Assembly: GCF_963675165.1 (NCBI RefSeq) | Contig: NC_087386.1 | Location: forward strand, 6,851,066-6,915,065 | From: Halichondria panicea | Taxonomy: Eukaryota; Porifera; Demospongiae; Suberitida; Halichondriidae | Direction of reading: 5' to 3' | Length of the DNA: 64,000 nucleotides | Shown: positions 1-64,000 of the stretch, in pieces | Layout: every line of letters begins with the position of its first letter | How positions within the stretch are numbered: the stretch's first letter is position 1 | Made by a program: the position numbers and the translations under genes | The notes under the pieces: model-generated | Told to the model about the DNA's origin: nothing | Databases searched by the model: none | What the model saw: only the letters and a program-made list of their open reading frames with translations

Positions 1-39
1 TTGTGTACATTAACTGACTAACTCTCTCCACTATTGCAG

Positions 40-1202
40 TGCCTCAGGGACAACTACAACAACTTCAACTCGTACCTAGCTGTGCTGTCAGCCATTGAGA
101 GTGCGTCAGTGACACGACTGGACTGGTCTGACAAGGTCCTCAAGGCTCTGGAGGAACCACGGCAACTCATAGACAATAGAGGATCCTTCAAGAACTACAG
201 GGTGGCCTTTGCTCAAGCCAAGCCACCGTGCATTCCTTACATGTGAGTGTGGGTGTGTGTGTGGGTGTGTATGAGGGGGTGGTAAGTGTGAGTGTGTGAG
301 GGGGTGGAGTGTGCCTTTAGTGAGTGTTGTGTGTCTCTCTGGTGCAGTGGACTGTACTTGCAAGACCTGACGTTCATTGAGATGCAGCCCAGCAAACTGG
401 AGGAGGGAGAGGGCATAAACTTCACCAAGAGATGGAAGCAGTTCAAATCAGTCGACCACATTCGATTTGCACAAACAAAGTAAGTGCTCTGTGTTGTGGT
501 GTGCATAGGAATGCAATCCAATTAGCACAACCTGTTGTAGTTCCACAGACATCTCCCACATACATTATCCCCTTATCTCCCACATACATTATCCCCTTAT
601 CTCCCACATACATTATCCCCTTGTCTCCTACATACATTATCCCTTATCTCCCACATACATTATCCCCTTATCTCCCACATACATTATCCCCTTGTCTCCT
701 ACATACATTATCCCCTTGTCTCCTACATACATTATCCCTTATCTCCTACATACATTATCCCCTTATCTCCTACATACATTATCCCCTTATCTCCCACATA
801 CATTATCCCCTTATCTCCCACATACATTATCCCCTTGTCTCCTGACTATTGCAGACAGTACACATATGATCCTGACCCAGAGATACTCAGCTTATTCAGT
901 AACTTTGAGGTGGAGGTGACGGATGAGGTGAGCACACACACCCACACACTCCACACTCCACACCCCCCACACTTCACATACACATTACTATGCATGAAGT
1001 GTGGGACTGACTCTATTGCTGTCATGCCTATTTAGTAGCCACTAGGTATTGTACATTACATGTGCTGGTATCTACATGTATTGACTATAATGATGATCAT
1101 GTGTTCCCCTCCATGCATGCACTGTAGGAGCTGTGGTCCATCTCCAATGAGATCAAGCCCAGCAACCGAGCTGCTAGGGCCGCTGCTGCCACCAACTCAT
1201 GA
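40..1202 (+). CDS. RasGEF catalytic domain, C-terminal part (RAPGEF1/C3G-like), 5' end outside window
   Basis: Four exons are visible: 40-242, 348-479, 855-927 and 1128-1202 (TGA), all with GT-AG borders and continuous phase. The product is the last third of a CDC25-type RasGEF domain: NYNNFNSYLAVLSAIESA, then PPCIPYIGLYLQDLTFIE, INFTKRWKQF, and a tail ELWSISNEIKPSN. The PPCIPYIG.YL.DL.F block is the conserved core that contacts the small GTPase. The EALWELS..IKPRN-like end is closest, from memory, to RAPGEF1 (C3G), which activates Rap1 at adhesion sites. The protein ends shortly after the domain, as in C3G. Subfamily is an inference; RasGEF membership is firm. The upstream part (REM domain, SH3-binding region) lies outside the window. 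Confidence 0.8.
545..838. repeat. Intronic minisatellite, about 24-bp unit
   Basis: About 12 tandem copies of a unit like CTTATCTCCCACATACATTA fill the third visible RasGEF intron. The last unit runs directly into the polypyrimidine tract and acceptor (CTATTGCAG) of the exon at 855. Confidence 0.9.
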
Positions 1203-1450
1203 GAACACTACTACACTGTATATCTGTGTGTACTGTGTGTGTGTATACGTACTGTCTTGAGACACGTCCTTTAGTGTGTGCACTGTGTGTGTGTGTGTGT
1301 GTACTGTTGTTCAGATGAATCAGATTTTTAATAATACTTATTGAATACATTGATGCAAATTTGTATTAAGACAAAAAATGATAATTCTAGTGCAAACTAC
1401 ATATAGCATGTGTGTCAGAGGATAGTTGCTATGGTAACACCTAATTAGAG
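1203..1450. other. Convergent 3' intergenic spacer
   Basis: This 248-bp spacer separates two genes that converge. It holds a short (GT)n tract near 1285-1301 and AT-rich sequence with AATAATA/AATACA, a plausible polyadenylation region. Nothing coding is seen. Confidence 0.6.
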
Positions 1451-4400
1451 TCAGTGCAGTAGTTCACACACTTGAGTGTGTCCATTCTCACTAGCCAGAT
1501 CATAGGCAGTCCATCCGTCCTGTATAGTGGGTATGTGAGCAGTTAGTGATGAAGGGAAATAAGGGAAACAGTAACATAATTGAAACACTGTTGCCATGGT
1601 TATATGAACCCACGCTGTATATAGATGATCACCACCATGCAGCGTGACTCACATTAGTCTTGATGTGGACGTTAGCCTTGGCCTCCAACAACATTCTAAC
1701 AACTCCACAGTGACCCTTCTGACTGGCCTTGTGCAATGCTGTGACTCCATCCTGTACACATCCAAATAATTATTAACAGACGAGCAGTAAATCTCACCTT
1801 ATATTGAATGTCAACTCTAGCCTTGGCAGCAATCAACAATTCCACTGCCCTCTCATGACCCTCCTGAGCAGCTACCCACAACGCAGTGACTCCACCCTGT
1901 ACAGAGTCAAGATAGTGCAGATCCACTCATTACACAGTATACTGTATAGCGGGTTATTTTCATATGGTGGAAATTTTCGTACATTTCGTATTGTAGAGCA
2001 TCATACGAAAATTAAAACTAACCGCATTACGTTCATGCAACGTCACTATCCAGAGCTGTACGAATATTAAATACGAAATATTTAATTGCAAGGCATGCAG
2101 TTCAAACGAAAATTTGCACCAACGAAAATTACCCGCTAATACAATATCAGTCATACAATATCACATGACTATATCTACACTAATGTCAGGGCAGAGGAGG
2201 TACGACATTTTGTTTACATTGTGATGACGTTTGCTGAGCTGGCAGTTGACCGCGACCTTGCCACGACAAACTCTAGGCTTGTAGAATGCTTGTCACTGAC
2301 TGTATAGCTAGCTCTGTACGTTGCTCAAGGTCTCTATGGCTAGTGTTAGTGTTTCTCCAGCTGAGGTCCTGGTTGGAACTCCAGATATATATGAAGGGTA
2401 CGTGCAGTGCTCTCAACATTAGTATAGCAAGCGTATCTCCTTACTGAATAGGGTTCACTGGGGTTCAGCGACAGAAACAGTTAGATCTAGGTCTAAACTA
2501 TACTACCCTTGAGCCTTAGTCACAGAATAACAGAGTTATTGTGGGGAACACACTACATTGCATAAGCCAATGAAAAGAGAGATCACGAGATGCGTGTCGT
2601 ACCTCGGTACACCAACTACCAGTGCTCTCTACACAAACACGACTAGCTCTGGTGTCTAATGGACCAGGTCAACAGAACATGGGGAGGCTCTGTGGCTAGT
2701 GGCCTCTGAGATGTGTGTACAGCTACTAACACTCACCTCTTTGGGTACATCAACATTGGCCCCAGCATCGATTAGGAGCTCCATACATTTCTGATGACCA
2801 CTGAAACTGGCTGTCCAAAGAGGGGTCTCTCCTGACTGTACATAGGAGGAAAACAATGTAAACAGCATGTTGTGGGAAATGTGTTTGTACAACCTTCTCC
2901 TGAGTGTTGACTGTAGCCTTGGCTGCTAAGAGGACCCTCATTATCTCATCATGTCCATGGTGATTGGCTACATGCAGAGCTGTCTGGTTGTTCTGTTATA
3001 GACCATAAACCATATAAATATATATCTGGACCAGCTAATTGTACACTGTCCACTACTCAGTCCACTCATACACAGAGGTCAAAGTACACACAGTTAACCA
3101 TGGAATCAGCAGAGTACACAAACACCACCATGCAGCGTGACTCACATTAGCCATGATGTGGACGTTAGCCTTGGCCTCCAACAACATTCTAACAACTCCA
3201 CAGTGACCCTCCTGACTGGCCATGTGCAATGCTGTGACTCCATCCTGTACACATCCAAATAATTACTAACAGACAAGCAGTAAATCTCACCTCATTTTGA
3301 ATATTAACTTGAGCCTTGGCAGCAATCAACAATTCCACTGCCCTCTCATGACCCTCCTGAGCAGCTACCCACAACGCAGTGACTCCATCCTGTACAGAGT
3401 CAAGATAGTGCAGATCCACTCATTACACAGTATACTGTATAGCGGGTTATTTTCATATGGTGGAAATTTTCATAATATTATATATATTATTTTGTATTGT
3501 AGAGCATCATACGAAATCTATACGTTCATGCAACGTAACCTGTACGAATATTTAAAATACGAAATATTTAATTGCTGGCAGTTCATTACCGGCTAATACA
3601 ATATCAGTCATACAATATCACATGACTATCTACACTAATGTCAGGCAGAGGAGGTACGACACTTTGTTTAATTGAATTCTATTGTGATGACGTTTGCTGA
3701 GCTGGCAGTTGACCGCGATCGACCTTGCCACGACAAACTCTAGGCTTGTAGAACGCTTGTCACTGACTGTATAGCTAGCTCTGTACGTTGCTCAAGGTCT
3801 CTATGGCTAGTGTTAGTGTTTCTCTAGCTGAGGTCCTGGTTGGAACTACTCCAGATATATATGAAGGGTACGTGCAGTGCTCTCAACATTAGTAGCAAGC
3901 ATATCTCCTTACTGAATAGGGTTCAGCGACAGAAACAGTTAGATCTATAGGTCTAAACTATACTATACCCTTGAGCCTTAGTCGCAGAATAACAGAGTTA
4001 NNNNNNNNNNNNNNNNNNNNNNNNNNNNNNNNNNNNNNNNNNNNNNNNNNNNNNNNNNNNNNNNNNNNNNNNNNNNNNNNNNNNNNNNNNNNNNNNNNNN
4101 NNNNNNNNNNNNNNNNNNNNNNNNNNNNNNNNNNNNNNNNNNNNNNNNNNNNNNNNNNNNNNNNNNNNNNNNNNNNNNNNNNNNNNNNNNNNNNNNNNNN
4201 CAGTAGCAGTAAAGTACGGCCTGGTACCTATTGCATGGTGATAGTGCGCATGCGCTTCAAATTACCCAGAATATGGGTAATCGTACTACGAACGTAAAAC
4301 CTTAGTACCCGTGATTTAGTCCCTTTACTAAGAATATGTTCCGTAATATTTTATCTCCATACTGAGTTCCGTGAAGCTGTATCTATTGCTTAGAAGGCTT

Positions 4401-6786
4401 GAACACTAGTTTGGAGGCTCTTATCTACGTCTACGATGGTCCTATAGCCAGGTTGTCTTCGCAAGAAGCAGTCAAGAGGCACCATACACTTCCCATAGCC
4501 TGTACCGATCTAAGCTAAGATATCCTGACCATACAGCCGTCATAGAGGTGGATGAGAGCCTCTTCTGGCTTCAGACTAGTGTGAAAGCCTTTGGAACAAC
4601 GCAATAGAGAGCTAAGCTGATGTACATAGATAGAAAAAGAAAATAGGGGATTCCCCAGATTCTAGAGAATAAACTATCACATGCTCACTATCACCATACA
4701 ATAAGTACCAGGCCGTAATTGGCCTGGAATCGAGGCTATGTGTACAGCTACTTACACTCACCTCTCTGGGTACATCAACATTGGCCCCAGCATCGATTAG
4801 GAGCTCCATACATTTCTGATGACCATTGAAACTGGCTGTCCAAAGAGGGGTCTCTCCTGACTGTACATAGGAGGAAAACAATGTAAACAGCATGTTGTGG
4901 GAAATTTGTTTGTACAACAAAACCAACCTTGGTCTGAGTGTTGACTGTAGCCTTGGCTGCTAAGAGGACCCTCACTATCTCATCACGTCCATTCCTACTG
5001 GCCCAGTAAAGAGCAGTCCAATCATCATCCTGTAGAGACAATAATTATTATCAACCAACGGACATATTGGCACTGTAGACAGTATTCCCCTCACCTTGTC
5101 TGCCTGGTTGGGATCAGCCCCACACTCCAGTAGCTCCAGAACCACACCCACATTACCCGTCCCACAAGCATCCAGAAATGCCTGGGAGAATATACATTAT
5201 AGTATAACTGGAACATTTGTGGCGAATGAGCCACTTAAACCGATTTGGCGTTTTTTAATTTGGCATGGCTACTACAATGACATTGTGTCCATCAGTGATC
5301 TTCGGTAAAATGCGCCAAATCACCGTATAGCGGGTAATTTTCGTGGGGTAAAATATTTGTTATTTTCGTGGGTAGGCTGACCTCCACGAAATTTTAACGT
5401 AGGCATGGCTTATCGGAACGTAGGAATGCCGTGCAGCCACGAGACTAAACGAAATTTTACTCACTAAAACCACCTTTTCTCGAGTTGAACGAATTTTTTA
5501 CCCCACGAAACTTACCTGCTATACGGTATTCAAACACCGACCAGTTATATACAAACAAAGATGGATTGACAAAAATATTGTCAAACCACACACACAAAAG
5601 TACCAGCACACACAAACGTAATATATTAGCTGACAATGCACATTTGCTACCTCCACCCACTCACTTGTTGCTGTGGACCCAGGTTTCTGAGTGAGGTCAT
5701 CACTTGGTCCACTGATGGTCTCTGTTGAGGTCGGTCATGGACAACAAGAGCCGATGGTTGCTGCATACTAGACAGTGTGTCCTCCCAGGTTAGAGGAGGC
5801 CCTGACTTCAGACGATGAGCAAGCATTTCACGAAGACAGGTACTGTCATCATTAGCAAACTGCTTTCTGATGCTATCTAGCGTGACATCATCGACATTTA
5901 GAGCTTGTCCAATCTCAATCCACCTGTTCCTAGAGTTGTACAGTTCAGTGTGAGCTTGGCTTAAATCATCAAGTGTCAGTCTGTCATCTGTATAATATAA
6001 TTATTGTTGTCTTGAGTGCCATACACACAATATCTGACAATTTACTTAGGTTCTGAGTTGGAGTGGTTCGCTGCCTGTACTAAACTACCTGAAACACATC
6101 CTTCTATTTCATTAGCCACATCGCTGCGTCCTACTGTGATGTGTCTGAGACTCCTGCACAGATCTTCCCAAGTGAGTGAATCCGTTGCCTGGATACAATG
6201 AGCCAACATTTCTCGGAGACAGTCACCATGGTTACTAGATTGTTTCTGATTGATGGCAGTAAGAGTATTGTAATCAACATTGAGAGTCAGCCCAATATTG
6301 AGCCATTCAGTACGAGCCTTGAACAGCTTGCTGCAAACGTCCTTCAGATGGCCACGCAGACTCAGGACTTCATCTGTAACAATAATTATTAAGATACGTA
6401 TAGTTTCCAGGTAGAAACCCTTCCCCTATAACCGTATCATAGATTATACTAACTGACTTACTCATTCGTGGCCCAGGATTGCTCTCAACATCTCCAGCTA
6501 GCAGCAAAAGATGGGCAAGAGAGTGGACCAACCCAACAATGGCAATCATCAGGAGACCAACATTTCTTGTGCGTTTTAGCAAAAGTGATTTGTCTTGAGA
6601 CAGAAACTTGAAAATTAATAATAATAAAAGCAAGCCTCCTTGAACAAGTGTCCCAGTAGTACCCACTGTATCACTGAAGTGTAGAGGCTGGTGTTTTGTC
6701 GAGGGAGCTTTACTGTGTGGTCGTAATCCCCTCCCACCACTGAACAGTCCAATACGAGCTCTCCACAACTCCACAGAGATCCCCAT
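1451..6786 (-). CDS. 2A peptide - DEATH - DEATH - ankyrin repeat protein (NLR-like innate immune receptor candidate)
   Basis: Exons on the minus strand: 6786-6462, 6373-6089, 5987-5665, 5181-5095, 5029-4928, 4860-4762, 3389-3291, 3244-3146, 2992-2894, 2835-2737, 1896-1798, 1751-1653, 1519-1451 (TGA). All phases join. Residues 1-108 hold two hydrophobic stretches (about 50-58 and 77-97), then GDVESNPGP at 98-106, a canonical 2A ribosome-skipping motif (DxExNPGP). Exons 2 and 3 each encode a DEATH-like domain (about 109-203 and 204-311; W..IG..LNVD...L..I, then CLREMLAH). Ten ankyrin exons follow, most exactly 99 nt, one repeat each, all phase 0. In sea urchin, N-terminal 2A sequences of NLR proteins act as alternative signal sequences; 2A-like sequences are also known from sponges. 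An adaptor or receptor in innate immunity is inferred. The 4001-4200 gap lies in the intron after the 4860-4762 exon and could hide further repeats. Confidence 0.85.
1946..2140. repeat. TIR element (MITE), TAGCGGGT family, copy in ankyrin-gene intron
   Basis: Ends TAGCGGGTTATTTTC and GAAAATTACCCGCTA are inverted copies. The same family occurs at 3440-3597, 5324-5527, 26636-26943 and 32664-32878. Flanking TA dinucleotides suggest a TA target as in Tc1/mariner derivatives. No coding capacity. Confidence 0.75.
2336..2397 (+). other. Orphan first-exon-like segment inside the ankyrin-gene intron
   Basis: ATG at 2336 opens a 62-nt frame (MASVSVSPAEVLVGTPDIYE) ending at a donor-like G|GTACGT, preceded by a GC-richer stretch with TGATGACG. 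A second copy at 3803-3867 differs by one in-frame codon. No downstream partner exon is seen on the plus strand. It may be a captured promoter/exon carried by the duplication; coding status is unproven. Confidence 0.3.
3440..3597. repeat. TIR element, TAGCGGGT family, duplicated copy
   Basis: Counterpart of the 1946-2140 element in the paralogous intron. It has the same left end, an internally diverged body and a decayed right end (ATTACCGGCTA). Its position shows that the insertion preceded the block duplication. Confidence 0.65.
4001..4200. other. Assembly gap (N)
   Basis: 200 unresolved bases inside an intron of the ankyrin gene. The paralogous intron (2737 to 1896) holds no exon at the equivalent place, so a hidden coding exon is unlikely but possible. 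Confidence 1.
4213..4738. mobile_element. Inverted-repeat element of about 0.5 kb in ankyrin-gene intron
   Basis: The segment at about 4213-4244 (TACGGCCTGGTACCTATTGC...) is matched in inverted orientation at 4685-4717, roughly 32 bp with a few mismatches. The right edge carries GGCCTGGAATCGAGGCTA, the terminus of the TAGCCTCG family described below. The paralogous intron lacks this insert, so it arrived after the block duplication. The left boundary may lie in the N gap. Confidence 0.6.
5324..5527. repeat. TIR element, TAGCGGGTAATTTTCGTGG family
   Basis: Ends CCGTATAGCGGGTAATTTTC and the inverted CCTGCTATACGG enclose about 200 bp between the first ankyrin exon and the second DEATH exon. Confidence 0.75.
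6469..6495 (-). other. 2A translational recoding (StopGo) motif
   Basis: Codons for GDVESNPGP, residues 98-106 of the ankyrin protein, preceded by the Leu-rich AHLLLLA. All invariant positions of the 2A consensus D-x-E-x-N-P-G-P are present; separation is expected between the final Gly and Pro. The exon donor (GTAAGT) follows only 7 nt after the motif, so the 2A lies at the very end of exon 1. An internal Met (residue 80) would start a 27-residue peptide ending in the 2A, much like the compact signal/2A leaders described in sea urchin. Confidence 0.85.
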
Positions 6787-7303
6787 TCTGTTTATCCTAT
6801 TATATCTATGGTCAGTACCTACAGATGGCTTCGTAGCGAGGGGTAGCAGGGAAGATCATCTGCTGTGAGGGGGGATATTGAAATGTGTAATATATTGACT
6901 CTGTGCATATGTTTCAAAGTACCTTAATGAGAAGACAAGAGGGCTAGGGCCACCAGTACCAGGATGAATGTGTTGCCCAATGGGAGTGGCATGTAAACAC
7001 TACAAGTATCATTAACGATCTTTACCGTCAATTTTCATAGCCAATTTGGCACAAATCACACCGATGCATGTACACAAGTCTTTCTTCTCAGTTGTATACA
7101 CTTCTTGTATGCAAAATTCATTAGAAAAGCTTATACTAATATTTTTTGAGCAAAAGCATAACATGGCGAGATCGAGGCTTTCATGTTTAAAACTACTATT
7201 ATGTCTTCAATTCTCACATATTAAAGTGCAGGACAACATTGAATGTGCACAGCAAAAAAAATTACCACTGAAATAAATAATAGGAATCTTGTGTCTCTAT
7301 ACT
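6787..7303. other. Spacer between the ankyrin gene start and the IFRD 3' end
   Basis: About 520 bp of AT-rich sequence. It should contain the promoter of the minus-strand ankyrin gene and the IFRD 3' untranslated region. I see no conserved ORF or RNA gene. Confidence 0.6.
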
Positions 7304-9687
7304 CTATGTAACAGTTCTCTTGTCTCTGAGCTTTCCTCGTGATTGAGTCCTCTGTTTGGCCATCACTGCATTGTAGTACTTCTGGGAACAAGAGAATGAG
7401 AATAATGGACATTCATTCCTACACACATTAATATGCAAACCAACACTGAAGCTTACAAGTACCACTAACGATCTTTACCACACCCTCACACCCCCTCACC
7501 CTGTCCAGCTTGTGAGCCTTGCTCTCCACTCTGAGCAATGGAGGAGGTCCCATCTGAAACACCTCCCTGAGTAGATCATTCCCTGCCAGGTGAGTGTTCA
7601 TGGCTGGTCCTAATAGGTCTCTGAAGGTATCATATTGGACATGTCTGGCCCAACAGTTGAGGGAGACTGATTCCACTCCACTTCTCACTGTGCGCTCAGG
7701 TCCAACTCCACCCTAGTACAGTGTAGTAGGAGGGGGTAGGGAGAGGCTTACTTCACACTTTTTATGAATTAAAAAACAACATTTCCTGGCTTTAAATTTT
7801 GGGTTTTAAAATTGCTAAAATGGTCAATAGTAATAGAGAATGCTTATGTCATGTGATGTACTAGCTGATGGTGTCAGTAACAGTCACTGCATACCTCGAG
7901 TGTGTTGAGGATATCCTTGAATGTAGATCTCTGATGGTTACGTTCCTTGCGTGCCGTGTGTCTGTCACTCTCTGTGGCTAGACTCTGGATAAGCTCATAC
8001 GCTCTGTCACTGTCTCTAGTGTCCAGTAAACTCTCATCCACCTCTCTGACTAACTCAAACAGTAGAGCCACAGCTTGCCCCACTGCCACCCTCACACCAA
8101 GGTGGGAGGTCTTGTCCAGGAGACTGTTCAGAGCAGGCAGCAAACTATACACAACATAGAGGAGGGTCATTGTATGCAGTGCATGTACACTACTAACAAC
8201 AGCTACAACCACTACAGCGGGTGTATTTGGAGGGTATAAATGTTTGCGATTTTCGCTGATTAGCGTGTACTGTGAACATTTATACCCATGAATACTAATA
8301 TCACAAAAAAGCGCTAATCAGTGAAAATCCGCGAAAACCTCTCTAACGGTCATTCCACGAGAGTTTATACTCTGGAAATATACCCGCTATATAGTATACT
8401 ACAGTGAGGTGTTGAAGCTTTAGTTACGTGTGTGCATGTATTGTGGTACAGTACTGACATTGAGACACACAATACAGGGCACATGTATTGTGGTACAGTA
8501 CTGACATTGAGACACACAATACAGGGCACATGTATTGTGGTACAGTACTGACATTGAGACACACAACACAGGGCACATGTATTGTGGTACAGTACTGACA
8601 TTGAGACACACAACACAGGGCACATGTATTGTGGTACAGTACTGACATTGAGACACACAATACAGGGCACATGTATTGTGGTACAGTACTGACATTGAGA
8701 CACACAACACAGGGCACATGTATTGTGGTACAGTACTGACATTGAGACACACAATACAGGGCACATGTATTGTGGTACAGTACTGACATTGAGACACACA
8801 ACACAGGGCACATGTATTGTGGTACAGTACTGACATTGAGACACACAACACAGGGCACATGTATTGTGGTACAGTACTGACATTGAGACACACAACACAG
8901 GGCACATGTATTGTGGTACAGTACTGACATTGAGACACACAATACAGGGCACATGTGAGAGAGATGGAGCAGCTACTGTAATGATGATCACCAATTGAAC
9001 AGAGCTGGTACAGAATGGTCTGGTGCTATGGAGAGCAGTAGTGTCCAGCTCCTCACAGCAGAGGCCACCACCTGGTCCAGTCTACACTTCCTCAGTACCT
9101 CCTCCAGCACACGCATCACACTGGCAACCTCCTACAGTAGCAGGAGGGGTACTGGTAATGTAGCTGAGCTGGTATGCACAGAGCTACAGGCAGCCTATAC
9201 ACAACCTATAGCTATAGACTATATACTAGTATTCTCACCAGTAGATCAGATACTTGTATGAACACCACTACTCCCAGAACCTTCAAACACTGTACAGGGA
9301 AATAATGGTATTACTCCACACAATCAACGGGGGGGGGGGGGTGATACTGACCTCTGACCTCTCGGGTGCTGAGATGGTTGGGTCTTGTGCCAGTTGTGTG
9401 ACTAGTGGTCTTAGTGCAGCAGCTAGGGCAGGTTGGTCCACTCCAAACTGCACTGTCAGCAACATACTGAGCTCCAACAGATCCAGCCTCTCCTGCCCAC
9501 TCACTGTGACCAACAGAAGAGGAATAATACCATTACACATTGCAATGGCCTCACACTAATGTGTTAGTCTGGGGGGGGCTAATGTCAGTCAAAACAGGAA
9601 GAGAGATACACACAATAGAATGGTGAACTAGGAAGTTTGGTAATAGAATAGGGAAATATTCAATGAACTCTAGCACTGTAGAAGCAC

Positions 9688-9746
<59 letters not shown>

Positions 9747-10030
9747 GGGGGGGGGGGTACCTCTCTTGAGTCCCCTGGTGATGATGTCTAGGAGTGTCTC
9801 TCTGCAGCCAGTCAGACAGTGAGCTACTAGCTTGCCTCTCAGTATCTTGTTGACTTGTGTCAGTGCTTCCAAGCGAGTGCGAGAACTGAGGGGTTAAAGT
9901 AACACATGGCTATGTACCTCACTCGACCAAGTTACTGATGATTCCGTACTTGACTACATGGAAGCACTTGTTATATGAAGCACGTAATGTACTCTAATAC
10001 AGGATGTTAACATATCACAGGCACACACTC

Positions 10031-10061
<31 letters not shown>

Positions 10062-10305
10062 GCACCCACTCCACACACATGGGCAAACAACCCACACCAC
10101 ACACACACACACACTATAAGAGAGGTCACCTTTTCTCCCCGAGTCGGTCAATATGCTCTGCTAGTTGGAACTCTGCGTCTTCCTCTGTCTCCTCCTCCAC
10201 ACCGCCCACGCCCACACCATCCTCACTCATCACACTACCGTCCAGCGAGCTACACACACTCTCACTGTCATCATCCAGTGACCCCGTGTCTGTGTATGTG
10301 GGTGT

Positions 10306-10339
<34 letters not shown>

Positions 10340-10506
10340 AGGGGGGGTGGGTCACTAGTACCACAGATAGTATGAACACTGTATATACATGTGTGTGTGT
10401 GTCCTCCCTCTGAGAACAGGCTTGTGTTCACTGATATCACCCACTCACCTGCAGGTTGGCTCTGGTGTCCCTTCTCCTTCCTCTTCCGTGATCTCCCTTT
10501 AGGCAT
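7304..10506 (-). CDS. IFRD1: Interferon-related developmental regulator (IFRD1/IFRD2, TIS7 family)
   Basis: Exons: 10506-10449, 10289-10130, 9885-9761, 9503-9352, 9131-8992, 8144-7895, 7712-7500, 7381-7304 (TAG), 391 aa, phases continuous. The N-terminus MPKGRSRKRKEKG and the acidic Ser-rich stretch SLDDDSESVCSSLDGS match the family start. The HEAT-like IFRD domain follows (LVAHCLTGCRETLLDIITRG; GVRVAVGQAVALLFEL). The IFRD C-terminal block has NCWARHVQYDTFRDLLGPAM, then GNDLLREVFQMGPP, and a basic tail ending KLRDKRTVT. In mammals TIS7 is a transcriptional co-regulator and IFRD2 binds inactive ribosomes; yeast IFH1-like roles are not implied. The single animal homologue is probably pre-duplication, so 1 versus 2 is not resolved. 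Confidence 0.92.
8215..8395. repeat. TIR element (about 180 bp), AGCGGGTGTATTTGG family
   Basis: AGCGGGTGTATTTGGAGGG and the inverted CTGGAAATATACCCGCT bound a short non-coding element. Internal halves (GATTTTCGCTGATTAGCG / CGCTAATCAGTGAAAATC) also pair, so most of it can fold as a hairpin. It sits in an IFRD intron. Confidence 0.75.
8434..8953. repeat. Minisatellite, 47-bp unit, about 11 copies
   Basis: Near-identical tandem units (ACATGTATTGTGGTACAGTA..., differing mainly at ACAATACAGGG/ACAACACAGGG) lie in the IFRD intron between the exons at 9131-8992 and 8144-7895. They are open in several frames, which is an artefact of the repeat. Confidence 0.95.
9690..9745. repeat. (TG)n microsatellite
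   Basis: Uninterrupted dinucleotide run ending in a G-run, just outside the donor of the IFRD exon 9885-9761. Confidence 0.95.
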
Positions 10507-10694
10507 ATTGTCTCTCTCTCTGTCTGGATAATTATAGCGAGTTGTAGCAACACACACTAGCGTTATAAAGCTTCAACAATGACTCAACACATCGACAAAG
10601 CTAAGAAGCTATTGCAACAATTTCGAAATAGTTGTGTAACCCCGCCCACCATTAAAGGGGCGTGGTCGCTGTGTTCCTATACCGATTGTTTTCT
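10507..10694. promoter_or_regulatory. IFRD upstream region
   Basis: 188 bp between the IFRD start codon and the inserted LINE, containing CCCCGCCCACC and GGGGCGTGG GC-box-like motifs. It is the only unique promoter sequence left for the minus-strand gene. No TATA box stands out. Confidence 0.45.
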
Positions 10695-12215
10695 AATCAT
10701 TTTTTTTTTATTTTTTTTTTATTTAAGAAATTTTTATGCAAAACCAAGGTGTGCATAAGGGTAGATCAGGTAGCTCAGATGGCTAGTGTGAAGACTTCCC
10801 CTGGACAACACAAAAACAGAGAAATAAAACAGGAGCTACGGCTAATTATAATAATTATTACACAAAAAGCTACTGAGGTTCGATTTAAATGATGAATCAG
10901 AGGAGCTGTTGATAACTTCTGGTGGTAAAGAATTCCATTTTGGTATTACATCCAGAAAAAAGGAATGTTTGTGGGATGAGGTGCCCACATGTGGTATAAA
11001 GAGTATTTGGCTGTGCGGATGACGGGGGGAAGGGGATGGGTGGGGTGAGAAGACAGAGGGAGGAATACAGGATTTGTTGTTGATGATTTTGAAGCATACT
11101 TTAAGTTTTTGGATATTCCTGCGGTCTTTAAGAGATTTGAGTTGGAGTTTGTTAAGTAGAGAAGTATAGTCAGATTTCCATTCTTTGGTTATGATTTTGC
11201 AGGCAAATGATTGGGTGTTCTCCAGTTTCTTGGTGAGTGTTGATTGATGGGGGTCCCATACTGCGGCGCAGTATTCAAGTTTGGGTAGTACAGTGCTCCT
11301 GTAAATTGTATGCTTTGATTGCTGTGATGCATCTTTTAACTTCCTGTGGAGCAATCCCAGTTGTTGTTTGGATGTCCTCACAGTGTTGGTAATGTGCTCA
11401 GACCAGGACAGATTCTTAGAGATGGTGACGCCGAGGTACTTGAAACATTCCACAATGGGGATTTGCTGGTTTGAAATAGAGAGGGTGAGTGGGATCGCAT
11501 TCATAGATCTTGTGATGGGTAGAACATTGGTTTTTTTGTTGTTTAGAAGGAGACCATGTTGTATAGTCCAGTTGTGAACTGCATTAATATCCTGCTGGAG
11601 CTGAGTGAGATCGTTATCTGAAATTACTGGCCTGTAAAGGAGGATGTCATCAGCATATAGGATTAGCTTGGTTCCGGGGCAGAGCTTTATTTCATTCAGC
11701 GAGTCCATGAATATAATGAACAGTAGGGGTCCCAGAATAGAGCCTTGAGGGACTCCAGACGTTACACGGCACGGTGTTGAGGATGCACCTTCCAGGACGA
11801 CTCTCTGACTTCTGTTTGATAGGTAGTCTGAGAGCCAAGTTAGCAGTGGACCCGAGATACCATGTTTTGAGAGTGACTTAATGATCTGATTGTGGGGGAC
11901 AGAGTCGAATGCTTTACGAATATCAAAGAAAACTGCTCCTACTTGTCTGTTTTTTGATAGTAATTGGTGCCAGTCGTTTGTGACAGTCAGTAGTGCATCC
12001 TGAGTTGAAAATCCTGACCTGAAACCAAATTGGTTGTTGGAGAGAAGTTTGTTTGATGTTAAATGAAGTGATATTTGATTGTGAACAATTCTCTCGAGAA
12101 CCTTCGATATTAAGGACAGTAATGAAATTGGTCTATAGTTAGAGACATCAGATTTATCACCAGCTTTGTGAATTGGGGTCATAACTTGATAATTTTCTTT
12201 CAGTTCTAATAGGAA
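10695..12215 (-). mobile_element. 5'-truncated non-LTR retrotransposon (LINE, Jockey/CR1/L2-like)
   Basis: A 446-codon open frame (12182-10842) encodes most of a reverse transcriptase: GDKSDVSNYRPISLLS (motif 0/1), FFDIRKAFDSVPH (motif A), SGVPQGSILGPLLF (motif B), LYADDILLY (catalytic YADD) and FKYLGV. The frame stays open upstream to about 12215, where homology stops; no endonuclease domain is present, as expected from 5' truncation during target-primed reverse transcription. The 3' end is an A-rich tail, seen as T-runs at about 10695-10725. TTCTAAT occurs at both outer edges and may be a short target duplication. The intact frame suggests a fairly young copy. Clade assignment is tentative. 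Confidence 0.9.
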
Positions 12216-12271
12216 ACAAACGGGCCATGTGGACCTCTAAGCACCACTCCCCCCTTTTGATCAAGTCAACA

Positions 12272-15200
12272 ATGGCTGCAATACTGAGGTCCCTCTCCCT
12301 GGCCTATAGAGCCCCTCCAGTCATTCATGGCTCTGTAAGGTCTACCTCGACACTAGCCAGGTTTAGAGATATCCTAGGAGGCGAGGTCAGTGCCATCAGA
12401 GAAGCGGGCACATTCAAACACGAGCGAGTGATCACGACCCCTCAAGCTGCTCTCATCAAGGTTCAGGAGAGGGACGGATATCTACTCAACTTCTGTGCTA
12501 ACAACTACCTCGGCCTTTCAGTGAGCAACAGTTGGTTTAGATTTGGATACCGTATCAGACACATTAACCATTTCCCCAGGATCCCATTACCCATACATTT
12601 AGTCGTGTATTCAAATTGTAGCCAGAGCATGCCCTGTGTGTCAGTGTGAGATGGTTGTTATATTATCATGATTTTTTATTCCGTGCACAGTCACATCCTG
12701 AGGTGATCAGAGCAGCTCAGAAGGCGTTGGATGATTATGGGGCTGGACTAAGCTCTGTCAGGTTCATCTGTGGTACCCAAGTAAGGACAGTGCACATCAT
12801 GTGGTGGAGTCATGTTATTCCAACAACTACCTCTATATGGCCTATATATCGTATAAGGAGGAACTGTGTCTTATCTGCTGAAAGTGTAAAGTGCAGTGCA
12901 CAGATAGTTGGCATCTCTCTGTGTGTGGTCCGTTGAGAATAACAATTATTATCTAATAAATTGAAACTGTTATTTGGCACATTATTGTACCTAAAGAGAC
13001 GATGCTTTAGACGCTGTCTCATGCCAACCGTGTTTGCATTGCTGCCATTCAACGATCTCCTTTTAACTACTTAAAAAGAAATTTGTAGCAAATATCACAA
13101 TAATTGGTTTTGTCTAGTACTATTTGATGTGTCCGATGATATGATCTTTGTACCCCATAAGACTATTGATGCTTTTGGTCATTGTATTACATACTTTGCT
13201 GATTGGTCGCTCCTTGTACTGACCTGACCTTTGCACTCAGACGGAGGCCACACATGCTCTTGTGTTAGTGTGAGACTATCAGGTTTCACCCACTCATCAT
13301 CACTGTGGGCTAGTGTGGGCTAGTGTGGCTAGTGTGGGCTAGTGTGTGCTAGTGTGTGCTAGGGTGGGCTAGTGTGGCTAGTGTGGGCTAGTGTGTGCTA
13401 GGGTGGGCTAGTGTGGGCTAGTGTGGGCTAGTGTGTGCTAGTGTGGGCTAGGGTGGGCTAGTGTGGGCTAGTGTGGGCTAGTGTGTGGCTAGTGTGGGCT
13501 AGTGTGTGCTAGTGTGGGCTAGTGTGGGCTAGTGTGTGCTAGTGTGGGCTAGTGTGTGCTAGGGTGGGCTAGTGTGGGCTCTATAAGGGCCTGTTATTAA
13601 CAGACAAAGGCCAGGCCGTTGGGAATGGTGGCCTAGACAATAATCCACCATTATGGATTTGTTAGAAGAAGCCCGTTTAGACGATATGCTCAAATCACAA
13701 TTGTTTGGAATGAGCAACAATTTCATAGCCACTGATATTTGGTCAAAAACAGGACAGTAACAACATCATCTGAAAGGCCTCCCTCTAAAGCTTTAAGAAA
13801 AGGATATATTCAGCACCAACGGAACTAAAGCTATGGCCGCTCAAAGAATCTCTATTTAACCCTGGGTCCCCTTCATTTTGAATAGGCTCTACGTACATGT
13901 GTCTAGTGTCTAGTAGTGACTGTATTCCTCCACTGCAGGACCTCCATCTTGAGCTAGAGAGCAAGATTGCTCAGTTTCATGGCCGTGATGACGCTATACT
14001 GTACGCTAGCTGCTTTGACGCCAATGCTGGTCTATTTGAAGCAGCACTAGGTAAAGAAGACGCTCTGTACAGTGACCAGCTCAACCATGCCAGTATCATC
14101 GATGGTGTTAGACTAGCAAAGTGCAGGAAATATCGATACAAGCATCGAGGTACTTTACTCATGCAGTATCACTATAGAGCTGTCCTGTAAAATAATGTTG
14201 TGTTCAGATTTAATCCAGCAAATTTAAGGCTAATAACAGTCTTGCGTTTTCCCAGCTATTTTTGTAGCTATCTTTGATAGTGTGTATTTACTGTATTCCG
14301 TGTTCTATTATTATAGCTATTGTCTGTCCTTTATGTCACTTGTACTTTTAACATTATTTTGATTGTTCCTGTGCAGATGTGAGTGAGTTAGAGTCTCAGT
14401 TGCAAGAATCCAGTGATGCAAGGGTTAAGATGATTGTGTCAGATGGTGTGTTCAGTATGGATGGAAGCATCGCTCCTCTCAAGTAAGATCACTGAAGATA
14501 ACACACTTATCCTCCGGCTCCACCACACAGGGAGATGAGGGTACTTGCTGACAAATATAATGCACTGGTTTTTCTTGACGAATGCCATGCATCCGGTTTC
14601 CTAGGCAACAGCGGAAGGTGCGTGTGGAGCCCATATTATATTTGTGGTGTTAATATTATATTTCCAATGGTTGAAGCCGTGTCTCTGTCTCTACATGTGG
14701 CTCTTGGTGTACCACAGTGATGGTTTCTGTAGACCACAGAGCATGTGCACGTGTGCATTGATACAGCTACAGCCTGGAGTCTTAGCAACCACACTGTGTA
14801 ACTATATACCAATATCATGACTATATATGTACTGTGTACAGAATGGTTCTCATGCTTCACTGAGTAGCGAGGTGTTTCCTAGAGTAGCGAGGTGTGGGAG
14901 CAATGATTGTTTAATTGTCAATAAATACTGCATTTGTTTTTGTTTGTTTGTTGTCTGTCCCAGCTTTAATTACATCAACTATAAATATTTACACTAGCTG
15001 CCTTAAATACTTGTAGAAATCAGTCTCCCCCACCCACACACCTTCCCTGGGGCAGTGTGGTCATGTATCTGGCCCACCCTTCCCTGGGGCAGTGTGTGTA
15101 TCTGGCCCACCCTTCCCTGGGGCAGTGTGGTCATGTATCTGGCCCACCCTTCCCTGGGGCAGTGTGTGTACCCACCCACACACCTTCCCTGGGGCAGTGT

Positions 15201-18200
15201 GGTCATGTATCTGGCCCACCCTTCCCTGGGGCAGTGTGTGTATCTGGCCCACCCTTCCCTGGGGCAGTGTGGTCATGTATCTGGCCCACCCTTCCCTGGG
15301 GCAGTGTGTGTACCCACCCACACACCTTCCCTGGGGCAGTGTGTGTATCTGGCCCACCCTTCCCTGGGGCAGTGTGGTCATGTATCTGGCCCACCCTTCC
15401 CTGGGGCAGTGTGTGTATCTGGCCCACCCTTCCCTGGGGTAGTGTGTGTACCCACCCACACACCTTCCCTGGGGCAGTGTGTGTATCTGGCCCACCCTTC
15501 CCTGGGGCAGTGTGTGTACCCACCCACACACCTTCCCTCATGTATCTGGCCCACCCTTCCCTGGGGCAGTGTGTGTACCCACCCACACACCTTCCCTGGG
15601 GCAGTGTGGTCATGTATCTGGCCCACCCTTCCCTGGGGCAGTGTGTGTACCCACCCACACACCTTCCCTGAGGCAGTGTGGTCATGTATCTGGCCCACCC
15701 TTCCCTGGGGTAGTGTGTGTACCCACCCACACACCTTCCCTGGGGCAGTGTGGTCATGTATCTGGCCCACCCTTCCCTGGGGCAGTGTGTGTACCCACCC
15801 ACACACCTTCCCTGGGGCAGTGTGTGTATCTGGCCCACCCTTCCCTGGGGCAGTGTGTGTACCCACCCACACACCTTCCCTGGGGCAGTGTGTGTACCCA
15901 CCCACACACCTTCCCTGGGGCAGTGTATGTACCCACCCACACGCCTTCCCTGGGGCAGTGTGTGTATCTGGCCCACCCTTCCCTGGGGCAGTGTGTGTAC
16001 CCACCCACACACCTTCCTGGTGTGTATCTGGCCCACCCTTCCCTGGGGCAGTGTGGTCATGTTCATGTGTCAATGGCTGTGCTTTCTCCTCTGATTAGTA
16101 TCTGGTTGTAGAGTGGACATCCTGTAACCTACTACTGTGGGTGGCAAACACTCTCTTTGTTGTGTACACATGTTGCTCCAAGAGACAGTTTACACAAGGC
16201 TACTGTGTGGTAGATTTGCCTATATTCCCTGTACTAGTCTACCATATATCGACCTCTCCCTCCCTCCATGCAGGGGCACAGAGGAGCAGTATGGTATGTC
16301 TGGTAGTGTGGACATCATCAACTCTACCCTGGGCAAGGCTCTAGGAGGAGCTGCCGGGGGATACACTGTAGGCCCTCTAGAGCTCACCACACTACTCAGA
16401 CAAAGGTCACGACCTTATCTCTTCTCCAACAGTCTCCCCCCACCAGTAGTGGCCGGGGCTATCAAGGTGTGCTAGTGTGTGTGGTGTGCTAGTGTGTAGT
16501 GGCCGGGGCTATCAAGGTGTGCTAGTGTGTGTGGTGTGCTAGTGTGTGTGGTGTGTGTGCCATATGATTGTAGAATGTTCCACACACACACACACCACAC
16601 ACACACCACACACTAGCACATAGTAATGTGTTTGTTCACATTTGCCTCATTTTAGAGCTTTGAAGTCGTGTAATTTGCCTAATTTTTCCTAATGCCCCAC
16701 TAATCACTGTCAACAAACTCTGGTCCCTATATACCAGCCACAGGGTGTTTCTCATTCCTGCCAGTACTCAACTATCGCCATGGTAGCATCTCCTGAGGCT
16801 ATTCTCCAAGTTCTGTGTAGTGATATTATGTTGTCATGAACCTACCCTAGGCCTAGCGGTATTAGAGAATTGCCCAACAGCAAAACCACAGTTATAATTA
16901 TGACCAATAAGAGTTTCCGTGTACTTAACAGGAGTATGATGTATTCAGAAATTACTAGAAAAGCCCCCCAAGAAGAAATCGAACCCACGCCTTATCTATC
17001 ATCTAATCTACTAAGCTACCCCACCCTAACCACTAAGCCACACCTATTCTGTGCTTATTGTGTGTGTGTGGGTGTAGTATGTGCTTCTAGTGGATGGTTG
17101 GTGTGTGCTTATAGTGGTGTGTGTGGTGTGGGCGTTACCCTCCCCTACTCTAGGTATTTGATTTGCTGATGGGAGGTACAGGACAAGAGTTGATGAACAA
17201 GCTACAAGAGAATACAACAAGGTTCAGACAGAGGATGACCGAGGCAGGCTTCACTCTCAAGGTACCCTAGCTACATTTTAGATCATGTTTGCCATAAATA
17301 CTGCAATCTGATAGGCTAAAGGAAATGTTCTATCCAACTTAGAAAATCGTGTACTTCACTTAGAAAATCATGTAGATAAGAACATTCAAATCTGATTGGC
17401 TAGATACTCAAGATCTAGACACTGTTTAGGAAGTTTTGGGCTTCTAAATCATGTAGAAACTTCCTAAACAGTGTCTAACTATTATACAGCAAGATTTTCC
17501 TGGCTGGTTGAACTTGTTCATGATGGGAAAATAATCATGAGAATGACAATAATGTTGTACTGTTGTGTCTGCTGAGATAATTGGTTTAAAATATGTTTGA
17601 AATAATCATGTACAATTCTAACTCCCAGCTTAGTGTCTGCCAGTCCATAGCAACAGTCCCAGCCCATAGCAACAGTGTATGTATTGACCCATGCAGGGGG
17701 AAGGACATCCCATCACTCCAGTCATGTTGGGAGATGCTAGACTAGCTGCTGAGTTTGCTGATGACATGCTCAAACAAGGAATATACGTGATTGGGTTCTC
17801 CTTCCCTGTAGTGCCTCAAGGTGAGCAAAGGCATTGACTCTCTACACACATAACCATCTAGAAGGCTCCTTTACACAGCTCATTATATATTACATGCCTC
17901 ATTACTAGCCACTCTATCTTCATCAGCTGATAGTCTCTGTTTTGTCTTCACTCTATTATACTGTGTTAATGGCCATTATTGAGCCACTCTCTTGGAACCC
18001 AACCCTGTATTCATGTTTCTATTGACCACCCATTTCCTTGACTAATTGTCTACTTCTTGTGTAGACTGGAGCCCCCTATATATACTGTATAGGTCACACC
18101 ACTCTTGTGTAGACTGGAGCCCCCTATATATACTGTATAGGCCACACCACTCTTGTGTAGACTGGAGCCCCCTATATATACTGTATAGGCCACACCACTC

Positions 18201-18648
18201 TTGTGTAGACTGGAGCCCCCTATATATACTGTATAGGCCACACCACTCTTGTGTAGACTGGAGCCCCCTATATATACTGTATAGGCCACACCACTCTTGT
18301 GTAGACTGGAGCCCCCTATATATACTGTATAGGCCACACCACTCTTGGCCACACACAACGACCTGCACTTGTTGCTAGAACAAAGACTGTGTGGGTGTTT
18401 CTTTAATGGAGCAATTAGTGTCAGGTTTATGATATACAGTGATGTAGCATTATTATGCTTGCACAATATCGTGCAGTCTATAGTCTTGTTATTGTTGACC
18501 TCTCGATCCTTGTAACCATGGTTATTCCCCTGCCGCAGGGCAAGCCAGGATCAGAGTGCAGATCTCAGCAGTGCATAGTACAGAGGATGTGGACCGATGT
18601 GTGGATGCATTCATCAGTATAGGGCGTGACAAAGGTGTCATCAATTAA
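12272..18648 (+). CDS. GCAT: Glycine C-acetyltransferase (2-amino-3-ketobutyrate CoA ligase), mitochondrial
   Basis: Exons: 12272-12520, 12691-12780, 13939-14149, 14377-14482, 14531-14617, 16274-16466, 17154-17261, 17697-17820, 18539-18648 (TAA), 425 aa, all phases joining. The start is at [13 protein letters not shown], giving a basic, Ser-rich mitochondrial presequence; an in-frame ATG 45 nt upstream is less likely. Fold-type I PLP enzyme (alpha-oxoamine synthase): [51 protein letters not shown] (PLP-binding Asp and His), and the Schiff-base lysine in [13 protein letters not shown]. It cleaves 2-amino-3-ketobutyrate with CoA to glycine and acetyl-CoA, after threonine dehydrogenase. Its last intron and terminal exon are copied twice downstream (see the triplication). 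Confidence 0.95.
13305..13580. repeat. Minisatellite, 10-11-bp unit (CTAGTGTGGG)
   Basis: About 26 degenerate copies of CTAGTGTGGG/CTAGTGTGTG in GCAT intron 2. Confidence 0.95.
15030..16060. repeat. Compound minisatellite of about 1 kb in GCAT intron 5
   Basis: Two interleaved modules sharing CCTTCCCTGGGGCAGTGTG alternate with TGTGTACCCACCCACACA or GTCATGTATCTGGCCCACC. The higher-order order is irregular, pointing to repeated unequal exchange. Long open frames on both strands are caused by the repeat. Confidence 0.95.
16447..16546 (+). repeat. Tandem duplication spanning a GCAT exon end and its donor
   Basis: The last 20 coding bases of exon 6 (AGTGGCCGGGGCTATCAAG) plus the donor and about 30 bp of intron (GTGTGCTAGTGTG...) occur twice in direct tandem. 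The second donor copy lies at about 16516. Using it would add 50 nt and shift the frame. Confidence 0.85.
16965..17045 (-). repeat. tRNA-like (SINE-like) fragment
   Basis: On the minus strand TGGCTTAGTGG resembles an RNA polymerase III A box, and GGTTCGATTTC about 50 nt later a B box, followed by a T-run. No acceptor stem can be formed, so this is not a functional tRNA. A tRNA-derived SINE head is the best reading. Confidence 0.35.
18046..18345. repeat. Minisatellite, 48-bp unit, about 6 copies, in the last GCAT intron
   Basis: Units like CTTGTGTAGACTGGAGCCCC...GGCCACACCACT. The two downstream copies of this intron (21.29 and 24.19 kb) contain a single unit, which accounts for most of the length difference between units. 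Confidence 0.95.
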
Positions 18649-19530
18649 GAGAACTCTTCCCTTATCATGTCCTTTGTGTCCTGTGTTGGGCTACTGTTTG
18701 TGTGTATAGTTGTGTGTAGTTATATCCTGGACTTTCATTAGTTGTTAATTGTTTGTGCAGTTTGCATAATCTTGTTCAAGTTCCTTTGTTTGTGGTAGAG
18801 GCTGGGGTACGGGATAGTGGAGGAGTATGATGGTATTGGCAGGGTTCTAATGGGAGAGAAGCTTCCCCTCAAGCACTTCAACTCCCACTGTTATGTGGTA
18901 TTGGGGGATATGGTGGTATTGGGGTATGGTGGTGTTGGGGGGTATTTGGGAGCCGGATGTAATTTGACTTTGTTGTTTGCATGTTTGCCTGCTTTGGAAT
19001 GCTTTCAACTCACCACATCAGTGGCAGTTGGGCAGCTTCTATTGATCAGAGCCTCCAGCCTGGCATGCTCTAGTGCAGTCACACACTCTTATGGTGCAAT
19101 GTTGCATGCATGGGACCAGTATATATGTACTGGGTGCTTCTGTGTGTATAGTCAGTCAAACATGTTGAGCACATAGCTACTAGAGGTGGTATAGCAACAA
19201 CTGGTTGTGCATGTCATTCGTATACTTATGAAACTGCTCAGTACATGTAGTGCTCTGTGTACTGTATACATTGCTACAGTGTTGGTGTCAGGTGGACAAT
19301 ACACGGCCTGGCAAGAGAGACTAGTATGTCCCCATAATCACAGGCAAGAGACTAGTGTGTCCCCTAGTACACTGCATGCACTATTATTATATAATCACAA
19401 ATAGTCGTTGCTTGACACTGACGTTACAGATGCTGATATCAATAAATGGATGGTATAATTTCTCTCTTGAATAATAATAACATAATAGGCTAGCAGTATA
19501 TGAAATGGTTGTCCATAGTTCAGCATTCAA

Positions 19531-20040
19531 CTATCTTGGAAGAAGTGTACATCTAGTGCACAGACATTTTGTAGCAAAGCGCACATCCTCTTCCTTCTGT
19601 TTGACTGATCCATCTTCACATGTCAGATCGACGGGCAAAGTTTTATTTATTTTGCTGCTGATAGAGCAGCACTGACAGTCGTGCTTGAAGGGGGTGAGGT
19701 CTACTCCCTGGGGGGCATCCTCTCTGGGGGGTGGGGGGAGCAAGAGTAACAGAATAAATCTATCGTTTATTTGCAATTCTTGCAGCATTAGTACACAACA
19801 TTTGTGATACTCCTATAGCAGCATATCATACTTCCTCTGGTAGACTCTTGGTTCCATTTCAGAGTAGCAGTCCCCAGAGCAGCTAGCAGTCTCAATCTGT
19901 CCAGAGCAGCCTGCATATTCTCCTGTAGTGTATTCATATGACACCATAGAAGATACAGGGGAGCAGCCTTTCATAGTGTCAGTGCGGGCCATCCCCGCCA
20001 AGGAGAGAGCTACTATAACAGCAGGTAGCAAGTGAGGCAT
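19531..20040 (-). CDS. Secreted cystine-knot (CTCK-like) protein A
   Basis: Two exons, 20040-19832 and 19723-19531 (TAG), joined in phase 2; 133 aa. MPHLLPAVIVALSLAGMART is a signal peptide. The mature part has the cysteine spacing of C-terminal cystine-knot domains (norrin, mucin, VWF type): AGCSGQIETASCSGDC, then HDCQCCSI, LTCEDGSV and a closing CLCTRC. Compare norrin CEGHC...CHCC...LRCSGG...CHCEEC (from memory). The protein is barely longer than the domain, like norrin and other knot ligands. A secreted signalling or matrix cross-linking role is inferred. It lies antisense to and just downstream of the GCAT terminal exon. Confidence 0.75.
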
Positions 20041-20155
20041 TGAGACGATCTGAGAGAATGATGAATGAGAATCTGCAGAACTAGAACTGTGCTCTTATCA
20101 TCAATGGCAAGTCCCACCTCCAGTACGGGGATAGGTGGGGCATTAGCACAGTATA

Positions 20156-20167
20156 TGCGCATGCGCA
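20156..20167. promoter_or_regulatory. NRF-1-like palindrome upstream of CTCK gene A
   Basis: TGCGCATGCGCA, a perfect match to the NRF-1 consensus, lies 116 bp upstream of the CTCK A start codon. It is repeated at about 23059-23070 upstream of gene B. Function is inferred from motif only. Confidence 0.4.
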
Positions 20168-20496
20168 ATTAGGCACTTTGATCTTGTCTCTGTTGAGAAG
20201 CACTCTTGATCCTGGAGACAGGATCCCTATGAGGAGCACCCCAGGCACTCCTGTCTCCAAGATCCCTGTGAGAAGCACCCCAGGCACTCCTGTCTCTGTG
20301 ATAAAGCTGCAACATGGAATTGTGTAGTTTAGAGTGTCTCCAACATGAAGAACATCAATGACACTAACAGTCTCAGCTTCTAGCACCCCTTTATTTGTAT
20401 GGTTTGCTCTGTGCCTGCAAGAATTGCCTATCACTCATACTACAGTACTGTTCTGTGTGTCCCAATATGTAGAGGTTATAAAGAAAGAAAAGGGGC

Positions 20497-20551
20497 TAGC
20501 CTCGAGACCAGGCCGATTAAGAATAAAATAATCGGCCTGGATTCGAGGCTA
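20497..20551. mobile_element. 55-bp palindromic element, TAGCCTCG family
   Basis: TAGCCTCGAGACCAGGCCGA and its inverted copy ending CGAGGCTA flank a short AT loop. It is copied at about 23400-23454 in unit 2. A further family end (GCGGCCTGGGATCGAGGCTA) lies at about 20862-20881. No clear target duplication is visible. Confidence 0.6.
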
Positions 20552-20963
20552 AGCCTAAGGAGGGGGAGAAATCTGTAAAGCATTACGTAATGATTCCGCA
20601 ATTTGATTGGTCCAGGCAAGATATTTGCAGTGAGTCAGATAATTTATATCCTCCCTTAGCTTCTTTTGGATGGACAGGCACCATTCTAATCAATACCTTG
20701 GAAAGTTTACAACGTTTACGTGGTTCTTCTCTTAGGATCGGTTAGGATCGATCGCTCTCCACTGGCCTAAAGTCGCCACTCGTACTCTCCTCCAGGAATT
20801 GAACTTCCTAACTCTCTGGAAGCAAGGATATATAATATAATTAGTCCTCATGAGGAAGTGCGGCCTGGGATCGAGGCTATAGGATTTAATCAGCTGGAAG
20901 GTGTTCTCTCACCTGCTATAAAAATATCCATTGTCCCCAACAGTGTAGAATGCTGGTGAGCAA

Positions 20964-21022
20964 TAGACTCGCAAGCCGTCACTGTTGCAGGCGAACTGCA
21001 ACAGTGACGGCTTGCGAGTCTA
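20964..21022. mobile_element. 59-bp perfect hairpin element with 9-bp target duplication at unit 1/2 junction
   Basis: Arms of 26 bp (TAGACTCGCAAGCCGTCACT...) are perfectly inverted around a 7-bp loop (GGCGAAC). The flanks are direct repeats GGTGAGCAA at 20955-20963 and 21023-21031. Termini TAG.CTCG and the 9-bp repeat match the TAGCCTCG family. The right flank is the copied GCAT splice donor. Confidence 0.75.
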
Positions 21023-21449
21023 GGTGAGCAAAGGCATTGACTCTCTATAGATCGATCTACACACATAACCATCTAGAAGGCTCCTTTACACAGCTCATTA
21101 TATATTACATGCCTCATTACTAGCCACTCTATCTTCATCAGCTGATAGTCTCTGTTTTGTCTTCACTCTATTATACTGTGTTAATGGCCATTATTGAGCC
21201 ACTCTCTTGGAACCCAACCCTGTATTCATGTTTCTATAGCATTTTCAATGACCACCCATTTCCTTGACTAATTGTCTACTTCTTGTGTAGACTGGAGCCC
21301 CCTATATATACTGTATAGGCCACACCACTCTTGGCCACACACAATGATCTGCACTGATGTATACTTGCAAGCACAATATCGTGCACTCTATTAGTCTTGT
21401 TCTTGTTGACCTCTCGATCCTTGTAACCATGGTTATTCCCCTGCCGCAG

Positions 21450-21520
21450 GGCAAGCCAGGATCAGAGTGCAGATCTCAGCAGTGCATAGTACAGAGGATG
21501 TGGACCGATGCATTCATTAG
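21450..21520 (+). pseudogene. Duplicate GCAT terminal exon, frameshifted (unit 2)
   Basis: Keeps the acceptor (CTGCCGCAG) and the exon start of GCAT exon 9. An 8-bp deletion relative to 18539-18648, between GATG direct repeats, shifts the frame so that it reads DVDRCIH and stops at 21518-21520. If spliced, it would replace the last 14 or so residues of GCAT. Confidence 0.8.
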
Positions 21521-22433
21521 TATAGGGCGTGACAAAGGTGTCATCAATTAAGAGAACTCTTCCCTTATCATGTCCTTTGTGTCCTGTGTTGGGCTACTGT
21601 TTGTGTGTATAGTTGTGTGTAGTTATATCCTGGACTTTCATTAGTTGTTAATTGTTTGTGCAGTTTGCATAATCTTGTTCAAGTTCCTTTGTTTGTGGTA
21701 GAGGCTGGGGTACGGGATAGTGGAGGAGTATGATGGTATTGGCAGGGTTCTAATGGGAGAGAAGCTTCCCCTCAAGCACTTCAACTCCCACTGTTATGTG
21801 GTATTGGGGGATATGGTGGTATTGGGGTATGGTGGTGTTGGGGGGTATTTGGGAGCCGGATGTAATTTGACTTTGTTGTTTGCATGTTTGCCTGCTTTGG
21901 AATGCTTTCAACTCACCACATCAGTGGCAGTTGGGCAGCTTCTATTGATCAGAGCCTCCAGCCTGGCATGCTCTAGTGCAGTCACACACTCTTATGGTGC
22001 AATGTTGCATGCATGGGACCAGTATATATGTACTGGGTGCTTCTGTGTGTATAGTCAGTCAAACATGTTGAGCACATAGCTACTAGAGGTGGTATAGCAA
22101 CAACTGGTTGTGCATGTCATTCGTATACTTATGAAACTGCTCAGTACATGTAGTGCTCTGTGTACTGTATACATTGCTACAGTGTTGGTGTCAGGTGGAC
22201 AATACACGGCCTGGCAAGAGAGACTAGTATGTCCCCATAATCACAGGCAAGAGACTAGTGTGTCCCCTAGTACACTGCATGCACTATTATTATATAATCA
22301 CAAATAGTCGTTGCTTGACACTGACGTTACAGATGCTGATATCAATAAATGGATGGTATAATTTCTCTCTTGAATAATAATAACATAATAGGCTAGCAGT
22401 ATATGAAATGGTTGTCCATAGTTCAGCATTCAA

Positions 22434-22943
22434 CTATCTTGGAAGAAGTGTACATCTAGTGCACAGACATTTTGTAGCAAAGCGCACATCCTCTTCCTTC
22501 TGTTTGACTGATCCATCTTCACATGTCAGATCGACGGGCAAAGTTTTATTTATTTTGCTGCTGATAGAGCAGCACTGACAGTCGTGCTTGAAGGGGGTGA
22601 GGTCTACTCCCTGGGGGGCATCCTCTCTGGGGGGTGGGGGGAGCAAGAGTAACAGAATAAATCTATCGTTTATTTGCAATTCTTGCAGCATTAGTACACA
22701 ACATTTGTGATACTCCTATAGTAGCATATCATACTTCCTCTGGTAGACTCTTGGTTCCATTTCAGAGTAACAGTCCCCAGAGCAGCTAGCAGTCTCAATC
22801 TGTCCAGAGCAGCCTGCATATTCTCCTGTAGTGTATTCATATGACACCATAGAAGATACAGGGGAGCAGCCTTTCATAGTGTCAGTGCGGGCCATCCCCG
22901 CCAAGGAGAGAGCTACTATAACAGCAGGTAGCAAGTGAGGCAT
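22434..22943 (-). CDS. Secreted cystine-knot (CTCK-like) protein B, near-identical copy of A
   Basis: Exons 22943-22735 and 22626-22434. The protein is essentially the same as A; I see two base differences in exon 1 and its flank. It results from the recent duplication of unit 2. Both copies keep the signal peptide, donor, acceptor and all cysteines, so both look functional unless this is an assembly duplicate. Confidence 0.75.
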
Positions 22944-23865
22944 TGAGACGATCTGAGAGAATGATGAATGAGAATCTGCAGAACTAGAACTGTGCTCTTA
23001 TCATCAATGGCAAGTCCCACCTCCAGTACGGGGATAGGTGGGGCATTAGCACAGTATATGCGCATGCGCAATTAGGCACTTTGATCTTGTCTCTGTTGAG
23101 AAGCACTCTTGATCCTGGAGACAGGATCCCTATGAGGAGCACCCCAGGCACTCCTGTCTCCAAGATCCCTGTGAGAAGCACCCCAGGCACTCCTGTCTCT
23201 GTGATAAAGCTGCAACATGGAATTGTGTAGTTTAGAGTGTCTCCAACATGAAGAACATCAATGACACTAACAGTCTCAGCTTCTAGCACCCCTTTATTTG
23301 TATGGTTTGCTCTGTGCCTGCAAGAATTGCCTATCACTCATACTACAGTACTGTTCTGTGTGTCCCAATATGTAGAGGTTATAAAGAAAGAAAAGGGGCT
23401 AGCCTCGAGACCAGGCCGATTAAGAATAAAATAATCGGCCTGGATTCGAGGCTAAGCCTAAGGAGGGGAGAAATCTGTAAAGCATTACGTAATGATTCCG
23501 CAATTTGATTGGTCCAGGCAAGATATTTGCAGTGAGTCAGATAATTTATATCCTCCCTTAGCTTCTTTTGGATGGACAGGCACCATTCTAATCAATACCT
23601 TGGAAAGTTTACAACGTTTACGTGGTTCTTCTCTTAGGATCGGTTAGGATCGATCGCTCTCCACTGGCCTAAAGTCGCCACTCGTACTCTCCTCCAGGAA
23701 TTGAACTTCCTAACTCTCTGGAAGCAAGGATATATAATATAATTAGTCCTCATGAGGAAGTGCGGCCTGGGATCGAGGCTATAGGATTTAATCAGCTGGA
23801 AGGTGTTCTCTCACCTGCTATAAAAATATCCATTGTCCCCAACAGTGTAGAATGCTGGTGAGCAA

Positions 23866-23924
23866 TAGACTCGCAAGCCGTCACTGTTGCAGGCGAACTG
23901 CAACAGTGACGGCTTGCGAGTCTA
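23866..23924. mobile_element. 59-bp perfect hairpin element, copy at unit 2/3 junction
   Basis: Same sequence and same GGTGAGCAA flanks as at 20964-21022. Because it was already at a unit junction, it was copied together with the array. Confidence 0.75.
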
Positions 23925-24351
23925 GGTGAGCAAAGGCATTGACTCTCTATAGATCGATCTACACACATAACCATCTAGAAGGCTCCTTTACACAGCTCAT
24001 TATATATTACATGCCTCATTACTAGCCACTCTATCTTCATCAGCTGATAGTCTCTGTTTTGTCTTCACTCTATTATACTGTGTTAATGGCCATTATTGAG
24101 CCACTCTCTTGGAACCCAACCCTGTATTCATGTTTCTATAGCATTTTCAATGACCACCCATTTCCTTGACTAATTGTCTACTTCTTGTGTAGACTGGAGC
24201 CCCCTATATATACTGTATAGGCCACACCACTCTTGGCCACACACAATGATCTGCACTGATGTATACTTGCAAGCACAATATCGTGCACTCTATTAGTCTT
24301 GTTCTTGTTGACCTCTCGATCCTTGTAACCATGGTTATTCCCCTGCCGCAG

Positions 24352-24422
24352 GGCAAGCCAGGATCAGAGTGCAGATCTCAGCAGTGCATAGTACAGAGGA
24401 TGTGGACCGATGCATTCATTAG
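24352..24422 (+). pseudogene. Duplicate GCAT terminal exon, frameshifted (unit 3)
   Basis: Carries the same 8-bp deletion and premature TAG as the unit 2 copy, showing that the two 5' halves share one origin. Confidence 0.8.
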
Positions 24423-25266
24423 TATAGGGCGTGACAAAGGTGTCATCAATTAAGAGAACTTTTCCCTTATTATGTCCTTTTTTGTCCTGTGTTGCGGCTA
24501 TACTGTTTGTGTGTGTATAATTATATATACATTGTGCTAATATTTATATCTTGGACTTTAGTTTTTGTGCAGTTTATAATCTTGTTTCCTTTAGTTTGTT
24601 TGGTGGCATGCAGTATCGGGGGGGGGGGGATGGGGCATGCAGTAATTGGGAAGTATACGGTGGTGTTGGCAGATGTGATTGTGTTGGAGCCCGGATATAT
24701 GACTTTGTTGTTTGTTTATTTTGCTTGGAATGCTTTCAACTGTGACCACACCAGTGGCAGTTGGGCAACTTCTATTGATCAGAGGTTCTGTTAAGGCTTC
24801 CAGCCTGGCATGCTAGAGTTAGGTGCTGCATGGGACAGGTATATGATATGTTACTCTACAGCAGGGCGCTTTTGTGCATGTGTATAAAGCAGTCAAACAT
24901 GTTAGGGCGGACAGTATAGCAACAACATGTCATTTGTATGTGTATTGTTCTTGATTTCATCAGAACTTTATACCTCATCATATTGTGTAATTCAACACCT
25001 ATCAATTAGTGCACTGTGTACTGTATACATTGCTAGTGTTGGTGTCAGGTGGACAATACACAGCCTGGCAAGAGACTAGTGTGTCCTCTAGTATACACTG
25101 CATGCACTATATAGGAGGTCAAAACTATCACAGCGTTGCTGAAATTTGACACTGATGTTGTTACAGATACTGATATTATAAATGGGTGGTATATTTCTCT
25201 CTTGAACGTACATTAATAACATAATAGAGCAGTATATGAAATGATTGTCCATAGTTCAGCATTCAA

Positions 25267-25779
25267 CTATCTTGGAAGAAGTTTACATGGAGTGCACAGA
25301 CATTTTGTAGCAAAGCGCACATCCTCTTCCTTCTGTTTGACTGATCCATCTTCACATGTCAGTTTGATGATCTTGGGTATGTACTCCTTATCGATGATAG
25401 AGCAACATTTACAGTCGTGCTTGAAGGGGGTGAGGTCTACTCCCTGGGGGGCATCCTCTCTGGGGGGTGGGGTAAGAGAGTAGCGTTAGCGAGATTTAAT
25501 AGTAGCCGGTGGATCGTAATACACATTGTCCATTTTAATACTATGCATGTAATTGGATACTCCTATAGTAGCATACTTCTTCAGGTAGACTCTTGGTTCC
25601 ATTGCAGAGTAACAGTCCCCAGAGCAGCTAGCAGTCTTAATCTGTCCAGAGCAGCCTGCATATTCTCCTGTAGTGTATTCAAACTTAACTGTAGTTATAG
25701 CGAGGGAGCAGTCTGTCCTGGTGTGGGCCACCCCCGCCAAGGAGAGAGCAACTATAATAGCAGGTAGCAAGTGAGGCAT
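25267..25779 (-). CDS. Secreted cystine-knot (CTCK-like) protein C, diverged
   Basis: Exons 25779-25577 and 25459-25267, 131 aa. Same signal peptide (MPHLLPAIIVALSLAGVAHT) and the same AGCSGQIKTASCSGDC block. The middle differs (TDCSLAITTVKFEYTTGEY; KCCSIIDKEYIPKIIKLTC). The ending is CLCTPCKLLPR. Splice positions and phases equal those of A and B. This is the older paralog belonging to unit 3. Confidence 0.75.
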
Positions 25780-26026
25780 TGAGATCTGGGAGCAATGTAT
25801 CTAGAATGTGAAACTCATGAACTGCAGTTACTATAATTATACTGTACTGATGTACGTGCGAATATCTATGGCTCTATATAGACGCCCTCGATTTTGAAGG
25901 CCGAATTTTCGCTTTCATTGCAATAAAGTTTGTCACCCTTGAAATTAATATGGAATGATTAAGATATCAGATTCTGTCTGCCACATACATGTACAACATG
26001 CCAACAATAATATTGAGGTATTGTGT

Positions 26027-26550
26027 TCAATTCAAAAATGTACTTTGTATACATAGGCAATGAACAGGGAGCTCGAGATATTTACTGCCTTCTCGAGTGT
26101 GACCATTGGGGCAGGATAGTGGAAATGTGACATTCCTTCCTAGCTTTAGGCCCACAACTCCGCAGTAATAACAACTGTGTTCAAACACAGAGTTGAGAGA
26201 TTCCTCTTGTGGTATATTCTCCCTGTTAGTGTGTGAGAGGAACGGTGTAATGAAAACCAATGCAGCCAGTAATAAATGCATCTAGATCTAGCTAACATAT
26301 CTAGCTATGATAGTAGATAGCTAGCTAGCAAGCTCGCTTACTGGGTGAAGACACGAGGTACCATGGATGACGCACAGTCTCCTGCACACTTGGCTACTGG
26401 CACACTGCCAGTGCAACCATCATCTTCTGTCACAATCAGATTGGTGTTAGAACCTGATCTAGTCAGTTTGCAGTGATGTAGACCTTCTGCTGCCGGCCAG
26501 CTCCGAGCTATTGCAAGCAGTAACAGCACGCTGAACTTCATTGCTATCAA
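26027..26550 (-). CDS. Secreted cystine-knot (CTCK-like) protein D, most diverged paralog
   Basis: Exons 26550-26342 and 26222-26027 (TGA), 134 aa, with the same phase-2 intron position as A-C. The signal peptide is MKFSVLLLLAIARSWPAAEG (a start 9 nt upstream is also possible). Cysteine pattern: DDGCTGSVPVAKCAGDC, then HSCYYCGVV, LSCPNGH, HCLC. It lacks the final Cys of the CxCxxC signature (CLCIQST), so the knot may be incomplete. It lies outside the 2.9-kb units and is likely the ancestral neighbour. Confidence 0.65.
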
Positions 26551-26635
26551 TGTCGCAACTTGTATTTAACTTCTAGACAGAATAGCTAGACTAGCTCTAT
26601 TTATATTATAGCTGCACCTCTTTGGCCCTGCAAAT

Positions 26636-26943
26636 ATAGCGGGTAATTTTCGGGGGACAAAATATTCGTGGTTCAGCAATATTGAGACATTTCGTGGGTA
26701 ATATTTTCGTGGTTGGAGCTAGCCTCGATCCCAGGCCGAGTTTTCGCTTTTATAACGGTTAGGCGAACAATTTTGCCTAACCGTTATAAAAGCGAAAACT
26801 CGGCCTGGGATCGAGGCTAGGTTGGAGCTTGCACTGCATGTAAGGTAGGCAGGTCGCTTCATTCGTGGGTAAAATATTCGTGGGCAGACCTCCAACCCCA
26901 TAAAAACCACGAATATTTTGCCCCACGAAAATTACATGCTATA
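26636..26943. mobile_element. TAGCGGGTAATTTTCG-family TIR element with a nested insertion
   Basis: Ends TATAGCGGGTAATTTTCG and CGAAAATTACATGCTATA are inverted. The body is interrupted by the 100-bp palindrome at 26720-26819. Without it the element is about 200 bp, like its relatives at 5324 and 32664. Confidence 0.8.
26720..26819. mobile_element. 100-bp perfect palindrome, TAGCCTCG family, with 9-bp target duplication
   Basis: Two 45-bp arms beginning TAGCCTCGATCCCAGGCCGA are exact inverted copies around a 10-bp centre. The flanks GGTTGGAGC (26711-26719 and 26820-26828) are a perfect 9-bp direct repeat. It is inserted into another transposon. A 9-bp duplication is typical of Mutator-like elements. 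Confidence 0.85.
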
Positions 26944-27060
26944 GTAGTTAATGATACGTACATTTTCTTTATTATATATTTTTGTCTCAAGAAAATAAAC
27001 CACACAGGAATGTACATCCAAATTTGTAATACACTAATACATTATGCAAGCATGCTTATA

Positions 27061-28331
27061 TCAAACTAGCTGTAATTCTTTCTTGGTTAGTTGCAACTCT
27101 TCTTCCACTTGTATGTCACCCATAACGAGATTACTGTCCCTCAGAAATAGCTCCTGCCTGCAAGTGCATGGTATATACCAGCAATTAATGAGCTGTGTTC
27201 TCACATTATCACTATGTAACACCTAGCGTTCAATAAACAGTCATGTGAGGCACTGACAGTCGTGTGAGGCAGGCACTAACAGTCGTGTGAGGCACTGACA
27301 GTCGTGTGAGGCACTGACAGTCGTGTGAGGCACTGACAGTCGTGTGAGGCATGCACTAACAGTCGTGTGAGGCACTAACAGTCGTGTGAGGCACTGACAG
27401 TCGTGTGAGGCACTGACAGTCGTGTGAGGCACTAACGTCGTGTGAGGTACTAACGGGTGACACTACTAGGGCAGTATAGTAAGTGCGGTAATTGAGTGGC
27501 AATTAATGTGATATGCCTATATAAACAAGAGTAGATACTCAGTATATAGAGTTCAACTGCAGCAACAGTACGTATACAATGCCTCAGGCCCTGTACAGGT
27601 AGCCTACTTACTTGTGTAGCTCCTTCCTCACTTCATCAGCTCTAATCTCGGCCCTAGAGCTCCACGACTGTTTAGAGGCAGCACTGATGGAGCGACTCTT
27701 CCCTGCAGTTCCTGATTCTGAGATAGTAACTTTAGTAGCTCTTGAACTGGACAGAGATCTTGTTCCTTCTGAGGGCTCTTGTGTAGCAGCACTGACTCCA
27801 CCTTCTGGTGATAGTATGCTAGTCTTGGTGTGGGAAGAAGAAGCTGATGCAGGCCTGGAGGATCTTCGACTGCTTATGGAATTTCCTTGGCTCCTAGTTT
27901 TGCTAGTAGGGGTGGTCTTTGCTGATGCAGGTCTACTGGACTTAGCTTGACTGCTTACACTCTTTGAGCTAATGGCTGAGGCTGGACGACTGGTGTGCCT
28001 CGATACTGTACAACTGTCATTTCCAATTTCAATGGTGGCTGACATAGTTTGAGCAATACTGGATGCACTCTTTGGTCTTATTGATTCTCTGCTTCCCTGT
28101 GAACCTTGCTTGCTAGTATACTGTACTATGTCAGCTGCAGGTATCTATAGTGGGAATAAACCATCACAGTTAACAGTATGGTGTATATTAAATTACACAA
28201 TAAGGTATAGTTATTATAGTATCAAAGGTTTTGCGGTAGTTACTTACCTCATGATCCACCGTGTGTGCTGCTTGGTGTGCTCTGTCGATGAGTCTCTGTC
28301 TCCTCAGCGCCTCCAGGTGATAAGAGGCCAT
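27061..28331 (-). CDS. Ser-rich protein of unknown function
   Basis: Exons 28331-28248, 28144-27612, 27157-27061 (TGA), 237 aa, phases joining. N-terminus MASYHLEALRRQRLIDRAHQ. The centre is very rich in Ser, with repeats SRPASA/SRPASAS and many S/T-x-K/R sites. The C-terminus KELHKQELFLRDSNLVMGD...EEELQLTKKELQLV is predicted helical. I do not recognise the family. It starts 160 bp from RASGEF1 on the opposite strand, a shared bidirectional promoter. The low-complexity centre suggests a disordered, phosphorylated, possibly cytoskeleton-associated protein, but this is only a guess. Confidence 0.7.
27241..27455. repeat. Minisatellite, 19-bp unit (CACTGACAGTCGTGTGAGG)
   Basis: About 10 copies, some with a 6-bp insert (CAGGCA/CATGCA), in the last intron of the Ser-rich gene. 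Confidence 0.95.
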
Positions 28332-28490
28332 GTCTGCATAGCTACCTCAACTCAGATCATAACAACACCTACAAAAGAGGGGAGGGGCTCATAACTAGCT
28401 GCAAAAAGGGGTGGGGCTCGTTGTTTACAAAGTAGTTGCAGTTTTAGTTTAGTTTTCTTTAGCTCTTGTCTCCTCTCCTTGGTGTTGGTA
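28332..28490. promoter_or_regulatory. Bidirectional promoter, Ser-rich gene / RASGEF1
   Basis: Only 159 bp separate the two start codons. Two GGGGAGGGGCT/GGGGTGGGGCT boxes are present and no TATA box. Shared regulation is inferred from the spacing. Confidence 0.5.
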
Positions 28491-35933
<7,443 letters not shown>

Positions 35934-36099
35934 CAACCAACACCATATCACACTTCTTTGCCTATACTATTTTTATCCTCACTGTTCTTATTGTTCAGTT
36001 TTTAATTCTGCTGTACACCAGGTATACCCCTTGATGGAACATTCAAAAATTATTTTGCAAAAATAAAACAAATTTTAAAACGATAATTACAACAGTTTG

Positions 36100-36955
36100 A
36101 ATGTTTGTCGATTTGGGTCAGCATGTGGATGCAGAACATAGCCGGCCACTGTCTCCATGGGAACAACCTCTATACCCACACCGCGTATGACCTGGACTGC
36201 CTCGGGCAACAGAGTAGTTCCATAACCTCTGAGCTTGATAGATGTTGCAATTCTCTCAAATACTTATCAGTAAAGCCGTCCCTTGTTGGCTGGTGAAGTG
36301 ACTCACCAAGTGGTTATTGTTAGTGCAGAGTTGGAGCATATCAATGTCAGTAGGGGAACTTTCCTTCTCAGGAATACTACCATCATTAGCAGCCATAGAA
36401 AGCTCCGTGATGGAGGTAGAATCTCATCAGATTTCCCATCCTTTGCTTAGATAGTCCCGACCAGTAGAACAGCTCCATCAGCAGCGAGGCGCTCTCTCTA
36501 TTGAAGCTCTGTGTGTGCAGGAAGCTCCTCCAGTGTTCGCTGGGTATCTTTGTCGCAAACCATCTTCACCTTCTCTGTGAGAGGTCCATAGCCGGCCGTA
36601 GGTGACACTAGCCATCTTGTCGGAGACTTCCATGAACTTCATATCACCCGAGTATCCAAAGAAAGTGCATACATTTCAGTAAACTCGTAGTAGAGTGGCC
36701 GCGCGACGGGATCTAGTCTAGTCGGCAGAAGTGGTACAACAGCACTCCAGGATGCGTGTCTTGAAGGCCCACCATTGTAGAGAGAGCTGACACGGCTATG
36801 TCAGCGTCCCCACACCGCTTGACTCGGAGGAATAAAGGCCATCTTGTGAGGAGTGAGTGAGGAGCCACACCCAACATTGCAGGGAAATCCCGTTCTGTAA
36901 TAAAGAGGGGAGGGGCTGGTAGCACCCACACAAGGGAAATCCCCCTGAACAAATC
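36100..36955 (-). pseudogene. Possible decayed coding sequence, family unknown
   Basis: Between RASGEF1 and MRPS5 the minus strand has short open stretches in different frames that read like protein (FPAMLGVAPHSLLTRWPLF; ELFYWSGLSKQRMGNLMRF; GIEVVPMETVAGYVLHPHAD), broken by stops and without consistent splice sites. The base composition is richer in GC than the introns around it. I could not assign a family. It may be a degenerate gene or chance. Confidence 0.3.
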
Positions 36956-36993
36956 CTCGTGGAAGATAATTATTGTCTCTAGTTTCTAGCTAT

Positions 36994-38070
36994 ATGGTAA
37001 TGGCCTTGAACCTCCGCTCCATCTTTCTAACCGTCTCGTACCCTTTGCGGAGAGTTGGACTTCGTTTCTACGCCAAGAATCCACTGGAGAACAGATCACT
37101 GGACACTCTACTCGGCTCCGTGGGGGGTGGCAGGGGAGGTCGAGGTGGGCGGGGCCGTAAGAAAGGTGGCAAGAAAGCGATCAGACTCCAGCAACAAGTA
37201 GAACTCGGGAGTGGTAGGAACAACGTACGCTGGGCTGGTCTTAGTCACCCACTCGCCTCTGGTCGCCATCGTTACGGACCACAATGGTTAGACACGCACG
37301 ACTTTGGTAGCACGCAAGTACCTGAAGGACAGGACGCATCTGAAGAGAGTATTCTAGATGCTCGACAATTAGAAGGTCCCTCAGGTCAAAGGTTACCGTT
37401 GTCAATGCTTAATTGGAGCAGGACAGGATGGAGTGGGCGTTCGTGGGGTGGGCGATATGTTGGTTGCCCTGAGTTACCTGATGGAACACCCCTCACGGAC
37501 TTCTCATCCACTGTGATTGAGTTGAAGCGTGTAGCTAACCAAACAAAGGCCGGGAAAAAACGAACCATTAGTTGTCTTGTTGTCGTTGGTAACGGAAACG
37601 GAGTTGCTGGTTATGCTGTTGGAAGAGGGGAGGAAATCAGAGCGGCCATTCGTAAAGCCAAGAACAAAGCTGTTAATGCTCTACAGTACATCCCTCGCTA
37701 TGGCGACCACACTGTGTACCATAATGTACGCGTCAAGTATTGCCGTACTAATATTCTAATGGAGAGGCAAGTGGCTGGTTCTGGGTTGAGATGTCAGAGA
37801 GCTATACACGCTATCTGTGCTCTGGTAGGAATCAAAGACTTGAGAGCAAAGATAATAGGATCCACTAATCTTCTGAATGTTGTCCATGCTGCAATGAAGG
37901 GGCTGACAAGTCAAGAGACGCATCAATCATTGGCTGATGAGGAGGAGAGGTTTCTGGTGGAGTTCCATCAAGAGTGCGGTGGGAGACCACTTGTGTCTAG
38001 CATACCCAAGACCCTCCACACGCACGACAATGTCAACTCTTTGAAGAACATGCAATTATTACGTGTCTAG
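36994..38070 (+). CDS. MRPS5: Mitochondrial ribosomal protein S5 (uS5m)
   Basis: Intronless 358-codon frame, TAG at 38068-38070. The start ATG at 36994 (MVMALNLRSIFLTVSYPLRR) gives a basic presequence; ATG at 37000 is equally possible. A Gly/Arg-rich stretch (GGGRGGRGGRGRKKGGKK) precedes a mid-region typical of animal mS5. The S5 N-terminal RNA-binding fold is FSSTVIELKRVANQTKAGKK, then ISCLVVVGNGNGVAGYAVGR. The S5 C-terminal domain has GLRCQRAIHAICALVGIKDL and IIGSTNLLNVVHAAMKGL. It belongs to the small mitoribosomal subunit and is needed for decoding fidelity. It is the only intronless host gene in this window. Confidence 0.95.
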   Translation: MVMALNLRSIFLTVSYPLRRVGLRFYAKNPLENRSLDTLLGSVGGGRGGRGGRGRKKGGKKAIRLQQQVELGSGRNNVRWAGLSHPLASGRHRYGPQWLDTHDFGSTQVPEGQDASEESILDARQLEGPSGQRLPLSMLNWSRTGWSGRSWGGRYVGCPELPDGTPLTDFSSTVIELKRVANQTKAGKKRTISCLVVVGNGNGVAGYAVGRGEEIRAAIRKAKNKAVNALQYIPRYGDHTVYHNVRVKYCRTNILMERQVAGSGLRCQRAIHAICALVGIKDLRAKIIGSTNLLNVVHAAMKGLTSQETHQSLADEEERFLVEFHQECGGRPLVSSIPKTLHTHDNVNSLKNMQLLRV

Positions 38071-38251
38071 TGTGTACTTGGCTATTGTATGATTATTGAT
38101 TCATTCTTCCATTGTGCACGTGCTACTATTGTCATGAATCGTTTAAAAATAATTATTGCGATGTCAACTTTCCACACGGTATAAAAATAATTATACAATA
38201 ATTATTTGTTAAAAAAATTAATGTTCTCATACACTTAACATTACTATATAA

Positions 38252-39853
<1,602 letters not shown>

Positions 39854-39915
39854 GCTGTTGTTGTCAGTAGTGCTAGTGTAGCTGGTGAGACTTGTTACGA
39901 TTCACATGATTCAAC

Positions 39916-41109
39916 CATAGATACTATAAATTACATGGATATGAAACGCCTCCGTAAACGGACGTTTGGGCTGGGATGATGATTGCCTCGGATGTAACGG
40001 TCTAGTATACGAATTTTTCCAAATAAAAATGGCTACTGAAAGTGTGTCTCTAGTTGTTCCAGCTCTGAGAGCGTCTCAGATGACTTTTGAAAATTTCTGA
40101 CAGAGAATGATGATGATGGAGGCTTTACAATAACAAGGATACACTTTACATGTGCATTCTGGGATTTAATATAGCACAAAATATTATTATTATTTAATAA
40201 CAAAAACTATGTGTCTAGATAGATTGGAAATGAATGAATCATGATAATGCTTGGCTATAATAGCTGATGTGGAGTAGAGGCTTTGACATAGACATGTGGA
40301 CGTCACATTCTCGTGTCATTCTTTCGCCAGTCAATGAATGGTTCCTTCTTCTCGCGAGGCATTGTCTCAGGTGTAGTCTGGCTGCAAAACATAAGCAAAC
40401 AGTCAAGTATGACATTGTAACTACTATAATAATGAATAATAATTATGTAGCTATAATTTCATAATCGAAAAATAATAAATAATCAACAACAATTCATTGA
40501 GAGCGTGAATTTTTAGTACATTTGAACTTGCTTTTTAGCCAAACTAAGACATGTGCATCAATAAAACTTAGTGGACCCGGTGAACATGCCCTTACTCTAC
40601 GCAATAAAACTTAGTACAGACATTCAACAAATGTGGTTCAAGAAATCAACTGACACAAAGAAGGACACTTGAAAACACCTTCAACTGTTTGTAACCAGAT
40701 AGTTAAAGCATACACAAGGTCAAAAGTAAGTGGACCCAGTACCTATACCTACTGGCTAACTACTACACAAAAAATAAACACAGTAATTCTTTTCAAACAG
40801 CAGATCAACTAACACAAAGTTATTAAAAGAGTGAATATAGCCATTTTCAGCTCCACAAATCAGCTACAAAGCTCTAACTGGAACAATCATAACTAAAACT
40901 TACTTTACAGACCTAGTTAAAGCCAATTATAGTGGTATCACTTCAGCTTTCAATCGTAGACTCTTGTGACAACAGATTCTTTGCTTGCCAGTAGCTCTTC
41001 ATTTTCTGGTAGCTGTGAAACAATCCTCCTCCCAGCAAAACTCCGGATACTATCTGGAATCACTGTAATCTAGAGGCGTTTCATATCCATGTAATTTATA
41101 GTATCTATG
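39916..41109. mobile_element. 1.19-kb non-autonomous DNA transposon with 37-bp TIRs
   Basis: The left end CATAGATACTATAAATTACA... and the right end are inverted copies over 37 bp with at most one mismatch. They are flanked by a perfect 7-bp direct repeat ATTCAAC (39909-39915 and 41110-41116). No transposase frame is present. It lies 56 bp upstream of the NUDT18-like A start codon. The superfamily is not determined; the 7-8-bp duplication argues against Tc1/mariner and piggyBac. Confidence 0.85.
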
Positions 41110-41277
41110 ATTCAACAGCTCAGCAAAAAGAGGGGTGTGGAGCCTCGATCCTAGTTAGGCGTAAAAAAGGGGCGGGGCTGGTTCTGCATTGTCTCTGGGG
41201 GACACTGCGCATGCGTATAAGTTATAATTTCGCAACTACCCACAATACTCACAACACCTTGTAACTAGTAGTAGTCT

Positions 41278-41890
41278 ACTCCTGCGGTCTCCTCCATGGG
41301 TGGGAACTGTCGGTCTCCATGGCATCTCCTTAGAAACTCTGACGTCAATGGCCTGGAATTCTCCAGATCCAATTCCAGATCCAGTTTCAGAAGCTCAGTT
41401 CCTTTGAAATTTGAAGAAGCGAAGTGTCTTGCTGGAAGAGGTGAGTTTCTTTGCTTGTAGACTAGCTTGCATGTTTGCAGGAATGTTAGGCTAGGAAGCC
41501 ATTTGAAGCATTGTAGCATTGTTTGCTGTCTGTTGGGTAATGACATTACTAATGTTTTACTGATTGCTACTGACTTGATTTTTTGCAGAAACATCGTGAG
41601 CCTTCCACTGTGTTGCAGAACCATCGCGAGCCTTCCACTGTGTTGCAGAACCATCGCGAGACTTCCCACTGTGTTGCAGAACCATCGCAAGACTTCCCAC
41701 GGTGTTGCAGAACCATCGCGAGACTTCCCACGGTGTTGCAGAACCATCGCGAGCCTTCCACTGTGTTGCAGAACCATAGCGAGACTTCCCACTGTGTTGC
41801 AGAACCATCGCGAGACTTCCCACTGTATTGCAGACCCAGCGCAAGTCCCCCTTCCAGAACCAGCGCAAGCCTTCCAGCGGACTATTGTAA
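41278..41890 (+). ncRNA. Possible spliced transcript with a minisatellite exon, coding status unclear
   Basis: A CRE-like TGACGTCA (41340-41347) lies within an exon-like stretch ending at a donor (AGAG|GTGAGT, about 41440). An acceptor TTTTTTGCAG (about 41589) is followed by 31-bp tandem units. The unit length is not a multiple of three, so no stable protein frame exists. I see no recognisable protein. A non-coding RNA or chance combination are both possible. Confidence 0.25.
41590..41835 (+). repeat. 31-bp minisatellite containing acceptor-like TTGCAG in every unit
   Basis: Eight units such as GTTGCAGAACCATCGCGAGA... start immediately after a TTTTTTGCAG acceptor-like site. Confidence 0.9.
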
Positions 41891-43560
41891 GTTTCAACTG
41901 TACCTCTGCGCTGCACGTTCATCTTGTCTGTCGCTTGTTGCATGTGTACGCGTGTATATTACTGCAGCTATTAGATTGGTTGTTCACTCTCTGGCCTTTG
42001 AGCGTACCGGTGTTGCATTGTTTGTTGAGAGTGGAAGGTTTCTGCTGTTTTATTTAAGCAAGTGTGGCCCCTTCTTGACTGTGAGGTGTGTAGGTCATGC
42101 AGCTTAATAGATACATACTTGCCAGCAAAGCGCACGTTGAATGCATGTATGCATGGCTAAACTCGTGTCGACAACGCTTTTTATGTACTGTTATATACGC
42201 GTGGCTAAGAGTCTATTATTACCTGCATGGCCTTGAACCCTTTGGTGGTGGGGGGGGGGTGGTGTCCGTAGCATTCAAGTAATCAATCAGAAAGTGTGTG
42301 GAAGGTTCTTCAACAGCTAGGTTGCAGGACAACATCTTCTTGTTCTTGAAACCGTTGTCGAACCAGCCTTTGGGGTGCGACGATGGATCACTCATGGCAT
42401 TCCAGTCTATTGAGGGAGCACTCTGCTGTTAGTACCTGCCTAAAGGGAAAGCAGCACAGGATCCTGCCATAATTGGGAGTGTTAAGATCTCGTTATCAGT
42501 TCCAATAGTTAGTTAGCTAGGATCATTAGAAAATAGCTGTCTATAATATTATAGTTAGACAACTGCTGCTTCTTGGCTTATGCTAATCTGTTATGACGGA
42601 GGATCTCAACTCTGTGCCTACTGCACATGGAATTGGTAAGTTCAGGCTTTAACTAAACCTATAGGTGTGCCAAGGGAACTGTAGCCTTTGACTGGGTTAG
42701 TGAAGAGTAGTCTTGAGCACTTGTGCAAGCCTTGCATGCCAGGCTTGTTGCAACTGGAGTCGACAAGGGCTTCAAGAGCAAGGAGGTGTTGTCTCTGTGA
42801 GTCTACTGTTGTTGAACCATCCCACACATTCTGGTTGATTACTTCTGTGCTCAGTTAATGGTACTCACAGTCACAGGGTCCCTTAGTTTATTATGCCCTT
42901 ATTGTCCCTTGGGCAAGGAAACTACTGGACAACTGGTGTCCTCCTGTGGTTGATTTGATTGGTTGTTGTGGTTGGTTTATTATTTGTCTGGTATTGTAAT
43001 TATCTGGTGGTCTTGTGGTGCAGTCTTGCTGTTGGTTGTTGTCATCTCTTCTCTGAACACACATGATTGGCTGGTATTGTATTGTGTGGAGATGTGTTGA
43101 GTGGATGGTTTTGTTTGAACTGCTGCGCTCAATGTATAACCATGCATTTGCTTGTCCTCTTGCAGCCACAATGCACACACACACAGCTCCTCCTATACTG
43201 TACTAGTGTCCATTCTCTCACTGCTTTCGTCTCCTCTCTCCCCCAGGTACAGACAAGCCATGCTGCTCTGGGACCCAGGGAGGATCGCTGCACGTATTAT
43301 ATTTCAGGTTACTGAAGGGGGCGGAGCTTGACTGTACGCCCCACCTATTCTTTTAGGGGGCGGGGCTCAGATCTCAATGCCCACTACTATTGAGATAGTC
43401 CATATTTCTGTATGTATGTATGTATGTATGCAGCCATGGATACACTAAAGTAAAGATCAGTATATGGCTGGCTACATGTATCACTAGTGTTTCATGCATT
43501 CTGTGGTGTGTAGGTCGATGTCTGCTGCACAGAAAAAGATCCTATAGGTTCGATTATTAT
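41891..43560. other. Gene-poor stretch, no supported gene
   Basis: I find no conserved coding frame, RNA gene or clear repeat boundary here. A polypyrimidine-AG site at about 43245 followed by a 60-nt open stretch (YRQAMLLWDPGRIAARIIFQ) could be an isolated exon. Simple TATG repeats lie at about 43411-43432. Confidence 0.5.
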
Positions 43561-43975
43561 GTACAGTAACTTACGCTCTATATGCAGGTTGATTGCTAGT
43601 AGAGGAGCCTCTGTAACTGCATACACACAAATGAGTAGCTAGCTATGTTGTGTGGCAAGTCTTTCATGCTCTCTGTGTAGGTTGATGTGTGTGGAGGAGC
43701 CACTGTAACAGCGTACACACAGATAAGTAGCTAGCTATGCAAGTCTTTCGTGCTCTCTGTGCAGGTTGATTGCGTGTGGAGGAACCACTGTAACAGCTTA
43801 CACACAGATGAGTAGCTAGCTATGTTGTGTGGCAAGTCTTTCATGCTCTCTGTGCAGGTTGATTGCGTGTGGAGGAGCCACTGTAACAGCATACACACCA
43901 GATGAGTAGCTAGCTATGTTGTATGGCAAGTCTTTACAATCTCTATACTTACAGGTTGATTGCTTGGGATGGACT
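43560..43975. repeat. Tandem repeat, about 90-bp unit, 4-5 copies
   Basis: Units share GCAGGTTGATTGC, GGAGGAGCCACTGTAACAGC, ACACACAGATGAGTAGCTAG and GGCAAGTCTTTCATGCTCTC. Copies differ by small indels. Confidence 0.85.
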
Positions 43976-44511
43976 TACAATTAAGTAACAAACATTACAA
44001 GCAGCTGAACTCTTATTCTGATTGGATGCTGCAAACAATGATTGTCGTAGTTCTAAAGTTCTAATTAGTTGTTCTTTGGTTTATCATTTATTTTACAACA
44101 ATTATTAGTGTATAAATTTTCGCAGTTCGATTTCAGTACATCATCAAATCCCATCCATTTCTTGTTGGAGACTCTTCATTGTATGAGAGGTAGATGCATG
44201 GCTTGACAGTAGTCTGTCTTGTGTCCCTCATGATACATACTAGAGGCTTGGTCAATCCTGCACAACACAGACAGTACATTATCATTGATATGCACAGTCT
44301 AATAATTATGGTGAGACACAATAGAATAATGGGTGAAAGAAAAGGAGGTCATGACTTCACTAAAAAGCTATCAATATCAAAACTAAGAGATGCATTCTGT
44401 AGCTCTAGACAAGGCCTATCACATGACATGCTCAGATCACAGTTCTGATGGTGGAAAGAGTCGAAAGAGTCATGCACACTCTGCACGCGGCAGTACTCAC
44501 TATTTCTTACT

Positions 44512-44984
44512 TTATCTGCAGTGAAAGACGTCCAATGGGTTGTCCACAAACTCCACAGTGTCACCTTGTAACTCCTCCATCATCTGTTGTCATAGCAACG
44601 TGTCACTGACTCCGCCCCTCTCGTGCTCTCCATCACTGTACGCAATGAAGTAACAGGTCAACAAATGTGTAGCAATGGATGCATTTGTCACAGAGGCTGT
44701 ATAGTTTGATCACTAGTAATGATATCTATTAGCAGATATTGAATGCCAGTCATCTAAAGCAGCCTATACACTATACTAGGTGGTCCACTTTTGATCATGA
44801 CTAGCCACTCACTTGTACTCGCTGCGATGCTCTTTGCCACGTGATCCATTGCTGCTGGCCTTTTGGGTGAGTATCCACCCGATATCCAGCCTTGTGGAAG
44901 CTCCTAGAGGGAAGGACAAGTGAACGCTTTTCCTCACCAACTGACTCATCTTGTGTGAACCTGTCTGGTAAAAGGTCATCGAAT
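44512..44984 (-). CDS. Unknown gene fragment, copy 1 (two exons)
   Basis: Exon 44984-44813 joins in frame to 44583-44512 (TAA). The product ends KRSLVLPSRSFHKAGYRVD, then HPKGQQQW..., and MMEELQGDTVEF...NPLDVFHCR. No upstream exon is found and I do not recognise the family. A near-identical copy lies at 46547-46076. Two alternative frames are open in the first exon, and copy 1 is one base shorter than copy 2, so at least one copy is shifted. Confidence 0.4.
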
Positions 44985-46075
44985 CTACACATGAGGGCAA
45001 TTTTGTTAGTATTAGATGTTTTGTTAACGATCTTTACCAATTCTTAGTATACATCTCGAGGTAAAGCCCTAGCAACACATTGGAGGGCGGCTGATTCATG
45101 AGACTATATACATTTTTTAAGGAAGCAGCTTGTCAACTTATAGAGACTAAGGCGTTTCTTATTCACAGCTAAAAAAATAACAACTACATGTAATAGCAAC
45201 TTGTTTTGCGTTCCCGTGAGTGGGTTTGGTTTAATTGACTAGCAAGGCAAAGGAATATCACAGTTATAATTTCAGTACATTATCAATACCACATTACATA
45301 GAAATCTTCCATTGATGAGAGGTAGATGCATGACTCAGCTAGGGTCTGGTGGTCAGTCCTGCACACACACACACACACACACAGAATCATTATTAATACA
45401 CGCGGTCAATGATCATTATGTTCCACAAATTATCTGTAAGTAAGTAGGCCCTGATATAATTGGATGAGAATAATAGGCAGATTTTCCAAGAATTAAGAGA
45501 ATAGAATAATGGGTGAAAAAGGGTAAGGCTCTGTAGTGACTGTATGCACGTAGTGAACACTACCTGGAACACCACACAATAATAATGTGGAGAGCTAGTA
45601 ATTATAGGAGGGGGGGGGGGACAGAGCATGAAAAGCCGTAACCATTCCACACAAAGCATCCATCACATGATATGATCAAAGTTCAGGTAAGGGTAGAGTC
45701 ACATGCTAACAATCTGCATGCGGCAGTACTCCTTAAATCGATTGTATTCTATCTGCTGTACAAGTTGTCCTCAGTGTGTCACCTTGTAACTTGCTGGGAA
45801 CATGTCCAACTGACCCCCACGAACCTAACGAGCGAGAGAACGATTAGATCACTCACTAGTAGTAATCATAATAACTTCCCCCACAGAAAATGTTAATTCA
45901 AGCAACTTTCGGGAGGTCATAACTTCACTAAAAAGCTATCAATATCAAAACTAAGAGATGCATTCTGTAGCTCTAGACAAGGCCTATCACATGACATGCT
46001 CAGATCACAGTTCTGGTGGGAGAAAGAGTCACACTCTGCACGCGGCAGTACTCACTATTTCTTAATTGTATTCCT
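44985..46075. other. Spacer between the duplicated fragments
   Basis: Contains a (CA)n tract at about 45361-45383 and a partial, more diverged third copy of the downstream flank at about 45270-45800 (GAGAGGTAGATGCATG; CGGCAGTACTC). No supported gene. Confidence 0.5.
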
Positions 46076-46547
46076 TTATCTGCAGTGAAAGACGTCCAAT
46101 GGGTCGTCTGCAAACTCCACAGTGTCACCTTGTAACTCCTCCATCATATGTTGTCATAGCAACGTGTCACTGACTCCGCCCCTCTCGTGCTCCATCACTG
46201 TACGCAATGAAGTAACAGGTCAACAAATGTGTAGCAATGGATGCATTTGTCACAGAGACTGTATAGTTTGCTCACTAGTAATGATATCTATTAGCAGATA
46301 TTGAATGCCAGTCATCTAAAGCAGCCTATACACTATACTAGGTGGTCCACTTTTGATCATGACTAGCCACTCACTTGTACTCGCTGCGATGCTCTTTGTC
46401 TCTTGATCCATTGCTGCTGGCCTTTTGGGTGAGTATCCACCCGATATCCAGCCTTGTGGAAGCTCCTAGAGGGAAGGACAAGTGAACGCTTTTCCTCACC
46501 AGCCGTCTCCATCTTGCGTGTGAGTGCCTGGTAAAGGGTCATCAAAT
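46076..46547 (-). pseudogene. Unknown gene fragment, copy 2 of the tandem duplication
   Basis: Exon-like blocks 46547-46375 and 46147-46076 match copy 1 almost base for base. The acceptor used in copy 1 (GACAACAG) reads GACAACAT here, so the second exon cannot be joined at the same site. The surrounding intron and flank sequence (45905-46620 against 44340-45050) is duplicated too. Confidence 0.45.
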
Positions 46548-46634
46548 CTACAACAGTCTGTTCATGTCATCGGTTTACTAGACAAAAATCGGCATGAAAA
46601 TGTTACTACTTCATTGAGGCAATAAAAAAATCAC

Positions 46635-48490
46635 TCATAATTGTATAAATCTAGCAGAACCTTCACTAGTCAAAGCAACTCTTAGTTGTGACATTAGGGG
46701 ATCAGTTACGACAGTCCATTCGAACTCTTGACCTTTGCTCTTTGACCCCAAGTCTAGACTGTCTGCCTTCAATATGTAGGTGACACAAAATCCATCAAAT
46801 TTGCCGTGAGGTTTTCCAGAGTGTTCCACTGACAGTACACCACAGTGCTTGAAGTGACCAGTGTATCCACAGTCCTGTGTGTGTGTGTGTGGGGTGTGTG
46901 GATGCGGGGGGTGGGGTGTGTGTGTGTGTGTGGTGTGGATGCGGGGGGGGTGAGGTGTGTGTGTGGTGTGGATGCGGGGGGGTGGGGTGTGTGTGTGGTG
47001 TGGATGCGGGGGTGGGGTGTGTGTGTGTGGTGTGGATGCGGGGGGGTGGGGTGTGGTGTGGATGCGGGGGGGTGGGGTGTGTGTGTGGTGTGGATGCGGG
47101 GGGTGGGGTGTGTGTGTGGTGTGGATGCGGGGGGGGTGGGGTGTGTGTGTGGTGTGGATGCGGGGGTGGGGTGTGTGTGTGTGGTGTGGATGCGGGGGGG
47201 GTGGGGTGTGTGTGTGGTGTGGATGCGGGGGTGGGGTGTGTGTGTGTGGTGTGGATGCGGGGGGGTGGGGTGTGTGTGTGGTGTGGGTGTGTGTGTGTGG
47301 TGTGGATGCGGGGGGGGTGGGGTGTGTGTGTGGTGTGGATGCGGGGGGTGGGGTGTGTGTGTGGTGTGGATGCGGAGGTGGGGTGTGTGTGTTCTATCCA
47401 ACACAATGTATTACGTTTGTTACTTCTTGTACTTATGTTGAGCGGAGAGCTCATCCAGATTGGAGTACAAAATGTCTAACAAGCAATTCAGAGAGAGACT
47501 GTGCAGAGTTATAGTCACACACACCTTGATAGTGATGGCAGTGGGGTCATCTCTCCCATGCAGCAGGCAGACTGGTAGACTCGTGCTCCCTCCTCCCTCC
47601 TGTCTAGTCAGTACCACCATTGTCTGCCCATCATCATGAACTAGCACCATCCTTTGAGAAGAGCTAGTGTGACCTACAAGAACAGGGAGACCAACAAACA
47701 AACGCCTCTCAAACCATTCTCCAGCCTTTATAATCAGTGGCAGAATATCACCCGCCCGAAGACGAACTTGTTTGACCAGATTCTCCACATGAGCAGTAAA
47801 CCAACCAGCTTGTAGTGACTCCTGATCTGCTTGTTTTGTAGTCTTGAGACTGCCTCCAACCACACGACCCACCAGTGTGAACCTCACCCAGTGGTAGCTA
47901 TGGCTCTCAACCACCACCAGTGCCTCAGGCTGGAACTGGTAGCCTGATTCCTCCAACACTTCTCTCTGCACTGCCTCCTGTACAGGCAGGTGCCGGCCAT
48001 GTACAACACAGACACTAATTACACTAATGAGGGTATGAGGTGATACATTGACAGGCTATTAATTGACTGTTGTTCCATTGCAAGCATGTGTCTATAGGAA
48101 CCACTTTTGAGGTAGCGACAGCTACAGCCAGTAAAACTATGGGGGAAACAAATGATATAGACTAACGACCCTCTCATGCAGATGCTACTCACCACAATAG
48201 ATTCATCTCTCTCCATTCTTCCAGCTGGCAGATACCACGTCCCTCTACAGCTAGCCTTGGCTTCTTGTATGAGCAGCACTTTCCCATCCTGTATCACCAC
48301 GCCTGCCACTATGTACGTCATGTTCTCCTTCAGTCGCAACTCTAGGCAGAGGGCAGGTGCCAGGTTAATACATTGAGCAATATTTTATACTATGGTAGGG
48401 GATCCACTCACTCATGTCAGTGGCTCTGATGTCAGGATGAAGTGGTTGAGGAGTGGGGGTACAATTCACCACTGCAGCTATCTCCTCCAT
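46635..48490 (-). CDS. NUDT18: NUDT18-like Nudix hydrolase B
   Basis: Exons 48490-48412, 48341-48193, 47977-47525, 46874-46635 (TGA), 306 aa, phases joining. Nudix box across the same intron position as paralog A: GRMERDESIV, then EAVQREVLEESGYQ; all catalytic Glu present. Further NUDT18 features: VLLIQEAKASCRGTWYLPAG and QADQESLQAGWF. The C-terminal domain includes HCGVLSVEHSGKPHGKFDGF and ends SARFIQL. The likely substrates are oxidised (deoxy)nucleoside diphosphates, by homology to human NUDT18. Exon 1 and its donor are base-for-base identical to paralog A, although exons 2-3 are strongly diverged. The last intron is filled with a G-rich minisatellite. Confidence 0.88.
46880..47392. repeat. 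G-rich minisatellite, about 27-bp unit
   Basis: About 19 units of TGTGTGGTGTGGATGCGGGG followed by GG(T)GGGG in the last intron of NUDT18-like B. G-runs of 4-8 at regular spacing give strong G-quadruplex potential on the plus strand. Confidence 0.95.
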
Positions 48491-48701
48491 GCTGTCAGCT
48501 AGCTAGATAGTGATTCTATATAGCTAATATCAAGAACTCAATGCAAGGTGATTCAGCAAAGGGGGCGGGGCTTGTACACATCACAATGTTTATAATACTG
48601 TCAACTCAGCATGACACAGTGCGGAATATTAATCATGAATAACAACAGTGTGTTATAATTAAAAGCTAATAAGTTCCCTATTAAACTGTCCCTAAGAGGG
48701 T

Positions 48702-51147
<2,446 letters not shown>

Positions 51148-51250
51148 CTCAGATCCTACTTCTCTTTCTTTGGTGAAAAATTCAAGAAGAAAACTCAGTT
51201 TGTGGTTGAGACTCAAACCAGTGACAGTTATACAACTCGTGGCTGGTCTA

Positions 51251-51269
51251 TGTGGTGCATTGTGATTGG
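51251..51269 (-). promoter_or_regulatory. ER stress response element (ERSE) 1, BiP promoter
   Basis: On the minus strand CCAAT-N9-CCACA, one base from the ERSE consensus CCAAT-N9-CCACG with the exact 9-bp spacing (NF-Y plus ATF6/XBP1 site). It is 104 bp upstream of the BiP start codon. Confidence 0.6.
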
Positions 51270-51297
51270 TCCAAGTCGCCGGAAGTCTCGCAAAGTA

Positions 51298-51316
51298 GGT
51301 GGGCCAATCTGATTGG
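51298..51316 (-). promoter_or_regulatory. ER stress response element (ERSE) 2, BiP promoter
   Basis: CCAAT-N9-CCACC on the minus strand, again with exact spacing and one mismatch, 151 bp upstream of the BiP start codon. A second CCAAT (plus strand) overlaps it. Several ERSE copies are typical of BiP promoters. Confidence 0.6.
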
Positions 51317-51475
51317 GATTCGTCAACAGCCTCGATTTCAGCGGCTTGTATTCGGAGTTTAGACGTGCATCATGGATTGCCAAAACACTTTGTTTCCTTT
51401 GTTTCCTTTGTTGCCTCCCTACCGCGTGGACCAGAAGAAGAGGTGTGTGTACAGTTACTGTCAGTGTGTGCAGAG

Positions 51476-53213
51476 ATGGGGAGGACACGTAGAGTGAGTC
51501 ATTGACTACACTCACTGTATGTGTCACTGTATGTACGTGTGTGCACCACTATACACAGGGTCAGAGTACACTGTACGTATGTACGTGTGTGCACCACTAT
51601 ACACAGGGTCAGAGTACACTGTACAGTGTTATAATTATATTGTTGTAAACAGCGAATGAAAGTGTAGGGAATATAGACACGTGGTAGTGTTCCTCATAAC
51701 AGTACACTATACTATTATATCCCCGGCTTGTGTCTAATCTGGCCGGCTGTAGAAGAAAAAGCAGACTGTAGGAGCCACGCCCCCTTCTGATGGTGCCCCA
51801 CCTCCTAAGACCTTCATTATGGAGAGGGGAAGAGTTGGAAATTCTCTCAATCAACTTATTCTTAATCTCAGACAAGCTATGGAACCCAACACTGCCACCA
51901 AGCTCAAGGTGGGGGGGGGGGGGGCTAGAGGAAGGGTGTCCCTTATACTAGTAGCGATCCTCTTACTTGTTACCACGTGTCTGACGACTAACCCTAACCC
52001 TCTCCTTCCTGTCTCTGTGTGTGTTTAGGTGAGGCAAAGAAATGTACTCAAGGACTTTGTGACAGTGGCTGGACCACTTGGTGTCACACATTTTATGATA
52101 ATATCTCGATCAGATGATTTCATCAACTTACGAGTGTGTCGTATTCCACACGGTCCAACACTTACCTTCCATATTAAAGCAGTGAGTGGGAGGGGCACCT
52201 CTCTTTGTCTATTACCATGTATGGATATACTATATAGCCCAATACAGTGATGTGAATGAGGACATTTTCACTGAATATTGTTTTCTGTTATAGTTTTCCC
52301 TCTGCAAGGATGTTGTCAACAGTCAGAAAGATCCAGTTTCAACTCAACTTATTTACATGACCCCTCCACTGGTAAACCATCCCTACCCCCCACATGCATG
52401 TATCTATGGTAACCCATACCCCACATGCCTGTATCCATGGTAACCTGTTCCCCCACACAGCTGGTACAGAATGGCTTCTCCTCTGATGATAAACCATCTC
52501 AACTTATCTCAACAGTGTTTCAGAATCTCTTCCCTTCGTTGAGTGTGGGCTCTGTTAGATTAGGAGACATCAGACGTTGTCTATTACTACAATATCACCC
52601 TGACAACAAGAGCCTCGAGCTAAGACACTAGTGAGTGGGTGTGTGCGTGTGTGTGTGTGAGGGTGTGAGGAGGCGTGCTTGACCCATCATGTCATGCAAC
52701 CTGCAGCTTAGCTAGAGGAATTGAAGATTATTAAGCACATTAATAATTATTTTGTAGCTATAAAGCCATCAACTCACTGCCCCCGTCCCCTCACTGCCCC
52801 CTCCCCCTCACTGCCCCCCTCCCCTCTCTGCCCCCCTGTAGTGCTATTCGTGTAAAGCCTCGTGGTCTCAGTCGTGGAGTAAGAAAACTGGTCAAATCTC
52901 GAGTACCTGATCTAAGCAAGTATCACGATATCAGTGAATATGTACTGGGGTAAGTAACAAGTGCACCATCATTTGCCAATACCATACCATGTGTGAGAGA
53001 TAAAATGTTGTATAAGCTTTCTTTTTTTTGCAACGGTATATTAAAGTTATGGCTGTTAAAAGATATTATTACAACCCCGCCCCCTCGTTTCATTCATGGT
53101 TCGGAGACATTTTCAACTAGCTAAAACTTTAGTATATTGTTAGTGGCAACAATTTTTAGATACCTTTCAAATGGTGTCATCAACGTTCTCATATTGAGAT
53201 TTGTACTCCACAC

Positions 53214-53247
<34 letters not shown>

Positions 53248-53611
53248 GTGATGGAGCATCAGATAGTGAGGGTGAAGAGGTGGGCGGTGGTGATGTGACC
53301 CTCCCCCAGGACCTACCAGGACGTGGTAACATCAGGACACAGCAAAGTGCAGTCAGACTATCCGAGGTAGTATAGTGGATTGCAGTGCACTTGCAACAGA
53401 GAATTGCCTAACCCTAACCCACACACACACACACACACACACCCACCCACACACCCACAGCTTGGTCCACGTCTGACACTGCAGCTGGTGAAAATAGAGT
53501 CTGGACTGTGTGGAGGAGAAGTACTGTATCACTCATTCAGTGAGACTGTGTGTACTACCTGTAGCCCTTTATATACTGCGCACACACACACACACACGCA
53601 CGCACACACAC

Positions 53612-53670
<59 letters not shown>

Positions 53671-54248
53671 GCGCAAGTCCCAGTCCGCTGTACTTAGTCT
53701 ACGTCATGAGAAGGAAGACGCACGAAGACTCAAGGCCATTAGGAAACAAGAGCAAGAACACAATGTGGCCAGAAAGAAAGAGGAGAGAGCACAGCACAAA
53801 GAGAGGTGTCTAGCTGGCATGAGCAAGGAGACAGGGGGCCCATCTGTGGGGGGTGGGAGTGATGAGGATGATGACGTAGAGTGGTACAGACAGGAAGTGG
53901 GGGAGGAACCAGACCCTGGTGAGTGGGCAGGAAGTGGAGTGGGTGTATTCATTTGTTGTGATTGCAATTGCAGACACGTTTATAACCAGTGATGGAACTG
54001 GGAAAGGAATTGCCTCCAAATTGAAGCGAAGGATGGGCAAGCGGCAGAAGACAGGCTCTCCCTCACCCAAACCAAAGAGATCCAAATATCCCTCTCAAGA
54101 GTCTACCACAAGACAAGGAAAGAGACACACCAAGACTAGCAGTAGTCACAAGTCTGGTGGTGGGGTGGTCAGATTTGCTGGCAAAACTAAAGGAACTGCT
54201 AAAACTGGTGGTAGAGTATTTAGGAAGAAATCATCGGGACGTTTATAG
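51476..54248 (+). CDS. PPAN: Peter Pan homologue, ribosome biogenesis Brix-domain protein (SSF1)
   Basis: Exons 51476-51493, 51753-51908, 52029-52181, 52294-52371, 52461-52630, 52842-52949, 53249-53366, 53461-53539, 53670-53918, 53974-54248 (TAG), 467 aa, all phases joining. The first exon encodes only MGRTRR, continuing into KKKQTV. The Brix domain spans about residues 30-280: KTFIMERGRVGNSLNQLILN, then VAGPLGVTHFMIISRSDDFI, HGPTLTFHIKAFSLCKDVV, VFQNLFPSLSVGSVRLGDI and GRGNIRTQQSAVRLSELGPR. A coiled, Lys/Arg/Glu-rich region (RRLKAIRKQEQEHNVARKKE) and a basic tail follow. It is nucleolar and required for 27S pre-rRNA processing and 60S assembly. The first intron follows immediately after 18 coding bases. 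Confidence 0.96.
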
Positions 54249-54460
54249 TGACTCTGTTAATTTTGATCTTTGCTGTATCTGTATTCTGATTGGATGATTG
54301 TAAACTGCAGTCCCCTGCCCCTCAATTGAACGTACCTTTAAATAACTAGTTTCAACAACAATAATTAACTGAATGTTCTATTGACTGATAGCTAGCTCAC
54401 ATTCACAACAAAGATAAGAAAACCTGATTGAAAACTATAATAAAAGCTAAAACACTGTTA

Positions 54461-56528
<2,068 letters not shown>

Positions 56529-56765
56529 GATAGTTTAGAAGCAGTGTACACAGTTTAGGGGATCTCCCTAGTTACCTCACAGTGGGGACCTACCCTAGGC
56601 CCTGTGTGTATTAGTACAGTATCTACGTACGTGTGTCAGCCATTGTCTTAGCATAGCTAGTCTGCTAGTGTGTGAGCTAACCACTCCTAAAGCCCAGGAC
56701 AAGCCCAGAGAGGAGAGGTTAGTTGAATGTCTCCACACACACACACACACGCACACACACACGCG

Positions 56766-56840
<75 letters not shown>

Positions 56841-56934
56841 ATCCTATCTCACAGTGACACACACCTATGTATCTGATGTGCTGTCTTTAAGTATTAACTA
56901 CCGTACAGGTACGTGTAGGGACTTGTGAGTGACC
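56529..56934. promoter_or_regulatory. Bidirectional promoter, RABGGTB / coiled-coil gene
   Basis: 406 bp separate the two start codons; the (CA)n/(CG)n tract lies in the middle. No TATA box or known motif stands out. Confidence 0.4.
56745..56838. repeat. (CA)n microsatellite with a (CG)n core
   Basis: A CA run interrupted by CGCGCGCGCG, a classical Z-DNA-forming composition, inside the shared upstream region of RABGGTB and the coiled-coil gene. Confidence 0.95.
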
Positions 56935-59808
56935 ATGTCACAACCTCACAGCAATAACTTCACTAACAATGCTTATGCTGGTGGCTATGTCCAACAAGAG
57001 TCCCATCTCTCGACTGCCAGAACACAACCTCAGCCTGTACCTCGGAACAGGTTCTCGAACCTACCACCAGATGTGAGACTACCACCGAGTTTCAACCACA
57101 CATCCCAGGAGATGTATGGAAATCAGTACGTGTGAGTGTGTGATGTGTGATGTGTATTGTATGTTTTTATGTGATAATAGAGGACAGGGATTAGAAACGC
57201 AGGCACTAGCACTATTACCACTGGCAGTATTACCACTAGCACTATTACCACTGGCAGTATTACCACTAGCACTATTACCACTGGCAGTATTACCACTAGC
57301 ACTATTACCACTGGCACTGTTACCACTGGCACTGTTACCACTGGCACTGTTACCACTGGCACTATTACCACTGGCACTATTACCACTGGCACTATTACCA
57401 CTGGCAGTATTACCACTAGCACTGTTACCACTGGCACTGTTACCACTGGCACTGTTACCACTGGCACTGTTACCACTGGCACTGTTACCACTGGCACTAT
57501 TACCACTGGCACTGTTACCACTAGCACTATTACCACTGGCACTGTTACCACTGGCACTATTACCACTGGCACTGGCACTATTTAGCCTCGTTCCCAGGCC
57601 TTACTTTTTCTTGCTGTTGTCACTGTTCATCCATAAATCATAAGAAAGACATAGTGAGGCAGCAAAGGAAGAAATGGGCGTACAGTTAAGAAAAAGTAAG
57701 GCCTGGTTTGGGAAATCGCGTGATCCACAAGGACTTTTATAAACGTGGGCGATATGTAGCCCACAATCGTGACGTAAGATATTCTCCCACGCATTCAGAG
57801 TTAATAAGACTGTACTGAGACCAACCACCAAGCTGTGCTGCAAGAGAACCAGTGTGGCCAGCTCTGGTGGCAGTAGCTACCTGCTATATGATAATGATGA
57901 CTAAGCTATTCTTGATCTGTACTATCAGTAGACTATATAGTAGCATGTAGAAAGACACAAGAAAAGGTGATAGTCTGATAGAATCTGAACACATAACTAG
58001 TAGATCATCTAGCTAAGCCTAAGGTATAGCTAGCTATAGTGCTTGCAAACTTCCAGTTCCAAGTCCATGTCCAGCTTGCTGCAGGCAAAGTTTTATTAGT
58101 CATAGATCTTTGCGTGGGCAGTCCAAAATCTCTAGCTCAGCATGCCCACGCTCATTTTCACCCTTCTACCACCCTTCTACCCTCACGCGACTTCCCAATA
58201 CAGGCTCTCCTTTTTCCTAACTCTATGTCTATTTCTTTCTTTATTCCTCCAATTAATACCGTATTTTATCTCATTGAACGATAATACAGTATTTTATCTT
58301 ATTGAACGATTGTGATAAAGAACGAAAAAGGAGAGCCTGTGTAGAGGCTAGGCACTATTACCACTGGCACTATTACCACTGGCACTATTCCACTAGCACT
58401 GTTACCACTGGCACTATTACCACTGGCACTATTACCACTGGCACTATTCCACTAGCACTGTTACCACTGGCACTGTTACCACTGGCACTATTCCACTAGC
58501 ACTGTTACCACTGGCACTGTTACACGCGGACAGTCCTTGCTCCTCAATATAGCCGCGACCATAATGCAACTTAAAGTGCTGAGCTTGCAATAAACCTTTT
58601 ATGCAATAATGGAGTTTATTGCTGACCTAAAAGCCTGAGCAGCTCATGACGATACGTAAAACATAACAGTAAGCATGGACAAAACAAAACGTTTCTCAGT
58701 CCAATGTCTTGCCACACACCGACACTGCGGTGACAAAATCAGAGCATGAATAGTGGTTTCAAAATGCTAATATTATGGCCAAGTCTCGAATATAACTCGC
58801 TTAGTTATAGAGAAACTCCTCCGCAAATAAATATGCAACAAATTGGAAGAATGTGATCTCCCAACTTCCAATATAAGAGTTGAAGCACCATCATCATTAT
58901 ACCATCACTGTGATCATTCAGCAATCACTCCATGTCACCACAAATAACAAGCTAACCAAGTGCTGAGTACATTTTGTACCTAGGCTTTAGATTGGCTGTC
59001 CACATTGAAACTGTAAGCTCACGTGATCATATATTCCAACCCCTTCCTCTATTTATTATCAAGAGAGTATAATAACAAAATTAATTATGTTTTTGTTATA
59101 ATTACAAAATTACATGACAATTAAGTTGACATTCACTATACTAGTACCTCCACCCCTCACACCACTCCACCCACTCCACCCCTCACATGCAGGCCACCGA
59201 TACCTCCACGCTCCATCCAGCCCGCCCCCTCAGGAAACTACCATGCCGCCCATAGCAACACAGCCCCCTTAGCAACGGCTGGTATCAACCAGAGCATGTC
59301 TGCAGGAGATCTCTCCAGGATATTGGAAGATACTGAAAGAGAAAATGCTCAACTGAAAGATGCTATTAGTGAGAATAATCAGATCTTGAGCTCCAAACTC
59401 AGCGATCTAGAGAGTCAGGGAAAAGAGCTCTTGAGTAAGTGAACCAACCACACTGTCCACCACCACAGCACCAACTGTGCCCACCTTATAGCTGCATGCA
59501 CGCAGTAGTGTTTTCATTTCATGTGCTACATTCCTGGAACCTATGGCTTGTGAATATCATTACATGATGTGGTAGCTTTGTCCCTGTCAGCGTAATCACT
59601 GAATATCAAATCCTTTACAGAGCTCAAGGATGATAATGATAGTCTGCGCAATCAGTTCTCTGCCTCCACCAACCAGTTCTTTGAAGCACGCGTTGCAGTG
59701 TTGGGTTTCAAGTGTCGTGTCATGCAGCTCACTGCTGCTCAAGGAGACCCCTCCCACAAGCAGCAGACCACACCCACACAAAAACTAGGCCCTCATGTGA
59801 GCTCTACA

Positions 59809-59870
<62 letters not shown>

Positions 59871-62800
59871 GTGTGTGTGTGGTATGTGTGTGTGGGTGGG
59901 TGGTTACTGATCCATTGATGCTGATCTACCCTCCTTGTGTGTGCTCAGAGGAGGTTGGTCATGATTGTTAATTAATCTTTTAATTTTCTTTGTAACCTCC
60001 AATTCCTACAGTAAATGCGCAGAAACCATAGAAGGAACCCCAACCCGGCCCAACCCGCTGAGTCAGCACTTTATCATACTTAAGCATTCTTGAGCGTTTA
60101 TCTGTCTTGTATTACGTCTCCTGTTAGTCTATGAGTCGTAGTAGTTTAAAACTATCGTTGCTACACCTGCTATATTAAGACAGGAGTCAAGAAACAAGGA
60201 AAGTGCAGCAACAACTGGAACTTTGTGACTAATCTTAGTTTCTGGCTTACTACTTTAAGTATGACTATGCTACTCACTTTCTAGTATCACTGAGCATCAT
60301 TTCCTACTAGTGTAAAAGGCTATCGTTTGCAGCCTTTTGGCTTAGCTAGGATAGCTACTTTCTCTGCAAGTTTCCACGGAACAAGAATATTAATTAACAA
60401 TCGTGACCAACTTCCTCTGGTGTGTGCTGTACTGGATAACCACCCACGCACACTCACACCCACGCACACACACACACAGGAGATTAATGCTCAGATTAAC
60501 ACACTCAAGCATGAGAAGACACAGCTATTGAATGACAACATGAGCTTGGAAGCCGTGGTTGCTACAGAGAGGGACAAGTTGGAAGCACTGGAGGACAAGA
60601 AAAGGATCTCAGATGAGGAGAATCAGCGCCTGCAGGCTAAGGTGTGTGGGCGGGCATAAAGGTGTGTGGCGGGCATGAAGGTGTGTGGATGTTGGAGATA
60701 TATGTAAGGCTATGCCTTATAAGGAAATAGGCTGTTGTTTGCCCTCCCAGAACTTTGATCTGAGCATACCGTATAATATGCACGACTAACTTTGCCTAAA
60801 CTACAGGTATATTGTCGGACTCTTTCATATGCGCATAAGCTTATTCTCAACTAGGCCCTACAGAATGAATATCTTAGTTTTGTTTTTTAGTGAAGCTTGA
60901 CCCTAACCCTGACCTCCCAAAATTTGCTTATCATAATTATTGTCTAAAAACCGATCATAAATTTAATCTATCCAACATTTTCACTTTCCCCCTAGTTGGG
61001 CGGAGTCCAACCAACTGCGTGGGGTTGGGCGCCACTACCATGTCAGGTTTTGTTTCTAGCCTCGATCCCAGGCCACACTGAAGATGGGCCTGGTAGCTAG
61101 TACCAGCCTAGCCTCGATCCCAGGCCACACTGAAGATGGGCCTGGTAGCTAGTACCAGCCTAGCCTCGATCCCAGGCCACACTGAAGATGGGCCTGGTAG
61201 CTAGTACCAGCCTAGCCTCGATCCCAGGCCGCACTGAAGATGGGCCTGGTAGCTAGTACCAGCCTAGCCTCGATCCCAGGCCGCACTGAAGATGGGCCTG
61301 GTAGCTAGTACCAGCCTAGCCTCAATCCCAGGCCGCACTGAAGATGGGCCTGATATCGACTGTTTGCGCATACGCCACATAATCCCCAGAAACCGGATAT
61401 CATCGTATAATGCTCAGTAAAAACAATGACGTCACAACAAACGGAAGTGGATTGAAGAAAGTGGATAGAAGTGCGATTGTGAAGGTTTCTAGCCCGTGTG
61501 ACAGCAATCTGATAGCTATCCTTAGCCTGCTAAAGACTCACAGCCTGCAACAGTGTGCTTGACAGAACGGAGGGAAGGCTGACAATAGCCTATATGGACA
61601 GGCCACACCCATCTGACACTAACCTACATGTAGACTCTATCAGAAGCTCTGTGTATGACTTTAATAGTATTCTTTGTCTGTATTTATAGGATATTTTTCC
61701 AGAAACATTACGGGGAAATTATCCAGTGAATGTGCAAGCAGTCAGTAGCAGACCTTCTTTTTGAGGCCTTGAGAAGGAGACTAGTTTTGTCCCTGCTGCA
61801 GAAATTTTACATGCTAGTAATGTGGGTGACCCACTACACAGTGTTTGTGAATGAGGTGTGTGTTGACTCCACCAACCTGTGTACTACTGTAATGTGTCAG
61901 GTTGAGCACTTGGTGGTGTCATCAATCTCATCTTAATGGTTGAGCACTTGGTGTCATCAATGCTCATCTTAATGGTTGAGCACTTGGTGTCACCAATGCT
62001 CATCTTAATGGTTGAGCACTTGGTGGTGTCATCAATCTCATCTTAATGGTTGAGCACTTGGTGTCACCAATGCTCATCTTAATGGTTGAGCACTTGGTGT
62101 CATCAATGCTCATCTTAATGTTGAGCACTTGGTGTCACCAATGCTCATCTTAATGGTTGAGCACTTGGTGTCACCAATGCTCATCTTAATGGTTGAGCAC
62201 TTGGTGTCACCAATGCTCATCTTAGTGGTTGAGCACTTGGTGTCACCAATGCTCATCTTAATGGTTGAGCACTTGGTGTCACCAATGCTCATCTTAATGT
62301 TGAGCACTTGGTGTCACCAATGCTCATCTTAATGTTGAGCACTTGGTGTCACCAATGCTCATCTTAGTGGTTGAGTCACCAATGCTCATCTTAGTGGTTG
62401 AGCACTTGGTGTCATCAATGCTCGTCTTAATGGTTGAGCACTTGGTGTCACCAATGCTCATCTTAATGGTTGAGCACTTGGTGTCATCAATGCTATTTGG
62501 GAGATCATTGCTCATTTTTTGCCCAATAGCATGTACCGTATTACTAGAATGTTTTGCGACCATCAAACATTTGCGAATTTTGCGAGGGTTGTTCAATTCC
62601 TAACAATAAAATCCGCAAAACCTAAATTATTACTAGTAAATACACACGATCCTTGCCAGAACGCAATAGTTAGATCGCAAAGGGTCAATGTTTTGCGACT
62701 TGGTCATTTGCAAAGGTTTTTCACCCGCAAAATATTCTAGTACGTAATACGGTATTATAATTATTATAGCCCATGGTCCAATCCTAACCCTAACCTGGTC

Positions 62801-64000
62801 CAAGGCCAATTATGGCTCCAAACCAATCATGTAAACACATAGTCTGCTACAGAGGATTTCAGGTTGGTTGGCAGAAGGTTAAAAAGTTGAAGTGCACTCA
62901 ACCATGACCACACACACTGTATGTTTCTTTCTACTAATGTAATTAGTGGTCATGGTTGACTGAATGTCAACTTTTAACTTCTGCCAACCAACCTGAAATC
63001 CTTTGTAAGCTTTCAGAAAGATCATCAGCACTACTAAAGTTATAGCTGTTGAACTACACCTTTAATCAATGGTGGTTCCTTGAGTCACCCTAACCTGTTG
63101 TTATTAGGTGACTCAGTTGGAGACTGATGCAAGGCTAATGGAGGACCGACTAGGACAGGCCCAGAACCATGTGAGCTAATATAGGTCTATGCTTTCAGGG
63201 TGTATATACACCTAACCCCCTACCCCCCCCCCCACATGCACAGTCTATGCTTGTGTATACACCTAACCCCCTACCCCCCCCCCACATGCACAGTCTATGC
63301 TTGTGTATATACACCTAACCCCCTACCCCCCCCCCCACATGCACAGTCTATGCTTGTGTATATACACCTAACCCCCTACCCCCCCCCACATGCACAGTCT
63401 ATGCTTGTGTATATACACCTAACCCCCTACCCCCCCCCCACATGCACAGTCTATGCTTGTGTATATACACCTAACCCCCTACCCCCCCCCCCCACATGCA
63501 CAGTCTATGCTTGTGTATATACACCTAACCCCCTACCCCCCCCCCCACATGCACAGTCTATGCTTGTGTATATACACCTAACCCCCTACCCCTCCCCCCC
63601 ACATGCAGTCTATGCTTGTGTATATGCACCTAACCCCCTACCCCTCCCCCCCACATGCACAGTCTATGCTTGTGTATATACACCTAACCCCCTACCCCTC
63701 CCCCCCACATGCAGTCTATGCTTGTGTATATGCACCTAACCCCCTACCCCTCCCCCCCACATGCACAGTCTATGCTTGTGTATATACACCTAACCCCCTA
63801 CCCCCCCCACATGCAGTCTATGCTTGTGTATATGCACCTAACCCCCTACCCCCCCCCCCCACATGCACAGTCTATGCTTGTATATATGCACCTAACCCCC
63901 TACCCCCCCCTCCCCACATGCACAGTCGTACCAGGAGCACTCTTCAAGGAGTCATCTCAGTCAACAACTGCGAACCACTGAAACTGATAACAAACGCATT
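56935..64000 (+). CDS. Coiled-coil protein of unknown function, 3' end outside window
   Basis: Exons 56935-57131, 59193-59434, 59621-59796, 60480-60641, 63108-63170, and 63926 to beyond 64000; every phase joins. The start is MSQPHSNNFTNNAYAGGYVQ with a good context (GACCATGTC). The first about 110 residues are Pro/Asn/Gln-rich and disordered. From about residue 118 (LSRILEDTERENAQLKDAIS) a long heptad-type coiled coil runs to the window end, interrupted by HKQQTTPTQKLGPH. The family is not recognised; centrosomal, Golgin-like or cytoskeletal proteins have such architecture. Introns are large (up to 2.5 kb) and full of repeats compared with neighbouring genes. Confidence 0.75.
57190..58525. 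repeat. Minisatellite ATTACCACTGGCACT, split by a transposon
   Basis: 15-bp units fill 57195-57582 and resume at 58351-58525. The interruption is the TAGCCTCG-family element at 57583-58350. Confidence 0.9.
57583..58350. mobile_element. 768-bp TAGCCTCG-family element inserted in a minisatellite, 9-bp target duplication
   Basis: Left end TAGCCTCGTTCCCAGGCC, right end reading inward TAGCCTCTACACAGGCTCTCC. Flanks GGCACTATT at 57574-57582 and 58351-58359 are identical. Internal sub-terminal repeats (CAGGCTCTCCTTTTTC / AAAAAGGAGAGCCTG; CAGGCCTTACTTTTTCTT / AAGAAAAAGTAAGGCCTG) show that smaller foldbacks are nested inside. No transposase frame. Confidence 0.8.
58526..59192. other. Intron sequence without recognised features
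   Basis: AT-rich remainder of intron 1 of the coiled-coil gene; nothing coding or repetitive recognised. Confidence 0.6.
61056..61345. repeat. 52-bp tandem repeat beginning with the TAGCCTCG transposon end, about 6 copies
   Basis: Each unit begins TAGCCTCGATCCCAGGCC and ends GGGCCTGGTAGCTAGTACCA plus GCC. A miniature transposon end has become the seed of a satellite. Confidence 0.85.
61346..61885. other. Intron sequence, no feature recognised
   Basis: 540 bp with a CRE-like ATGACGTCA at about 61428; otherwise no repeat or coding signal seen. Confidence 0.5.
61886..62495. repeat. 36-bp minisatellite (TTGAGCACTTGGTGTCACCA...), about 16 copies
   Basis: Units vary at CACCAATGCTCATC/CATCAATGCTCATC and TTAATGG/TTAGTGG; 36 is a multiple of three, so long artefactual frames appear on both strands. 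Confidence 0.95.
62534..62756. repeat. TIR element (about 220 bp), ACCGTATTACTAGAATGTTT family
   Basis: ACCGTATTACTAGAATGTTTTGCG and the inverted CGCAAAATATTCTAGTACGTAATACGGT bound a non-coding element in intron 4 of the coiled-coil gene. Confidence 0.75.
62857..63003. repeat. Foldback of about 147 bp
   Basis: GGATTTCAGGTTGGTTGGCA... at 62857 is matched in inverse at the right end (...CCAACCAACCTGAAATCC), arms about 65 bp with small indels. Confidence 0.75.
63215..63925 (+). repeat. Minisatellite of about 57 bp containing acceptor-like CCCCACATGCACAG in each unit
   Basis: About 13 units, each with a C-run, then ACATGCACAG|TCTATGC. The true acceptor of the exon at 63926 is the last unit's CCCCACATGCACAG|TCGTACC. 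Confidence 0.9.

Follow-up and report, generated by a model that had tools for sequence, protein, structure and literature searches.

What a 2A (StopGo) peptide does at the end of the first exon of a DEATH-DEATH-ankyrin gene is the question raised by the minus strand of the window, as the whole stretch of 64,000 nucleotides analysed here from the genome of the sponge Halichondria panicea is called. The predicted gene with its N-terminal 2A leader is confirmed to exist as a reading of the sequence, and all of its features lie on that strand. Exon 1 (6462..6786, 325 nt) starts with an ATG and encodes a leader of 106 residues with a terminal 2A. The leader opens with a block that is conserved in alignments (residues 1-20, MGISVELWRARIGLFSGGRG; 6727..6786) and closes with the core GDVESNPGP (residues 98-106; 6469..6495), in which the skip is predicted between G105 and P106; directly before the core, the Kyte-Doolittle scan finds a hydrophobic, TM-like segment at about residues 78-96 (6499..6555). 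After the core the exon adds only Arg-Met and one base, ending in phase 1 at the donor GTAAGT. Exon 2 (6089..6373, 285 nt, phase 1 on both sides) encodes the first DEATH-type domain, and exon 3 (5650..5987), whose start is at 5987 and whose 3' end is only approximate, encodes the second. Introns 1 (6374..6461, 88 nt, GTAAGT..ACAG) and 2 (5988..6088, 101 nt, GTAGTT..ACAG) are inferred from the sequence. The ankyrin-repeat exons (1454..5196) hold nine detected repeats and are interrupted by a run of 200 N at 4001-4200.

When exons 1, 2 and 3 are joined, with the joints read from the sequence, the frame stays open and both introns are GT..AG introns of phase 1. The first-pass annotation had described a cellular gene in which a canonical, in-frame N-terminal 2A is spliced to two DEATH-type domains and ankyrin repeats, in the order 2A-DEATH-DEATH-ANK; the joined exons bear out the composition, and their open frame the order. 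That exon 1 is joined to the DEATH exons in the mRNA can be held with high confidence. A RasGEF-like gene is read on the plus strand at the start of the window, and hence the ankyrin gene probably ends within the window. Elsewhere in the window, the reverse transcriptase ORF of another non-LTR element is seen by eye on the minus strand at 10842-12236, with no 2A in view, and minisatellite-type tandem repeats, also by eye, at 8420-8960 and 15000-16100, the latter within an apparent glycine C-acetyltransferase-type gene.

The window DEATH-type domain has the six helices of a death fold. Against PF00531 it scores 16.6 bits, under the curated cut-off of 22.6, and seven of ten relatives match that family at E up to 0.1 (best 2.1e-4). 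The second DEATH domain aligns to the first with 29% identity (37.5 and 38.8% in the tblastn cross-matches) and its exon has no Pfam match of its own. The window DEATH domain, searched against PDB sequences, matched just two entries, both of them engineered proteins, within residues 55-85 (E 7e-4 and 0.047). The ankyrin repeats lie in tandem, and three of them, joined, match PF00023 (Ank) at E 2.3e-26. No NACHT domain is found near the window gene (C10:6.85 Mb) among the matches listed, which number at least 102 (102 of 265 candidates scored).

The core itself is in frame and matches (D/G/C/N)(V/I)ExNPGP. According to the available parts of PMC12846837, the 2A nascent chain acts within the ribosome exit tunnel, L-rich contexts pair with D at position 12 and S at position 15, and an example of L-rich motif 6 is active in rabbit reticulocyte lysate. 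The hexapeptide LLLLAG upstream of the window core fits, in a comparison by eye, the LLLLSG-like class described there, and LLLLAG-DVESNPGP resembles L-rich motifs 2 and 6 (D at position 12, S at position 15). The window 2A is very likely active in skipping.

A genome search with the window leader gave 18 full-length matches (E <1e-48, window included), 77-100% identical, besides weaker, degraded or partial ones. Twenty loci of the family were examined at 10 kb, 19 with a canonical 2A and one broken copy (L028). A DEATH match follows the leader on the same strand in all 20; it starts about 45-135 nt past the leader in 18 and about 0.9 kb past it in L027 and L021, the distant DEATH exon of L021 being broken. 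Both DEATH types come immediately past the leader in the window gene, L025 and L026, and an additional DEATH-type match lies 2 to 9 kb further on in L013, L017 and L027. A search with the second DEATH exon likewise leads back to leader-bearing loci, where all of its 13 best matches (E <1e-30, window included) fall. Ankyrin repeats occur within 10 kb on the same strand in 17 of the 20, four of these with a single repeat, and on the opposite strand in none. The 18 aligned leaders are 105 or 106 residues long and all carry GD[VI]ESNPGP; one has an in-frame stop (L014) and the other 17 are open. Their pooled dN/dS is 0.48, and 0.41 for the last 18 codons, the sequences being related and the pairs non-independent. 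Leader frames are broken in at least three of the 20 loci (L014, L024, L028), of which L014 and L024 retain the canonical 2A. The donor is in phase 1 in 19/19 canonical family loci. The first-pass annotation had also suggested that the exon end at the 2A could be shuffled, and this is upheld beyond the family: by a crude rule that takes the first donor-like GT, phase 1 was found in 36/36 loci where an intron was taken to follow the 2A, out of 49 canonical-2A loci.

The pattern GDVExNPGP occurs at 91 sites in the 131.5-Mb genome against 0 for the reversed control, and D[VI]ExNPGP at 116 against 0 for the reversed pattern, which rules out a chance motif. The 115 sites of known position were used to count neighbours, and a death-fold exon was counted if it lay no more than 1.5 kb downstream of the 2A on the same strand. 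There were 70 such sites, 58 with a C14-type DEATH exon and 12 with a CARD-like exon, at a median gap of 117 nt (67 within 300 nt). When the sites were displaced by 5-50 kb, the count averaged 4.8 of 115 and never exceeded 12 in 200 trials. A DEATH or CARD-like exon upstream of the 2A or on the opposite strand was seen at 0/115. Further searches added window-type DEATH (16 sites), Death-like (8) and PF00531 (3) neighbours, for 97/115; seven of the remainder match a 2A-PHD retrotransposon ORF, and 11 have another assignment or none. The converse does not hold, as many DEATH matches, for example those of the C12 array at 1.0-2.1 Mb, have no 2A site nearby. The paralog family together with this association rules out a single odd gene. 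The scope of the first-pass annotation, which spoke of one gene, is thus right for this gene and too narrow as a limit, since DEATH-ANK, DEATH-NACHT and CARD-type genes are concerned genome-wide. Judged from these neighbourhoods, one message may yield two separate proteins at around a hundred genes of the death-domain type.

Most of the remaining 2A sites do not belong to copies of the window gene. The largest array, on C14, holds 41 of the 115; for example, L029 and L030 show the order 2A, DEATH exon, NACHT (a piece of L029 matches PF05729 at E 5e-21), and L047 has a DEATH domain with no NACHT within its 3.1 kb. Similarly, L031 (C15) and L050 (C13) have a 2A, two DEATH-type ORFs and a NACHT, that of L050 recognised only by reading of its Walker motif. 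The next exon is CARD-like at 10 of the 11 C2 sites and at two sites at C1:10.2-10.3 Mb, and a search of PDB sequences with the CARD-like domain gave nothing below E 0.08. A NACHT lies about 1.8 kb past C1:10207555 and 2.3 kb past the DEATH site C6:1051713. DEATH comes next at 2A sites on C11, C4, C12, C3 and elsewhere.

Several loci are arranged differently. In L032, L033, L038 and L041 (C10, C12, C6) the first half of a Death-like domain is in the 2A exon itself, unlike the families with a phase-1 end. L034 (C7 4.93 Mb) has a 2A leader, an in-frame CARD-like stretch and an ORF of an astacin-type metalloprotease (PF01400, E 2.4e-7), and in L037 (C17 4.085 Mb) the frame continues past the 2A into a Ser/Pro-rich region and a coiled coil resembling bZIP, the latter below the cut-off. 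Several hydrophobic segments, seen by eye, precede the 2A in L039 and L040 (C16 2.73-2.74 Mb) and L045 (C6 3.06 Mb), each one long open frame of which 490-910 residues were translated, with no Pfam match over the cut-off; as predicted genes, these are a different kind of cellular 2A gene. A PHD-type finger follows the 2A in ORFs of non-LTR type at C1:10392692, C2:5497498, C2:5771131, C2:6752716, C3:1931384, C6:6716505 and C11:6417779, the PHD/retrotransposon matches being weak at C6:6716505 and C2:5771131.

Among public predicted proteins, 30 relatives of the window leader were found, and D[VI]ExNPGP is kept in 17 of the 18 viewed; P0017 ends differently. The core is kept in all 13 distant relatives viewed, which are 30-59% identical and differ in the middle. 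An alignment of 12 sequences (the window leader, P0006 and ten of these 13) leaves invariant M1 and G2, E6-F15 (ELWRARIGLF) and one Arg, and at the C-terminal end LL, AGD, E and NPGP. Mean pairwise identity in this set is 0.87 over residues 1-20, 0.26 in the middle, which is 52-114 residues long, and 0.78 over the last 19. The leaders were assigned to no family in Pfam or NCBIfam. The motif WRxRIGL[FY] is present at 29 genome sites against one for the control, and by position these accompany DEATH-ANK, DEATH and DEATH-NACHT genes; the variant WRVRTGL is found in the C1 CARD gene L002. A canonical 2A lies close downstream at 24 of the 29. At the other five the leader stops or shifts frame and the 2A is altered or out of frame; L024 (C5:3080 kb), one of the 24, is likewise frame-shifted. 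Loss of the 2A therefore goes with loss of the leader frame, and broken leaders may keep the motif. ELWRARIGLF was seen in none of the C14 leaders read, and hence it is dispensable for 2A-DEATH genes in general. Of the 22 leaders scored in the Kyte-Doolittle scan, 19 have a hydrophobic segment whose end lies 6-17 residues from the C-terminus of the 2A (P0018, L032 and L034 have none near the 2A). The window leader has a second hydrophobic stretch at residues 46-62.

The reading that we favour, and regard as probable, is that exon 1 is the StopGo leader of a cellular DEATH-DEATH-ankyrin gene and is released as a separate, probably tail-anchored peptide. Its basis is the sequence, the exon phase, the retention across the family and the association with death-fold genes. 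The 106-residue leader would be made first, its 2A tail in the exit tunnel would block the Gly-Pro bond, and the leader would be released; translation would then restart at the Pro, and the DEATH-DEATH-ANK protein would emerge in the cytosol as a second product. When the leader is let go, its hydrophobic segment would still be within the ribosome, about ten residues from the new C-terminus. From this geometry, membrane insertion would come only afterwards, as a tail anchor, and the ELWRARIGLF end would be cytosolic, beside the site of synthesis of the DEATH-ANK protein. One mRNA would thus yield, in a fixed ratio, a peptide for the membrane and a death-fold protein that is soluble; in the minority of cases where skipping fails, the chain would be tethered to the membrane. 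Two features bear on the anchor: hydrophobic residues before the core belong to the L-rich 2A class, so that the 'tail anchor' may be a by-product, and the stretch at residues 46-62 could meet SRP before the leader is released. That the leader is a conserved working product, a tail-anchored membrane peptide made by skipping, is a tentative extension, suggested by its conserved ends. Equally tentative is the part of that idea in which the cytosolic end is common to several receptor types, as ELWRARIGLF in DEATH-ANK, WRARIGLY in DEATH-NACHT and WRVRTGL in a CARD gene.

The alternative that survives best, though rather unlikely, is dual targeting as in sea urchin NLRs, in which skipping is partial and the leader, which has no separate job, serves as a signal sequence that takes unskipped chains to the secretory pathway or membrane. 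Such targeting is described for SpNLR2A6 in mammalian and plant cells in the available text of PMC4981915, the window leader has two hydrophobic stretches, and the transmembrane segments noted in sponge NLRs in the part of PMC12909245 that was available could be explained by such leaders. However, leaders of the ELWRARIGLF type span 89 to about 153 residues, against the 26 given in that portion of PMC4981915, and the conserved block of 20 residues lies far from the hydrophobic end and would be needless for a mere signal sequence. The first-pass annotation had proposed a cleaved leader plus a cytosolic receptor, or a secretory or membrane form where skipping fails. Its N-terminal 2A stands; its secretory leader is less supported, given the long leaders, the conserved N-terminal block and, in most of them, a hydrophobic segment about ten residues from the C-terminus. 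A signal peptide accounts for this predicted geometry no better than a released, tail-anchored peptide does.

It is improbable that skipping has been lost, leaving a single protein with an N-terminal membrane anchor whose NPGP is kept for another reason or through recent duplication and gene conversion. The paralogs are indeed close (the 17 best others share 77-90% identity with the window leader) and homogenisation can act on arrays, but the core is also kept in the 30-59% identical relatives with a differing middle and in unlike leader families.

Less probable still is that exon 1 is the remnant of a 2A-bearing non-LTR retrotransposon which adjoins DEATH exons by chance. Elements of this kind are present in the genome, as the seven sites of 115 with a 2A-PHD-type ORF attest, but none of the 13 matches to that ORF is a window-family leader, and the phase-1 donor in 19/19, the DEATH match following in 20/20 and a dN/dS below 1 speak against a remnant. 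For the window copy the idea is rejected, as DEATH exons follow and its site is absent from the 13 matches. An ancient retrotransposon capture may be the origin of the leader. Just as improbable is that exon 1 stands alone as a short gene, or serves as an alternative first exon, with the main DEATH-ANK transcript starting elsewhere: if intron 1 were retained, the frame would run into a stop after the first base of exon 2 (ORF 6855-6370) and encode only the leader and a short tail, but donor and phase are conserved across the family, and the DEATH frame of exon 2, by reading, has no Met before about the 55th residue.

The favoured StopGo leader can be set beside several known systems. APE-type non-LTR retrotransposons reportedly carry 2A sequences, and like them the window gene has a 2A near the N-terminus in an animal genome, where seven sites of that type occur; unlike them, with their PHD-type finger and retrotransposon ORF downstream, it has a death-fold domain. 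The nearest relative in design is the N-terminal 2A of Strongylocentrotus purpuratus NLRs (SpNLR2A), which can double as a signal sequence (Roulston et al. 2016; PMC4981915); the sections available give 85/241 NLRs in the introduction and, in the results, a leader of 26 residues for 14/87 database entries. Both systems place a cellular N-terminal 2A before DEATH-type receptors in an expanded gene family. Unlike the NACHT-type NLRs with 26 residues in that account, the window leader has 106 residues and its gene is DEATH-DEATH-ANK, with no NACHT listed nearby, and the sponge genome goes further with 2A before DEATH-NACHT and CARD-type genes too. As the sea urchin N-terminal 2A was already known, the present case is a variant with longer, conserved leaders on several death-fold families. 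The L-rich StopGo/2A classes share the DVESNPGP core and LLLLAG context, whereas their sequences, in the portion of PMC12846837 that was available, come from RNA viruses and the present one from a cellular gene; StopGo in cellular genes is called very rare there.

In another sponge, Dysidea avara, many NACHT genes with DEATH/CARD and transmembrane segments in NLRs are described in the available part of PMC12909245, and the present genome is similar in that many NACHT genes stand alongside DEATH/CARD. The compactness of the present genome and its arrays of DEATH, CARD and NACHT genes would be in keeping with a demosponge. The main text of the D. avara paper contains none of the terms '2A peptide', 'ribosome skipping', 'NPGP' and 'ankyrin'. 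No earlier description of a 2A in DEATH-ankyrin genes or in sponges was found in the open-access literature searched. As far as that literature shows, the DEATH-ankyrin class, the CARD class, the long motif-bearing leader and the scale within one genome are new.

With 97 of 115 located 2A sites before death-fold exons, this sponge would hold a large natural use of cellular StopGo beside that of the sea urchin. The finding raises the questions of what a skip at the N-terminus is needed for in receptors of the immune type, whether tail-anchored proteins can arise by skipping, and whether 2A leaders account for part of the 'transmembrane NLRs' reported in sponges. Because the leader carries a conserved motif, the released peptide can itself be put to the test. 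If the tentative extension is true and the leader is a working product, each mRNA would provide a membrane dock and a soluble death-fold receptor in equal numbers, and first-exon shuffling would have spread this device across the innate-immune repertoire of an animal lineage that branched early.
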